From: Snodgrassella communis
GTDB taxonomy: Bacteria > Pseudomonadota > Gammaproteobacteria > Burkholderiales > Neisseriaceae
Direction of reading: 5' to 3'
Assembly (NCBI RefSeq): GCF_914768045.1
Contig: NZ_CAJZCD010000001.1
Span: 1 to 64,000 of the forward strand
DNA: 64,000 bases
A program made the position numbers and the translations under genes. Under the pieces are notes generated by a model. The model had not been told where the DNA came from. It saw nothing but the letters and a program-made list of their open reading frames with translations, and searched no databases. The first letter of the stretch is position 1. Each line of letters opens with the position of its first letter. Below are positions 1 through 64,000 of the stretch, in pieces.

Positions 1-295
1 AGATAGAGGAAAGGAATTTGATAATCAATTGCTAGATAAGTGTTTTAATACATTTAATATACAGCGTTCACTAAGTAAAAAGGGATGTCCGTATGACAAT
101 GCAGTGGCAGAGGCAACATTTAAAAGCATTAAAACTGAATTTGTTAAAGGGGAAAAATTCATGACGAATGAATAATTAGAACAAGCCTTTGCGGCTTATG
201 CTTATTGGTACAATCATAAACGGTTACATTCGTCGTTGGGCTATTTGCCTCCGGTAGAATTTAACAAACGGCTACCCCTTAATTTTGTTGTTTGA
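1..295 (+). pseudogene. IS3-family transposase, 3' fragment with in-frame stop
   Basis: The frame starting at base 2 reads DRGKEF, then PYDNAVAEATFKSIKTE and WYNHKRLHSSLGYLPPVEF, and ends with TGA at 293-295. This is the C-terminal half of the rve/DDE integrase domain of IS3-family (IS150-like) OrfB: the second catalytic Asp (DRG), the catalytic Glu (AEATFKSIKTE) and the terminal HSSLGY..P block are all present. A TAA at 173-175 interrupts the frame after MTNE, so the copy is probably inactive unless the stop is read through. The 5' part lies outside the window. The inverted repeat at the right end could not be fixed with confidence. Confidence 0.85.
173..175 (+). other. Premature stop codon inside the transposase frame
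   Basis: TAA directly follows MTNE and precedes LEQAFAAYAYWYNHKR in the same frame. Recognisable transposase sequence continues on both sides, so this is a point nonsense change rather than the natural end. Confidence 0.85.
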
Positions 296-881
296 ATAGG
301 TGTTGCCATTCAAACCCATTGCAACCAGACTATCAGCTTTTATCTCGTCTTAAATAATAATCTTCACTCTCACCTAATCCCAATAAAGCCCTATGCATAA
401 ATATTTCAAATTATCAGAAATAACTGCTCAACTAAAAATCCAATAACTTTCATAACTCTCTTATTATTTATTAACATAAATAAATATTTTTGCACCACTA
501 ACTTATATAGCAGTCCTATGTTAAATACACATAACAAAATAATTAAAAGGCTAAATATATGGCTATTTCTATGTATAAAAGATCTTGACCAGTCAATAGA
601 GGCTGTGAGTTCAAGTAACGCTAGCTTTGAGTATCCTTGTTATGAGATGCTTTAATGAGCATCAACATCACACGTATGAGTTAGATATCTGCCGGACAAA
701 CTGTAGCAAAGGCTGCGGGTGTGCGCCAGCAACCTTTTCCTCAGATAACGAACCAGCCTACCAGAATAGCGTATTGGCGTTTTCGGTTTTCATAAACGTC
801 AATACAATAACATTGACTTAATACATTTCATATTGCAGAATTAAACCGTTATCAATAACATCAATTGATTTTGAGGGAACA
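296..881. other. Intergenic stretch, no supported gene
   Basis: AT-rich DNA between the transposase fragment and the PEBP-family gene. A 45-codon ORF (518-655, starting MLNTHNKIIK) and the 64-codon ORF at 627 are open, but neither has a clear ribosome binding site or a recognisable protein. The right end of the insertion sequence should lie shortly after 295. The region may hold debris from the insertion but shows nothing I can name. Confidence 0.5.
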
Positions 882-1367
882 ATGACAGATAAATTTATTT
901 TAACCAGCCCAGAGTTTAAAAATGGCGATACCGTTGATTCCTCCTATCAAAGTGACCATGATAATCAGTCCCCGGCTCTGGCGTGGACAAATGCACCGGT
1001 AGAGACCAAAAGTTTTGCCATACAATGCCATGACCCTGATGCACCAACTGGTGGCGCCGGCTGGTGGCACTGGATGGCTATTAACCTGCCCAAAGATTTA
1101 ACTGAACTGAAACGCAATGCTGGTGCTGAAAATGGGCAGAATATGCCTGCCGGTACACGTCAGCTACGCAATGACAGTGGAACCTTAGGTTATTCCGGTT
1201 TTTATCCGCCTGAAGGCACCCCGCCACACCGGTATATTTTTACCGTTTATGCTTTAAACACCGATAAAATCGAGCTACCTGATGATGTCACCACCAGCTG
1301 CACAGGATTTGTAGTCAATAGTCATGTCATTGCCAAAGCTTCCATTACAGTTCACTATGGCCGCTAA
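882..1367 (+). CDS. YbhB/YbcL family Raf kinase inhibitor-like protein (PEBP)
   Basis: 161 aa, the normal length for the bacterial phosphatidylethanolamine-binding protein family. The ligand-pocket signature is present as CHDPDAPTGGAGWWHW (about residues 48-63), followed by GYSGFYPPEGTPPHRYIFTVYAL (about 105-127), which carries the second conserved block with its His. There is no signal peptide, so it is probably cytoplasmic. The biochemical role of this bacterial family is not settled. The start is supported by GAGG seven bases upstream. It stands alone, converges on rbfA, and shares a bidirectional terminator with it. Confidence 0.92.
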   Translation: MTDKFILTSPEFKNGDTVDSSYQSDHDNQSPALAWTNAPVETKSFAIQCHDPDAPTGGAGWWHWMAINLPKDLTELKRNAGAENGQNMPAGTRQLRNDSGTLGYSGFYPPEGTPPHRYIFTVYALNTDKIELPDDVTTSCTGFVVNSHVIAKASITVHYGR

Positions 1368-1406
1368 CACAGAATTATAATTTAGCCGAATCATAAATAT
1401 AACAAA

Positions 1407-1440
1407 AAAAGAGATTGACCAATCATAGTCAATCTCTTTT
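1407..1440. terminator. Bidirectional intrinsic terminator between ybhB-like gene and rbfA
   Basis: A perfect 13-bp inverted repeat AAAAGAGATTGAC / GTCAATCTCTTTT with an 8-nt loop. It is flanked by A-runs on the left and T-runs on the right, so it can end transcription from both convergent genes. Confidence 0.9.
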
Positions 1441-1450
1441 TATTGCAACA

Positions 1451-1822
1451 TCAATCGTCAACCGGTTTTTCTTTTGCTACCTTATCAATCAGGTGCGAAA
1501 TACTCATACCCCGTTCAAGAGAATCATCATAGATAAATGTCAGTTCAGGTGTGCGGAATAAACTTATTCGCCGTGCCAGCTCACTACGCAAATACCCTCT
1601 GGCATGTTCCAGTGCCTCTTCAGTAACAGCACGAGTACTGTCATCCAAAACAGTATAATAAATTGTCGCATGGCTGTAATCTCGAGTAACTTCAACTTCA
1701 TTAATCGTAATAAAGCCAGCTCGCGGATCTTTCAGGCCAACACGCACCAGCTCAGCCAGTTCTCGCATAATCTGCTCTTTGACACGATCCTGACGTGCAT
1801 AACCACGTTGAGGTTTACGCAT
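1451..1822 (-). CDS. rbfA: 30S ribosome-binding factor A
   Basis: 123 aa from the chosen start. RbfA is a KH-fold protein that binds the 30S subunit, helps mature the 5' end of 16S rRNA and is needed for growth in the cold. The sequence MRKPQRGYARQDRVKEQIMR, then LKDPRAGFITINEVEVTRDYSHATIYYTVL, matches neisserial RbfA closely. The tracked ORF starts two codons earlier, but that ATG abuts the AAGGA ribosome binding site. The ATG at 1820-1822 has proper spacing and matches the family start. It is the last gene of the rimP-nusA-infB-rbfA operon. Confidence 0.95.
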   Translation of the reverse strand: MRKPQRGYARQDRVKEQIMRELAELVRVGLKDPRAGFITINEVEVTRDYSHATIYYTVLDDSTRAVTEEALEHARGYLRSELARRISLFRTPELTFIYDDSLERGMSISHLIDKVAKEKPVDD

Positions 1823-1855
1823 AATCATTCCTTTCTGTGATCAGGCCAATAATTC

Positions 1856-1884
1856 AGGCAGCCCGAAAAATATCCAGACTGCCT
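1856..1884. repeat. Inverted repeat AGGCAG...CTGCCT, DUS-like
   Basis: A 6-bp stem with a 17-nt loop in the 81-nt gap between infB and rbfA. The plus-strand arm reads AGGCAGCCCGAA, one base different from the AG-kingDUS uptake sequence as I recall it (AGGCAGCCTGAA). The other arm, read on the minus strand, is AGGCAGTCTGGA. No T-run follows, so a strong terminator is unlikely. It may be a degenerate uptake-sequence pair. Confidence 0.4.
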
Positions 1885-1903
1885 TGTAACACTTCAAATA
1901 ACC

Positions 1904-4900
1904 TTAAAGCTTACGGGCAACTTCAACCACTTCAAAAGCTTCCAGCTGATCACCTTCCATAATTTCATTGAAATTTTTCAGCATCAAGCCACATTCAAAG
2001 CCCTGACGTACTTCCTTAACATCATCTTTAAAGCGTTTTAATGAAGAGAGCTCACCAGTATGGATAACCACATTATTACGGATTAACCGAACATGCGAAT
2101 CACGTTTAATCAATCCATCCGTAACCATACAACCAGCAATATTACCAACCTTGGATACCGTAATTACCTGACGAATTTCCACCGTACCAATCACATTTTC
2201 TTTCTGTTCCGGTGCCAGCATGCCACTTAAAGCCGCCTTCACATCATCAATAGCATCATAGATAATATTGTAATAACGAATTTCAATTCCCTCATGCTCA
2301 GCCAGCTTACGCGCAGTTGCATCAGCACGAACATTAAAGCCAATAACAACAGCACCAGATGCAATCGCCAGATTAACATCAGACTCGCTCACGCCACCAA
2401 CACCGCTGTGCAGCACATCCACACGAACTTCATCAGTAGACAGTTTTCGCAAACTGCCAGCCAACGCTTCATAGGAACCCTGAACATCAGCCTTAATAAT
2501 AATCGGCAAACTTTGTGCCTGATTTTCACCCATGTTATTAAACATGTTTTCCAGTTTGGCTGCCTGCTGTTTCGCCAGCCGCACATCACGATATTTACCC
2601 TGACGGAAAAGAGCAATCTCACGTGCTTTTTTCTCATCTGCCAGTACAATAAAATCTTCACCAGCATTAGGCACATCAGACAGACCAAGAATCTCTACCG
2701 GAATAGACGGGCCTGCGGCAGTAATGGTTTTACCATTTTCATCTACCATAGCGCGTACACGACCAAAAGTCGTACCAGCGAGTACTATATCACCTTTGCG
2801 CAAAGTACCACTTTGTACCAGTAAAGTAGCCACCGCACCACGCCCCTTATCCAGACGTGATTCCACCACAATACCTTTAGCAGCCGTATCAACAGATGCT
2901 TTCAGCTCCAGCACATCGGCTTCCAGTAGTACTGCTTCCAGCAAGGCATCAATATTAGTACCCTGTTTGGCGGAAACATCAATAAACTGCACATCACCAC
3001 CCCATGAATCCGGTACTACCTCATGTGCAGTTAATTCCTGACGAATGCGTTCCGGATTGGCACCTTCTTTATCAATCTTATTGACTGCAACCACCAGTGG
3101 CACCTTGGCTGCTTTGGCATGAGCAATTGCTTCAATCGTCTGAGGCATTACCCCATCATCAGCAGCAACCACCAGAATAACGATATCAGTAGCCTGAGCA
3201 CCACGTGCACGCATAGCAGTAAATGCTTCGTGTCCCGGCGTATCCAAGAAAGTAATTACACCGCGCTGGGTCTCAACATGGTAGGCACCAATATGCTGAG
3301 TAATGCCACCTGCTTCACCTTGAACAACACGGGCTCGGCGAATGTAATCCAGCAGAGAAGTTTTACCATGATCCACATGCCCCATGACTGTCACCACTGG
3401 CGGGCGTGGCAAGGTTTCCGCTTCAGTAACAACCGCGGTGTCTTCATCCAAAAATGCTTCAGGATCATCAGCCGCTGCCGCTTTACCAATATGTCCCATC
3501 TCCTCCACAACAATCAGCGCGGTTTCCTGATCGAGTGACTGGTTAATGGTCACCATCATACCCATTTTCATCAGAGTTTTGATAACTTCCGCGGCCTTAA
3601 CTGCCATTTTGTGTGCCAGTTCAGCAGCAGTAATTGTCTCCGGTACCAGAACTTCATGTACTACCGGCTCAGTAGGCGCTTGGAAAGCATGCTGATTCGG
3701 TTCCAGCTTGAGCTGCTTCTTGCCACCTTTCTTACCACCACGTCTGCGACTATCTTCTGCATTACCCACATCGGCTGAACGGCGATTTTTACCACCACGG
3801 GCAGATTTTCCTTTCGGCATTTCATCTTCACGCTGACGACGCTGTTCATCTTTCTTACGCCGTCCGGCTGATTCAGCTCCGGTTTCAGCTGCCTTAGGTG
3901 TACTAGTACTGGTTACCGGTTTTTTCTCGCTCGGCTTGGCCGAACGCACTTCGGCAGGTTTCTGCTCACTGGCTGCTTTACTTTCTTCCTTAGCCTGTTG
4001 CTTGGCTGCTTCACGTCGTGCCTGACGTGCCTGACGCTCCAGCTTCTGTTTCATCAGCATTTCTTGATGTGCGCGCATAGCTTCTGCACGTCGTGCTTCT
4101 TCATCGCGCTGAGCCTGCTCTTCAGGACTGATAATAGGTTTAGACGCCTCAGCCACCAATGCAGCCAAATCAATCTTCTTTGCATTGCGGTTACGGTTGC
4201 GTCTGGATTTATGCTGCTCATTTTTGTCAGCTGTTTTTTTATCAGCCGGTACTTCTACAGTTTGCGCAGCTGCTTCAGTCTGTTGTGACTTTTCAGCCTG
4301 TTGCTGCTTTTCAGCCTGTTGCTGCTTTTCAGTCTGTTGCTGTTTTTCAGTCTGTTGCTGTTTTTCAGTCTGTTGCTGTTTTTCAGTTTGTTGCTGTTTC
4401 ACTTGCTGTTTTACCACTTCTGTCTGCACAGACTCCACTTTAGTTTTCTGTTCGGTTTTACTAGCTGCAGCTGCTGCCTTTAATCGTGCAGCTTCAGCAG
4501 CTGCGGCAGCAGCAGATTCTTCTCTGCGTCGTGCTTCAGCCTGCTCCGCTGCTATTTTTTTCGCCTGTTCCTCAGCCTCAGTATCTGCCTTTACTGACTC
4601 TGGTTCTGGTTGCACCGGTGCGTGCTTTTCTTCTGCCGGCTTGGCTTCCAGTTCTTCAGACGGTACGGCAATTCGCCGGCGACGCCGGGTTTCAACTTCA
4701 ACACCGCCAACAGTGCTTTTCTCAGCTGGTTTTTTACGATTCAGCGTGATGGTACCGGCAGACTGACTACCATTAGACTGCTTTAAATAAACCAGCAACT
4801 GTTTTTTGTCCGCAGCAGTCAGCTTATCTGATGCAGCCTGTTTATGTACTCCTGCTTCGGCCAACTGCTCCAGCAACCTTGCAGTTGATAAATGCAGCTC

Positions 4901-4936
4901 CAAGGCAAATTGTTCTACAGTTATTTGATTACTCAT
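1904..4936 (-). CDS. infB: Translation initiation factor IF-2
   Basis: 1010 aa, longer than the E. coli protein (890 aa). IF-2 is the GTPase that brings fMet-tRNA to the 30S subunit and promotes subunit joining. An IF2_N domain opens the protein ([21 protein letters not shown]), followed by a long charged, Ala/Gln/Lys/Glu-rich linker with a sixfold-plus hexapeptide repeat. The G domain starts near residue 515 with [28 protein letters not shown] and SAK. Domains II-IV and the fMet-tRNA-binding end complete it. The tracked ORF begins at an upstream TTG inside nusA. The ATG at 4934-4936 has GAGGG eight bases upstream and lies 10 nt after the nusA stop, so I use it. Confidence 0.97.
4272..4402 (-). 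repeat. 18-nt tandem repeat within infB linker
   Basis: About seven head-to-tail copies of an 18-bp unit (plus strand TTTTTCAGTCTGTTGCTG) encode K-Q-Q-Q-(T/A)-E hexapeptides, at roughly residues 180-221 of IF-2. Four copies are KQQQTE, two KQQQAE and one KSQQTE. The central copies are almost identical at DNA level, which points to recent slippage or unequal recombination. The unit is a multiple of three, so copy changes keep the frame. Confidence 0.9.
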
Positions 4937-4946
4937 TCGCGTACCC

Positions 4947-6434
4947 TCATACTTCGTCAAACCAGTGGGCGCGTGCAGCCATCACCACTTTCTTGGCGGT
5001 TTCCTCATCAATGCCGGTAATCTCAATCAGCTCATCTACTGACAACTCAGCCAGATCATCTCGGGTTTTAATCCCCTCATTGGCCAAATCATGCAGCATT
5101 TCCTGATCCACCCCGTCCAAATTTTTCAGCTCTTCGTCCATCCGTTCCAGCTGTTCCTCAGAAGCAATGGCTAAGGTCAAAATGGCATCACGGGCACGGT
5201 TGCGCAACTCTTCCACCGTATTTTCGTCAAAACCCTCAATTTCCAGCATTTCCTGAACAGGCACATAAGCCACTTCTTCCAAACTGGTAAACCCTTCCTG
5301 TACCAGTACCTCGGCCACACTTTCATCCACACCGAGATTATTTATAAAGAGCTCACGCACCGCTTTATCTTCTGCTTCGTGGCGCTCCTGTGCTTCTTCC
5401 ACAGTCATAATATTCAGCTGCCAGCCTGTCAGTTCTGCTGCCAGACGGACATTCTGTCCACCACGCCCGATAGCCAGCGCCAACTGATCCTCTGCCACAA
5501 TCACATCAACCGAATGATTGTCTTCATCAATCAGAATACGCGTTACCTCAGCCGGACTCAGTGCATTAATCACAAACTGAGCAGTTTCCGGCGACCACAG
5601 CACCACATCAATCCGTTCGCCCGCCAGCTCTTCCGTTACCGCATTTACACGTGATCCACGTACACCGATACAGGTACCCTGCGGGTCAATACGAGCATCA
5701 TTCGACTTCACCGCGACTTTAGCGCGCAAACCCGGATCACGGGTTACTTCCTTAATTTCCAGCAGGCCGTCTTCAATTTCCGGCACTTCCATTTCAAACA
5801 ATTTCAGCAGAAATTCACGCGAAATACGGGTCAAAATTACCTGACTGCGGTTACCAATCTGGTCTACTCGCAAAAACAAAGCCCGTACCCGGTCACCATT
5901 ACGGAAATTTTCCCGCGGAATCATCTGATCGCGTGGCAGCAAAGCTTCCAGACGGCCAATTTCCACAATTGCGCCATGCCGCTCAACACGTTTAACCGTA
6001 CCCAGCACCAGACTATCCTTGCGTTGCAAAAATTCATTTAAAATCTGCTCACGCTCGGCGTCACGAATACGTTGCAAAATAACCTGCTTGGCTGTTTGCG
6101 CACCAATCCGGCCAAATTCCACATTCTCAATTGGTTCTTCATGATACTCACCAACCTGCAATGTTGTTCCCGGAATTTCTTCCTGAATCTCTTCAATGGT
6201 CTTCTGAATATCAGGGTAGGTATAGTCCTCATCGGCCACAATCAGCCAACGGCGAAAACTACTGTAATCACCCGTATTACGGTCGATAATTACCCGTACA
6301 TCCATATTTTCACGCTCAGTTTTTTTCTTGGCCGCACTGGCCAGAGCAAACTCCAGTGCGCTAAATACCACCTCTGTATCTACGTTTTTCTCACTCGCCA
6401 AAGCCTCAGCCAGTAGCAAAATTTCACGACTCAT
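4947..6434 (-). CDS. nusA: Transcription termination/antitermination factor NusA
   Basis: 495 aa, matching E. coli NusA in length. NusA binds RNA polymerase, modulates pausing and Rho-dependent or intrinsic termination, and takes part in rRNA antitermination. In order: the polymerase-binding N-terminal domain ([18 protein letters not shown]), an S1 domain ([19 protein letters not shown]), KH1/KH2 ([21 protein letters not shown] and [17 protein letters not shown]), and two C-terminal acidic repeats ending in WFDEV. The ATG has AAGGAG seven bases upstream. It follows rimP by 47 nt and precedes infB by 10 nt. NusA is a known autoregulator of this operon in E. coli, and the leader hairpin ahead of rimP may be relevant here. 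Confidence 0.97.
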
Positions 6435-6481
6435 TTAATTCTCCTTGCAAGCCCGTGCTTACAACAATATGAAAATTCAAT

Positions 6482-6964
6482 TTAAAAATCAAATTCTGGC
6501 TTCAAACGTGCTTTATCAACATTTTGCCATTCAATTAAAACAGTTTTACCAGCCGCCACAGCAGCACGCTTGGCTCGGCGTACCTCATTAGCCTCTTCCA
6601 GCGTGATACTGATCAAATCATTCTCATCAATACCATTAATCCGACCGGTAAAATTTTTCTGCCCATCAATAGGCAAACGCGTTTTAATCTTAGCCAGTTG
6701 TCCCGCAAAGCGCCTAAAATCAGCCGGTTTGGTCAATGGTCGATCCAAGCCGGGGCTAGAAATTTCCAGACGCTGATAATCAACATCTTCCACCATTAAT
6801 ACTCGGCTCAAGTGATTACTGACTGCAACACAATCATCCAGAGAGATACCGCTTTCTGCCTTATCAATAAAGACACGCAAATCCCCCTGTGCAGTTAGCT
6901 CATAATTCACCAGCTCATAGCCCAGACCCGGCAAAGTTTTTTCCAAAATGCCCTGAATATCCAT
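6482..6964 (-). CDS. rimP: Ribosome maturation factor RimP
   Basis: 160 aa from [20 protein letters not shown]. RimP assists maturation of the 30S subunit. The conserved [11 protein letters not shown] block and the C-terminal SH3-like domain ([22 protein letters not shown]) are present. The tracked ORF adds 13 residues upstream, but that ATG lies inside a terminator-like hairpin. The ATG at 6962-6964 has GGAG at good spacing and matches neisserial RimP, so I use the shorter form. It is the first gene of the rimP-nusA-infB-rbfA operon. Confidence 0.95.
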
Positions 6965-6981
6965 CTGTGCTCCGTAAAAAC

Positions 6982-7005
6982 AAAAAAATGGCCTCAGGGC
7001 CATTT
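6982..7005 (-). terminator. Terminator-like hairpin in the rimP leader (possible attenuator)
   Basis: A perfect 8-bp stem AAATGGCC / GGCCATTT with a 4-nt loop is followed on the minus strand by TTTTTTT. It sits 17 nt upstream of the rimP start, inside the presumed 5' leader, with no minus-strand gene upstream for it to terminate. That position suggests attenuation of the rimP-nusA-infB operon, or termination of a short leader RNA. Confidence 0.7.
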
Positions 7006-7412
7006 CTCAATAATTCGAAAAATTTCTTTATTTTAACCCATTGTTGAAAAAAAAGAAACCTCCTGCCATTATCTATATCAAACATTCATCCAGATTAGCA
7101 TAAACTTATCAACCAATTGCATTAGCGCCCATAGATAACCATTACACCAAACCGAGCCATAACCATTTGTTAATCCATAAAATACCAAACAACATATTTT
7201 GCAACAAAGATAAACCCGTCCTTGTTTTAACCACCCGAAAAATGAAAAGACCACCTCATCCTCAGCACACAAGCCCCAAATAGCCTGCACTAGACACAAC
7301 CAGCCATGACTAATAAACAAAAAAATCTATAAAAACCCACATTTAAGGGATTGGCTAAACTTAACGTTAAGACTAAACTCACATCCTGATAACCCTATAA
7401 CGAGGTACATAA
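7006..7412. other. Divergent intergenic region rimP / kup
   Basis: About 400 bp that must hold the promoters of the rimP operon (minus) and kup (plus). Short ORFs on the minus strand (7078-7320, 7327-7584) look like chance; the second overlaps kup. A perfect 12-bp palindrome CTTAACGTTAAG lies at 7360-7371, 41 nt before the kup start. No convincing -35/-10 pair was found for either gene. Confidence 0.5.
7360..7371. promoter_or_regulatory. 12-bp palindrome upstream of kup
   Basis: CTTAACGTTAAG is a perfect dyad 41 nt before the kup start codon. It could be a regulator half-site pair, but no known regulator is identified from the sequence alone. Confidence 0.3.
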
Positions 7413-9284
7413 ATGCGTATACAGTTTTCTGCCAATACTGCAATGACACTTGCTGCATTAGGTATTGTTTACGGCGACATTGGCACAAGTCCACTATACG
7501 CCTTAAAAGAAAGCTTTCGCGCTTCAACAATAGCCCCCACAGAAACAAATGTATTAGGTTTTGTCTCACTGATTCTGTGGTCATTGTTACTGATTGTTAC
7601 CCTTAAATATGTTCTGTTTATCTTGCGGGCAGATAACAACGGCGAAGGTGGAGTTGTAGTATTAATGCAGCAGGCAATGCGACACCTTAAAGGCAAACCT
7701 GCATGGATTATCATGATGATGGGACTTACCGGTACCGCACTATTCTACGGTGACGCCATGATTACACCGGCAGTATCCGTACTGTCTGCCGCAGAAGGCT
7801 TAACCGTGATCAACGAAAGCTTTCGCCAGTATGTCATGCCCATAGCACTAGTGATCCTGTTTGCACTATTTCTGATTCAGAAAAAAGGGACACATAAAAT
7901 TGGCACACTATTTGGCCCCATCATGCTGCTATGGTTCAGTGCCATAGCACTGATAGGCCTGTATCAGATAGTGCAGTCCCCCACCATCATACTGGCTTTC
8001 AATCCTTACTACGGTATTAAATTTGCCGTTAACCACGGCTGGGATGGCTTTATCGGACTGGGCTGTGTCGTATTGGCCGTAACAGGAGCCGAAGCCTTAT
8101 ATGCAGATATGGGACATTTTGGGCGCCAGCCTATCCAGACAGCTTGGGTAAAAGTAGTTTTACCCAGCCTCATCATCAACTATCTGGGACAAGGTGCACT
8201 TATTCTGCACAATCCGGCAGCAATCAACAACCCGTTTTTCCTGAGTGCCCCGCACTGGCTGCTGATTCCCCTCATCATACTGGCTACCTTTGCAACCATC
8301 ATTGCCAGTCAGGCCGTAATTGCAGGTGCTTTCTCCCTTACACGTCAGGCAATTCAGCTTGGCTTTGCACCGCGCATGAACATCATCCATACCAATAACG
8401 AAGAAGTTGGCCAGATTTACCTGCCACTGGTTAACTGGCTGCTACTCATAGCAGTAGCCTTAGTAGTCTTAGCCTTTCACGACTCCGAACATCTGGCTTC
8501 AGCCTATGGGATTGCCGTAACCGGCACCATGGTCATCACCTCATGCCTGTTTTGCGTCGTAATGATTAAAAACTGGCGCTGGCCAATTCCACTGGCACTC
8601 CTACTCACCTCAATATTCTTATGCTTCGATCTAGTTTTCTTTGGCAGCAACCTACTCAAACTGATTCACGGAGGCTGGTTCCCAGTACTGGTAGCCATGA
8701 TTGTAGTCACATTGTTTTCAACATGGCGCCGCGGTCAGCAACAACTGCACGAAGCGCAACAAAACAAAGACTTCCCACTTGATGATTTCATCGAAAATCT
8801 ACACGACTACCCGCCACAGATTGTCTCTGGCAATGCCGTATTCATGGTATCAGATCCATTCAGCACCCCACGGGCACTACTACATAACCTCAAGCATAAC
8901 AAAGTATTGCATAACTACAACGTCTTACTTAGCATCAAAACCAAAGAAGTCCCTCATATTGCCGATAACGAACGCATCGCCATGAAACAGATAGGCGCGC
9001 GCTTTACCCGCGTTATTGCCAACTACGGCTTTCAAGAAACAGCCGACATCAGTCATATACTGGGCTTAATGGCTGAACAGGGCATCACACTGGATACAAT
9101 GGAAACATCATTCTTCCTTTCCCATGACAGCATCGTTGTTGCAGCCCAAAGCAGCCATGGCAAAATGGGTCGCTTACGCGCCCGAATCTTCAAATGGTTA
9201 TATAAAAACAGCGCCACCGCCAGCAACTACTATCATATTCCAGCTAATCGAGTAGTCGAACTGGGTGCCCAAGTAGTCATTTAA
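7413..9284 (+). CDS. kup: Low-affinity potassium uptake protein Kup
   Basis: 623 aa, the same size as E. coli Kup (622). It is an inner-membrane K+/H+ symporter of the KUP/HAK/KT family. The family signature [18 protein letters not shown] lies at about residues 16-33, and [18 protein letters not shown] near 111-128. About twelve hydrophobic segments are followed by a hydrophilic C-terminal cytoplasmic domain from about residue 440. GAGG lies eight bases upstream of the ATG. It is the first of a plus-strand series kup-argC-erpA; the 38-nt gap to argC allows co-transcription. Confidence 0.96.
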
Positions 9285-9322
9285 CCAGCCAAAATAGCCA
9301 TAAAAACCATGAAAGAAAACAA

Positions 9323-10363
9323 ATGAGTATCAAAATCGGCATTGTCGGTGCCACAGGTTACACCGGAGTAGAATTATTACGCTTACTGGCACAGCATCCA
9401 GATGCAGAAGTAATCGCAGTGACAAGTCGTAGTGCCGCAAAAACAGCATTAAGCGACTACTTTCCCAGCTTGCGTGGTATCTACAACCATCTCATTTTCC
9501 AGCACCCAGAACAAGCCAGCCTGAATCAGTGTGATGTCGTATTCTTTGCCACACCAAACGGCATAGCCATGCAAGAAGCACCACCTCTGCTGGCTCAGGG
9601 TATAAAAATCATTGACCTGTCAGCAGACTACCGCATCAAAGACGTAGCCCTCTGGCAGCAATGGTATCCGTTTACCCATACCAGCCCTGAATGGATTGCA
9701 AAAGCCGTATATGGCCTGAGCGAACTCAACCGTACCGCAATCGCTCAGGCTCAGCTTATAGCCAATCCCGGCTGTTATCCCACCTGCATCAGCTTACCTT
9801 TACTACCCTTATTACAACATCACTGCCTAGCAGATAATCAGCTATTAATCGCCGATTGCAAATCCGGCGTATCCGGTGCCGGCCGCAAAGCCAATACCGG
9901 CAACCTGTTTGCCGAATGCAGTGACAACTTCAAAGCCTATGGTATTAGTGGCCATCGACACTTACCCGAAATCAGACAAACACTAAACCTCTTACAACCT
10001 CAGATAGGCAACAATCTCATATTCGTTCCCCACCTTACCCCCTTGATTCGCGGTATGCATGCCACCATGTATGTACAAACCAAAGATGGTCACAATCCTT
10101 ATCAACTGATTGCTGACTATTATCGTAACAGCCCGTTTATAGACGTACTGCCTGCCGGTAGCACCCCAGAAACCCGCTCAGTTCGCGGAGCTAACCTCTG
10201 TCGCATCAGCGTACAGCCAGCTCCCCAAAACAACACATGGATTATCCTGTCTGTGATTGACAATCTGGTTAAAGGCGCTGCCGGACAAGCCGTACAAAAC
10301 ATGAATATCATGTTCGGACTGGAAGAAACCAGCGGGCTGAAACTCACGCCCCTCTTGCCATAA
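9323..10363 (+). CDS. argC: N-acetyl-gamma-glutamyl-phosphate reductase
   Basis: 346 aa. ArgC reduces N-acetylglutamyl phosphate to the semialdehyde with NADPH, the third step of arginine synthesis. The N-terminal Rossmann motif is [16 protein letters not shown] (residues 6-21). The catalytic Cys lies in ANPGCYPTC near residue 149, and the conserved GVSGAGR and GHRHLPEI blocks are present. This is the long, ArgC type 1 form. No other arginine gene is nearby, so it stands apart from an arg operon. Confidence 0.97.
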
Positions 10364-10419
10364 ACTACCGGCAAGGTGGACAATTCAGCCTGCCCATATT
10401 TCTTGAAAAGGATCAAGCC

Positions 10420-10767
10420 ATGTCAGATACCGCTATAGAAACACCAATTACCTTTACCGAAAGCTGCTGCACCAAAGTTAAAGACCTCATTGCAGAAGAA
10501 AACAACCCTGACCTAAAACTACGAGTATTTGTAACAGGAGGTGGTTGCTCAGGTTTTCAGTATGGCTTCACCTTTGATGAAATCGTTAACGATGATGATT
10601 TTGAGATTCAAAAAGATGGCTTAACCTTCCTGATTGATCCCATGAGTTACCAGTATCTGGTGGGTGCAGAAATTGACTATTCAGAAAGCCTGCACGGTTC
10701 GCAATTCGTTATCCGCAACCCTAATGCCACCACAACCTGTGGCTGTGGTTCATCTTTCTCAGTCTAA
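10420..10767 (+). CDS. erpA: Iron-sulfur cluster insertion protein ErpA
   Basis: 115 aa A-type carrier that receives Fe-S clusters and passes them to apo-proteins. The three conserved Cys are present in [11 protein letters not shown] and the C-terminal [11 protein letters not shown]. Overall layout and the ending match ErpA rather than IscA or SufA. AAAGGA lies eight bases before the ATG. It lies 56 nt after argC, so it may be read from the same transcript, and it ends at an intrinsic terminator. Confidence 0.95.
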
Positions 10768-10827
10768 TCAGACCAGTCCCAAACCTCAGACTACTGTCAC
10801 CCAACAATCCAAACCAAATTCTCCCAG

Positions 10828-10856
10828 CCAGCCGCAACAGGCTGGTTATTTTTTTT
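10828..10856 (+). terminator. Intrinsic terminator after erpA
   Basis: Stem CCAGCC / GGCTGG with a 6-nt loop, followed by TTATTTTTTTT. It lies 60 nt downstream of the erpA stop. Confidence 0.88.
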
Positions 10857-10971
10857 GCCTGCCAAAACAAACATTCAAATATAAAAAATTTCACAAACTT
10901 TAAACATAATTGCTATTTTCAAGAAAATGTAAAATAACAACTTATTAACATTAAAATTTTTTTATCAAGTC

Positions 10972-10977
10972 TATAAT
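10972..10977 (+). promoter_or_regulatory. Candidate -10 element of katA
   Basis: TATAAT lies 62 nt before the katA ATG in an AT-rich spacer. No good -35 stands at 17-nt spacing, which would fit a promoter needing an activator, as OxyR-controlled catalase promoters do. No clear OxyR site was recognised. Confidence 0.35.
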
Positions 10978-11039
10978 CATTCAGACAGCCAAAAGCAGTA
11001 AAGGCCTTTTTTAATAACAAATTAACAAGGAGCTTTACC

Positions 11040-12560
11040 ATGACCGATGACATAAAAAAATGTCCCGTTACCCATCTCACTACCAATCAGGGTGCTCCCG
11101 TATCGGATAACCAGAACAGCCTGACCGCCGGCCCACGTGGTCCCCTACTAGCTCAAGATTTATGGCTTAACGAAAGATTGGCTAATTTCGTGCGCGAAGT
11201 CATACCTGAACGCCGTATGCATGCCAAAGGCTCAGGTGCATTTGGCACATTCACCGTAACCCACGACATTACCCAATACACCTGTGCCAAACTGTTTAGC
11301 CAGATTGGCAAAAAAACCGAAATGTTTGTCCGCTTTTCCGAAGTGGCAGCCGAGCGCGGTGGTGGCGATGCAGAGCGAGATATTCGCGGCTTTGCCATGC
11401 GTTTTTACACCGAACAAGGCAACTGGGATTTAGTTGGCAACAACACACCAGTATTTTTCCTGCGCGACCCACGTAAATTTCCAGACCTAAACAAAGCCGT
11501 TAAACGTGATCCCCGCACCAACCTGCGTAGTCCTACCTACAACTGGGACTACTGGACACTACTCCCCGAAGCATTCCATCAAGTAACCATCACCATGTCT
11601 GATCGCGGCATCCCCGCCAGCTATCGTCACATGCATGGATTCGGTTCCCATACTTTCAGCTTTATCAACGCCAACAAAGAACGCTTTTGGGTAAAATTCC
11701 ATTTCCGCACCCAACAGGGCATCAAAAACCTGACTGACGAAGAAGCGGCCAACATCATGGGACAAGACCGCGACAGCCATCAGCGCGACCTTTACAACGC
11801 CATAGAAAGCGGCGATTTCCCCAAATGGACCATGTATATCCAGATCATGCCCGAAGCTGATGCAGAAAAAGTCCCCTACCATCCATTTGACCTTACAAAA
11901 GTCTGGCCACATGGCGATTACCCCCTAATCGAAGTCGGAGAATTCGAACTAAACCGCAACCCAGACAACTACTATCTCGATGTAGAACAGGCTGCCTTTG
12001 CCCCAAGCAACCTCGTCCCCGGCATCAGCGTATCACCAGACAAAGTATTACAGGCACGTTTATATAACTATGCAGACGCAGCCCGCTATCGCGTCGGCGT
12101 TAACCATCATCAGATACCAGTAAACAAAGCGCGCTGCCCAGTATTCAGCAACCATCGCGATGGCACCACCCGCGTAGACGACAACTACGGCAGCCTGCCC
12201 CATTACGAACCCAATAGCTTTCATCAGTGGCAGGAACAGCCCGAATTCAGAGAACCACCTCTCAAAATTCACGGAGATGCCGACTTCTGGAATTTCCATG
12301 AAGACGACAATGACTACTTCAGCCAGCCACGCGCCCTTTTCAACCTCATGAGTGATGCACAAAAGCAAGTTTTATATGAAAACACAGCACGGGCAATGGG
12401 CGATGCACCGGATTTCATCAAATACCGCCATATCCGCAATAGCAATGCCTGCCATCCGGATTATGGCGCTGGTGTTGCCAAAGCATTAGGCATGACCGTA
12501 GAAGATGCCATAGCGGCGCGCAGCAGTGATCCGGCACAGGGCTGCGCAGTTCTAATATAA
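11040..12560 (+). CDS. katA: Monofunctional haem catalase (clade 3 type)
   Basis: 506 aa small-subunit catalase that converts H2O2 to water and oxygen. The catalytic His is His61 in [15 protein letters not shown], the catalytic Asn lies in the [11 protein letters not shown] region, and the proximal haem Tyr is in [14 protein letters not shown] (about residue 340). It has the NADPH-binding core ([12 protein letters not shown]) and lacks the flavodoxin-like extension of large catalases. There is no signal peptide, so it is cytoplasmic. AAGGAG precedes the ATG. It is a single-gene unit between two terminators, as expected for a stress-response gene. Confidence 0.97.
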
Positions 12561-12572
12561 AAAACGGAACAA

Positions 12573-12609
12573 AAAAATCCTTAAACAACCAAGTTTAAGG
12601 ATTTTTTTA
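12573..12609 (+). terminator. Intrinsic terminator after katA
   Basis: A 14-bp perfect stem AAAAATCCTTAAAC / GTTTAAGGATTTTT with a 6-nt loop, the right arm merging into a T-run. It begins 13 nt after the katA stop. Confidence 0.92.
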
Positions 12610-13241
12610 ACGAAATATAACTCAACCATACTAGCTCAATAGTAATTTATTCTATTTTCTCATAAAAATATCTATTGTGTTACCGGCTGATATCGGAATT
12701 AATAAATAATGTCAAATGGATAAATATGATGAGAATTTTCTCTAAAAGTTAGTAAAATATGTTCATTAGCATAGTAATTCGCAAGAAATACCTAGCTGTT
12801 TATTTAAATTATATTTACTTTATTATATGTGTATAAAAATTTTTAACTTGCTTTATTTATTTGTATGAAATAATTAAAAAATAATATTTGATAGAATATA
12901 ATTTGTTTTAATGTTGGCAGTAATTTTTATATTCATTTATAAATAAAACAAAAATTTCAAATTCGCCAACGCTGTTATCCATTTTCGCTATTTGCACAAT
13001 ATGGTGGGTATAAATCTGATTAGCTGATTCTGAGTCCGCTCCAGTGGTGATATCAATTTGTTTTTAAATCTACGCAACAGGTCTATATGTGATGCAAATT
13101 TTCTGAAACAGAGCTTCTTACTAGCTATCGTTTATTGATATTCTATTGAGAAGTTGTAGTCATTAAATTATTTTGCACATGAGTGACTATTCTAATCGTG
13201 TCTGATTAATTTAGAAAATATTGATTTCAACTAACTGTATA
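12610..13241. other. AT-rich intergenic region katA / lptG, nothing recognised
   Basis: About 630 bp, very AT-rich in its first half. No ORF of useful length, no tRNA-like sequence and no hairpin with a T-run was seen. The two flanking genes converge here, so no promoter is required. Confidence 0.5.
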
Positions 13242-14330
13242 TCATCGCTTTTCTTGCCGTCTAATCAGGTATATAGCCAGACATAAAAATAATATTGTAG
13301 GCAGAAATGCGGCAATCGGTGTTGGTATCTTATATAGCTGGCTGGTAAATCCAAACAAGCGTCCTGAAAAATGGAATAGTAGTCCTAAACAAATTCCATA
13401 AAAAAGTTTCAAGCCCATATTGCCATGCCGGTTTTGCTGCGGTGTAAAAGCCAAGGCTACCAGTGCCATAACGATACAGGCCAAGGGATAGGCAATTTTA
13501 CGCCACCACGCCAGCTCGTAACGGGTCGTTTGCTGGTGATTATTTTTCAAATGCTTAATATAAGTCGATAGTGCCATAATGGACATTTGTTCTGGCGCTA
13601 CCAATAATATATTCAGAAGCTGATGATTGATGGACATGCGCCAATCCAGATTTTCCAGATGCGTTACTGTCATCTGATGCTCCTGAAGAAGTGTCTGCTC
13701 TACCTGATGCAGATGCCATTTTGATTTCTTACCTTGCTGAGTATGTGTATCAACATTGGCACTGGAAGCATGTAAAGTTTCCATTAAGCGGAACTGTTCA
13801 TCATGGCGATATATGCTGATGTTTTTTAAGCTGCCGTCGGGTAACATTTCAGCTACATTCACGATATCCTGCCCCTGCTTTAACCATATACCGCTATCTC
13901 CGGCACTAATGCTATTTTGACGGGCATGCAATTGATACTGTTCTGCATAAGGGCCAATTTTAGGTACAACATATTCACCCAGTAACGCAGCAATAATGGC
14001 AAACAGTAAGCCAAACTGTAACATCATGCTAATGATACTTGACAGGCGAATACCAGATGTTCTGATTACGGTAAATTCACTGTGGCTGGCCATCTGGTTT
14101 AGGCATACTAACGCACCTACCAATACAGCCAGTGGCATAAGCTCATAGGCATGAGTAGGAATCAGCAATAAGACGTAATACAGCATTTTACTTGCTGTGT
14201 AACGCCCGTCACCCACATGGCTGATTTCGCCCATGATGTCAAAGAAGCTGTATAGGCTTATCAGTACCAGTAATGCATACAAAGTGCAAATCGACAGTTG
14301 GCTAATTACATAACGATTAAGCAAACGCAT
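13242..14330 (-). CDS. lptG: LPS export ABC transporter permease LptG
   Basis: 362 aa. LptG pairs with LptF in the inner membrane; with LptB2 and LptC they extract lipopolysaccharide and push it into the periplasmic bridge. Layout is typical: three N-terminal membrane helices (starting MRLLNRYVISQLSICTLYALL), a periplasmic beta-jellyroll domain (about residues 135-265), and three C-terminal helices. The sequence ASHSEFTVIRTSGIRL matches the coupling-helix region. The start overlaps the lptF stop (TGATG), giving translational coupling. Confidence 0.95.
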   Translation of the reverse strand: MRLLNRYVISQLSICTLYALLVLISLYSFFDIMGEISHVGDGRYTASKMLYYVLLLIPTHAYELMPLAVLVGALVCLNQMASHSEFTVIRTSGIRLSSIISMMLQFGLLFAIIAALLGEYVVPKIGPYAEQYQLHARQNSISAGDSGIWLKQGQDIVNVAEMLPDGSLKNISIYRHDEQFRLMETLHASSANVDTHTQQGKKSKWHLHQVEQTLLQEHQMTVTHLENLDWRMSINHQLLNILLVAPEQMSIMALSTYIKHLKNNHQQTTRYELAWWRKIAYPLACIVMALVALAFTPQQNRHGNMGLKLFYGICLGLLFHFSGRLFGFTSQLYKIPTPIAAFLPTILFLCLAIYLIRRQEKR

Positions 14331-15439
14331 CAGGAACGACCTCTCAATAATGATGTAAATGCTGCTTTAAAAGAAGCCGATGGAAGATCGCGCCAACGCA
14401 ATAGAAATAAAAACACCATAAACATCATCAGATGCATCGGCAATATACCAAGCCAAAGTGGAATACGACTATTTTCAACCATATCCCGTAAAAAGGTCAG
14501 TCCATTCTGGTAAATTAAAAACACGGCTATCGCAATCAGAATATTATAGGTATGGCCAGTGCGTGGATTATAATAAGATAGTGGTAACGCCAGCAAAGCC
14601 AGTATAATTACGCTTATTGGTAATGATAAACGCCACATCAACTCTGCTTTGTAAATGGCGTCATCGCTGGCAAACAGTGCAGCGGTAGGAATGGTATGCC
14701 GATTTTGTTTTGGGTCGACTATCATTGTATTAACGCTGATGACTAAAGTCATTTTGTGAAATGAAGCTCGTTGATAGTCTGCCTGTCCGGGCTTTCCGTA
14801 ATAGCGAAATCCATCTTCCAGAGTCAGAATACGCTTTTCTCCGTCCTGTTTGAACTCGCCACGTTTGGCGAAAATCGTACTGTCTTTACCATTTTTTTCT
14901 TTTTCTCGTACAAACAGGTTGCTGGCATGGCCACTATCAGGGTCAAATGATTCGATAAAATAAACCCGTGGATGGCTTTTGCCTATTTCTCGAAATACAC
15001 CCGGTTCCAGCAATGACAATTCCTGTTTCTGTTTCAGCAGTTCTGCAAATTCACGGCTACGCAACTCTGCCCACGGCTGAACTAACATGGATACCACGGC
15101 CACCAGAATAGCAAATGGAAGTGCGAATTTCATTAAGGGGAATATCCAGTTTCTTAGTGATAAGCCACTGGACAGCCAGATAACCATTTCGCTATCACGC
15201 CAGTATCGGGTAAGTACGGTAATAATGCTAATATAGGCAGTTAAAATCAATAACACAGGTGTAAGACCAATTGTCCAGAACCCAACTAATGCGGTTACTG
15301 CATCAATAGCTACGCGGCCGCTGGCTGCCCTGCCCAGCAGATTGATTGCTTGCGTGGCCACTAGCACTACCAGCAAAATCATGAAAATGCCCACGGCAGC
15401 CCATGATAATTCTTTAATAAATTGGCGTTGATAAATCAT
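14330..15439 (-). CDS. lptF: LPS export ABC transporter permease LptF
   Basis: 369 aa, the partner permease of LptG. It begins MIYQRQFIKELSWAAVGIFM and has three helices, a periplasmic jellyroll domain (about residues 130-270, including RVYFIESFDPDSG) and three further helices. The coupling-helix block RDSEMVIWLSSGLSLRNWI is clear. It is first in the lptF-lptG pair and diverges from pepA across 130 bp, an arrangement common in beta- and gammaproteobacteria. No strong ribosome binding site is seen ahead of the ATG. Confidence 0.95.
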   Translation of the reverse strand: MIYQRQFIKELSWAAVGIFMILLVVLVATQAINLLGRAASGRVAIDAVTALVGFWTIGLTPVLLILTAYISIITVLTRYWRDSEMVIWLSSGLSLRNWIFPLMKFALPFAILVAVVSMLVQPWAELRSREFAELLKQKQELSLLEPGVFREIGKSHPRVYFIESFDPDSGHASNLFVREKEKNGKDSTIFAKRGEFKQDGEKRILTLEDGFRYYGKPGQADYQRASFHKMTLVISVNTMIVDPKQNRHTIPTAALFASDDAIYKAELMWRLSLPISVIILALLALPLSYYNPRTGHTYNILIAIAVFLIYQNGLTFLRDMVENSRIPLWLGILPMHLMMFMVFLFLLRWRDLPSASFKAAFTSLLRGRS

Positions 15440-15569
15440 AAAATAATAAACACATATGCGACTATCCGTATTTTGGTGACAGCCTGCGTTACAATAGGGG
15501 CATCCGGATCAGCTTAACGCATGATTAGTCCAGAATATATACAACGCCCTTATAATGGGAGAGGAAAAG

Positions 15570-16979
15570 ATGGAATTTAGCATAAAAGCCGAACAATTGC
15601 AGCCGCAAAGAAACAGTTCTTTACTTTTTGTCTGTACTGCAAACAGTAAACACGACAATTCTGTAGCAGGTACTTTACTGTCTCAGTTACAACAGCAACA
15701 AAAAGATTTTATTGCTGCTAATACAGTTGAGCAGGATCAGGTACAGGCTATGGCTGTAGTGTGTATTGAAAAAGAAGACTATGCCAGTATACAGAAATTG
15801 GCAGCAACGGCAGCCAGCTGGGCCAAAGAACAAACTCGGGTGAATGTGGATTTGAGTTTATTGCCTGAAGTATTGGCACAGCAATGGGTACTGGCATTTA
15901 CGATTGCAGTAGGTGAAGCTGGTTATTGTTTTGATACGTTTAAAAGTGATCCTAAACCTACACTACTTGAACAGATTAATTACTACACTGTTCATGCTGT
16001 GAATGCATCCCTGAACAAAGGCGAGGCCATAGTTTATGGTATGAATATCTGCAAAGATCTGAGCAATGCACCCGGTAATCTGTGCACCCCGGATTATCTG
16101 GCTTCTTCTGCAGCTCAGATTGCCGCTGATGTGGGTGCAAGCGCACGAATTATGTCTACAGCCGATATTCAGGAAATGGGTATGAATGCTTTGCTGGCTG
16201 TTGCACAAGGCAGTTCTGCTGGTGCTTATCTTGTTGAACTGCAATATCGTGGTGCTTCTAATGCTGAAGATAAGCCGGTGGTTCTTGTAGGCAAAGGTAT
16301 TACTTTTGATTCTGGCGGCATCTCCCTTAAGCCGGGTGCTGCGATGGATGAAATGAAATTTGATATGTGTGGTGCTGCTGCTGTTATTGGTACTTTTGCA
16401 GCAGCTGCCAAGCTTAAGCTACCGCTGAATCTGGTTGCTATCGTTCCTACCTGTGAGAATATGCCTTCTGGTCATGCAGTCAAACCGGGAGATATTGTTA
16501 AAGCTATGAATGGCTTAAATATTGAGGTTCTGAATACCGATGCAGAAGGCAGGCTAATTTTATGCGATGCTCTTACCTATGCTGAACGCTTCCAGCCCAA
16601 GGCGGTAATTGATGTGGCCACGTTAACTGGAGCCTGTATTATTGCGCTGGGTCATGTTGCGCAAGCTGTACTGGGCAATAATCAGTCAGTCATTGATCAG
16701 ATATTGCAGGCAGCAGCCAATATTAATGATAAAGCATGGCAATTGCCTTTATTTGATGAGTACAAGGAGCAGCTAAAATCCAATTTTGCAGATTTGCAGA
16801 ATATAGGCGGACGTCCTGCCGGAACAATTACTGCTGCGGCATTTTTATCCTGTTTTACCGAGGCCTATCCTTGGGCTCATCTGGATATTGCTGGTACGGC
16901 ATGGCATTCAGGCAATAATAAAGGTGCTACAGGTCGCCCTGTGCCGTTGCTGCTTGAATATCTGATCCGGCAAGCCTAA
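15570..16979 (+). CDS. pepA: Leucyl aminopeptidase (M17)
   Basis: 469 aa cytosolic metallo-aminopeptidase. The M17 signature NTDAEGRL is near residue 320. Metal ligands lie in VGKGITFDSGGISLKPG and in the NTDAEGR loop. The tracked ORF starts five codons upstream; the ATG at 15570 has GAGAGGA five bases before it and MEFS matches neisserial PepA, so I use it. It diverges from lptFG and lies 12 nt before holC, with which it probably forms an operon. Whether it has the DNA-binding Xer accessory role of the E. coli protein cannot be told. Confidence 0.95.
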   Translation: MEFSIKAEQLQPQRNSSLLFVCTANSKHDNSVAGTLLSQLQQQQKDFIAANTVEQDQVQAMAVVCIEKEDYASIQKLAATAASWAKEQTRVNVDLSLLPEVLAQQWVLAFTIAVGEAGYCFDTFKSDPKPTLLEQINYYTVHAVNASLNKGEAIVYGMNICKDLSNAPGNLCTPDYLASSAAQIAADVGASARIMSTADIQEMGMNALLAVAQGSSAGAYLVELQYRGASNAEDKPVVLVGKGITFDSGGISLKPGAAMDEMKFDMCGAAAVIGTFAAAAKLKLPLNLVAIVPTCENMPSGHAVKPGDIVKAMNGLNIEVLNTDAEGRLILCDALTYAERFQPKAVIDVATLTGACIIALGHVAQAVLGNNQSVIDQILQAAANINDKAWQLPLFDEYKEQLKSNFADLQNIGGRPAGTITAAAFLSCFTEAYPWAHLDIAGTAWHSGNNKGATGRPVPLLLEYLIRQA

Positions 16980-16991
16980 GCTTGAGGCATT

Positions 16992-17435
16992 ATGGCCACT
17001 ATTACTTTTTATACTCATATTACTGATCCAGTCTCTTTTACTTGCCGGCTGACTCAAAAGGTATATAAAAGTGGGGCAAGTGTTCTGATCTGGTTAGAAG
17101 ACGAAAGCCGTGTAAATCAGTTTGATCATGCTCTATGGTCGTTTCAGGCCACCAGTTTTATTCCGCATGAAATCTGGTCACCTCAGCAACCGCAGCCTGT
17201 TACCGAGCCATTAGTGTTACTGGCTTATGGCTCAGATTTACCTACCATGCTGAAGGATTATGTGGTGATTAATCTGGCAAATGTTTATTGGTGTGATGCT
17301 CCGCACATACCAGAACGGGTATTGGAGCTTGTGAGTACTGATCTGGATGATATAGCAGCTGCACGGCAGCGTTTTCGTACCTATCGGAACGCTGGTTTTG
17401 TTATTGAGCATCATGATATGCGTACACAAAAGTAA
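16992..17435 (+). CDS. holC: DNA polymerase III subunit chi
   Basis: 147 aa. Chi joins psi in the clamp-loader complex and contacts SSB at the replication fork. The N-terminus (ATITFYTHITDPVSFTCRL) and the later WSFQATSFIPHEIW region match the HolC family. It follows pepA by 12 nt, the usual pepA-holC pairing, and ends at a strong bidirectional terminator. Confidence 0.9.
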   Translation: MATITFYTHITDPVSFTCRLTQKVYKSGASVLIWLEDESRVNQFDHALWSFQATSFIPHEIWSPQQPQPVTEPLVLLAYGSDLPTMLKDYVVINLANVYWCDAPHIPERVLELVSTDLDDIAAARQRFRTYRNAGFVIEHHDMRTQK

Positions 17436-17449
17436 TGCTATCAGGTATG

Positions 17450-17482
17450 AAAAAGCGGGTTACTTTGTAACCCGCTTTTTTT
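17450..17482. terminator. Bidirectional intrinsic terminator between holC and the RmlD-like gene
   Basis: A 14-bp perfect stem AAAAAGCGGGTTAC / GTAACCCGCTTTTT with a 3-nt loop, followed by further Ts on the right and A-rich on the left. It serves two convergent genes. Confidence 0.93.
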
Positions 17483-17492
17483 GTGCATTGTC

Positions 17493-18353
17493 TTAAGCCA
17501 GTAGTTTAGCAATTATGTGCGCTAAAGGTGTATCGGCTACGGGTTCGGGAAGTATATTTTGTATGGTACGACTATCCAGAATACCAAATTCTGGTCGTGT
17601 GGCTGCTGACTGGTAATCAGCAGTAGCAATCCGCTCTACTTTAACCTGTTTGTAACGCTCATCAATTTCAGCAGCCTCAGCAAAAATACGCTGGGCAAAA
17701 TCTGCCCAACTCATTTGCTGGCTACCGGCAAAATGCATTATTCCGCGTGCTGGATTAGTTAATGCAGCAAGACGAATAATGGCTTCAGCCAAATCTCCTG
17801 CATAGGTGGGGCAGCCTATCTGATCGTCAACTACGCGAATAGTGGATGTTTCCAATCCTTTTTGTAACATGATTTTGACAAAATTGTGTCCATGTTCACT
17901 GTATACCCATGAGGTACGAATAACAGCGGTATCTACGTGCGCGTTTAAAGCCAGTAACTCCCCTGCCAGCTTACTGTGTCCGTATACATTCAATGGGTTA
18001 GGAGCCATATTTTCTGTCAGTATGACATGATGATGACCATCAAATACTTGCTCGGTAGACAGATGAATCAGGCGTGCACCAATTGCCCGAGCCGCTTGAG
18101 CCAGATTCAAAGTTCCTGTTGCATTCACTGCGAAAGCTTTGGCTTTATCGGTTTCTGCGGCATCAACTTTGGTGTAACCTGCTGCGTTTATAATTACATC
18201 CGGTTCAAAAGTTTTTACCATGTTGTGCACATTATGTGCATCAGTAATATTCAGTGTCTGCGAGTCACTGGCAATCAATTCCCAATTTTCAGGCAATCTG
18301 TCTCTTAAGCAACTACCTACCTGACCTTTTGAACCCGTTAATAAAATACGCAT
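17493..18353 (-). CDS. dTDP-4-dehydrorhamnose reductase-like SDR (RmlD family)
   Basis: 286 aa extended short-chain dehydrogenase. RmlD reduces dTDP-4-keto-rhamnose to dTDP-L-rhamnose with NAD(P)H. The nucleotide motif is LLTGSKGQVGSCL (residues 4-16); the catalytic YxxxK is YGHSKLAGE (about 128-136). The segment usually reading STDYVFDG here reads STEQVFDG, keeping Thr but changing the next two residues. No rmlA, rmlB or rmlC lies nearby, so it is an orphan and may act on another sugar nucleotide. AAAGG lies eight bases upstream of the start. The family is sure; the substrate is not. Confidence 0.82.
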   Translation of the reverse strand: MRILLTGSKGQVGSCLRDRLPENWELIASDSQTLNITDAHNVHNMVKTFEPDVIINAAGYTKVDAAETDKAKAFAVNATGTLNLAQAARAIGARLIHLSTEQVFDGHHHVILTENMAPNPLNVYGHSKLAGELLALNAHVDTAVIRTSWVYSEHGHNFVKIMLQKGLETSTIRVVDDQIGCPTYAGDLAEAIIRLAALTNPARGIMHFAGSQQMSWADFAQRIFAEAAEIDERYKQVKVERIATADYQSAATRPEFGILDSRTIQNILPEPVADTPLAHIIAKLLA

Positions 18354-18530
18354 GGTAAAGCCTTTGTTTTAAAATACCAATAGAATAATCACAATGAGAC
18401 TAACATTTATGATGTTACATAAATACAGTGCTCAAACAATAAGCTTATTGTTACACAAGGATAGTTTATTTTCAGCACTGTTTTGTATATAAAATTGAGG
18501 TTGTTTGAATAAATAGCTCTGTTACAAACG

Positions 18531-19664
18531 TTATTCCAACATTCCTGTTAACCAGACCGTGCTTTGTTGATGACGTAATGACCAGCGACAATCCTGACCT
18601 AAAACCTCTACAGCTACTGTCTGCCATTCAGAATCTGATAATGCTTGTGGATTTTCTGCTAACTCAATGGCATTGCGTGCTGCTGCACCAAGAATTTTTG
18701 GCGCCTGATAATAAATTATTTCATCTACGGCATTGGCAGCAAGTAACGCAGAATTCAGGATGGAACCTGCTTCAACTAGTATCAGTCCAATATCGCGTTG
18801 AGCCAAAACCGGCCATAATTTTTGCAAATCAATCTGGCCATGCTGATTGGCCGGCACAGTTAAAACGGAAACATGCGGGTAAGGATCGAAAACAGTTTTT
18901 TTAACTTTGTCGCTAACTGTGGTAATAATTAAAGTAGGACTATTCACATCCTGAATCACTTGATAAGCTGGGGTGATGCGCAGCTTGCTATCCAGGATGA
19001 TACGCAGTGGTTGCCGCAATGCGGAAAACCGCCGTACATTCAACCGTGGATTATCTGCCTGTATGGTATTGATACCGGTTAATACGGCACAGCTTTCAGC
19101 CCGTAATGTCTGCACATCATTACGCGCAGCCTCACCGGTTATCCACTGGCTTTCACCATTACTCAATGCTGTTTTGCTGTCGAGACTGGCAGCGATTTTC
19201 AACCTGATATAAGGTCTGTGTCTTTCTACTCTGGATAAGAAGCCCGGATTCAGTTCACGTGCCTGCTGTGTATACAAACCACAGTCAACCTGTATACCTG
19301 CTTGTCGCAATATATTTAATCCATTACCTTTTACTAAGGGATTGGGATCTCTCATGCCTACAACTACGCGCTTGATATGAGCATCAATCAGAGCCTGTGC
19401 ACACGGGCCTGTCCGCCCGGTATGGCTGCAAGGTTCTAAAGTGACATATGCGGTAGCATCCTGTGCCAGCTGCCCAGCCTGCTGTAATGCATGTATTTCG
19501 GCATGTGCTTGCCCTGCCTGTACATGAAATCCTTCACCGACAATTTGCTCGCCACGCGTAATCACACAGCCTACCCGCGGATTTGGGCTGGTAGAAAACC
19601 GCCCTTGCCAAGCTAGCTCAAGAGCGGTTTGCATGAATTTTTTATCAAGCTCAGAAAAGCTCAT
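18531..19664 (-). CDS. ribD: Bifunctional riboflavin deaminase/reductase RibD
   Basis: 377 aa. The N-terminal deaminase has the zinc motifs HAEIHAL and PCSHTGRTGPC (about residues 50-85); the C-terminal reductase starts near IRLKIAASLDSKTA (about 147). Together they convert diaminohydroxyphosphoribosylaminopyrimidine to the ribityl product in riboflavin synthesis. The tracked ORF starts six codons earlier, inside the upstream lipoprotein gene. The ATG at 19662-19664 begins one base after that gene's stop, giving MSFSELDKKFM, which suits the family and suggests coupling. It sits in the nrdR-lipoprotein-ribD cluster. Confidence 0.94.
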   Translation of the reverse strand: MSFSELDKKFMQTALELAWQGRFSTSPNPRVGCVITRGEQIVGEGFHVQAGQAHAEIHALQQAGQLAQDATAYVTLEPCSHTGRTGPCAQALIDAHIKRVVVGMRDPNPLVKGNGLNILRQAGIQVDCGLYTQQARELNPGFLSRVERHRPYIRLKIAASLDSKTALSNGESQWITGEAARNDVQTLRAESCAVLTGINTIQADNPRLNVRRFSALRQPLRIILDSKLRITPAYQVIQDVNSPTLIITTVSDKVKKTVFDPYPHVSVLTVPANQHGQIDLQKLWPVLAQRDIGLILVEAGSILNSALLAANAVDEIIYYQAPKILGAAARNAIELAENPQALSDSEWQTVAVEVLGQDCRWSLRHQQSTVWLTGMLE

Positions 19665-19665
19665 T

Positions 19666-20247
19666 TTAACTGTTCTGTACATTAATGGTTTTCAATGTAG
19701 CCCCAAGTGCATCATCGCCGGCACTATCACTGCTGGCACAAACTGAATAAAGATTATTACTACCAACCAGAGCAACACAGCTTTCATGTAATAAAGTGCC
19801 GTTTTGCTGATGACTGAAACGATAGTTCATGCGGTTTTCGGTTGCAATGCCTACTTTGACATTGCTGATATCTTTGTTGTTTTTCAGGCTATCAGCCAAA
19901 TTTTTGAAATACTCATCTGCCTTAATTTTTATCGCACCTAAATTATTAACTGCCAGAGTAATATTACTGCCGTTATCATGCTGCAATAAAGTGAGATTAT
20001 TAATCTGAGCCTGATCTACCCATTCTGATGCGCTACCCATTACATCCGTAAAATCTCCATCTACCACAATACTCAGCTGATCATCCTTACTGGTTAGCGT
20101 CTGGGTAGATGTAGCCACTGCGGACGCTGTGCCACTTGCAGTCTGAGTATCACTAGCATCCATCGTCACAGAAGTTTCCTTTTGTGTACATGCAGATAAA
20201 CCTAACAAAGCGAGTATTACAAACGACCATAAACGAGATTTCAACAT
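19666..20247 (-). CDS. Putative lipoprotein of unknown function between nrdR and ribD
   Basis: 193 aa from MLKSRLWSFVILALLGLSAC, a type II signal peptide with lipobox Cys20. The mature part begins with a Thr/Ser/Ala-rich linker, then a folded region (LSIVVDGDFTDVMGSASEWV onward), with two later Cys (HESCVALVG and YSVCASS) that could form a disulfide. Translation of ribD starts one base after its stop. The tracked ORF extends 17 residues upstream, but the signal peptide fixes the start. I do not recognise a named domain. nrdR-ribD are usually adjacent, so this gene is an insertion in that pair. Confidence 0.8.
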   Translation of the reverse strand: MLKSRLWSFVILALLGLSACTQKETSVTMDASDTQTASGTASAVATSTQTLTSKDDQLSIVVDGDFTDVMGSASEWVDQAQINNLTLLQHDNGSNITLAVNNLGAIKIKADEYFKNLADSLKNNKDISNVKVGIATENRMNYRFSHQQNGTLLHESCVALVGSNNLYSVCASSDSAGDDALGATLKTINVQNS

Positions 20248-20354
20248 GATGTATTCAAGCTTTCGATGACAAGGCATAATAGTTACAAAGTATAACAAGA
20301 ATTAGCGACTAATGCAGCGTACTGTTCCCAAATAACTTAACAATATAAATAGCT

Positions 20355-20810
20355 TTAATCTGGCCTTTGTAATGATGCAATCAGTTGGGTAAATTCTGAG
20401 ACATCATGAAAACTTTTATACACTGAGGCAAAACGCACATAAGCAACTTCATCCAGTTTAGCCAGTAAATTGAGAACCATGTCCCCAATCATCTGACTGG
20501 GTACTTCTTTGACCCCCATGTGGTACAGGCGGGTCTCAATCTCGGCTACCGCATTTTCAATACTTTCCCGATCCATAGGCCGTTTATGTAATGCCCTGCT
20601 AATGCTGGTATACAGCTTGGCCGGATCAAACAATACCTTTTCTCCTGTACGCTTGATTATTAGTGGCATTCGCATTTCCACTACTTCCAGTGTACTAAAA
20701 CGGCTGTCACAACCCATACAGCGACGGCGACGGCGAATACTGTTATTACCTTCGCTCAGACGCGTATCAATCACTTGTGTATTATGATGCTGGCAAAAGG
20801 GACATTTCAT
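20355..20810 (-). CDS. nrdR: Transcriptional repressor NrdR
   Basis: 151 aa. NrdR senses ATP/dATP and represses ribonucleotide reductase genes. The N-terminal zinc ribbon is CPFC...CMGC (residues 3-34) with SIRRRRRC between the Cys pairs. An ATP-cone domain follows (about 49-139). No strong ribosome binding site is seen before the ATG. It heads the nrdR-lipoprotein-ribD cluster, 107 nt before the lipoprotein. Confidence 0.96.
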   Translation of the reverse strand: MKCPFCQHHNTQVIDTRLSEGNNSIRRRRRCMGCDSRFSTLEVVEMRMPLIIKRTGEKVLFDPAKLYTSISRALHKRPMDRESIENAVAEIETRLYHMGVKEVPSQMIGDMVLNLLAKLDEVAYVRFASVYKSFHDVSEFTQLIASLQRPD

Positions 20811-21850
20811 ACAATGTAAATTTATTTTGATAAAATTGAATAGCTATTGTGGCAGGCACAACTAAGGCTGGCAAGCTCATTTATTTTTCATATCAAAATA
20901 ATATAAGCAATTATTGCTGACTTATCCACCTGTACACAAAATCCAGCGCAAAACTTTAGGTAAAATTTGGGGATAACTACAATATATTGCTGATTTTTAT
21001 AATATATTTTTCATTGCTTAAAAAATAAGCAGGTTATAATTGTTATGCTGGAATTGGCGCATTGTTGACGGTAATTTGAGGCAATAATGTTTTGAATATA
21101 CATAAAAACTAATTTGAAGCTCTGTGATTGACAAGAGATTTGTCGATTCACGATAAAGCAAAACGTGCCACTTATTAGTTAACCCTTTTATGCTCAGCCA
21201 GTCCGCCATTTATACTGTACGCGATGAAACCATTAGCTAAGGACTTAAACATTCGGTTGAAGTTGAAAAGTCCATTGTAGATAAATAAAGGCAGCAAGCA
21301 AATAAAGCACCATAACAAAAAACTATTCAGACAAAATATTATATGTAGTACAAAACATCTGCCTTTGCTTGTTTGCTTGAAGGTAAAACAAAGCAATGGG
21401 CAGAGAATGGTTATTTGGCAGAATTGATGATTTTTTCGTGGGAGCAATAAGCTGATATTGATTCGGCTCAATGTCAATTTTGCTCAGCATGGATTCTGCG
21501 GAACGATGTTTTAACCTGCTACTATTAAGTATATTTATTAGGATATCAGTAGTGAATATCAGTTTAGTAAGATATGTGGGAACTATCTAATAAATCATAA
21601 ATTTACTAAATCTGCCTGTCAAATTGCCATTTAAAGGCTTTGGGCTAGTGTGACGAATAATATTATTGCACCAACAGCGGTAATGAAAAAAGCTCTATAC
21701 CTACTGATATCGACAAAACCAACCATGAAAATAGCATTATTTTAGTGTAAATAATCTTGAATATGGTTGATTGTGCATGTCGTTTTTTAATTGGTAAAAG
21801 GCTACTAACTGCGATTAACGCTGCTAGTAGCCGTACAATATAAAGGCAAT
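20811..21850. other. About 1 kb intergenic region nrdR / carB, no supported gene
   Basis: It holds the nrdR upstream region. A single DnaA-box-like TTATCCACC occurs at 20921. A minus-strand 100-codon ORF (21175-21477) has no ribosome binding site and an unusual Cys/Leu/Phe composition. I see no recognisable protein, tRNA or repeat. It could be decayed coding DNA. Confidence 0.5.
21800..21832 (-). terminator. Possible terminator after carB
   Basis: Inverted repeat GGCTACTA / TAGTAGCC (8 bp) with a 17-nt loop, followed on the minus strand by TTTTACC. It lies just downstream of the carB stop. The T-run is short, so efficiency is uncertain. Confidence 0.55.
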
Positions 21851-24800
21851 TTAGTCTTGGACTGTTATTCGTTCAATACGCTGATGCAGACTTTGAATGC
21901 TGTATACCTCAGTATGAGACAACTGCCCTACACTTTCGCTCATGGCTAAACCACCGGCGATAGTCGTATATAATGGAATACGCATATTCAAGGCACTGCG
22001 GCGGATGGAGTGGCTGTCTTTTATTGACTGCACATCGCTGCTCACGGTGTTCACTACTAAGGCAATTTCGCCATTTTTGATTGCGTCTACGATATGCGGG
22101 CGGCCTTCGGTAACTTTATTGACTACTTGCACGTTAATGCCGTGCTGTGCCAGATATGCTGCTGTACCGCGTGTGGAACACAGGCCATAACCATGTGACT
22201 GGAAATTGGCGGCAACTTGAACTACATGCGGTTTATCTTCATCACGTACGGCCAGAAAAACTTTGCCAATCGCCGGAATGCGCTCTCCCGCACCAAGCTG
22301 TGCTTTTAAATAAGCTTCGGCAAATGTTTCACCTACGCCCATTACTTCGCCGGTAGAACGCATTTCTGGCCCGAGTATGGTATCTACGCCGGGAAATTTG
22401 ATAAACGGGAAAACGGCCTCTTTGACAGCAAAAAATTCAGGAATCACTTCGTGGCTATAACCCTGCTGTTGCAGTGATATACCCGCCATTACTCGTGCGC
22501 CGATTTTAGCCAGTGGTACGCTGGTAGCCTTGGAAACAAATGGCACGGTACGTGAAGCGCGTGGATTGACTTCAAGTACATAGACTATGTCATCCTGTAC
22601 GGCAAACTGTACATTCATCAGACCGATAACCTGCAATTCTCTGGCCATAGCCACTGTCTGGCGGCGGATTTCGTTCTGAACAGCGGTACTAAGTGAATAT
22701 GGCGGAATGGAGCAGGCTGAATCACCGCTATGTACGCCGGCCTGTTCTACATGCTGCATGATGCCGCCAATCACCACCTGCTGACCATCACAAACGCAGT
22801 CTACGTCTATTTCAATGGCGTGGCTGAGGAAGTAATCCAGCAATACTGGACTGTCGTTGGATACCTGCACGGCTTCACGCATATAGGTTTGTAATTCGGC
22901 AGCAGAATGCACTACCTGCATGGCGCGACCACCCAATACGTAAGATGGGCGTACCACAAGCGGGTAGCCAACTTCTTCAGCCAGTTGCAGTGCTTCAGCC
23001 TCGGTGCGTGCTGTGCGGTTTTCCGGCTGGCGCAGGTCTAGTGTATGCAGAATCTGCTGAAAGCGTTCGCGGTCTTCTGCAGCATCGATGGCATCCGCAG
23101 ATGTTCCAATAATATTTATTCCATTGGCGACCAGTTCATTCGCCAGTTTTAAAGGAGTCTGTCCACCATAGTGTACAATCAGACCATCTGGTTGTTCGGT
23201 ATGACAGATTTCAAGTACATCTTCCAATGTAAGCGGTTCGAAATAAAGCCGGTCGGAAGTATCATAGTCTGTGGATACGGTTTCTGGATTACAGTTAACC
23301 ATAATGGTTTCAAAACCAGATTCTCGTAATGCTAGAGCAGCATGTACGCAGCAATAATCAAACTCAATACCCTGCCCGATACGATTCGGCCCCCCGCCAA
23401 GAATCATGATTTTTCTGCGCTGGCTTGGTTCTGCCTCGCACTCTTCTTCGTAAGTGGAGTAAAGATAGGCAGTATCGGTAGCAAATTCAGCCGCACAGGT
23501 ATCTACGCGTTTGTATACCGGATGCAGCTTAAGGGTATGGCGATGCTGGCGCACGCTGGCTTCATCAGTGCACAGTAGTTGCGCCAGCCGTTTATCTGCA
23601 AAGCCCTTGCGTTTCAGTCTACGCATACAGCTGTAGTCTATTTCATTCAGGTTGCAACCGACCAGCTGCTGTTCTTCTGTCACTAAATCGGCAATCTGTG
23701 CCAGAAACCACGGGTCAATTGCGCAAATCTGCTGAATTTCGGTAAGTGAGAATCCGGCACGGAAGGCATCGGCTACATACAGAATGCGTTCAGGCCCCGG
23801 GTTGGCCAGTTCTCGTTGAATAACTGCGCGGTCATCGCTGCGGCTATCAAAACCACTTAAGCCTATTTCCAGACCGCGCAAGGCTTTATGGATGGATTCC
23901 TGAAATGTTCGCCCGATAGCCATGACTTCACCAACGGATTTCATCTGTGTGGTCAGACGATCATCGGCTGTGGGAAACTTTTCAAAGGCAAAACGTGGTA
24001 CTTTGGTAACGACATAGTCAATTGATGGTTCGAATGAAGCTGGTGTCCGGCCGCCGGTAATGTCGTTCTGCAATTCATTCAGGGTATAGCCTACTGCCAG
24101 TTTGGCGGCAATTTTGGCTATCGGGAAACCGGTGGCTTTAGAAGCCAGAGCAGAAGAACGGCTGACACGCGGATTCATTTCAATGACGATCATTTCGCCG
24201 TTTTGCGGATTAATGGCAAATTGAACATTGGAACCACCGGTATCGACACCTATTTCACGCAATACAGCCAATGAAGCATTGCGCATCAGCTGGTACTCTT
24301 TATCGGTGAGTGTTTGTGCGGGTGCTACGGTAATGGAATCACCGGTATGCACGCCACAGGGATCGAAGTTTTCAATGGAGCAGATGATGATACAGTTGTC
24401 GGCACGGTCTCGCACCACTTCCATTTCATATTCTTTCCAGCCCAGTACGGATTGCTCAATAAGTAGTTCATGTGTGGGCGAGGCGTCAAAGCCACGTTCA
24501 CAGATAGTAATGAATTCATCTTTATTATAGGCAATCCCGCCACCACTGCCACCCATGGTAAAAGATGGGCGGATCAGTGCCGGAAAGCCCACCTGCGCCT
24601 GTGCTTCCAAGGCCTGATCCATACTGTGACAGATAAATGATTTTGGGGTGTGCAGTCCGATTCTATTCATGGCTTCTTTAAAGCGGCCACGATCTTCTGC
24701 TTTATCTATGGCGTCTTGTGATGCACCAATCAGCTCTACTTGATATTTTTTCAGGATACCGTTATGCGCCAGATCCAAAGCACAGTTGAGTGCTGTCTGC

Positions 24801-25075
24801 CCGCCCATGGTTGGTAAAATCGCATCAGGGCGTTCTTTTTCAATGATTTTCGCTACCGTTTGCCACATAATCGGCTCAATGTAGGTAACGTCGGCCATAT
24901 CAGGATCAGTCATGATGGTAGCCGGATTGGAATTAACTAGAATGACTTTGTAGCCTTCCTCACGTAATGCTTTGCATGCCTGAGCACCGGAATAGTCAAA
25001 CTCACACGCCTGACCAATCACGATGGGGCCGGCACCAATAATAAGAATGGATTTTAAGTCTGTGCGCTTGGGCAT
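21851..25075 (-). CDS. carB: Carbamoyl-phosphate synthase large subunit
   Basis: 1074 aa, full length. CarB makes carbamoyl phosphate for pyrimidine and arginine synthesis from bicarbonate, ATP and ammonia supplied by CarA. Two ATP-grasp halves are visible: the first from [21 protein letters not shown], the second from [20 protein letters not shown] (about residue 555). The C-terminal MGS-like allosteric domain starts near 940. AGAGG precedes the ATG. It is separated from carA by leuE, a non-contiguous arrangement as in Neisseria. Confidence 0.98.
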
Positions 25076-25149
25076 ATTGAAACCTCTATTAATTGTTATC
25101 TGTTTAATTTAGTGGCTCGGCAGAAGTTTTTGACCAGTGACTGGAATAC

Positions 25150-25830
25150 TCAGTCAATACTTGCCGTCCATAATTTCATTGCAAAAGCTATGAACATTAA
25201 CCCGACTGTGGCTACCGCACCAGCAGCCAGTCGCTGATAATGACGAAACCACTTTACCAGCGATATACCACTGAATATCAGTACACTCAGATAGGTTAAA
25301 CTGCAAATTTGCAAAATAATAGCCAGCAATAGGAAGCTAAATGCTGGCTGTGGATAATGCGGATCAACAAATTGTACAAAAAAAGCTAGGAAAAACAGTA
25401 TGGCTTTTGGATTTAACAGGCTTAACAGTAACGCACGCTGAAATAAATAATGCGCTGAAAGTGGTTTATCTGCACTATTCGGTTCACTCAACGATTGCCT
25501 GAAAGCTTCTGCTGCCTGCTGATGCCTTCTGCTCCATTGTCTGGCCGCTGAACGCAGTAGCTGCCAGCCCAGATAAAACAGATATAATCCTCCCACCAAT
25601 TTCAGCAATAAAAATAATACAGGAATGGTTTTTATAATTGATGTTGCACCAGAAGATGAAAGTAGCATCAATACGCTGTCACCCAGAACTATACCCGCCA
25701 CAGCACAATAAGCTGCTCTAGCACCATATTTGCCGGCTATGGCCAAACAGTACATGGAATTGGGTCCGGGCAATAAAACGATGGCGATGGCACCGATAAT
25801 ATATGTTCCCAGATCAGTAATACCAAACAT
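25150..25830 (-). CDS. leuE: LysE/RhtB-family amino-acid exporter, LeuE-like
   Basis: 226 aa inner-membrane exporter with about six hydrophobic segments. The family motif AIVLLPGPNSMYCLA lies at about residues 16-30, and GDSVLMLLSSSGATSIIKTIPVLF and LLSLLNPKAILFFLAFFVQFVD closely follow E. coli LeuE. The substrate (leucine or related amino acids) is inferred from that resemblance. AGGA lies six bases before the start. It sits between carA and carB, 56 nt after carA and 74 nt before carB, with no obvious terminator, so it probably belongs to the same transcript. Confidence 0.87.
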   Translation of the reverse strand: MFGITDLGTYIIGAIAIVLLPGPNSMYCLAIAGKYGARAAYCAVAGIVLGDSVLMLLSSSGATSIIKTIPVLFLLLKLVGGLYLFYLGWQLLRSAARQWSRRHQQAAEAFRQSLSEPNSADKPLSAHYLFQRALLLSLLNPKAILFFLAFFVQFVDPHYPQPAFSFLLLAIILQICSLTYLSVLIFSGISLVKWFRHYQRLAAGAVATVGLMFIAFAMKLWTASID

Positions 25831-25886
25831 AAGAAATCCTGTACATTTTTGTTATTCTCTAGAGGTTGGTTGGTAAAAAATGACTA

Positions 25887-27020
25887 TTATTCCTGACGCG
25901 CAACCCGCATATGTTCGATAAAACGGTCAAACAGATAGGACACATCGTGTGGCCCAGGATTGGCTTCAGGATGCCCTTGAAATGAAAAGGCCGGCTGTGT
26001 AGTCATGCTGATGCCTTGTAATGAGCCGTCAAACAGTGATTTATGGGTAATGCACACATTTTGTGGCAAGGTGTCCGCATCTACTTCAAAACCATGATTC
26101 TGGCTGGTAATCACTACTCGACCAGTTTCGAGATCTTGTACCGGATGATTGGCACCATGATGACCAAAAGGCATTTTGCGAGTTTGTGCTCCTAAGGCCA
26201 GACCGAGTAGTTGATGCCCCAGACAGATACCAAACAATGGCAGTTTATGTGCCAGAATTTCCTGTACAGCCGCAATAGCATAATAACAAGGTTGCGGGTC
26301 GCCGGGACCATTGGACAAGAATACGCCGTCGGGATTCATTGCCAGTACTTCTGCCGCCGGCGTAGCAGCTGGAACAACAGTCAAGCGACAGCCACGCTCA
26401 CTAAGCATACGCAGGATATTGGTTTTTACCCCGAAATCATAGGCAACAACATGGTATTGAGCTGCTGGTGGCTGAACATAGCCCTGCCCCAGCTTCCATT
26501 CACCTTGTGCAAACTCATACTTTTCTGTACAGCTTACTTCTCGCGCCAAGTCCTTACCGGCCATACTGCCAAAGGCTTGCGCCAATGCCAGTGCCTGCTC
26601 TGCACTGGCATTATCGCCTGTCAGAATACAGCCAGCCTGTGCACCTTTATCCCGTAGCAGGCGGGTAAGACGGCGTGTGTCAATATCGGCAATTGCCACG
26701 GTTTTATGGCGCTGCAAATATTGAACCAGACTTTCATTGGCGCGGAAATTACTATGTAATAAAGGCAAATCCCGAATTATCAAACCAGCAGCATAAACTT
26801 GATTACTCTCAGTGTCTTCGCTGTTTACGCCTGTATTGCCTATATGCGGATAAGTAAGAGTAACCATCTGCTGTGTATAAGATGGGTCGGTAAGAATTTC
26901 CTGATAGCCAGTCATGCTGGTGTTGAACACTACTTCTCCAACTGCCTGCCCAGTCGCACCAATGCTGACACCATGAAATACGGAACCGTCAGCCAACACT
27001 AAAATTGCGTTTGTAGTCAT
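25887..27020 (-). CDS. carA: Carbamoyl-phosphate synthase small subunit
   Basis: 377 aa glutaminase subunit that feeds ammonia to CarB. The N-terminal CPSase domain includes [17 protein letters not shown]. The class I amidotransferase domain has the nucleophile in [17 protein letters not shown] and the His/Glu pair in [15 protein letters not shown] precedes the ATG by seven bases. Upstream lies a good promoter and then a terminator-type hairpin, which suggests attenuation of this transcript. Confidence 0.98.
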
Positions 27021-27112
27021 GATTGATTCCTATGGATTTAAGTAGACTATTGCCGTGGCGACAGTCTGTTTTTATCGGTAAATAATTGTGCTTCCTGTTA
27101 CCAATTGCAGGC

Positions 27113-27147
27113 AAAAAAAAACACGCCACTTCACGCAAAATGGCGTG
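27113..27147 (-). terminator. Intrinsic terminator/attenuator in the carA leader
   Basis: On the minus strand, CACGCCA / TGGCGTG (7 bp, 12-nt loop) is followed by a run of nine Ts. It lies 93 nt upstream of the carA start and about 60 nt downstream of the candidate promoter, the geometry of a transcription attenuator. An open frame from 27195 runs through it and overlaps the start of carA. Confidence 0.75.
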
Positions 27148-27206
27148 AGCTACGTGCTTGATGATGGCAGGGATAGGGATATCTGACGCTACCATGAAAG
27201 CAATAT

Positions 27207-27235
27207 ATTTTAGCTAATCCTTTCTGTTTTGGCAA
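27207..27235 (-). promoter_or_regulatory. Candidate sigma-70 promoter of carA
   Basis: On the minus strand, -35 TTGCCA (27230-27235) and -10 TAAAAT (27207-27212) are separated by exactly 17 nt. It stands between the guaB end and the carA leader hairpin, so the predicted transcript would begin near 27200 and meet the hairpin within about 60 nt. Confidence 0.65.
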
Positions 27236-27273
27236 TACAGATTTGAATAACAAAAAGAATTTTTTTCCTTACC

Positions 27274-27297
27274 GGGCAGCCCCCAGACTGCCCTTTT
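27274..27297 (+). repeat. Inverted repeat GGGCAG...CTGCCC after guaB
   Basis: A 6-bp G/C-rich stem with an 8-nt loop lies 30 nt past the guaB stop. The T-rich tail (TTTTATATT) lies on the plus strand, so it is in the wrong orientation for a simple guaB terminator. Its arms (GGGCAGCCC and CCAGACTGCCC) resemble those of the repeat at 1856-1884, suggesting a common origin. Confidence 0.45.
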
Positions 27298-27325
27298 ATA
27301 TTAATATCAGAATCTGCAACAATAT

Positions 27326-28801
<1,476 letters not shown>

Positions 28802-28922
28802 TTAAAGGGTGAGGAGAATTAGATGGAAGAATTGGCGATCAATTTTAACAAAATTACGACACACTGGCAAAATATACCTTTACACAATCTTGCCAATTAA
28901 CAATCAGACGTTTTTTTTATCG

Positions 28923-28928
28923 TATAAT
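28923..28928 (+). promoter_or_regulatory. Candidate -10 of the DUF4124 gene
   Basis: A perfect TATAAT lies 39 nt before the start codon, preceded by a T8 tract. No -35 at normal spacing is convincing. Confidence 0.35.
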
Positions 28929-28967
28929 AGCCAAAACATATATTTTCAAACGCGAAGGAAAGTAAAT

Positions 28968-29414
28968 ATGCGTCACAAAATACTGAAAATTTCACTGACA
29001 GCAGCACTGGCGGGTAGCACAATCATGGCAACTGCGGCGGGGGTATACACCTGGCGTGACCACAAAGGTGTGAATGAATATTCAGATGTACCTACTCAAC
29101 TCACTCCAGCCAAAACCCAGCGCTTCAACGTACGTACCCACAGCTCTACTCCACTGGCTAAACCTAAGCCTAATGCTGAGGCCAGCTCTGACTCCCTAGC
29201 CGAACAACAAGCACAGCTTAACCGCAAAATTGAAGAACAGAATAAGCTGAGAGATGAGCAAAATAAAAAAATTGAGGCACAAAACAAGAAAACCCGTGAG
29301 GCCGCCTGTAAAACAGCACAGATGAACCGCAAAATGGCTGACAGTCTGCGTACCAATAATCGCGATGCCCTGATTCAACGTTATGAAGAAGACGTACGCA
29401 TTAATTGTAATTAA
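28968..29414 (+). CDS. DUF4124 domain-containing exported protein
   Basis: 148 aa. MRHKILKISLTAALAGSTIMATAAG is a Sec signal peptide. The mature N-terminus GVYTWRDHKGVNEYSDVPTQ is the DUF4124 motif, a short beta-type domain found in many proteobacterial envelope proteins and of unknown function. A Gln/Lys/Glu/Asn-rich coiled coil follows (about residues 85-125), then a C-terminal part with two Cys. The tracked ORF adds 53 residues, but the ATG at 28968 has GAAGGAAAG before it and opens the signal peptide. It is a single gene ended by a terminator. Confidence 0.85.
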   Translation: MRHKILKISLTAALAGSTIMATAAGVYTWRDHKGVNEYSDVPTQLTPAKTQRFNVRTHSSTPLAKPKPNAEASSDSLAEQQAQLNRKIEEQNKLRDEQNKKIEAQNKKTREAACKTAQMNRKMADSLRTNNRDALIQRYEEDVRINCN

Positions 29415-29443
29415 TTTTTTACTCTTGACTATTTCACTCATCA

Positions 29444-29479
29444 TCCATAAGTTGTGTATGCAGCTTATGGACTTTTTTT
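29444..29479 (+). terminator. Intrinsic terminator after the DUF4124 gene
   Basis: Stem TCCATAAG / CTTATGGA (8 bp, 12-nt loop) followed by CTTTTTTT. It sits between the DUF4124 gene and uvrC. Confidence 0.8.
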
Positions 29480-29516
29480 ATGGCTGCAAAATTGTTAACC
29501 TGATCAACCATCCATC

Positions 29517-31379
29517 ATGAACGATACTGTTGCCACACCATCTAGCCCTACAGACAAGAACAAATTTAATTTAACCCTGTTTCTCAAAAATCTGCCTTTA
29601 GTGCCAGGGGTATATCGCATGCTGGATGCCAATGACAAAGTATTATATGTTGGCAAAGCAGTGAATCTGAAACGCCGGGTCAGCAGTTATTTTCAAAAAA
29701 CTGATTTATCACCCAGAATTCAGCTGATGGTCAAACAGGTGGCACGAATTGAAATCACGGCAACACATTCAGAAACAGAAGCACTGATACTGGAAAACAA
29801 TTTTATCAAGGCTCTGTCACCGAAATACAATATCCTGTTTCGAGACGATAAAAGCTATCCCTATTTAATGCTCAGCGGCCACCGCTTTGCGCAGATGGCC
29901 TATTATCGCGGTACCTTGAAAAAACCCAATCAGTATTTCGGTCCTTATCCCAATGGCTATGCAGTACGCAACAGTATTCAGACGCTCCAGAAAGTATTCA
30001 GGCTGCGCACCTGTGAAGACAGTGTATTTGAACACCGCAACCGCGCTTGTCTACTGTACCAGATTAAACGCTGTTCCGGACCCTGTGTCGGCCATATCAG
30101 TGTTGAAGATTATCAGAGTGATGTCAAAGCTGCAGTAAGCTTTTTACAGGGCAAAACCAGCGAATTAACGGCCTCATTACATGCCAAGATGCAGCAAGCA
30201 GCTGAACAACTGAATTTTGAAACCGCTGCACAGATTCGCGACCAGATACAGGCTCTGGGACTGATGCAATCGCAGCAATTTATTGACAGCAAATATGCGC
30301 GCCACAGCGATATCGATATTCTTGCTCTAACAGAAGAAAACGATATTGTGTGTATTCACTGGGTAAGTATTCGTGGCGGCCGCCACGTTGGAGATAAGAA
30401 CTTTTTTCCGGATACGCGCTATCGCGTTACTGAAAAACTTAATCATTATGGAGAAGCTTTTGTTGCCCAGCATTATCTGGGTAAAAGCAAACCGGATATT
30501 ATTATCAGCAACTTCCAGCTGCCTAAAAGCCTGTGCGATGCGCTGAATGCAGAAAACAGCAGACAAATACAGTTTGTGCATAATACCGTTGGGGAACGGC
30601 GAATCTGGTTGCAGATGGCAGAACGCAACGCACAACTGGCCATTGAACAACACCGACTGCAACAGCATAGTCAGCAACACCGTATTGAAGCACTGGCACA
30701 ATTGCTGGATATGGATGCTGAAAGTCTGAACCGCATTGAGTGTTTCGATATCAGCCATACTCAGGGCGAAGCCACCATTGCTTCGTGCGTGGTATATGAA
30801 GACGAGGCTATGCAGCCAGCCAAATACCGCCGCTACAATATTACAACAGCCAAAGCTGGCGATGATTATGCTGCTATGCGTGAAGTATTAACCCGCCGCT
30901 ATGGTCGTCTGGCTGATAATGATGAAAGTATTGGCACATGGCCGGATTTGGTACTGATTGATGGCGGTAAAGGACAAGTACATATGGCACTGGATGTATG
31001 GCAGGAGCTGGGCATTCATATTCCAATAGTGGGCATTGCCAAAGGTCCGGAACGTAAAGCCGGTTTGGAAGAGCTAATTATTCCACATCAACAGCGCCAT
31101 ATCCGGATAGAACCACATAATCCGGCTTTACATCTACTGCAAACCGTACGTGATGAATCGCACCGCTTTGCGATTACCGGCCATCGCCAGAAACGAGCCA
31201 AAGCCAGAGTGACTTCGTCTCTAAACGATATACCGGGCATTGGCAGCAAACGCCGGCAGGCATTATTGACCCGTTTTGGCGGTTTACGCGGTGTAGTTGC
31301 CGCCAGCGTGCATGATTTAAGCCAGACTGAAGGCATTAGTCTGGCTCTGGCTGAAAAAATCTATGCGGCTTTACATTAA
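29517..31379 (+). CDS. uvrC: Excinuclease ABC subunit C
   Basis: 620 aa. UvrC makes both incisions around bulky lesions in nucleotide excision repair. The N-terminal GIY-YIG nuclease is PGVYRMLDANDKVLYVGKAV (about residues 29-48). A UVR motif (QLNFETAAQIRDQIQAL) lies near 245. The RNase H-like second nuclease has CFDISHTQGE and LIDGGKGQ (about 406-490). The C-terminal helix-hairpin-helix contains DIPGIGSKRRQALLTRFGG. No strong ribosome binding site precedes the ATG, and an intrinsic terminator separates it from the gene upstream. Confidence 0.97.
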   Translation: MNDTVATPSSPTDKNKFNLTLFLKNLPLVPGVYRMLDANDKVLYVGKAVNLKRRVSSYFQKTDLSPRIQLMVKQVARIEITATHSETEALILENNFIKALSPKYNILFRDDKSYPYLMLSGHRFAQMAYYRGTLKKPNQYFGPYPNGYAVRNSIQTLQKVFRLRTCEDSVFEHRNRACLLYQIKRCSGPCVGHISVEDYQSDVKAAVSFLQGKTSELTASLHAKMQQAAEQLNFETAAQIRDQIQALGLMQSQQFIDSKYARHSDIDILALTEENDIVCIHWVSIRGGRHVGDKNFFPDTRYRVTEKLNHYGEAFVAQHYLGKSKPDIIISNFQLPKSLCDALNAENSRQIQFVHNTVGERRIWLQMAERNAQLAIEQHRLQQHSQQHRIEALAQLLDMDAESLNRIECFDISHTQGEATIASCVVYEDEAMQPAKYRRYNITTAKAGDDYAAMREVLTRRYGRLADNDESIGTWPDLVLIDGGKGQVHMALDVWQELGIHIPIVGIAKGPERKAGLEELIIPHQQRHIRIEPHNPALHLLQTVRDESHRFAITGHRQKRAKARVTSSLNDIPGIGSKRRQALLTRFGGLRGVVAASVHDLSQTEGISLALAEKIYAALH

Positions 31380-31430
31380 GATACATACATAAATATAATA
31401 CGCTATACTTAATTTTACAGAGAATAATAA

Positions 31431-31925
31431 ATGTTTGAAAAAATTGCAAATTACTTACGCACTAGAAAACTAATTAAAGAATTAGTGATTTTACTGGTAA
31501 GTTATGCTGTATTTATACTTGGTACCGTTGGCTGGTATTACTTTGATAACTGTGAACAGGGTGGTTCGTGTGCTTTTTTGGGTATATGCGGGCTAATTAA
31601 CTTTTTTGTATATTTAACTATCGTCAACTATAAAACCATTAAATCCATTTTTTCACGCTCAAACGATAATAATTCACCTTCTTTCAAAGCATTACTTATT
31701 CAATTAACATTATTTGTACTTGTATTTCTCTCATTTTTTTATGGATGTGGATATTTATTAGTTTCATTCGATATTGGTTTCAATCCAGAATCAATGCTTA
31801 CAGCTATTTATATATGGATACTCTTCTTTTTGCTTTGTTGCTGTATAAGCTTATTTATTCTTTTTGTTGCCAAAACCATAAAATGCCTTTTCCTGCGCTC
31901 CACTAACAATAATACCGCTTATTGA
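31431..31925 (+). CDS. Hypothetical four-helix membrane protein
   Basis: 164 aa with four hydrophobic segments (about residues 17-37, 46-65, 87-112 and 121-148) separated by short polar loops. A repeated feature is the polar string SRSNDNNS after helix 2 and RSTNNNT at the end. The gene is much more AT-rich than its neighbours, uses a weak ribosome binding site (AGAGAATAATAA), and starts 51 nt after uvrC. I recognise no family. The composition suggests an accessory or recently acquired gene. Confidence 0.6.
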   Translation: MFEKIANYLRTRKLIKELVILLVSYAVFILGTVGWYYFDNCEQGGSCAFLGICGLINFFVYLTIVNYKTIKSIFSRSNDNNSPSFKALLIQLTLFVLVFLSFFYGCGYLLVSFDIGFNPESMLTAIYIWILFFLLCCCISLFILFVAKTIKCLFLRSTNNNTAY

Positions 31926-32515
31926 ACAACGCATAGGGATTGCTACTTATTTATAATGAGTGAAAGTCAGATGATAGCTAAGTAACAAAAAATAAATTTT
32001 GTTACTAGTAAAATGGATAATTTTGCATCTGCAATATAGTATCTGTCAGAATTACGCTATTTTCTTTTTCATGTTATATACATATATTATAAATCACTCC
32101 GCTTTTTAATTAACTAGTCTGCGTTATAGTCATGCAAAGGCCGGTGTGATTTTATCCGTGTATAATATACTTAGTGGTTATAGTAAATATCAGCAAGTGC
32201 TATTAACCAGTTTTACAATTTGCACAGTATAGTTGTAGCCAGTGTCTATGTACTAGCTCAAATTTAATCCGTGCTTTTCAGCGCCACTTTTATCCAAAAA
32301 AATTATGCTGGCACTCTGGATTGTAAAACCATAGCTAGTCTGTAGGCTCTGGCGGACAAATATTTTCCAGCCACATAAACACTGAGTAAACAGGTAAACG
32401 TGTTTCAGTGCACACTCAGGTATGCTGCCACGAACGTATCGTTTTTCGTGCGTGGCTTTTTTATGGTTTTTCTCTCAGACAAATTGACACTTTACCTGAC
32501 ATAAAAAAACATATC
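31926..32515. other. Intergenic region with two hairpins on the plus strand
   Basis: About 590 bp between the membrane protein and the relA 3' end. A TATAAT occurs at 32161. Two consecutive hairpins at 32380-32410 and 32427-32462 end in TTTTTT on the plus strand. No ORF is credible. See the candidate small RNA entry. Confidence 0.5.
32370..32462 (+). ncRNA. Candidate small RNA 3' end or orphan terminator
   Basis: Hairpin CACTGA / TCAGTG (32380-32410) is followed by a stronger hairpin GCCACGAACG / CGTGCGTGGC (one internal mismatch, 32427-32456) and TTTTTT. The nearest plus-strand gene ends 500 nt upstream and the next gene is on the opposite strand, so the terminator has no obvious client. 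The 5' end cannot be placed and no known RNA family was recognised. It could simply terminate read-through from the membrane-protein gene. Confidence 0.35.
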
Positions 32516-34726
32516 CTATAATCGCGTCACAGCCAATACACCTTTTACATCACTTAGCTGACTGAGTACGCGCGGTAAATCATTTACCTGATGTACTTCA
32601 ACAGTAAAACGCAGTTGCGCCTCAAGGTCTCGCGATAAGGTTTGCACGGCGGTAACGTTAAGACGATTGCGCGCCAGTGCTTCAGAAATATCGCGTAACA
32701 GACCACTACGATCCTGAGCACGGATTTCGATATCAATAGCAAAAACCTGATTGGCGGATTCATCGGCCCAAGAAGCTGGCAATACTTTGTCCGGTGAAAT
32801 ATGCGCCAGATACTGAAAAGAGGAACAGTTACTGCGGTGGATGGAAATACCCCGTCCACGCGTTACAAATCCGGTAATATTATCTCCAAACGCTGGTTTA
32901 CAGCATTTGGCCAGTGTAGTGAGTAAGCCTGCTTCACCATCTACCAGCACACCGCCAAAGTTATTTGTAATTTTACTGCGTTTGACTAAATGATTTTCCG
33001 TTACCGGTATTTCCGGTTTTTCCAGTAAGTTATCGACCGCTTTCTGAATCATGCGACCGGAAATTTCTCCATGCCCCATGGCCAGATACAAGTCGTCTAC
33101 ATTACTGAAACCAAGCGCTTCAGCCAGTTTATGTGTATTCGGCCGTACCTGCATCTTCACCAGTTGTTTTTCCAATGCGGTACGACCAGATTCGCGTATC
33201 GATTCTCCGTTCTGCTGACGTATATAAGCGCGAATTTTACTGATGGCTTTATTGCTTTTCACCCAGCCATCATGCAACCAGTTAACTGAAGGTTTACCCT
33301 CGCGTGCAGTTATGATTTCTACACGCTGGCCATTTTCCAGTGGCGTGGACAGAGGCACAATCTGCCCATCTACTTTGGCACCACGACAGCGATTACCGAT
33401 ATCGGTGTGTAAAGCATAGGCAAAATCAATCGGCGTGGCTCCAGCCGGTAAAGAAAATACTTTGCCATGCGGGGACAGAACGTAAATGGTATCGTTAAAA
33501 AGTTCTGTCTGGAAAGCACGTGATAAATCTTCACTGTCACTGCCGTTTTCGGCAATATTTTCGCGCCAATCGAGTAACTGACGTAACCAAGCGATTTTAT
33601 GCTCGTAGGCTTCATTGCCTTTGCCGCCCTCTTTATAGCGCCAATGAGCTGCTACACCGAATTCAGCATACCGGTGCATATCAAAGGTACGAATCTGAAT
33701 TTCCACTCCTTTATCTTCCGGCCCCACCACTACTGTATGCAGACTTTGGTAATCATTGGGTTTGGGATGGGCAATATAATCATCAAATTCGCCCGGAATA
33801 GGCTGCCACAAACTGTGCACAATCCCAAGCGTGGTATAACAGTCTGCTACAGTATCCACGAGAATGCGTACAGCCCGGATATCGTACAGGCCATCAAAAT
33901 TCAGTTTCTTTTTTACCATTTTGCGATAAATGGAATAAATATGCTTTGGCCGCCCCGCAACTTCAAAGTGCATATTCAGCCGGCTCAGCTGCTGCCTGAT
34001 GGTCTCAACAAAATGTTCGATATAATCCAGTCGCTCTGTGCGTTTTTCATCTAGCAGGAGTGCTATTCTTTTATATTCATCCGGATTCTGGTAGCGAAAG
34101 CTTAAATCTTCAAGTTGCCATTTCAGCTGCCATACTCCCAGACGATTAGCCAGAGGTGCAAACACACTCATGGTTTCTTTGACAACTGCTTTTATCAATG
34201 CTTTATCGTTGACCTTGCTCAGATAATTCATGGTCTGCGTACGCCTTGCCAGCTTAATCAATACGACCCTGATATCTGAAACCATTGCCAGCAGCATCTG
34301 GCGCATTACCTCAGCCTGCTGCTGACGTTCCTCCTGAGTTGCCAGCGGGCTGATGCTGACAAAGTATGTCAGTTTCTGTACCTGATATAATCCAGCTACC
34401 AGCTGCATTACACTTTCACCACACTGTTCTTTTACAATGGCTTCCCAATCAGACACATAATTGGGCAGACAGCACAGCATGGTGGCGGCTACTGCATCCG
34501 CCATTAAATCCATATCCGCCACTGTTTTGGCGGCAATCATCAGATTCGTATAGAGGTTTTCGCCACATAATGTAACCGCATCCTGTGGATAGCTACTATC
34601 CATTAAAACCTGTGCCTGTCGCAACATGGTCGCTATGGCTGGTGGTAAGCCTGCTATATATTGGTCTAACCAGACATACGGTGAGGCGGGATTGGTGACA
34701 AGAACTTGATCAGGCATGCTAACCAT
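32516..34726 (-). CDS. relA: GTP pyrophosphokinase RelA
   Basis: 736 aa from MVSMPDQVLVTNPASP. RelA makes (p)ppGpp on stalled ribosomes. The N-terminal HD hydrolase region is degenerate, with AATMLCCLPNYV where active enzymes keep the HD pair. The synthetase domain has YDIRAVRILV and GEFDDYIAHPKPNDYQSLHTVV. EFDD is the EXDD form known from monofunctional RelA, as opposed to RXKD in bifunctional Rel/SpoT. TGS, zinc-finger/CC (LAKCCKPAFGD) and C-terminal ACT domains follow. The tracked start lies 44 codons upstream in the divergent apt promoter region. AGG eight bases before 34726 supports the shorter form. Confidence 0.94.
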   Translation of the reverse strand: MVSMPDQVLVTNPASPYVWLDQYIAGLPPAIATMLRQAQVLMDSSYPQDAVTLCGENLYTNLMIAAKTVADMDLMADAVAATMLCCLPNYVSDWEAIVKEQCGESVMQLVAGLYQVQKLTYFVSISPLATQEERQQQAEVMRQMLLAMVSDIRVVLIKLARRTQTMNYLSKVNDKALIKAVVKETMSVFAPLANRLGVWQLKWQLEDLSFRYQNPDEYKRIALLLDEKRTERLDYIEHFVETIRQQLSRLNMHFEVAGRPKHIYSIYRKMVKKKLNFDGLYDIRAVRILVDTVADCYTTLGIVHSLWQPIPGEFDDYIAHPKPNDYQSLHTVVVGPEDKGVEIQIRTFDMHRYAEFGVAAHWRYKEGGKGNEAYEHKIAWLRQLLDWRENIAENGSDSEDLSRAFQTELFNDTIYVLSPHGKVFSLPAGATPIDFAYALHTDIGNRCRGAKVDGQIVPLSTPLENGQRVEIITAREGKPSVNWLHDGWVKSNKAISKIRAYIRQQNGESIRESGRTALEKQLVKMQVRPNTHKLAEALGFSNVDDLYLAMGHGEISGRMIQKAVDNLLEKPEIPVTENHLVKRSKITNNFGGVLVDGEAGLLTTLAKCCKPAFGDNITGFVTRGRGISIHRSNCSSFQYLAHISPDKVLPASWADESANQVFAIDIEIRAQDRSGLLRDISEALARNRLNVTAVQTLSRDLEAQLRFTVEVHQVNDLPRVLSQLSDVKGVLAVTRL

Positions 34727-34815
34727 GCTATCAACCTGTTGATTTGTGTAAATTATGATGGCAATTGTACCAAAAGCCACCATTTTCTGCCTCATAATGG
34801 GCTGTAGAAAAGCAG

Positions 34816-34841
34816 GAAAGGTGCTATTATGCGCACCTTTC
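34816..34841 (+). promoter_or_regulatory. Inverted repeat enclosing an extended -10 upstream of apt
   Basis: GAAAGGTGC / GCACCTTTC is a perfect 9-bp dyad with an 8-nt centre TATTATGC. TGCTATTAT inside it reads as an extended -10 (TGn-TATTAT) directed toward apt, so a protein bound to the dyad would cover the promoter. The -35 is poor. A CTTTCGCATA repeat recurs at 34838 and 34888. The regulator is unknown. Confidence 0.45.
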
Positions 34842-34921
34842 GCATACACTATATGCAAATAACTTCGCTCGTCCTGCGTTTATAACTTTCGCATATAGTC
34901 TTTATTTTTAAAGGATTTATA

Positions 34922-35488
34922 ATGCAGACTCACCCAGAAGTCATAGGTATTGACGCGATGGCTGCAAAAATTCGCAAAATTCCCAACTGGCCACAGGAAG
35001 GAATTTTATTTCACGACATTACGCCGGTATTACAAAGCCCGCAGTACTTTCGTCTGCTGGTGGATTTAATGGTCTACCGTTATATGGGGCAGAAAATCGA
35101 TGTTGTAGCCGGGCTAGACGCACGTGGTTTTATTATCGGTGCTGCTCTAGCGTATCAGCTGAATGTTGGTTTTGTGCCTATCCGTAAAAAAGGTAAGCTG
35201 CCTTTTACAACCATTGCGGAAAGTTATCAGCTGGAGTACGGGCACGCTACCATTGAAATGCATACTGATGCTGTAAAACACGGCACCCGTGTCCTGCTGG
35301 TCGATGACTTAGTAGCTACGGGCGGTACCATGACCGCAGGCGTAAAACTGATTCGCAAGCTAGGTGCAGAAGTCGTGGAAGCCGCTGCTATTATCGAATT
35401 TACGGATTTACCCGGTGGCAAAAAAATCCGTGATGAGAATGTACCTCTTTTTACTCTGTATCAGAATTCCGGTTCAGTTGAGCAGTAA
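34922..35488 (+). CDS. apt: Adenine phosphoribosyltransferase
   Basis: 188 aa. Apt salvages adenine to AMP with PRPP in the cytoplasm. The PRPP-binding motif is [14 protein letters not shown] (about residues 123-136), and the N-terminal [18 protein letters not shown] and [10 protein letters not shown] blocks are typical. AAGGA lies six bases before the ATG. It diverges from relA and ends at a bidirectional terminator shared with kdsA. Confidence 0.96.
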
Positions 35489-35517
35489 CCATTTGGCCAG
35501 TTCTCCACCAGACAAAT

Positions 35518-35549
35518 AAAAAAGCAGAGTTTGCAAACTCTGCTTTTTT
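35518..35549. terminator. Bidirectional intrinsic terminator between apt and kdsA
   Basis: A near-perfect 15-bp dyad AAAAAAGCAGAGTTT / AAACTCTGCTTTTTT with a 2-nt centre (functional loop larger), lying between the convergent genes. Confidence 0.92.
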
Positions 35550-35563
35550 ATTAAAAAGATATT

Positions 35564-36421
<858 letters not shown>

Positions 36422-36713
36422 TCAGTAATTTTCGGCTCATGGACATCAGTGCCCAGACCACCATAAAACCACTATTCTACAAAATTGCTAGCTCAGCGTC
36501 CAAACCAGCCTGACAGCCTCAATCTTTAACGTATCAAACTTTTTAATACAAATTTGCAGAAATATTTTACTCTACTGTGTAAATAGCCCTGTTTCAGGTA
36601 TAGGTTTAGCAACTATTTTCGCGCTACAATAATAAAATACTTTTGTAACACCTACCTAAACATACGTTTTATCCTTTTAAAAGCAACATCCTTACAACTA
36701 TACAGGGTCAATC

Positions 36714-38597
36714 TTGGTATACTTCACGCAGAAACGCCTGCACTGGCTGCTATTGAGCATGTTACTGTCTTCCCTAACCTCTTTGGTATGGGCAGCCAGT
36801 CTGCCAGCAGATGGTGATGATGCAGATGACGATATTCCTCCACCAAAAACCGGATTGCTGCACAGATTGCTGCATGGCGACGAATCTCGTGAAGAGAATA
36901 AACCGCAGCCACCAAAAACACCACGAGTTCCCATCACCATTGATGTAGACAACTCAACCCTGCAAAAACTGATTAATAACCATCTGCCGCTGATTACACA
37001 GCAGCTAATCGAAGATCTGGATGACGAGCAGCTTAGTTTTCTGGCCGAAGAAGCGCCCGGACAGACACAAACCATGCTTGAAACTGAGGGTTATTTTAAT
37101 GCCATAGTTAATGTAGAAAAACAGCCTAATGGTTATATTATCCATATCACTACTGGCCCGCGCAGTCATATCGAAAATGTGGATGTTTCCCTTACCGGTA
37201 ACGTTACAGCTGATGACGATTTGACCAATTACTACAAAAATGCCATTGACAACTGGGTACTGCCTGTAGGCGACCCATTTACTCAGAGCAACTGGTCGGC
37301 AAGTAAATCATCTGTACTGACTGCCATAGTACGTAAAAAGTACCCGCTGGCAACCATCAGTGCCAGCCGTGCTACCATCGACCCGCAAAGAAATCAGGCC
37401 GAATTGTCGCTAACAGTAGACAGCAAACAGCCGATTTATTTTGGTGATATTCAGGTTAGCGGTACTGAACGTTATCCTGCTTCCATTGTTACCGGCATGG
37501 CCAGCTTCAGCCCGGGTTCACCCTATGATTTGGACAAATTGCTTGACTATCAGCAGGCACTGGAACAGGATAGCCATTATGGTAACGCTGTGGTCAGCGC
37601 AGATTTTGACCATATGGAAAACGATCATGTACCGGTGTTAGTAAAAGTAAGCGAAATGAAGCGCCAGAAACTTACCTTTGGTTTACGCTACGATACCAAA
37701 AACGGCCCTGGTTTCCGTGGTGGCTATGATCACTATAATATTTTTCATAAGGGTTATGTAGGTTCTACCCTGCTCGATACCGACCGCTACGAGACCACTT
37801 TCGGCATCGGCCTGAGCCAGCCGCGTAACAATCGTGGCCACTACTGGACCAGCAATCTCAACTATACCTATTCTACCGTGCAACATCTTCAAAGCCGCGC
37901 CTTGTCCAGCGGTATTTGGAAAGTACGCGACCGTAACGGAATAGACTCTCGTATTGGTATTGAATACGTCACCGAAAGCAGCAAAATTGAAGACGGCGCC
38001 GAGCTTGGACACAGCTACGCTACTATGCTTACCGCCTCGTGGAAACGACAGAATATTCAAACCCAGCTACGTCCGGCAAATGGCTATTATCTGGAAGGAA
38101 AAATTGGTACCACTATCGGCAAACTGCTGGCTTCGGCATCCATGCAGCGGGTGACAGCCAGTGGGGGCTACTATTTCACGCCGGAAAACAAAAAATACGG
38201 TACTTGGGTATTACGCAGTCAAATTGGCTATGTACATACCGGCGATACAGTCAATGTGCCCTCCATCCTGATGTTTCGTGCCGGTGGTGCCAACAGCGTA
38301 CGCGGCTATGAAATGGACAGCATCGGTATCAACAGTTCACATAACTCGGTTTTACCCAATCGAACATTGGCTGTAGCCAGTGCTGAATACCAGATCCCCG
38401 TATATAAAGATTTTGCACTGGCACTGTTTCATGATGCCGGTTCTGTTTCAAAAAATTTCAGTGACATGCAGTGGCGTCACGGCAGCGGTCTTGGTGTACG
38501 CTGGTTCAGCCCTGTCGCTCCATTTGCATTTGACATTGCCTATGGCCATCATGATAAAAAATGGCGCTGGTCTATCAGCTTAGGAACCAAATTCTAA
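36714..38597 (+). CDS. tamA: Translocation and assembly module outer-membrane protein TamA
   Basis: 627 aa Omp85-family protein. The signal peptide ends near LVWAAS. Three POTRA-like domains (about residues 75-310) are followed by a 16-strand barrel ending in Phe. The lid-lock motif is FRAGGANSVRGYEMDSIG (about 522-539). With TamB it helps insert outer-membrane proteins and is linked to phospholipid transport. The start is TTG, with AGGG six bases upstream; the first ATG lies inside the signal peptide (codon 16). The stop overlaps the tamB start (TAATG). Confidence 0.94.
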   Translation: MVYFTQKRLHWLLLSMLLSSLTSLVWAASLPADGDDADDDIPPPKTGLLHRLLHGDESREENKPQPPKTPRVPITIDVDNSTLQKLINNHLPLITQQLIEDLDDEQLSFLAEEAPGQTQTMLETEGYFNAIVNVEKQPNGYIIHITTGPRSHIENVDVSLTGNVTADDDLTNYYKNAIDNWVLPVGDPFTQSNWSASKSSVLTAIVRKKYPLATISASRATIDPQRNQAELSLTVDSKQPIYFGDIQVSGTERYPASIVTGMASFSPGSPYDLDKLLDYQQALEQDSHYGNAVVSADFDHMENDHVPVLVKVSEMKRQKLTFGLRYDTKNGPGFRGGYDHYNIFHKGYVGSTLLDTDRYETTFGIGLSQPRNNRGHYWTSNLNYTYSTVQHLQSRALSSGIWKVRDRNGIDSRIGIEYVTESSKIEDGAELGHSYATMLTASWKRQNIQTQLRPANGYYLEGKIGTTIGKLLASASMQRVTASGGYYFTPENKKYGTWVLRSQIGYVHTGDTVNVPSILMFRAGGANSVRGYEMDSIGINSSHNSVLPNRTLAVASAEYQIPVYKDFALALFHDAGSVSKNFSDMQWRHGSGLGVRWFSPVAPFAFDIAYGHHDKKWRWSISLGTKF

Positions 38598-41500
38598 TGA
38601 CTGAAACCACACTTAATTCTGGCGAATCATCAGCCACTACTATTGCACCAATACCACCACGCAAGCCACGCTGGAAACACTGGCTGAAAACCAGCCTGTA
38701 TTCGCTGCTTGGTTTACTCATCATAATCATCGCCATATTATGCTGGCTGGCTGGTACCGAATCCGGTCTGCGTTTCAGTGTCCATAGCATACCTAAATGG
38801 TTTGGCGTGCATATCAGTACAGAAAAGCTGACGGGCACCATCTGGCGTGGTTTTTCCGGTACCGACATTCGCGTCAGCCACCGCGATTTTGACTTATCCA
38901 TCACTAAAATTCAGCTCAACTGGAATCACCGCGAACTATGGCAACGACGCTTCCATGTACAGCTATTGGACATAGGTAAAATTAACTATATCAATCACAG
39001 CGCCCCCCAACCCAATCACAAACCTGTTTCTACCCTGCCCAGCAGCATCAGCCTGCCGTTACAGATTAATATTGATAAACTACAGCTTGACGGCCTTACC
39101 CTAGGTAAAAATCAATCACCCATAATACTCGCCAGTCAGGCCAGCTATCTCTATGATCATCATAAACACCAGCTTGTCCTCAATGAACTGAATACCCCGT
39201 GGCAAAATATTCAGGGTTCAGTAGCCATTGCTACTCAGACACCGTTTGCCCTGAGCGGACAACTTAATGGTAATGGCACCCTAGATAAAACTGCAGTTGA
39301 AAGCGCTGCCCTTTTCAAAGGCAGCCTGCAACAGCCCGATCTCCTTGCCCGTCTGGATGGTGGCGATATCCACTTTCGCACCCATGCCGTCCTCAAGCCT
39401 TATTCTTTGCAACTAAACCACAAAATTGTCAGCCTCAACCTACAAAGCCGTCACATTAATCCGGCTGCATTCAGTAAGAGCCTGCCCTTTGCCGACCTCA
39501 ATCTCAATCTTGATCTGGCGCCAGTTAATACCAACAAAAAACAGCTAGCCGGCCACATCAAATTCGGTAACGAACAATCCCGTGCTTATAATGACCCTAA
39601 AACTACTGGTTTACCCATTCGCAGCATCGATGGTGACATTAGTATCGACGATAATGGCAAACTGATATTACCAGCCTTGACTACGCGTCTGCTGCAACAA
39701 GGACAAATCATTACCCGTGGCAGCGTAGACAGCACAACCAAACAACTCGACATCGACAGCGAACTGTTACGCATCTACGCCAACGATGTTCTGACCACAC
39801 CACTGCCCGGTTCACTCAATGGGCATATACGCGTTTCCGGCAATTTTAATGGTCTGACCACTCAATGGCAGCTGGCCAGCGAAAAAGGCAATAGCAACGG
39901 CTCCATTCAGATTATTACCGATGAACAAAAGCATCAGCAAACCCTGATGCTTGACAAGCTAAATCTAATAGCAAACGGTGGTGGCAGCTTCAATGCCAAA
40001 GGCAGTCTGGCACTGTATCAGAACAAAGCATTACAACTTAGCATCAACAGCAACAACTTCAATCCTGCCAAAATCAATGCCAGCTTTCCTACTGGCAGCA
40101 TTAACGGCCACATCAACATCAACGGCCAGCTGGCACAACAACCCATGATTCAGGCAGACATGCTATGGCATAACAGCATACTCTCCGGTGCAGCACTTTC
40201 AGGCAAAGCTACCATCAGTTATCGCAACCAACATCTGGAACAGGCCAACATCAACCTCAACGCCGGCCAGAACCGGATTATCACCCGTGGCAGCTTCGGC
40301 AAAGCCAACGATAAACTTAATCTCGACATTAACGCACCTAATCTGGGGCTATTCGGATTTGGCATGAAAGGCCTGCTTAACACCAAAGGCTTTATCGCCG
40401 GCGAACCGAAAAAAATCACAGCCAATCTAAGTGGTGCTGCGCGCAATCTGCAAATCGGCCAGCTACTTAACATCAATCAGCTAGATTTTAAAATTATCGC
40501 TTCCCCAGACATCAATCAGCCTTTGCTGGTTAATATGACTGCCGACCATATCAACATTGCCAGTAGCGATGGCAGCAAACCCACCGTCATCAATAATACC
40601 AACATCAAAATCAACGGTCGTGGCAACCAGCACCAGTTACAGGGCAACAGCAGCCTGTCTCTTGAGGGTAAACCCTATCAACTGAACATCAACTCTTACG
40701 GTGGTCTGGATAAAAACCACCAATGGCGTGGACGGGTTAACGCACTGGATATCAGCGGTGCCCTCAACCTGAAACTGCTGAGTCCCATCCAGCTTGAAGC
40801 CGGAACCGAACGTATCAGCATGCAGAATGCACGCTGGGCAGCACTGGGTGGTAGCCTCAACCTGAACAACCTCAACTGGGATAAAGACAAAGGTCTGACT
40901 ACCCGAGGATCTGCTAGCAATCTGGCTTTGCGTGAACTGCACAACATCATCGAATTGCCCGTTGAGCAAAATCTGGTCATTGGAGGCGACTGGAATTTCA
41001 GCTATAGCCGTAATATGCAGGGCTATTTGAAACTCTTTCAGCAAGGTGGCGACATCACCCTGCCCCAACACCAGCAAAAACTTGGCTTACAAAACGCACG
41101 GCTGGATACCCAGTTCCAGAATGGCCGTATCAATAACCACCTGAACGGCCTTACTCGCTATGGCACTACCGATGCCGTACTGATTATTACCCCAAACAGC
41201 AATGGCAAAATCAGCAGCGCACCCATCAGCGGGCACATCAAAATTGACAGCCCCGATCTCAGCTCCACCCGCAACCTGCTGCCCATCGGCATGCAGCTCA
41301 AAGGTAGTATGCATGCTGATGCCACCATCAGCGGGCATCTGAATGAACCATTGCTCAATGGCAGCCTCACCGGTAACGACCTTTATTACCGCGATCAGGC
41401 CAACGGCACCATCCTTGAGAATGGCACCCTCAGAAGCCATTTTCAGGGACGGCGCTGGCTGATAGATAGTCTCAACTTTGCTCGCCGCGATGGCACCATC

Positions 41501-42493
41501 AAACTCAACGGCGTTGTTGATATGACCAAACTCACACCTGATATCAACGTTACCGCCCACCTTGACCACTACAATATCTTTGATCAGATAAACCGCCGCC
41601 TTACCCTCAGCGGAGATACCCAACTACTCTATACCATTGCTCATGGCATCGTTTTAAGTGGCAAACTCAAAGTAGATAACGGCCTCTTTGGTATGCAAAA
41701 ATCCGGTATGCCCCAACTTGACGACGACGTTGTCGTACTCGGTCGCGAAAAAACAACCAAACAACAGCGTGCTACCCCAATCCGTCTCAACCTTGATTTA
41801 GACTTGAATGACGCTTTCCGTTTCAGCGGCGAAGGTATCGACGTCCTGCTTGGCGGCCAGCTAACTGCCACCGCCAACCCCGGCGGCACCATCCAGATTG
41901 TCGGCACCGTAAACGTAGTTCGCGGCCAGTATAAAGCTTACGGACAGTATCTGGTGATTCAGCACGGCAGCACCATCTCCTTTGTGGGGCCGATGGATAA
42001 TCCGAATCTGAAAATCCGCGCTAAACGCCGCTATTCACAAGTAGGTGCTGGCGTTGAAGCACTGGGACGTCTCGACAGCCCGCGCATCAATCTCATAGCC
42101 AACGAAGCCATGAGCGAAAAAGACAAACTGTCATGGCTGATACTGAATCGCCCCAGCAGTGGCAGTGCCGGCGACGAAGCAGCCATTGCGGCCGCAGCCA
42201 GCGCCTGGCTGGCCGGAGGCCTGAACGACAAACTTGGACTGCTTGACGAAATCGGTTTTACCAGCCAGCAGACCCGCAACAACCAAACCGGTGAAATGAA
42301 CCCGGCAGAACAGGCCATTACCATCGGCAAACATCTGACCAACAACCTGTATATCAGCTATCTGTATGGTATTGAAAGTGCCACCCAGACAGTTAGCATT
42401 ACCTACCAGATCAGCCGCGCCCTGCAAAGCATCATACATGTGGGTACCGAATCAGCTGGTGGTGAAATCCGCTATACCCGCCGTTTTGATTAA
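38597..42493 (+). CDS. tamB: Translocation and assembly module inner-membrane protein TamB
   Basis: 1298 aa AsmA/TamB-family protein. A short cytoplasmic N-terminus is followed by one membrane helix (about residues 37-58: SLYSLLGLLIIIIAILCWLAG), then a very long periplasmic beta-rich groove made of TamB repeats. The C-terminal DUF490/TamB domain runs from about residue 950, with the conserved GQYKAYGQYLVIQHGSTISF and ending RRFD. It spans the periplasm to contact TamA. The tracked ORF starts 12 codons upstream, inside tamA; the ATG at 38597 overlaps the tamA stop by one base, so translation is coupled. Confidence 0.95.
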   Translation: MTETTLNSGESSATTIAPIPPRKPRWKHWLKTSLYSLLGLLIIIIAILCWLAGTESGLRFSVHSIPKWFGVHISTEKLTGTIWRGFSGTDIRVSHRDFDLSITKIQLNWNHRELWQRRFHVQLLDIGKINYINHSAPQPNHKPVSTLPSSISLPLQINIDKLQLDGLTLGKNQSPIILASQASYLYDHHKHQLVLNELNTPWQNIQGSVAIATQTPFALSGQLNGNGTLDKTAVESAALFKGSLQQPDLLARLDGGDIHFRTHAVLKPYSLQLNHKIVSLNLQSRHINPAAFSKSLPFADLNLNLDLAPVNTNKKQLAGHIKFGNEQSRAYNDPKTTGLPIRSIDGDISIDDNGKLILPALTTRLLQQGQIITRGSVDSTTKQLDIDSELLRIYANDVLTTPLPGSLNGHIRVSGNFNGLTTQWQLASEKGNSNGSIQIITDEQKHQQTLMLDKLNLIANGGGSFNAKGSLALYQNKALQLSINSNNFNPAKINASFPTGSINGHININGQLAQQPMIQADMLWHNSILSGAALSGKATISYRNQHLEQANINLNAGQNRIITRGSFGKANDKLNLDINAPNLGLFGFGMKGLLNTKGFIAGEPKKITANLSGAARNLQIGQLLNINQLDFKIIASPDINQPLLVNMTADHINIASSDGSKPTVINNTNIKINGRGNQHQLQGNSSLSLEGKPYQLNINSYGGLDKNHQWRGRVNALDISGALNLKLLSPIQLEAGTERISMQNARWAALGGSLNLNNLNWDKDKGLTTRGSASNLALRELHNIIELPVEQNLVIGGDWNFSYSRNMQGYLKLFQQGGDITLPQHQQKLGLQNARLDTQFQNGRINNHLNGLTRYGTTDAVLIITPNSNGKISSAPISGHIKIDSPDLSSTRNLLPIGMQLKGSMHADATISGHLNEPLLNGSLTGNDLYYRDQANGTILENGTLRSHFQGRRWLIDSLNFARRDGTIKLNGVVDMTKLTPDINVTAHLDHYNIFDQINRRLTLSGDTQLLYTIAHGIVLSGKLKVDNGLFGMQKSGMPQLDDDVVVLGREKTTKQQRATPIRLNLDLDLNDAFRFSGEGIDVLLGGQLTATANPGGTIQIVGTVNVVRGQYKAYGQYLVIQHGSTISFVGPMDNPNLKIRAKRRYSQVGAGVEALGRLDSPRINLIANEAMSEKDKLSWLILNRPSSGSAGDEAAIAAAASAWLAGGLNDKLGLLDEIGFTSQQTRNNQTGEMNPAEQAITIGKHLTNNLYISYLYGIESATQTVSITYQISRALQSIIHVGTESAGGEIRYTRRFD

Positions 42494-42508
42494 TTCACTT
42501 CACACATC

Positions 42509-42571
42509 AGAGTTTTCAGAGTGTAAAACCAGAATATTTTCTAACATGGTCACAAGCACTCTGAAAACTTT
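42509..42571. repeat. 15-bp inverted repeat with long spacer after tamB
   Basis: AGAGTTTTCAGAGTG and CACTCTGAAAACTTT match in 14 of 15 positions across a 33-nt spacer, 16 nt after the tamB stop. The loop is long and the following T-run weak, so it could be a terminator variant or a mobile-element scar. Confidence 0.55.
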
Positions 42572-43326
42572 ATATCTAGTTTAATCTGCTCGGGGCTGAT
42601 TCATTAAATAAAGATAAATAAATAATCAGTATCCATATTGGCCGCCTAACTCCCTATAACATCTGAATAAATTAAAAACTTTAGAATCTTTTTTGCATAT
42701 ACTGCACATCTGATTCTATTATTTTACCCAGCATCAGACATATTTTAATTGTTATAACAACCAATACAGATATCAACAATGTTACAGATTTACAGCCACA
42801 TTTATTGATAAAAATAATAAAACTTATAATCATCAACACAATCGATACCAAAAACAGCACCAATAATTGACAACAAACCAACATCATCCATATTAATTTT
42901 CACCAAAATAGCGGATAACAAAGAGCACTAAATACACAAAAATAATCTAATCGCATATGCATTCGTTTTTTATCCCTATCAACTTTTTAATCTAAGATTA
43001 AAACCAAAATTAATTTATTATCTAAAAAACATCAATATAACCTAAAGAATTACATCCAACCAAAGCATTCTCATGTACAATAGATAATAGAATCAGCATA
43101 AATTTAAAATTATTTTAATTTTATCAATATCAAATCACAATACTGGTAAACACAGCGTAATTACCCATCATTAATACCAGACAGTTTTCCAAGCTGGCAC
43201 AACTTCATCAGCATTGCGCATATCTGGCTGATATTGCCGTCCCAAAGCCCAGTTCCAGCAGGAATGTCATCGACATACCTGCTCCTATATACACCAGAAA
43301 ATCAATTACTGACACTAATCAAAAAA
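42572..43326. other. AT-rich intergenic region tamB / doxX
   Basis: About 750 bp. Apart from the small ORF at 42681 (minus) it has no credible gene. A plus-strand open frame without a start codon runs from about 43160 into the doxX 3' end and is treated as chance. Confidence 0.45.
42681..42887 (-). CDS. Possible small membrane protein
   Basis: 68 aa. Two hydrophobic stretches (LLVLFLVSIVLMIISFIIFI and VTLLISVLVVITIKICLML) are joined by a short loop with two Cys. The upstream GGTGA is a weak ribosome binding site. AT-rich DNA easily yields such ORFs on one strand, so it may be chance. No family is recognised. Confidence 0.25.
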   Translation of the reverse strand: MMLVCCQLLVLFLVSIVLMIISFIIFINKCGCKSVTLLISVLVVITIKICLMLGKIIESDVQYMQKRF

Positions 43327-43746
43327 TTATTTTCGCCAGTTATCCACCGCCAAACGACCACCACCTGCCACAGACAGATACAGGAAAATAAAGCAGTACA
43401 ATACCGCCATCTCACCCTTATTCAATTGTGGCATAAGCAAAGTATGCATACCGGCAGACGGCATATGAATAAACAGGTATGCCACAGCCATCTGTCCGCA
43501 TAAAATAAAAGCTGTAGGCCGCACAAACAGACCAAGTAGCAATAAAACACCACCCATTAACTCCAACACACCTGCCGCGCCCATCATCGAGAATAACGGC
43601 ACTGCGCCATGTCCGTCAGTCATCGATAGCGGCCATTGCCAGAATTTCGCCGTGGCATGCTGGATATACAAAAATGCCGTAACCAGCCGTAATACACCTA
43701 AAGCATAGCCAGCACCCTCAGTATGAATTTTTTGCGTATGAATCAT
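43327..43746 (-). CDS. DoxX family membrane protein
   Basis: 139 aa with four membrane helices. The pattern LGVLRLVTAFLYIQHATAKFW, then GVLELMGGVLLLLGLFVRPTAFIL and AVLYCFIFLYLSVAGGGRLAVD, is the DoxX/YphA-like family. Some members form a membrane oxidoreductase complex with SodA and SseA in mycobacteria, but the role here is unknown. AAGGA lies seven bases before the ATG. It diverges from the LysR regulator across 112 bp, so it is a likely target of that regulator. Confidence 0.88.
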   Translation of the reverse strand: MIHTQKIHTEGAGYALGVLRLVTAFLYIQHATAKFWQWPLSMTDGHGAVPLFSMMGAAGVLELMGGVLLLLGLFVRPTAFILCGQMAVAYLFIHMPSAGMHTLLMPQLNKGEMAVLYCFIFLYLSVAGGGRLAVDNWRK

Positions 43747-43858
43747 GGTAATTCCTTCTCTTTGTCCATAAAAAAGAAAACGAACGCAAGTGTATTGAAT
43801 TTACCACTGAGAAACGATATCATTTTTATAGAATAATTATTTCCTGTAAAGAAACTGA

Positions 43859-44716
43859 ATGGACACCTTACAAAGTATGTGGGTTTTCCGTAATATAGTA
43901 GAATTAGGCAGCTTTACCAGAGCGGCTGAATTCATGGATATTTCCACAGCAATGGCCAGCAAGCACCTGCATCATCTGGAAAAAAGCATACAGGCGAAAC
44001 TGCTCAACCGCTCCAGCCGCCGCATCAGCCTTACCGAAGCCGGACAAGAATACTATCATCGTTGTGTAGAAGCGCTTGATACACTTTCCGAAGCCAAACA
44101 CATGGCTCAGGCTGGTACAGTTAAGCCACAGGGTTTGCTTAAAATTACCGCTCCCAACTGGTGTGCCTCACGCCATTTCGGCGAACTGATTGCTGAATAC
44201 CGGCAACAATATCCAAATGTGACCCTGTCCGTCTATCTCGACAGCCAGCGTACGGATTTAGTGGCCGAAGGAATCGATCTGGCTTTGCGTGTTACCAATA
44301 ATCCTGAACCAAACCTGATTGTCAAACCCATTACCAAAATTAATTTTTTATGGGTAGCCAGCCCGCAATATCTGCACCAGCACGGTATACCGCATACCTT
44401 GGCCGATTTGAAACAGCACTATGGCCTGTTACCACAGTATGTCCATCTTGACTTACCTCTTATCCCTGCTTGTACCAGCAACAGCGCCCTGCTATTACAC
44501 CAGATGGCACTCAACCATATGGGACTGGCCTACCTGCCTGAGTGGATGATAAAAGAAGATATCGAACAACAGCGCTTACAGACTATCAGTCATATTGCCC
44601 ATCGGGAAAGCCCTACTCTGTATGCCGCCTATATGAACCGTGAATTTCTCAGTGCCAAAGTACGCAGCTTTATCGACTTTCTGGCCATGAAATTTGCAAC
44701 AGACCGAACCGGCTAA
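43859..44716 (+). CDS. LysR-family transcriptional regulator
   Basis: 285 aa. The N-terminal winged helix-turn-helix (WVFRNIVELGSFTRAAEFMDISTAMASKHLHHLE) covers about residues 9-43, and the LysR substrate-binding domain follows from about 88. The specificity is close to the AaeR/DmlR/PA0477 style of LysR proteins (RRISLTEAGQEYYHRC). It lies between divergent doxX and a co-directional glycerate kinase gene 32 nt downstream, so either or both may be regulated by it. The inducer is not deducible. Confidence 0.93.
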   Translation: MDTLQSMWVFRNIVELGSFTRAAEFMDISTAMASKHLHHLEKSIQAKLLNRSSRRISLTEAGQEYYHRCVEALDTLSEAKHMAQAGTVKPQGLLKITAPNWCASRHFGELIAEYRQQYPNVTLSVYLDSQRTDLVAEGIDLALRVTNNPEPNLIVKPITKINFLWVASPQYLHQHGIPHTLADLKQHYGLLPQYVHLDLPLIPACTSNSALLLHQMALNHMGLAYLPEWMIKEDIEQQRLQTISHIAHRESPTLYAAYMNREFLSAKVRSFIDFLAMKFATDRTG

Positions 44717-44748
44717 AACTCAGTTAAACAGCCAAAGGAGAAAACCAC

Positions 44749-46017
44749 ATGCTTAACCACGCCAATGCCATCAGCTTTTTACAGCAACTGTTTCACTACA
44801 CCATCCAAGAAGCCAGCCCGATTAATAAAATGAACGCATGGCTGCCAGCACAAAAACCACATGGACGGGTAATTGTCGTGGGCGCAGGCAAAGCAGCAGC
44901 AGCCATGGCTGCCGAATGGGAAAGAATCTGGCCACAGGATTATCCACCCCTATCCGGCGTGGTTGTTACCCGTTACGGCCATAGTGTCCCAACAAAGCAA
45001 ATCCAAGTACTGGAAGCCAGCCATCCCCTGCCGGATTCTGCCGGACAGGCAGCCGCTCAGGCCTTACTCAATGCTGTAAGCGGGTTAAATGCAGATGATC
45101 AGGTATATTATCTGGTATCAGGCGGAGCATCAGCCCTGACCACCCTGCCGGTAGCGGGCATTACACTGACCGACAAACAAAACATCAACCGTCAGCTGCT
45201 CAGCCACGGTGTTCCCATAGAAGCCATGAATACCCTGCGCAAACATCTGTCGCGCATTAAGGGCGGCCGGCTGGCAGAAGCAGCTGCGCCAGCACACATC
45301 ACCACACTGGCCATATCCGATGTAGTCGGCGACGATATCAGCACCATCGGTTCCGGTGCCGCAGTAGCTGATCCAACCACACTGGCCGACATAGAAAGTA
45401 TCGTAAACCAGTATCAGCTCAACCTGCCCGCCAGTGTCGCCACCTATCTGCACACAGCCGCAGCAGAAACACCTAAAAAACTCCCCAATAGCAGCGCACA
45501 TATCATCATTACCCCGCATCAGGCCTTCAGCGCCGCGCAAAATTGGGCACAAAATCAAAACATCGATGTACTTTATCTGGGCGACCGTATTGGTGGTGAA
45601 GCACGGGAAGTTGCTCAGGTCATGGCCGGAATTGCCCTGTTTCAGCGTCATCAGCGCCAGACCGGCAAGCCACTGCTAATTCTTAGTGGCGGTGAAACCA
45701 CCGTTACCTTGAATCAGCAACAGGGACGCGGCGGCCGTAACAGCGAATTTCTGCTGGCACTGGCTATTGCCTTAAATGGTGCTGATAACATCTATGCTCT
45801 TGCTGCTGATACCGACGGCATTGATGGCAGTGAAGACAACGCCGGCGCATGGCTTACCCCAGACAGCCTGCTCAAAGCACAACAAAACGGATTATGCGCC
45901 GCCACCATGCTCCAGCAACACCGTGCTTACGACTTTTTTGCCACGACAGAACAGCTACTGCTAACCACGCCCACCCGCACCAATATCAACGATTTTCGTG
46001 CCATACTGGTGCTATAA
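44749..46017 (+). CDS. Glycerate 2-kinase (MOFRL/DUF4147 family)
   Basis: 422 aa, class I-type glycerate kinase (GckA/TtuD) that phosphorylates D-glycerate to 2-phosphoglycerate. The N-terminal DUF4147 domain has VVGAGKAAAAMAAEWE and the P-loop-like VSGGASALTTLP. LRKHLSRIKGGRLA and DVVGDDISTIGSG are family blocks. The C-terminal MOFRL domain has SGGETTV and GGRNSEFLLALA, then AADTDGIDGSEDNAGAW. AAGGAG precedes the ATG. It may be co-transcribed with the LysR gene. No tartronate-semialdehyde or glyoxylate genes are adjacent, so the source of glycerate is unknown. Confidence 0.9.
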   Translation: MLNHANAISFLQQLFHYTIQEASPINKMNAWLPAQKPHGRVIVVGAGKAAAAMAAEWERIWPQDYPPLSGVVVTRYGHSVPTKQIQVLEASHPLPDSAGQAAAQALLNAVSGLNADDQVYYLVSGGASALTTLPVAGITLTDKQNINRQLLSHGVPIEAMNTLRKHLSRIKGGRLAEAAAPAHITTLAISDVVGDDISTIGSGAAVADPTTLADIESIVNQYQLNLPASVATYLHTAAAETPKKLPNSSAHIIITPHQAFSAAQNWAQNQNIDVLYLGDRIGGEAREVAQVMAGIALFQRHQRQTGKPLLILSGGETTVTLNQQQGRGGRNSEFLLALAIALNGADNIYALAADTDGIDGSEDNAGAWLTPDSLLKAQQNGLCAATMLQQHRAYDFFATTEQLLLTTPTRTNINDFRAILVL

Positions 46018-46292
46018 CAACAATTAAATTACCCTAAAATTAACCCTGTTCAGGCTAGTGTATGAATATTACAAATAAACAATTTAGCATTTGTTGAATT
46101 TTTTCTGATACAGAATTAATATTAATTAAATGAAATTCACTGACGAAATGCCGTAATAATTATTGAAAAAATAATTTCCCTATTTATATCATTTCTTCTA
46201 ACTGCATATGTACCAAAGTTACTTTTCATCATCATAGTTTGCCATGTTATTGTTAGAATAGCCTTATAATGTGAGCTTGAAATATTTGTTAG

Positions 46293-46481
46293 AAAAATGA
46301 GATAAACTGGCTAGATAATGCAGTTAAGCCCCATATATGTATATGGGAAACACTCAAAAAAAGTCAAATAACACCAACAACATTTAATACAGATCCAGTT
46401 GCTAAAAACTTATACTTTCAAAGTAAAAAAGCAGAAGAAAAAAATATAAATCTGGGTACTCCTGTTTATCTGATTAGCTAG
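46293..46481 (+). pseudogene. Start-less coding-like fragment
   Basis: A 62-codon open frame, bounded by TAG at 46290 and ending TAG at 46479-46481, contains no ATG. It reads like real protein: NEINWLDNAVKPHICIWETL, then ITPTTFNTDPVAKNLYFQSK and KAEEKNINLGTPVYLIS. The 5' part would have to be missing. It is not on the ORF track. I cannot name the family. Confidence 0.45.
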
Positions 46482-46623
46482 TAAAGAATAATCAACACCA
46501 ATACGCAATATCCCTAATTAGAAATTAAATTTATTAACACAACCAGCTATATTAAAATATAATTGATAACCTGATAGAAATTTACATAGTCTGTTTGTAC
46601 TACAGATCAATTTTTTGTCATAA

Positions 46624-46655
46624 CCACCTACTATTAAATTCTAGTAGTGGCTTTT
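46624..46655 (+). terminator. Terminator-like hairpin
   Basis: CCACCTACTA / TAGTAGTGG (one bulged C) with an 8-nt loop, followed by CTTTTTAT on the plus strand. It would terminate plus-strand transcription through the decayed region. Confidence 0.6.
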
Positions 46656-47016
46656 TATAATCTTATTTTGTCTTTTATTTTTAAAATTAGAATCGCAATT
46701 ATATTTATTCCATGTTGGTTGATATTTTTGGTTGTGGGGATTTCAAAATTTTTTAATCTGGCGCAGTCGCCAAAATTTACAGACGGCATGGCTAATCCTT
46801 TGCTCAATGTACAGATACAGATAGTGAACAAACTATTAATTACAAATTATAATCCCATTGATATAAATATAATAAATTGATCAGAAATGCTGAATTTCTC
46901 TGGCAGTTTAAATACACTGACAGGAATATGGTGCTACTGTATAGCCGAAATCAGCCAACAGGCACATGCTATCAACCCACATCATGCAAAAAACATAAAA
47001 TAATAATGCTTTGAGT

Positions 47017-47063
47017 CTAAAAAGCAGCCAGCGTATCCGCTGACAGATACACTGGCTTTTTTT
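47017..47063. terminator. Bidirectional terminator downstream of the GNAT gene
   Basis: AGCCAGCGTATC / GATACACTGGCT (12 bp, one mismatch, 8-nt loop) is followed by TTTTTTT on the right; an AAAAA run just to the left gives GC-TTTTT on the minus strand. It probably ends the hda-HAD-GNAT transcript. Confidence 0.85.
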
Positions 47064-47113
47064 GCCACATACAGGCATGATACGCAACTGTATACGCCGT
47101 TATATTCCGAATT

Positions 47114-47590
47114 TTACAGAATAAGCTCCATCTGGATATTCACTCTGCTAAATGTGGGGGAATGGCCAGTGATTTCTTTAAAGCCAGCTTTCTGATACAG
47201 ATGAATGGCCGGTTTCAGGCTGGTATGGCTTTCTATATACAGCTTTTTTGCTCCCAATTCTCGCGCTTTAGCTATCATATCCTCTATTAATTGTGTACCA
47301 ATGTGTTTGCCTTGAGTTTCTGGTGCTACAGCCAGTTTGGCCAGTTCAAAATCGTAGGGGTTACCATCCAGTTTTACCAGCGCACATACACCTACGGGCT
47401 TTCCATTATCCAGTGCAACCCGTATGTAACCACCCTTTTCAATAATGGCCTGTCTGGGATTATCCAGTAGCTGATAATCGCTGTCTTCCATTTCAAAGTA
47501 TTTGGCTATCCATGCTGCATTTAAATCCCGAAAAGCTGCATGATAGCGGTCGCTATAATCGACAATCTGCATTTTTTCTGTTGCGCTCAT
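47114..47590 (-). CDS. GNAT family N-acetyltransferase
   Basis: 158 aa from MSATEKMQIVDYSDRYHAAF. The acetyl-CoA-binding core is LAVAPETQGKHIGTQLIEDM (about residues 90-109), with the downstream SHTSLKPAIHLYQKAGFKEI typical of the fold. AAGGA lies seven bases before the ATG; the tracked ORF runs further upstream into the HAD gene. It lies 10 nt after the HAD phosphatase gene, so it is third in the hda-HAD-GNAT unit. The substrate is unknown; the nearest style is MarR-associated GNAT proteins. Confidence 0.88.
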   Translation of the reverse strand: MSATEKMQIVDYSDRYHAAFRDLNAAWIAKYFEMEDSDYQLLDNPRQAIIEKGGYIRVALDNGKPVGVCALVKLDGNPYDFELAKLAVAPETQGKHIGTQLIEDMIAKARELGAKKLYIESHTSLKPAIHLYQKAGFKEITGHSPTFSRVNIQMELIL

Positions 47591-47600
47591 GCTGTATCCT

Positions 47601-48266
47601 TTACATGAAATTGAGTATCGGCCAGCCGTGGAGATGCGCATATTGCGCCAGTTTCTCATCAGGATTAACGGCTACCGGATCAGTTACCACTTCCAGCAGA
47701 GGCAGATCGTTGTGTGAATCACTATAGAAATAAACTTTAGCAAAATCGCTTAGTTGCTGCCCGCGCTGTGCCAGCCATTGATGCAGACGGGTAACTTTGC
47801 CCTCTTTAAAACTAGGCGTACCGATATAGCGGCCAGTGTAATTACCTGCCGCATCCGTTTCCAACTGTACACCGATAATATTCTGAATACCAAATGTTTT
47901 CGCAATCGGAGCGATAATAAATTCATTGGTGGCAGATAACAGTAACATTTCATCGCCGGCTTCACGATGTCCCCGTATCAGCAATTTTGCCATAGTAGAA
48001 ATATGCGGCACAATAAAATCACGCATGTATTCAGCATGCATCTCATCCAGCTCATCCCGGCTGAAACGTGCCAGAGGAGCGAGCTGAAATTGTAGAAATT
48101 CATCTATATCCAGACAGCCATTGAGGTAATCCTGATAGAATTTGTGGTTTTTCATATCAACAAAGGCTTTGTCTACCAACCCTTTTTGCAGCAGATATTT
48201 CGGCCATTCATTATCCGAATCACAGTTAATCAGAGTATGGTCAAGGTCAAAAATAGCCAGATTCAT
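47601..48266 (-). CDS. HAD-superfamily (subclass IB) phosphatase, SerB-like
   Basis: 221 aa. The HAD motifs are present: I, LAIFDLDHTLINCDSDNEW (Asp nucleophile at about residue 7); II, LLLSATNEF; III, the Lys in SFKEGKVTRLHQW; IV, YFYSDSHNDLPLL. The cap size and KVYFYSDSHND suit the HAD-IB-PSPase-like family (phosphoserine or related phosphates), but the substrate cannot be fixed. The start overlaps the hda stop by four bases (ATGA), with AGGAG upstream inside hda. Confidence 0.9.
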   Translation of the reverse strand: MNLAIFDLDHTLINCDSDNEWPKYLLQKGLVDKAFVDMKNHKFYQDYLNGCLDIDEFLQFQLAPLARFSRDELDEMHAEYMRDFIVPHISTMAKLLIRGHREAGDEMLLLSATNEFIIAPIAKTFGIQNIIGVQLETDAAGNYTGRYIGTPSFKEGKVTRLHQWLAQRGQQLSDFAKVYFYSDSHNDLPLLEVVTDPVAVNPDEKLAQYAHLHGWPILNFM

Positions 48267-48931
48267 GCATGCTCCTGTTGTTTGAGTAGCTGGCGCAATA
48301 ATGTGAGGGTGATGCGCCTTCCCTGCGCCAGTGAATAATCATTTAAGGTATTGAGCATCAGCAGCAGGCTATCCAGATCGCGTCGCCAGTGAGCAAGCAG
48401 GTAGCGGATAACTTCGGCATCTACAGGTATCTGCCGTGCATGTGCCATGCCTACCAGTGCATTGAATTTTTCTTCATCGCTTAATGGCTTGATTTCGTAC
48501 ACCAGACAAAAGGCCATGCGCGTACGTAAATCTTCACGAATCATAAGCTGCTGAGGCGGAATAGCTGAGCTCAGAAGTAAATTACCGTGGCGGCTGTTAC
48601 GAAAATGGTTGAAGAGAGAAAACAGTTGCTGCTGCTCGGTGGCACTGAGCAATTCAATCTGGTCTACGGCCACGCAGTCAAGGTCAAACAACCAGTAGCC
48701 AAGCCCCTCTCTGGTGGCATCAACATATTCAGCTTTCAGCCCGCGCGATTGTGCCTGTGCCACCCATGCTTTGAGTAAGTGGCTTTTACCGCTGCCGGCC
48801 TCGCCCCAGACAAAGATAAACGGGTCGGCCTGTTGTTGTAGCACATAAATCAGTTCTGCATTGGTATGGCCAAGAAATTTATCAAATCCGGGATAGCTGC
48901 GATCATCAAAGTCAAATATCAGTTGGTTCAC
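48263..48931 (-). CDS. hda: DnaA regulatory inactivator Hda
   Basis: 222 aa AAA+ protein related to the DnaA ATPase domain. With the beta clamp it promotes hydrolysis of DnaA-bound ATP and so prevents over-initiation. The N-terminus MNQLIFDFDDRSYPGFDKFLG includes the clamp-binding QLIFDF motif. A P-loop-like GEAGSGKSHLLKAW lies near residues 43-56, and the Walker B-like VAVDQIELL near 89. The start codon is GTG with no good ribosome binding site. It leads the hda-HAD-GNAT cluster, with a 4-nt overlap to the next gene. Confidence 0.92.
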   Translation of the reverse strand: MNQLIFDFDDRSYPGFDKFLGHTNAELIYVLQQQADPFIFVWGEAGSGKSHLLKAWVAQAQSRGLKAEYVDATREGLGYWLFDLDCVAVDQIELLSATEQQQLFSLFNHFRNSRHGNLLLSSAIPPQQLMIREDLRTRMAFCLVYEIKPLSDEEKFNALVGMAHARQIPVDAEVIRYLLAHWRRDLDSLLLMLNTLNDYSLAQGRRITLTLLRQLLKQQEHA

Positions 48932-49077
48932 TACGATAGACCAGTTTGAAAAGGTAGTGTGGTCTTTGATTGTACGCTGTCTACTTTGTTTATTTCAAGC
49001 AGTACAATGGAGTAATTGTGCTGAGGAATAAGGATTTTATTTCTGCTGGTATGGTTTGAGCAGCTTTCTGGACGTAA

Positions 49078-51771
49078 TCATTCGGCCGGTGCGGCTGCAA
49101 ACACTTGCGTCCATAGCTGCTTCACTACCTGATAATGTGCCAGTAAAGTAGCGTCTACAGGGGGCGTGACAGCATCGCGCAGGCGGGTATTATGTTGCTG
49201 CTGACGATAATAGCGGTAGGCAATGCGACTGCTTTCTGCCAGCCTGCTGTCTACCAGCCCTAGTTCGGCTGCAATACTGAGCAGAGCGATATTGCCGTAA
49301 TTCTGTAATAATTGCGGATACTGATGTGCGTAGGCCAGTATCAGATACTGCACGATGAACTCAACATCCACGACACCGCCGCGAGCATATTTCACATTGC
49401 TGTTTACGGGAGGATGAGTAGGAAACATTTTTTCACGCATGGCAATGATTTCGGCGCGTAACTCATCTATATTACGCTGGCGGCACAAAATTTCATTCCG
49501 CACAGCATCAAAGCGTGTACCCACACTGCTGTCTCCACCGATAAAACGTGCACGGGTTAAGGCCTGATGCTCCCATATCCATGCATTTTCACGTTGATAG
49601 CGTTCAAATGCCTGTATATGGGTAACAGTAAAACCTGAATCGCCGTTCGGGCGCAGGCGTAAATCAATATCGTAGAGCATGCCGGCACCAGTGGGGACGG
49701 TAAGCCAGCTAGTCAACCGACGTGCCAGACGGGTATAGATATCGATAGCATCCGGATGGTCATCGGCAAAAATATAAACCAGATCCAGATCAGAAGTATA
49801 GCCCAGTTCTTTGCCACCCAGTTTACCATAGCCAATCACGGCAAAATGAGGAGTATCGGTGTGCCGGCGCGGCAATTGCGCCCACACTCTTGCCAATGCG
49901 GTTTGAATGATTAAATCGGCCAGAGCAGAAAGCTGGTCAGATAATGCTTCCACAGTCCACAAACCGGCCAAATCCTGCACGGCCAGACGAAAAGTCCACG
50001 CATGCTGAAACCGGCGCAGCACATCCATTTGTGTTTCAACATCCCCATGACAGTCATCAAGTAAACGTACCAGCTCCTGTGCATGTGCTGTCCAGTCGGT
50101 ATCTATACGCATTAATTCATTGCTGAGCAGTTCATCCAGCAATACCGGATGCTGTTGTAAATAGGTAGCCACCCAGCTACTCTGGCTCATCAGCCCGGCC
50201 AGCTTTTCCAGTGCTTCCGGGCGCTCATGCATAAAAGCCAGATAGGAGCTGCGCCGTCCTATGGCTTCGAGAAAATCCAGTAAGCGGGTTAAAGTGGTGT
50301 CGGGCTGGGGATATTTGGCTGCCACACTAAGCACGGCTGGTATCATTTCATCAAAACGCTGTTGCGCTGCGGGTGATAGCTGTCGGTACTGGCTACTATG
50401 ATGTAACTGTCGCAGACGTGGCAATACATTTTTAGCATCAAATCCATACGTTGCCAGCAGGGCTGTTTTTTCTTCGCAGTCACCTTCATCCTGCCATACG
50501 CGTACCATATCCGGATTTTGTGGCTTGGCTTTATCGTCTGGATCAATAAATATGGCATTAAAAATCTGGTTTACGGCCTCTCTATGCAGATTCAGTGCAG
50601 CCAGATAATCAGCATAATTGGCATAATCCATACTCTGTGCCAGCATTTGCTGTTGTTCAGCACCAGTGGGCAGCATCTGAGTTTGCTGGTCATCCCAGTA
50701 TTGCAACCGGTGCTCGGTATCACGCAGAAAATGGTATGCCTGCAACAATGTATCTACATTATCCCGTTGCAGCATACCCTGCTGTAGCAGTGTATGCAGC
50801 GTTTCCTGTGTACCTTTCAGTTGCAGACTGCGTACTTGCCCGCCACGTATCAACTGGAAAATCTGTGCGACAAATTCCACTTCACGGATGCCCCCAGCGC
50901 CAAGTTTGATGTTATCGGCCATGCCCTTACGGGTAACTTCTCGCTGAATCTGCTGATGCAGGCTGCGCATGGCATCGTAGGCATTAAAATCCAGATATTT
51001 ACGATACACAAACGGTCGTACCAGTGCCGCTATATTATTCGGGTGATCCGTAATCAGGCGCGCTTTTGTCCATGCATAACGCTCCCATTCCCGCCCGTGC
51101 TGGATCAGATACTGTTCCAGTGCCGTTTCATTAATCACCAGTGCGCCGGCATCACCATCTGGACGCAAACGCATATCAACGCGGAAAACCTGCCCATCGC
51201 CAGTAATATCATTTAACAGAGCGATGATTTTCTGACCAACTTTGGTAAAAAACTCCTGATTACTCTTTTGCCGTTTGCCATTGGTGTCGCCGGCTTCGGG
51301 AAAAACGAAAATCAAATCAATATCAGAAGAAACATTCAGCTCATAACCACCCATTTTGCCCATACCCACGACACTGAGTCGCTGAGGTGTAGCACTATGG
51401 TAGCCAATTGGTTCGCCATACAGGTCTGCATAGTATGCATGCGCATACTGTTCGGCGACATTGATGGCAAAATCAGCCAGATGGGTAATGGTGGTGGTGA
51501 CCTCAGCCAAATCACTCACGCGCGCCAAATCACGCGCCATGATATGTGCCATCACATAACGGCGCAGCAGACGTAACTGCCGTGCCAGTTCGGCTTCATT
51601 TTCACTGACCTGTAATTGCGCCCAATCAGCAAAACTATAAAAATCTTCTGACTTTAGAGGTCGTTGCAGCCATGAATAAAGTCTGTCTGTATCAAGCAGA
51701 TGATTATCCAGTAAACGACTTAGAAACAGTGAATATGGGCGGGCAGTGGCGAGAATTTGTGCGGGAGTCAT
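49078..51771 (-). CDS. glnE: Bifunctional glutamine synthetase adenylyltransferase/deadenylase
   Basis: 897 aa. GlnE adds AMP to glutamine synthetase or removes it according to nitrogen status, under PII control. Two nucleotidyltransferase domains are visible: N-terminal (deadenylase) VVGMGKMGGYELNVSSDIDLIF at about residues 135-156, and C-terminal (adenylylase) VIGYGKLGGKELGYTSDLDLVYIF near 630-653, each with a GlnD-like helical PII-uridylyltransferase region after it. The length suits neisserial homologues. It is flanked by gaps of about 146 and 208 nt, so it may be a single-gene unit. Confidence 0.95.
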   Translation of the reverse strand: MTPAQILATARPYSLFLSRLLDNHLLDTDRLYSWLQRPLKSEDFYSFADWAQLQVSENEAELARQLRLLRRYVMAHIMARDLARVSDLAEVTTTITHLADFAINVAEQYAHAYYADLYGEPIGYHSATPQRLSVVGMGKMGGYELNVSSDIDLIFVFPEAGDTNGKRQKSNQEFFTKVGQKIIALLNDITGDGQVFRVDMRLRPDGDAGALVINETALEQYLIQHGREWERYAWTKARLITDHPNNIAALVRPFVYRKYLDFNAYDAMRSLHQQIQREVTRKGMADNIKLGAGGIREVEFVAQIFQLIRGGQVRSLQLKGTQETLHTLLQQGMLQRDNVDTLLQAYHFLRDTEHRLQYWDDQQTQMLPTGAEQQQMLAQSMDYANYADYLAALNLHREAVNQIFNAIFIDPDDKAKPQNPDMVRVWQDEGDCEEKTALLATYGFDAKNVLPRLRQLHHSSQYRQLSPAAQQRFDEMIPAVLSVAAKYPQPDTTLTRLLDFLEAIGRRSSYLAFMHERPEALEKLAGLMSQSSWVATYLQQHPVLLDELLSNELMRIDTDWTAHAQELVRLLDDCHGDVETQMDVLRRFQHAWTFRLAVQDLAGLWTVEALSDQLSALADLIIQTALARVWAQLPRRHTDTPHFAVIGYGKLGGKELGYTSDLDLVYIFADDHPDAIDIYTRLARRLTSWLTVPTGAGMLYDIDLRLRPNGDSGFTVTHIQAFERYQRENAWIWEHQALTRARFIGGDSSVGTRFDAVRNEILCRQRNIDELRAEIIAMREKMFPTHPPVNSNVKYARGGVVDVEFIVQYLILAYAHQYPQLLQNYGNIALLSIAAELGLVDSRLAESSRIAYRYYRQQQHNTRLRDAVTPPVDATLLAHYQVVKQLWTQVFAAAPAE

Positions 51772-51903
51772 GATGCCATCAATAAGAAAATTAATGCATG
51801 GTTATATCATACCGTCTGTCTCTGGTACTGTGAACTGGCAGCCAAAATACAATCATTTTCTGTCTGTCTGCACAACACAGCCAATGCCAGTTAACAGATA
51901 ACA

Positions 51904-51943
51904 ATAAAGGGAATATTCAGCTCTGAGCAAATATTCCCTTTAT
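51904..51943 (-). terminator. Hairpin downstream of slyD
   Basis: ATAAAGGGAATATT / AATATTCCCTTTAT is a perfect 14-bp stem with a 12-nt loop, 37 nt after the slyD stop. Only a broken T tract (TTTATTGTTAT) follows, so it may terminate weakly or protect the 3' end. Confidence 0.65.
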
Positions 51944-51979
51944 GTCTGCGTTATAGCCACAAAACGGCTATATCAGTAA

Positions 51980-52459
51980 TCAGTGATGATGGTCGTGCGC
52001 ACCATGTGCATGACCATGTTCCAGCTCTTCAGCCGTAGCCGGACGAATATCTTTCACTGTGGCGATAAAGCGAATACGCTGGCCAGCCAATGGATGATTA
52101 CCGTCCACCACTGCTTTACCATCAGCCACATCAGTAATGCGGTATACCATTACCTCACCAGTTTCCGGGTCATCAGCTTCAAACATCATGCCCACTTCCA
52201 CTTCAACCGGAAAAACATCCAGCGGCTCAATGCGAATCAGGTCTTCTTCCTGTTCACCAAATGCATCATCCGGTGCCAGTGTAACATCGACTACATCGCC
52301 TACTTCTTTGTCATGTAATTGCTCTTCCACCAGTGGAAAAATACCGTCATAACCGCCATGCAAATAGCTAATCGGTTCTTCAGTTTTGTCTATCAGCTGG
52401 TTATCAGCATTAAACATTTCATAATCCAGCATCACAACAGAGTTTTTGGCGATTTTCAT
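51980..52459 (-). CDS. slyD: SlyD-type FKBP peptidyl-prolyl isomerase
   Basis: 159 aa from MKIAKNSVVMLDYEMFNADN. The FKBP domain is interrupted by the insert-in-flap chaperone domain (about residues 70-125, RIEPLDVFPVEVEVGMMFEAD). The C-terminus is His-rich (HGHAHGAHDHHH), as in SlyD proteins that bind nickel, but shorter than in E. coli. SlyD catalyses proline isomerisation and supplies nickel to hydrogenase or urease maturation. The tracked ORF has a 24-residue upstream extension without family support. It is a single gene. Confidence 0.92.
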   Translation of the reverse strand: MKIAKNSVVMLDYEMFNADNQLIDKTEEPISYLHGGYDGIFPLVEEQLHDKEVGDVVDVTLAPDDAFGEQEEDLIRIEPLDVFPVEVEVGMMFEADDPETGEVMVYRITDVADGKAVVDGNHPLAGQRIRFIATVKDIRPATAEELEHGHAHGAHDHHH

Positions 52460-52555
52460 AACATTTTTCCATAATAAACTGCACAGGCAGCAAACAGTGA
52501 CTAGTTTAACATGGAATTGACAACACCACATGCCACAGCAGTAAGCTAAGCACCG

Positions 52556-54556
52556 TCAGGATTGCAGACTATCCAGCCGTGCCATCATACTGGCCAGAAT
52601 ACTTTTTCCTTCTGACTGACTGACAATAGGTTCACTGCCCTTGCGTCCAAGTAAACGAATGTCTTCAGCCGGCATCTCATCAATAAAACGGCTGGGTTCA
52701 TGAAACTCCCATGAGCCGGCACGTTTGCGTTTATGGCAATGGGTCAGGGTGAGGGTTTGCCGTGCCCGGGTAATACCCACATACATCAGTCGGCGTTCCT
52801 CATCAATATTGCCTTCTTCTACACTATCGGCATGAGGAAAAACACCTTCTTCACAACCCACCAGAAATACATGAGGGTATTCCAGTCCTTTAGAAGCATG
52901 CAGTGTTGACATGCTTACCATATCCGCATCTTCATCTTCTTTGCCCTCCAGCAATGTCATCAGAGCAATCGTCTGGGCTATTTCAAGGATATTTTTGCCG
53001 TCTTCTTCACCTTTTTTGCCTATCCAGCCAAGTAAATCCCGAACATTGCACCACTTGATTTCTCCTGCGCGCCCTTCTTCGGTATTGAGCAGATGCGCCT
53101 CATAAGCGATATCAGCCAGCAGATTATGCAGCAGACTACCGGCAGCTTCTGTGCTGGCTCGTGCCTGATAATCAGACAGCATGGCCATAAACTGCAGTAA
53201 AGGTTCGCGGCTTTTTGGCGACAGTTCTACCATTGCCTCCATACTGCGTGCCGCTTCAAACAGACTGCATTGTGCCACCTTGGCATAATTATTCAGTTTG
53301 GCCAGCGTGGTCTCGCCCACCCCTCGCCGCGGTGTTGTCACCGCGCGTAAAAATGCCGGATCATCATCGGGATTGGCCAGCAAACGCACATAGGCAAGCA
53401 CATCCTTGATTTCGGCCTTATCAAAAAAACTCTGTCCGCCGGAAAGCCGGTATGGGATGCGCCGGCTGCGCAAGGCCTCTTCAAATACCCTTGCCTGATG
53501 ATTACCACGGTACAGAATGGCAAAATCCCGGTAACGCACCGCATCGCCACCAACCAGCTTCTGATGGGCAATCCGGCTGACTACCAAATCAGCTTCATGG
53601 GTTTCATTTTTACAGGCAATCACATCAATCATGTCACCAAGACCATATTCACTCCACAAGGTTTTAGCAAACAGCTTGGGATTATGCGCAATAACCTGAT
53701 TGGCAACACGCAATATGCGTGCTGTAGAACGGTAGTTCTGCTCCAGCTTAATAATTTTCAAATCCGGATAATCCTGCTGTAACAGCCGCAGGTTTTCCAT
53801 ATTGGCGCCACGCCACGCATAGATACTCTGATCATCATCACCTACTGCCGTGAACTTACCCTCTGCACCGGTAAGCAGACGCATTAAGGCATACTGGCAG
53901 GTATTGGTATCCTGACATTCATCGACCAGTAAATAACGCAAACGTAATTGCCATTTATAGCGAATATCTGCGTCTGTTTGTAGCAGCTCTACCGGTATAC
54001 GAATTAAATCATCAAAATCCACAGCCTGATAACTGGTTAGAGTATCCTGATAGGAAGCGTATAACTGCCCGATCTGATGCGTCCAAGGGTCTTCTGCCTG
54101 TCGAATAACTGCTTCAGGTGTGAGCAGACTGTTTTTCCACAGTGAAATCTGGTGTTGCGCTTTGAATACCATTTCCCGGCCACTACTGCCCAGTAACTCG
54201 CTGATAATTTTGCCGGCGTCGGCACTATCCAGAATGGAAAACTGTTTCTTATATCCGGCCGCAGCTGCCTCTTCGCGCAGAAAGCGCATACCCAGTGAAT
54301 GAAAGGTACATATAGTCAAACCTCGAGTTTGCGGTTTGCGCAGTAAATGCCCCACCCGTTCCTGCATTTCCCGTGCTGCTTTATTGGTGAAAGTGATGGC
54401 TGCAATCTGCTGTGGCGGATAATTTGCCTGAGTAATCAGGTAGGCAATTTTTTCAGTTATGACGCGCGTTTTGCCACTACCCGCACCAGCCAGCACTAAT
54501 AGCGGCCCGGCAAGATAATGAATCGCTTCGTGTTGTTGCGGGTTTAGATTTAACAT
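52556..54556 (-). CDS. rep: ATP-dependent DNA helicase Rep
   Basis: 666 aa superfamily 1 3'-5' helicase assisting replication forks past obstacles. Motifs in order: Walker A LVLAGAGSGKTRVIT (residues 21-35), Ia AITFTNKAAREMQER, II VDECQDTN, III GDDDQSIYAWRGA, IV, V TLHASKGLEYPHVFLVG and VI RRLMYVGITRA. Its size and wording match Rep rather than UvrD (about 720 aa). I use the ATG giving MLNLNPQQHEAI; the tracked start is a TTG eight codons upstream, with no better ribosome binding site. Confidence 0.92.
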   Translation of the reverse strand: MLNLNPQQHEAIHYLAGPLLVLAGAGSGKTRVITEKIAYLITQANYPPQQIAAITFTNKAAREMQERVGHLLRKPQTRGLTICTFHSLGMRFLREEAAAAGYKKQFSILDSADAGKIISELLGSSGREMVFKAQHQISLWKNSLLTPEAVIRQAEDPWTHQIGQLYASYQDTLTSYQAVDFDDLIRIPVELLQTDADIRYKWQLRLRYLLVDECQDTNTCQYALMRLLTGAEGKFTAVGDDDQSIYAWRGANMENLRLLQQDYPDLKIIKLEQNYRSTARILRVANQVIAHNPKLFAKTLWSEYGLGDMIDVIACKNETHEADLVVSRIAHQKLVGGDAVRYRDFAILYRGNHQARVFEEALRSRRIPYRLSGGQSFFDKAEIKDVLAYVRLLANPDDDPAFLRAVTTPRRGVGETTLAKLNNYAKVAQCSLFEAARSMEAMVELSPKSREPLLQFMAMLSDYQARASTEAAGSLLHNLLADIAYEAHLLNTEEGRAGEIKWCNVRDLLGWIGKKGEEDGKNILEIAQTIALMTLLEGKEDEDADMVSMSTLHASKGLEYPHVFLVGCEEGVFPHADSVEEGNIDEERRLMYVGITRARQTLTLTHCHKRKRAGSWEFHEPSRFIDEMPAEDIRLLGRKGSEPIVSQSEGKSILASMMARLDSLQS

Positions 54557-54644
54557 GGTTTTAATGATGCTTTCCAGCAAGGCAGAACAAGGTTATTTAC
54601 CTGAAAAGCGTAGCTGCCATATGCTGGCCGGTAAACAGCATGCT

Positions 54645-55304
54645 TTATAGCTGCCAGTCAATCGGGCTCATACCGTGCTCTTGCAAGTATGCATTGGCTT
54701 TGGAAAAGTGTTTGCAGCCAAAAAAGCCCCGATAAGCCGATAAAGGCGATGGATGTGGCGCCGATAACACCAGATGCTTGTGCCGATCAATCATGGCACC
54801 CTTTTTCTGAGCATGACTGCCCCACAGCATAAATACAATATGCTCACGTTGAGCATTCAGTACTGCAATTACTTGGTCGGTAAAAGTTTCCCAGCCTAGC
54901 TCAGCATGTGAATGAGCCTGTCCCGCACGTACAGTTAAAACAGTATTGAGTAACAATACACCCTGTTCTGCCCAATACTGCAAATAGCCATGCTGTGGAA
55001 TCTGAAAACCGGGGATATCATCCGCCAGCTCTTTATAGATATTCACTAATGAAGGTGGAATGGCAATACCCTGCCGTACAGAAAAAGATAAACCATGTGC
55101 CTGCTGCGGACCATGATAAGGATCCTGCCCAAGAATCACCACCTTAACCTGAGCAAATTCAGTTGCCTTAAATGCGTTGAACACATCCTGAGCAGGCGGA
55201 TAGATTATCTTACCGGCTAACCTTTCCGCTCGTACTACCTCAAGAATACGCTGAAAATACGGTTGCTGTTTCTCTGCACCAATTGCCTGATGCCATGTCT
55301 GCAT
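54645..55304 (-). CDS. ung: Uracil-DNA glycosylase
   Basis: 219 aa, family 1 UDG that removes uracil from DNA. The catalytic water-activating loop is [22 protein letters not shown], and the minor-groove loop is [16 protein letters not shown] near the C-terminus. The tracked ORF begins 19 codons earlier, but GGGGGAG lies six bases before the ATG at 55304, which gives [12 protein letters not shown]. It lies between thiD and rep with gaps of about 90 nt. Confidence 0.96.
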
Positions 55305-55391
55305 TAGCACTCCCCCTGTCTGAATAAGGACAATTCCTGCCTTACCCCGATTAGTTGTCAAGTAGCCAATTTTAACATACAGATGAAACCA

Positions 55392-56216
55392 TTAATCACG
55401 TTTTATGCGCCAGAAATGGGCTAACGGACCATAACCATGACCAAGATGCCAGTGCTGGCCTGCATCAATCGCACCATGCACATAGCTTTTGGCTGCTGCC
55501 ACCGCATTAACCAGATTCTCATGCTTGGGACGTAAAGCAGCTATTGCAGCGGAAAGAGTGCAGCCAGTACCATGTGTATGAGAAGTTTTAATTCGTAAAC
55601 TTTTGAAACATACCGGTTCGCAGCCTACTTCCAGCAGCCAGTCAGTTGCCTCTTCAGAATCATTACGGTGTCCTCCCTTTACCAGTACGGCCTGACACCC
55701 TTCATCCAGCAATATCTGCCCTTGTTCCAGCATTTCCTGATCACTGGTGGCAATCGGCCTATGCGTTAATGTAGACAGTTCAAACAGATTGGGGGTAAGA
55801 ACATCCGCCAGTGGCATTAGCCGTTGCTTCAGCGCCTGTACAGTATTCTCTATTGACAACGCAGAACCAGATGTGGCCACCATCACCGGATCCAATACAG
55901 TAAAAGGCAGATGATACTGCTGTAAGACTTCCGCCACAGTATGGATACTCTCAACATCGGCGAGCATACCGATTTTAACCGCATCAATCCGAATATCCGA
56001 CATCACCGCGGCACATTGTGCCTCAATCATATTCGGAGGGACAACCATCACCTGCTGTACACCAAAAGTATTTTGCGCAGTAATGGCCGTAATGACACTG
56101 GTACCATATGCACCAAGCGCAGCAAAAGTTTTTAAATCCGCCTGAATACCAGCACCACCACTGGAATCAGAACCGGCAATAGTCATTGCACGGGGGTAAG
56201 GCTTGGCCAGTGCCAT
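55392..56216 (-). CDS. thiD: Hydroxymethylpyrimidine/phosphomethylpyrimidine kinase
   Basis: 274 aa ribokinase-fold enzyme that phosphorylates HMP and then HMP-P in thiamine synthesis. Blocks are AMTIAGSDSSGGAGIQADLKTF (about residues 10-31), VLDPVMVATSG, LTPNLFELSTL and the C-terminal TSHTHGTGCTLSAAIAA with the anion hole and catalytic Asp region. No thi genes are adjacent and I found no TPP riboswitch in the 170-nt upstream gap. AGAGAG precedes the ATG. Confidence 0.94.
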   Translation of the reverse strand: MALAKPYPRAMTIAGSDSSGGAGIQADLKTFAALGAYGTSVITAITAQNTFGVQQVMVVPPNMIEAQCAAVMSDIRIDAVKIGMLADVESIHTVAEVLQQYHLPFTVLDPVMVATSGSALSIENTVQALKQRLMPLADVLTPNLFELSTLTHRPIATSDQEMLEQGQILLDEGCQAVLVKGGHRNDSEEATDWLLEVGCEPVCFKSLRIKTSHTHGTGCTLSAAIAALRPKHENLVNAVAAAKSYVHGAIDAGQHWHLGHGYGPLAHFWRIKRD

Positions 56217-56388
56217 AGGTATCTCTCTAAATATTTCTATTAGTCAACGGATTAACTTATATATACTTTCTGCAAAAAAAACAAGTTTATGCAAATATCC
56301 GCATACTATCTAATCTGCCCGTTTGTAAAGACAAAGACGGGCAAACAGATAATTATTTCAAACAGAAACACAATCTTAACTAAAATAA

Positions 56389-57180
56389 TCAGTCAGTAAA
56401 ACTGTGCTCCATACCCGGAAACACTTTTGCCTTTACTTGATTTACATAAGTGCTGATTGCAGCCTGAATAGTGTCATTTCCCTGCATAAAGTTTTTAACA
56501 AATTTGGCTGTTTTACCCGGATAAATACCCAGCATATCGTGCATTACCAGTACCTGCCCATCACAATCCACACCAGCACCAATACCGATAGTAGGACAGC
56601 TTACTGTAGCAGTAACCTGCGCGGCCAGCTGTACTGGTACACATTCCATCAGCACCATATCCGCCCCTGCCTGAGCATGTGCCTGAGCATCTGCCAGCAA
56701 TTGTGCCGCGGCCTCACCACGACCCTGTACCTTATAGCCGCCCAGCGTATGCACAGATTGCGGAGTAAGCCCAATATGCGCACAAACCGGAATACCGCGC
56801 TGCTGCAAAAACTGCGTGGTTTCTGCTATCCAAGCGCCACCTTCAAGTTTAACCATGTGTGCACCAGCCACCATCAGGCGCACCGCTGCTGCAAAAGCCT
56901 GTTCCTTACTTTGCTGGTAGGCACCAAATGGCAAATCGGCCACAATCAGCGCCTGCTGATTGCCACGCGCCACCGCAGCCGTGTGGTAACAAATATCCTC
57001 TACACTAACCGGAATGGTAGAAGTTTGCCCTTGTACCGCCATGCCAAGCGAGTCACCAATCAGCAGCACATCAACACCTGCATCACTCATCAGGCGGGCA
57101 AAACTGGCATCATAACAGGTAAGCATAGCAATTTTTTCGCCAGCCGCTTTCATTTTTCTTAAAGTATGAATAGTATGCAT
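56389..57180 (-). CDS. panB: 3-methyl-2-oxobutanoate hydroxymethyltransferase
   Basis: 263 aa. PanB makes ketopantoate from 2-oxoisovalerate and methylene-THF, the first step to pantothenate. [20 protein letters not shown] (about residues 8-27), [47 protein letters not shown] and [21 protein letters not shown] are family blocks. The start [11 protein letters not shown] is chosen by comparison with neisserial PanB; the tracked ATG is nine codons earlier. panC is not adjacent. It lies downstream of dgk, in the usual order pcnB-folK-dgk-panB, but 590 nt away. Confidence 0.95.
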
Positions 57181-57768
57181 ACAGCTAAATCCGTTAATTA
57201 TGTTCATTGGAAAGATACTGCTGGCAGCTACTGCTTATTTGTCTATCGTCAAAATATCAACAAAAGACATCGGTATCAGTTAAAGCAAATAGCATCCAGC
57301 CTGTATTAATGACCTGCAAAATACCACAGACGCCCGCTCTACCAGAGCAGATTAACAAATATTTTGCTCGCGACTATCCATCCCTTAGCTCAAGAGATCA
57401 TTGCTAACAATTAATTTAATTTGCGCACAAATATCAGATTTGACAACTGATACCGACAGCACTGTATGACCTCCCGAATCCCTCCTCCGTATTATTAACT
57501 GCTGAATTTGCAGCTAAAAGCCCACTATAGTGCAAGCCAACATATAAAAACTGTACTTTCCGGGAGAAAAGTACAGTTAACAGCGCTATCAGCTGAAAAA
57601 TATTTCCGCTAATTTCTAAATAAGCAGAATAGAATCATTGATATTTATTTACTTATATTAAAAAAAGCATAGCCAATTAAAATAGCAAATTCACAACAGC
57701 CTCATTCTGCAAATGCACAACAAGCCGCAGATATTAACGGCATCTTTATCAGATGCCTCATAATATAA
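57181..57768. other. Intergenic region panB / dgk
   Basis: About 590 bp. It holds the panB promoter region and a terminator-like hairpin behind dgk (57549-57578). A 66-codon plus-strand ORF at 57207 has no ribosome binding site and no recognisable product and is treated as chance. Confidence 0.5.
57544..57578 (-). terminator. Intrinsic terminator downstream of dgk
   Basis: AACTGTACTTT / AAAGTACAGTT is a perfect 11-bp stem with an 8-nt loop CCGGGAGA; on the minus strand it is followed by TTTTATATG. It would end the pcnB-folK-dgk transcript about 190 nt past the dgk stop. Confidence 0.7.
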
Positions 57769-58401
57769 CTACTCACTCAGATTCAAATAGTTGCGACTAC
57801 CCTGCATATTAGCAATAGTATTTAACAACAGTTCAAAATGATCGTCATTACCAAGAAAATCCAGCTCATTGGTATTAGCAATTAACAGAGGAGCATGCTG
57901 GTATAAATGAAAGAAACGGCGATATTCTGCATGAATCTGTTGTAGATAGCCCGCAGGAAACAGATTCATTAACCCATCACCCCGTTGATGCAGACGCCTG
58001 TCCAGCAAATCATCATCTGCTTCCAGATAAATCACCAGATCGGGTACCGGAAATTTCGGCATCACTTTCTGCTTGACTTGCCAGTACAGAGTCTGCTCAT
58101 CTTCGCGCAAAATAACCGGCACGTATATCTGGTCTTTTTCCAGCAGAAAATCAGCAATTATCCGTGAACGGCGCTCATCTTCAGCATAAATTACATTGAT
58201 TGCTTCGCAACGACGTATCAGAAAATGCATCTCGGTGGCCAAACCATGATTAGTGGCATTGAGATAAAATTTTTCCAGAAACGGGTTGCTTTCCGGTATT
58301 TCCGACAGTAGTAAGGCATCAAAATACTGCGCCAGACGACGGCTTAAAGCTGATTTACCACTGCCTATAGAGCCTTCTACGACAATGTAGCGATAATCCA
58401 T
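57769..58401 (-). CDS. Deoxynucleoside kinase (dGK/dAK family)
   Basis: 210 aa. The P-loop is VVEGSIGSGKSALSRRL (about residues 8-24); the catalytic and substrate region follows (SEIPESNPFLEKFY), the DLVIYLEADDDLLDRRLHQRG block near 130-150 carries the conserved ERS/RRxxxR-like part, and a lid is present. The family phosphorylates deoxyadenosine, deoxyguanosine or related nucleosides in salvage. AGGGAAA precedes the ATG. It lies 11 nt after folK and probably shares the pcnB-folK transcript. Confidence 0.88.
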   Translation of the reverse strand: MDYRYIVVEGSIGSGKSALSRRLAQYFDALLLSEIPESNPFLEKFYLNATNHGLATEMHFLIRRCEAINVIYAEDERRSRIIADFLLEKDQIYVPVILREDEQTLYWQVKQKVMPKFPVPDLVIYLEADDDLLDRRLHQRGDGLMNLFPAGYLQQIHAEYRRFFHLYQHAPLLIANTNELDFLGNDDHFELLLNTIANMQGSRNYLNLSE

Positions 58402-58412
58402 ATTTTCCCTGC

Positions 58413-58919
58413 CTAGTCCTGACCATCAGTAATAATCGTCACCGCATCCGGCTGTGCTTTCAATAATTTCGCAGCCAGAGTTGAAGCACTGCCATGTGTA
58501 CCAATCACATAATACGGAGCAATGGCAGCCAGCGGAGCCATCACAAAGGCACGCTCATGTGCACGCGGATGAGGCAGAACCAAATCAGTATCATTAAAAA
58601 TCTGATGATGGTAATCAATCAGATCCAAATCAATAACTCGCGGACCATTGGGAACATCGCGTACCCGACCCAACTGCTCTTCCAGCTTTAACAAAGCGCT
58701 TAACAATTCAGGAGCACTCAGCGTGGTATGGACCAATACCACTGCATTGACAAAATCAGGCTGGTCAGTCAGCCCTACCGGCTTAGTCTTATAAAGTGGT
58801 GAAATTGCCTTAACGCGAACACCTGCAAGCTGATTTAAAGCCGCCATGGCTGCCTCAACCTGCTGGCGCGGATTTTTTAGATTTGCCCCTAAAGCAATAA
58901 CCGCTGTCATTGTATTCAT
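58413..58919 (-). CDS. folK: 2-amino-4-hydroxy-6-hydroxymethyldihydropteridine pyrophosphokinase
   Basis: 168 aa. FolK transfers pyrophosphate from ATP to the pterin in folate synthesis. Motifs are VIALGANLKNPRQQVEAAMAAL (about residues 7-28), SPLYKTKPVG, and the signature VPNGPRVIDLDLIDY followed by LVLPHPRAHERAFV. The ATG overlaps the pcnB stop (ATGA, four bases), and AGGAGG lies six bases upstream, so translation is coupled to pcnB. dgk follows by 11 nt. Confidence 0.96.
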   Translation of the reverse strand: MNTMTAVIALGANLKNPRQQVEAAMAALNQLAGVRVKAISPLYKTKPVGLTDQPDFVNAVVLVHTTLSAPELLSALLKLEEQLGRVRDVPNGPRVIDLDLIDYHHQIFNDTDLVLPHPRAHERAFVMAPLAAIAPYYVIGTHGSASTLAAKLLKAQPDAVTIITDGQD

Positions 58920-60250
58920 AATTCCTCCTGCTTGGATTGCTTATTTCGTCTGTTACGATATCGTTTTTGTCTTGTTGAAGTTTTTTCCATCTGCATGGCC
59001 GCACAGATTAACTGTTCCCGCTCTGCATCTGAACCATGCTGAAAAGTCTGCCACCATTGAACGGTTTCCTGCGGCAATTCGCCTAGTGTTGCACGCAGAC
59101 ACATAAAATCAAAAGCAGCGCGAAAACGTGGCTGACCAAGTAAACGGTAAGGCCGTGCCCCGCGCATATTTTCAAACTGAGGCTGTAAAGACCAGATTTC
59201 ACGCATAGTAACACTATACCGCTGCGGCACACCCCAACGTTTATCCACATATTGTCGTTCCGAAGCGATGGCCGCATTCATAGCCGCATTGGTACGCATG
59301 CCAGCGGCCTGTTCGCGCTGCCATGCATCTCTGATATGAGGCCATAACACAGCAGCCAGTACAAAGCCCATCGAAACTGATTTATCTGCCCGCAGACGTT
59401 CATCCGTATTATGCAGAGCCAATGCGACAATATTATCATCACTTTCACCACCCGGCATCAGTGCATCAAGTAATGGGTGAGTATTTTTCAGCCCAAGAAC
59501 AGCCATTTGACGCAGACATGCCTGAGCATTGCCACTAAACAGAATCTTCAGTACTTCATCAAATAGCCGGGCAGGTGGTTCGCGTTGTAGTAATTGCGCA
59601 CATTCGGCAATCGGCTTAGATGTATGCTTATCGACAGAAAAACCAAGTTTGCCTGATAGTCGTGCTGCACGCAACATCCGTACCGGGTCTTCCTGATAGC
59701 GCTCCAGTGGATTACCAATCATTACCAGACGGCGGTTACGGATATCTTCTATTCCATGATGAAAATCCAGAATAACCTGACGCTGGGGATCATAGTACAG
59801 TGCATTAGCAGTAAAATCGCGACGCATTGCATCCTGCTCAAGAGTACCGAAACTGGCATCTTTCATAATCCGGCCGAGCTCATTGTGGCTATTGACCACA
59901 CCACCCCGGAAAGTTGTTACCTCAATCGTTTCCGGACCAACCATAACATGTACAATCGGAAAACGCCGGCCAATAATGCGACTGCGCCTGAACAGCTTGC
60001 GTACCTGCTCAGGCGTGGCATTAGTCGCCACATCAAAATCTTTAGGTGTCACACCTAGCAACAAATCACGCACAGCACCGCCCACCACATAGGCCTGATA
60101 TCCTTCTTTCTGCAAGCGCGTAATAACTTTTTCCGCAGCAAAACTAAGCTCATCTGCCTGAATATTGTGTTGAGCCAAGGGTATTTCCCGTTTTCTGCCA
60201 CCACGAATACTCTTTCGCGGCAAAACCCTATGTAACCAATTTGTTAGCAT
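58916..60250 (-). CDS. pcnB: Poly(A) polymerase I
   Basis: 444 aa class II nucleotidyltransferase. It adds 3' poly(A) tails that mark RNA for decay. The head domain has AYVVGGAVRDLLLGVTPKDFDVATNATPEQV (about residues 53-83), with the catalytic DxD in DFD. RRIIGRRFPIVHV and RRDFTANALYYD follow, then the RNA-binding domain (EDPVRMLRAARLSGKLGF). The C-terminus is basic (STRQKRYRNRRNKQSK). It is first in pcnB-folK-dgk and diverges from the DUF3460 gene across about 190 nt. Confidence 0.94.
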   Translation of the reverse strand: MLTNWLHRVLPRKSIRGGRKREIPLAQHNIQADELSFAAEKVITRLQKEGYQAYVVGGAVRDLLLGVTPKDFDVATNATPEQVRKLFRRSRIIGRRFPIVHVMVGPETIEVTTFRGGVVNSHNELGRIMKDASFGTLEQDAMRRDFTANALYYDPQRQVILDFHHGIEDIRNRRLVMIGNPLERYQEDPVRMLRAARLSGKLGFSVDKHTSKPIAECAQLLQREPPARLFDEVLKILFSGNAQACLRQMAVLGLKNTHPLLDALMPGGESDDNIVALALHNTDERLRADKSVSMGFVLAAVLWPHIRDAWQREQAAGMRTNAAMNAAIASERQYVDKRWGVPQRYSVTMREIWSLQPQFENMRGARPYRLLGQPRFRAAFDFMCLRATLGELPQETVQWWQTFQHGSDAEREQLICAAMQMEKTSTRQKRYRNRRNKQSKQEEL

Positions 60251-60438
60251 AAATAATACAATAATTTATGAAAAAATACTCGCGTGCCGCAGCAAACACG
60301 ACCAATAAAACGGCATAGTATAACCTAATCTGCTCATATCTTATCATTCCCCGCTGCCAAAACTGGTGCAATAAGGCCAGTATCTACACCAGTAGGCGCT
60401 AATTTGTATATAATATTACACTCGTTTCTGAATAACAT

Positions 60439-60642
60439 ATGCAAGAACAAACCAAAATGTACAATTATCAGTCTGACACTACCCGATTCCTGAATGAATT
60501 TATGGCAAAACACCCCGAAGAAGCCCAAACTCAGCTAAAACATCGCGGCATGTTATGGGATGTCCAGCTCAACCCAGAAGATGAAGCAAATTTTGCTGCT
60601 GCCAAACTGCCGAAAAAAGGCTATACCTATCTGACAGAATAA
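60439..60642 (+). CDS. DUF3460 family protein
   Basis: 67 aa. The central YQSDTTRFLNEFMAKHPEEAQTQ and the ending LLWD-like GMLWDVQLNPEDEANFAAAKLPKKGYTYL follow the small betaproteobacterial DUF3460 family, whose function is unknown. The true start may be the second Met (60457), which begins MYNYQSD as in the family; neither has a strong ribosome binding site. It lies 17 nt before the methyltransferase gene. Confidence 0.8.
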   Translation: MQEQTKMYNYQSDTTRFLNEFMAKHPEEAQTQLKHRGMLWDVQLNPEDEANFAAAKLPKKGYTYLTE

Positions 60643-60659
60643 TCGCTGGCTGGTCTGTT

Positions 60660-61328
60660 ATGAGTCAACACACCTGTCTGAGTACGCCCGCATTAGCGCA
60701 ATATCTGGCCGGAATTAATCCTGTAGAAGAACCCTTGCTGGCACAGCTGCGTGCAGAAACCACACAACACCGCAAGGGTGCCATGAGCATGGCACAGGAG
60801 CAGATAAAATTACTGGTGTGGCTGGCCAAGCTGATTCAGGCACGTCATTATCTCGAAATCGGCGTTTTTACCGGTTACAGCAGTACCGCCATGGCGCTGG
60901 CGCTGCCTGATGACGGACACATTACAGCCTGTGACATTAACGTTACCTATACCGATATTGCTCGCCGCTATTGGCAACTGGCTAAAGTCAGCCACAAAAT
61001 ACAGTTACACCTGCAACCGGCGCTAATCACACTGGATAAACTAATCGCCACTAATCAGACCAATCATTACGACATCGCCCTAATAGATGCAGACAAAACA
61101 CCTACTCCCTATTATTTTGAACGTTGCCTGCAATTGGTTCGCCCCGGTGGCATTATCGCCATAGATAATGTATTGCTGCATGGCCGTGTTGCTCAGACAG
61201 CCACTGGCAGTGAATCTGAAAGTGTTCACATCATGCGTCAGTTTAACGCTGGGCTAATTCACGATCAGCGCATCCGTCCATTAACCATACCGCTGGGTGA
61301 TGGTCTGACACTTATTCAGAAAAAATGA
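60660..61328 (+). CDS. O-methyltransferase (class I, caffeoyl-CoA OMT-like)
   Basis: 222 aa. SAM-binding motif I is YLEIGVFTGYSSTAMALALP (about residues 62-81), the acidic loop is ACDIN, and motif ALIDADKTPTPYYFERCLQLVRPGGIIAIDNVLLHGRV is typical of the metal-dependent O-methyltransferase 3 family. The substrate is unknown for most bacterial members. It follows the DUF3460 gene closely and precedes the lipoprotein by 30 nt. Confidence 0.92.
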   Translation: MSQHTCLSTPALAQYLAGINPVEEPLLAQLRAETTQHRKGAMSMAQEQIKLLVWLAKLIQARHYLEIGVFTGYSSTAMALALPDDGHITACDINVTYTDIARRYWQLAKVSHKIQLHLQPALITLDKLIATNQTNHYDIALIDADKTPTPYYFERCLQLVRPGGIIAIDNVLLHGRVAQTATGSESESVHIMRQFNAGLIHDQRIRPLTIPLGDGLTLIQKK

Positions 61329-61358
61329 TCATAATCACCCAGAGGAGCAAAACGCCAC

Positions 61359-62030
61359 ATGCCACTTTCAAACTATCGTCATTTCTGTCTGGTACTGATC
61401 ACTATTTTAACCACCAGCGCATGTAGCAGCACTATGCCTGCTACCTCCGGCACAACCATTACCCCTACCTCAGACGATCCAGCGCCAGAAATTACCCAGA
61501 CTGCGAACCAGCTCAGCCAGATTCAGGCACAACTGACCAGTCTACAAACTCAGATTAACGGGTTGCAAAATCAGATTAACGATGTTCGCCAGCAACAGGC
61601 CACCTTGTCGCGCTATATGAATGTACGTACACCCAGCAGTAAAGTTAATTCAGCCAAAACACCAGCCACCAGCGACAATATCAGCGAAGCACGCCGTTTA
61701 TATAATGCAGGGCTTTATGCACAAAGTATCCGGCTACTTAAAAATGCTGATAGTGGTGGCAATGGCAATACACTGGCACGGGAGCGTATGTGGTTACTCC
61801 TGCAAAACCATGCCCGATTAAATAACTGCGAATCAGCTATCAATATTGGCAAACGTTTCGTTAACCTGTTCCCGCAGTCTAGCCAAAGCCCTAATGCCCT
61901 GTATCTAGTGGCACAATGTCAGGCACATTTACAACAGCAGGATATTGCCCGTACCACTTATCAGCGCATTATCAGCAGTTATCCCAATAGTAGTGCAGCC
62001 AACAAAGCCAGACATCAGTTAAAAAAATAA
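61359..62030 (+). CDS. TPR-containing lipoprotein, CpoB/YbgF-like
   Basis: 223 aa. Signal peptide with a lipobox-like TTSAC at Cys22. A short Thr/Pro-rich linker is followed by a coiled coil (NQLSQIQAQLTSLQTQINGLQ, about residues 47-85) and C-terminal tetratricopeptide repeats (YLVAQCQAHLQQQDIARTTY near 187-206). This layout resembles CpoB/YbgF, which tunes peptidoglycan synthesis during outer-membrane constriction, but tol-pal genes are absent here, so the role is uncertain. GAGGAG lies 12 bases upstream. Confidence 0.78.
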   Translation: MPLSNYRHFCLVLITILTTSACSSTMPATSGTTITPTSDDPAPEITQTANQLSQIQAQLTSLQTQINGLQNQINDVRQQQATLSRYMNVRTPSSKVNSAKTPATSDNISEARRLYNAGLYAQSIRLLKNADSGGNGNTLARERMWLLLQNHARLNNCESAINIGKRFVNLFPQSSQSPNALYLVAQCQAHLQQQDIARTTYQRIISSYPNSSAANKARHQLKK

Positions 62031-62054
62031 CCCGTTTATCAGTAAAGGTATAAC

Positions 62055-62567
62055 ATGAGCACGCCACTAATCGGCATCATTATGGGTAGTAACAGCGATT
62101 ATCCAGTAATGCAACAAGCTGAACAATTTCTGCAACAATTCAGCATTCCATATGAAATACGCGTTGTTTCCGCCCATCGTACTCCGGATTTAATGTTTGA
62201 ATATGCCGAAAATGCACGTGCACGCGGCCTGAAAGCAATTATTGCCGGCGCCGGAGGCGCAGCTCACCTGCCAGGCATGGTTGCTGCCAAAACCACTGTT
62301 CCAGTACTGGGTGTACCTGTTCCGAGCAAATATCTCCGTGGTGAAGATTCATTATTGTCTATTGTACAAATGCCTAAAGGAGTACCTGTAGCCACATTCG
62401 CTATTGGTGAAGCCGGTGCTGCCAACGCGGCTCTGTTTGCCATTTCCCTTCTGGCCAATGACAACCCCGAGCTGGCGCAGAAACTGGCTGATTTCCGTGA
62501 AAACCAGAAGCAAAGCGTACTGGCCATGAATTTACCCAGCCAGCCTGATTGCCATACTTTCTTGTAG
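62055..62567 (+). CDS. purE: N5-carboxyaminoimidazole ribonucleotide mutase
   Basis: 170 aa, class I PurE of purine synthesis. Sequence blocks are GIIMGSNSDYPVMQQAEQFL (residues 7-26), VVSAHRTPDLMFEY (about 39-52) with the catalytic His, and IIAGAGGAAHLPGMVAAKT. AAGG lies seven bases before the ATG. It follows the lipoprotein by 24 nt and may be the last gene of this plus-strand series. purK is not in the window. Confidence 0.96.
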   Translation: MSTPLIGIIMGSNSDYPVMQQAEQFLQQFSIPYEIRVVSAHRTPDLMFEYAENARARGLKAIIAGAGGAAHLPGMVAAKTTVPVLGVPVPSKYLRGEDSLLSIVQMPKGVPVATFAIGEAGAANAALFAISLLANDNPELAQKLADFRENQKQSVLAMNLPSQPDCHTFL

Positions 62568-63212
62568 CCATCTTCTGAATAACAGTCCATGCCGAACTGA
62601 ATTATCCTATTGCTGCTCCTATGGCATTTTATTCAGATAAAAACCTGTATAGTAATGCGTTGTCACAACACATACTCATTACCTGTTCGGATTAATTATC
62701 ACATCACTACTTGTTTGCCACTCAATTGCCGAACTTTAGTGTTGAATCAATACATCTAATAAAATACAGAAGTATTAAATGTTTAAATTAACTAAAAGAA
62801 TATTCATATTAATCAAATTGCAACCGATAAAATTCAAGCAATAAAAAGTATTGCTTGATTGACACAAATTTAATAGAAGATGGCTAGCGTGAAGAGATAC
62901 AACAATGTGAGCAACAAGCAGCAAGTTATTTGGATAATAAAATCGCAATAATCGCTACAACCATATCCCGTCATTTAATTTAAAAACTGGCGTACAAATA
63001 TTTTACTTTTCTCAAGGTACTGTTTGAAGTAAGAATGATAAACTGGCTTATATTCTAATCGACCCCGCCAAAACTTTTATGTATATAACAATGGCAATTA
63101 CGAATTATCAAAATTTCAAATTTTTTAATTAATAATTGTTTTATTAAATCAGACAATAAGACCAAAAGAGCCCTTTCGAGCGTTTTATTCCCAGTAATTT
63201 GAAAAATGGTAG
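62568..63212. other. Intergenic region purE / Imm51 with a coding-like fragment
   Basis: About 645 bp. No intact ORF. An interrupted frame at 62858-62983 looks like degraded coding DNA (separate entry). The Imm51-type gene ends here from the right. No terminator was recognised for purE. Confidence 0.5.
62858..62983 (+). pseudogene. Decayed coding fragment with in-frame stop
   Basis: The frame reads IDTNLIEDG, TAG (62885-62887), then REEIQQCEQQAASYLDNKIA and ends TAA. The charge pattern of the second part is protein-like. No start codon and no family could be assigned. Chance cannot be excluded. Confidence 0.3.
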
Positions 63213-63566
63213 TTAATCTAGTTCTATTTTGGAAAATAAGTCTTGTATTAGAAAATTATTTTCACAGGCATTTTTAAAACCAATAATGAACTTTTCCAAT
63301 GCATCTTTATCTGATGAATATGCGCAAAACATTTCTGCTTCGGAGTCAAACTTAATGGCGTTCTTCAAATTAGGCAATTTTTCTTTTAAGAACCTTGTTG
63401 CTAAAGCTGTCCAGTCATATCCATTACCTTCAAAACCCTCTTCCTTTCTGGTTTGAAATAATTCATTTCTGTATGTACCTGCATTCAAACATACAGATAC
63501 GTTTTCGCCATTTTCCACCCAGAAAAAAGGCTGAATTGATTTCTTAAATTCATTACTCATATCCAT
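63213..63566 (-). CDS. Imm51-family immunity protein (orphan)
   Basis: 117 aa from MDMSNEFKKSIQPFFWVENG. The centre EEGFEGNGYDWTALATRFLKEKLPNLK and the following FDSEAEMFCAYSSDKDALEKF match the Imm51 family as I know it, whose members neutralise polymorphic toxins delivered by contact-dependent or type VI systems. GAGG lies six bases before the ATG at 63566; the tracked start is seven codons earlier. No toxin gene is seen in the 430 nt upstream, only a start-less minus-strand frame (63614-63757). It is an orphan in AT-rich DNA. Confidence 0.75.
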   Translation of the reverse strand: MDMSNEFKKSIQPFFWVENGENVSVCLNAGTYRNELFQTRKEEGFEGNGYDWTALATRFLKEKLPNLKNAIKFDSEAEMFCAYSSDKDALEKFIIGFKNACENNFLIQDLFSKIELD

Positions 63567-64000
63567 TGAAAACCTCAATTTCATCACACAATGTATTTTA
63601 TGTGTCTGCTCTTTTAACCATACCCATCTTTTGCATTTCTTGTTTCAAAGACGGTTAGAAAGTATAAAGGATTACTGCTAATACAGTAAATATTTCTTTC
63701 TTTATAAAAATATACGGAAATGACTCCATTCCCATAAAAATCTAAAATGCATAATTTCTAAATATAATGACCCGTTTCCATCTAATCAATTCCGAGGGAT
63801 TCTGGTATTAATACTAAGCCTTGGTATTTACAGATTAGCCATATTGAGCATATAAATATTAAAATTAGCTATCGTTACTAGGTAGTAAACTAATTACATA
63901 ATTACTTATTTTCATTTTCACTTATTACCTGTTGATAGACAAATGAGCATTATTGAATTTCAATACATTTGCTTACTCTATATTTTCATTAACTGAAATT
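63567..64000. other. AT-rich region upstream of Imm51, no intact gene
   Basis: About 430 bp to the window edge. On the minus strand, 48 codons (63614-63757) are open without a start, ending TVFETRNAKDGYG and stop, directly upstream of the immunity gene, where the C-terminus of a toxin would be expected. Other stops precede it. Nothing else is recognised. Confidence 0.4.

Follow-up and report, generated by a model that had tools for sequence, protein, structure and literature searches.

The carA gene of Snodgrassella communis is preceded by a leader that is very probably a conserved attenuator of carA, found in nearly all of Neisseria, Snodgrassella and their relatives, N. gonorrhoeae included. 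Its predicted RNA begins with GCUU, the complement of the AAGC that forms the terminator foot, and this pairing is retained in 71 of 71 leaders. The resulting helix, here called P0, likely acts as an antiterminator, to judge from conservation and folding. More tentatively, at somewhat less than even chances, we propose that an attenuator shared across the family uses the initiating base as its sensor, as a shift of the +1 position by one base would strip the outer pair from the antiterminator and flip an intrinsic terminator. The control of carbamoyl-phosphate synthesis in Neisseria, Snodgrassella and their relatives appears to be undescribed in the literature searched, and our search returned no report on the Neisseriaceae carA leader.

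The carA leader in Snodgrassella communis

The window, that is, the whole analysed stretch of 64,000 nucleotides, carries on its minus strand guaB (28786-27326), a gap of 305 bp, and carA (27020-25887). A first-pass annotation of the same DNA had placed in this gap a promoter, TTGCCA and TAAAAT with a 17-bp spacer, followed by a hairpin with a tail of nine T residues, 93 nt before carA; on the minus strand, this description is exact. The features of the leader are as follows.

27230-27235, minus strand: -35 element TTGCCA, from sequence; TTGC is retained in most of the genus
27207-27212, minus strand: -10 element TAAAAT, from sequence; TARAAT in 61/61 unique family leaders
27201 and 27200, minus strand: predicted alternative start bases, G (6 nt past the -10 element) and C (7 nt past it), from spacing and published start-site rules (PMC5730371)
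27198-27201, minus strand: 5' arm of P0, GCTT, the predicted transcript 5' end and antiterminator arm; invariant in 61/61 unique leaders
27164-27195, minus strand: P1 hairpin, ATGGTAG (27195-27189) with CTGCCAT (27170-27164), from folding z and two-sided changes
27156-27159, minus strand: 3' arm of P0, AAGC, which doubles as the A-rich terminator foot, from conservation and pair counts
27122-27156, minus strand: terminator stem-loop, CACG (27156-27153) with CGTG (27125-27122), from folding and conserved register
27148-27143 and 27136-27131, minus strand: upper terminator stem, TCACGC with GCGTGA, capping the CACG/CGTG stem in the window
27113-27121, minus strand: U9 tract (T9 in DNA), from sequence; predicted end of an attenuated RNA of ~89 nt
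25887-27020, minus strand: carA, carbamoyl-phosphate synthase small subunit (TIGR01368, 482.6 bits)

The distance of 93 nt is that from the U9 tract to the carA ATG at 27020. The annotated hairpin stands, but not its 7-bp stem (27147-27141 with 27128-27122), which is a local alternative; relatives keep the register of CACG with CGTG.

Taken as a lone sequence, the leader offers weak evidence. Two promoters were found against 1.3 expected from shuffles, and two terminators against 0.6, so that such sites are near the shuffle level in this single-sequence test, and the fold has z = -2.2 against shuffles. The leader stands above chance because it is conserved across the genus and the family.

The same intergenic region holds two further hairpins. 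One, GGGCAG..CTGCCC at 27274-27293, lies directly past guaB, with a plus-strand T tail that is wrongly oriented for this gene; close relatives repeatedly show hairpins at the same site, which are not seen in more distant members of the genus. The other, a small one on the minus strand (GACTGT..ATAGTC, 27045-27066), is located between the U tract and the ribosome site of carA, and looks covarying among close relatives. In addition, a gene for a LeuE-like amino-acid exporter (25150-25830) lies between carA and carB.

Conservation in Snodgrassella and Neisseriaceae

The carA regions of all 14 Snodgrassella genomes retain the promoter, the start region with GCTT, AAGCACGTA and CGTGTTTTTTTTT, and the terminator, while the intervening stretch is variable. 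Outside the genus, the terminator pattern is positioned upstream of carA; it is present in exactly one copy each in 29 of the 83 family genomes, with none in the reversed control. A common layout, TARAAT-N5-GCTT-P1-AAGCACG-covarying stem-CGTG[T/C]TTTTT, was found in 71 of 77 Neisseriaceae carA upstream regions. The P1 region ranges from 15 to 52 nt and differs among species in sequence as well as length, and the spacing between the -10 element and GCTT is exactly 5 nt in 71/71, three of these leaders having an extra GCTT one base past the -10 element. This depth of conservation at carA supports the initial proposal of a promoter-plus-terminator attenuator for this gene.

From 32 leaders, two of them from Snodgrassella and the window leader excluded, we built a covariance model, which recovered the window leader at 27113-27201. 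The model had a match in 70 of 83 genomes of the family, almost always a single strong one at carA; extra matches were weak, and the one inspected (genome G072) was a terminator past carB. A strict exact pattern gave 29 matches in a collection of 84,980 species, 28 of them in Neisseriaceae, including N. gonorrhoeae, Alysiella and Eikenella; the 29th, in Gracilibacillus, was rejected as a chance terminator. A class-wide pattern search yielded four matches outside the family, which were in or beside unrelated genes as far as inspected, and none had the leader.

The six regions without the shared layout come from three genomes of one genus (g4) and from genomes G025, G034 and G053. In G025 and G034, both of the genus Neisseria (g5; loci L069 and L075), the carA terminator has a different stem and there is no GCTT start; the foot of the G025 terminator is AAACACGC. 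These terminators may be a separate version. An apparent GUUUG:CAAAC compensation in G025 was not borne out on folding, and no P0 was seen in G034.

Probable pairing of the RNA 5' end with the terminator foot

Two blocks of the leader are strongly constrained. GCTT is invariant in the 61 unique leaders, with variable bases around it, and AAGCACG is near-invariant. A helix that joins the start of the RNA to the foot of the terminator would explain both. All P0 pairs counted (128/128) are standard ones, and the sole deviating leader, which has AGGC, still pairs through U-G. Moreover, the G of AAGC is invariant, although in 53 of 61 leaders the terminator pairs it with U. As an A would serve the terminator equally well where the partner is U, this G is needed for P0 rather than for the terminator. 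P0 is only 4 bp long and its pairs are almost unvarying within the family, with no compensatory double change there.

The remaining helices do vary in a paired fashion. In an alignment made without structure, two-sided changes were seen in four of the five pairs of P1 and in all five pairs of the upper terminator stem. The covariation score was reached by none of 500 shuffles and every slid register scored lower, controls that leave relatedness in and hence give strong support rather than formal proof. In addition, P1 alone folds better than its shuffles (mean z = -2.7).

Predicted folding

To represent the decision point, we folded RNAs ending at CGUG, with the U tract still in the hybrid; the values given here describe equilibrium on truncated RNAs, not kinetics. 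For RNA starting at the G six nucleotides past the -10 element (G6), the predicted values are 0.89 for P0 and 0.10 for the C-G pair that closes the terminator, whereas for RNA starting at the next base (C7), this closing pair is predicted at 0.94. In the window leader, the predicted values for the closing pair are 0.06 (G6) and 0.70 (C7). In these models, P0 and the terminator are mutually exclusive and sensitive to one base. This contrast is permissive and not proof, because any 4-bp helix weakens on the loss of an end pair.

When P1 alone was shuffled, P0 dropped from 0.89 to 0.50, and the real value exceeded the shuffled mean in 60 of 61 leaders, as would be expected if P1 exists to join the arms of P0. 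Once the RNA is complete, the terminator is predicted to be the more stable fold, on average by 4.1 kcal/mol, which means that read-through would need kinetic trapping, that is, a kinetic switch.

Proposed start-base switch and its alternatives

We propose that the leader (27201-27113) is a ribosome-independent transcription attenuator of carA, operating as follows. With initiation at G6 (27201), the RNA would begin with GCUU, and these four bases would pair with AAGC to form P0, closing P1. P0 would then sequester the foot of the terminator, comprising its closing C and the A tract that faces the U tract, and transcription would read through into carA. With initiation at C7 (27200), P0 would lack its outer G-C pair, the terminator would close, and an RNA of ~88 nt would be released. 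Plentiful CTP would favour C7 and termination, while low CTP with normal GTP would favour G6 and read-through. In this way, the enzyme producing carbamoyl phosphate would come under feedback from pyrimidines, and the presumed sign of the CTP/GTP response fits such feedback. To this model as a whole we give an even chance, and to its central step, the control of attenuation by start-base switching, marginally less than that.

The two start sites, the use of both and their control by nucleotides are inferred from known rules of start selection, by which starts are most frequent 7 nt past the -10 element, a purine following a pyrimidine is preferred, and the choice is sensitive to the initiating NTP (PMC5730371). 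A G at 6 nt and a C at 7 nt past the -10 element are present in 61/61 unique leaders. Since G6 is the better base and C7 is at the better position, the two form a plausibly balanced pair.

The choice between the same antiterminator and terminator could also depend on the binding of a protein or metabolite, or on the speed or pausing of the polymerase, rather than on the start base. The alternative structures would be conserved whatever the signal is, but the strongly conserved bases are all accounted for by P0 or the terminator, P1 is unconstrained in its sequence, its loop and its length (15-52 nt) and so offers no conserved pocket, and there is no Rfam match. We consider this explanation unlikely. 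A fixed, unregulated attenuator that reduces carA expression, or a terminator that serves as a source of small RNA, is less probable still: it agrees with the strong terminator, the state that the predictions favour for full-length RNA, but leaves unexplained why the invariant start bases are complementary to the foot, why the spacing is fixed, and why P1 favours P0; for a small RNA, there is also no conserved unpaired seed.

It is quite improbable that GCTT is an initiation element acting in DNA, for instance in nucleotide-sensitive escape, and that its match to AAGC is incidental. The fixed position of GCTT, 5 nt from the -10 element in 71/71, would suit such an element, as would the conserved GUUU start in a sister family, similar to that of E. 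coli carAB P1 (PMC6245113), but the invariant G of AAGC opposite U and the support that P1 gives to P0 would have no explanation.

The first-pass annotation had likened the arrangement to translation-coupled attenuation as in enteric pyrBI, with a frame starting at 27195 as the leader ORF. In the window, this frame is indeed open through the hairpin for 68 codons and ends inside carA, but comparison of leaders in the genus and the family refutes a leader peptide and makes it very improbable. Of the two elements expected to align among relatives, the hairpin is conserved and the leader ORF is not: owing to stops or to indels in P1, the frame is broken in 11 of 14 Snodgrassella genomes and crosses the terminator in only three. 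Across the family, any frame crosses the U tract in only 31 of 71 leaders, many leaders have no start codon, and the spacing of AAGC from the start falls into all three frames. Besides, the ATG is ~7 nt from the predicted 5' end, with no room for a ribosome binding site. Finally, the view that the hairpin is only the guaB terminator, with carA transcribed from a promoter downstream of it, is hardly tenable. The position of guaB directly upstream in Snodgrassella would agree with it, but synteny refutes it: the leader precedes carA also in genera without guaB upstream (fifteen loci of other genera keep it with guaB outside the fetched 1.5-kb flank). In addition, the hairpin has a conserved promoter of its own, placed ahead of it at a fixed spacing.

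Relation to described systems

No Rfam family, riboswitch or leader, matched the carA leader above the gathering score. The closest parallels are found in other pyrimidine genes. In the Bacillus subtilis pyrG attenuator, which works by CTP-sensitive reiterative transcription, the extreme 5' end of the RNA base-pairs with the 5' side of the terminator. Its action is described as preventing attenuation (PMC4448216). Similarly, in the carA leader the extreme 5' end would oppose the terminator of a pyrimidine gene without a ribosome or a regulatory protein, and GCUU would pair with AAGC in 71/71 by sequence and fold. Unlike the carA leader, pyrG adds untemplated G at a run of G at its start, while GCUU contains no run of at least three bases. 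Reiterative transcription at GCTT was rejected for lack of a base run, GCTT being present in 61/61 unique leaders. Thus, where extra bases vary in pyrG, the proposed variable in the carA leader is which base is +1.

At pyrC and pyrD of E. coli and Salmonella, purine and pyrimidine starts a few bases apart alter a hairpin based on the RNA 5' end. The choice of start is set by nucleotide pools, according to the passage of PMC5730371 that cites Wilson 1992, Sorensen 1993 and Liu 1994. The carA leaders likewise have purine and pyrimidine candidate starts within 6-9 nt of the -10 element (61/61). The difference is that the pyrC/pyrD hairpin hides the ribosome binding site, whereas the 5' end of the carA leader would disarm an intrinsic terminator. 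In the window, P0 and P1 overlap the terminator and are separated by more than 130 nt from the start of carA, and there is no occlusion of the ribosome site.

Transcription from P1 of E. coli carAB is subject to UTP-dependent slippage on GUUU (PMC6245113). The gene is the same and pyrimidine control at the first transcribed bases is what we propose for Neisseriaceae, but Neisseriaceae start with GCUU and lack a run of three T, GTTT being confined to sister families. E. coli pyrBI shares with the carA leader a promoter, a leader and an intrinsic terminator ahead of a pyrimidine gene; unlike the latter, where no translated leader is conserved, pyrBI requires one.

By analogy, the carA leader would combine the working of pyrG with the input of pyrC/pyrD, without one defining feature of each. 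If true, nucleotide-sensitive start choice and 5'-end antitermination would be joined in a single device without added bases, a ribosome or a protein, and to our knowledge no described system couples start-site switching to the control of termination. The capacity of the first RNA bases to pair with the terminator, and thereby to disarm it, suggests that the choice of the start base sets the amount of the carA enzyme. The leader would also make a clean system for measuring the effect of a single 5' base on termination.

The carA leaders of sister families

At carA, three sister families (f28, f51 and f5) show a GC-rich hairpin, and their starts are U-rich or of the GUUU type. In f28, probably Chromobacteriaceae, the carA promoters (loci L149-L178) are followed by a near-invariant [AG]GTTTA[AT]CC[AG]AACGGG..CCCGTT, in which a GUUU start like that of E. 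coli carAB P1 precedes a GC-rich hairpin; the U tail of the latter is short, and CACAT often comes next. No Rfam match was found for these leaders at the loci tested. The equivalent of P0 is weak or absent in the sister families, and we rejected its transfer to them, as GUUU:AAAC is only 4 bp, is often absent from the folds and is outcompeted by the GC-rich hairpin. Hence the P0 switch seems to be confined to Neisseriaceae. A GC-rich hairpin close past the promoter (AGCGGGA..TCCCGCTTTGCACATCCG and variants) was also observed at loci L133-L143 and in other carA upstream regions of the order, and it occurs at carA in many further families of the same order.
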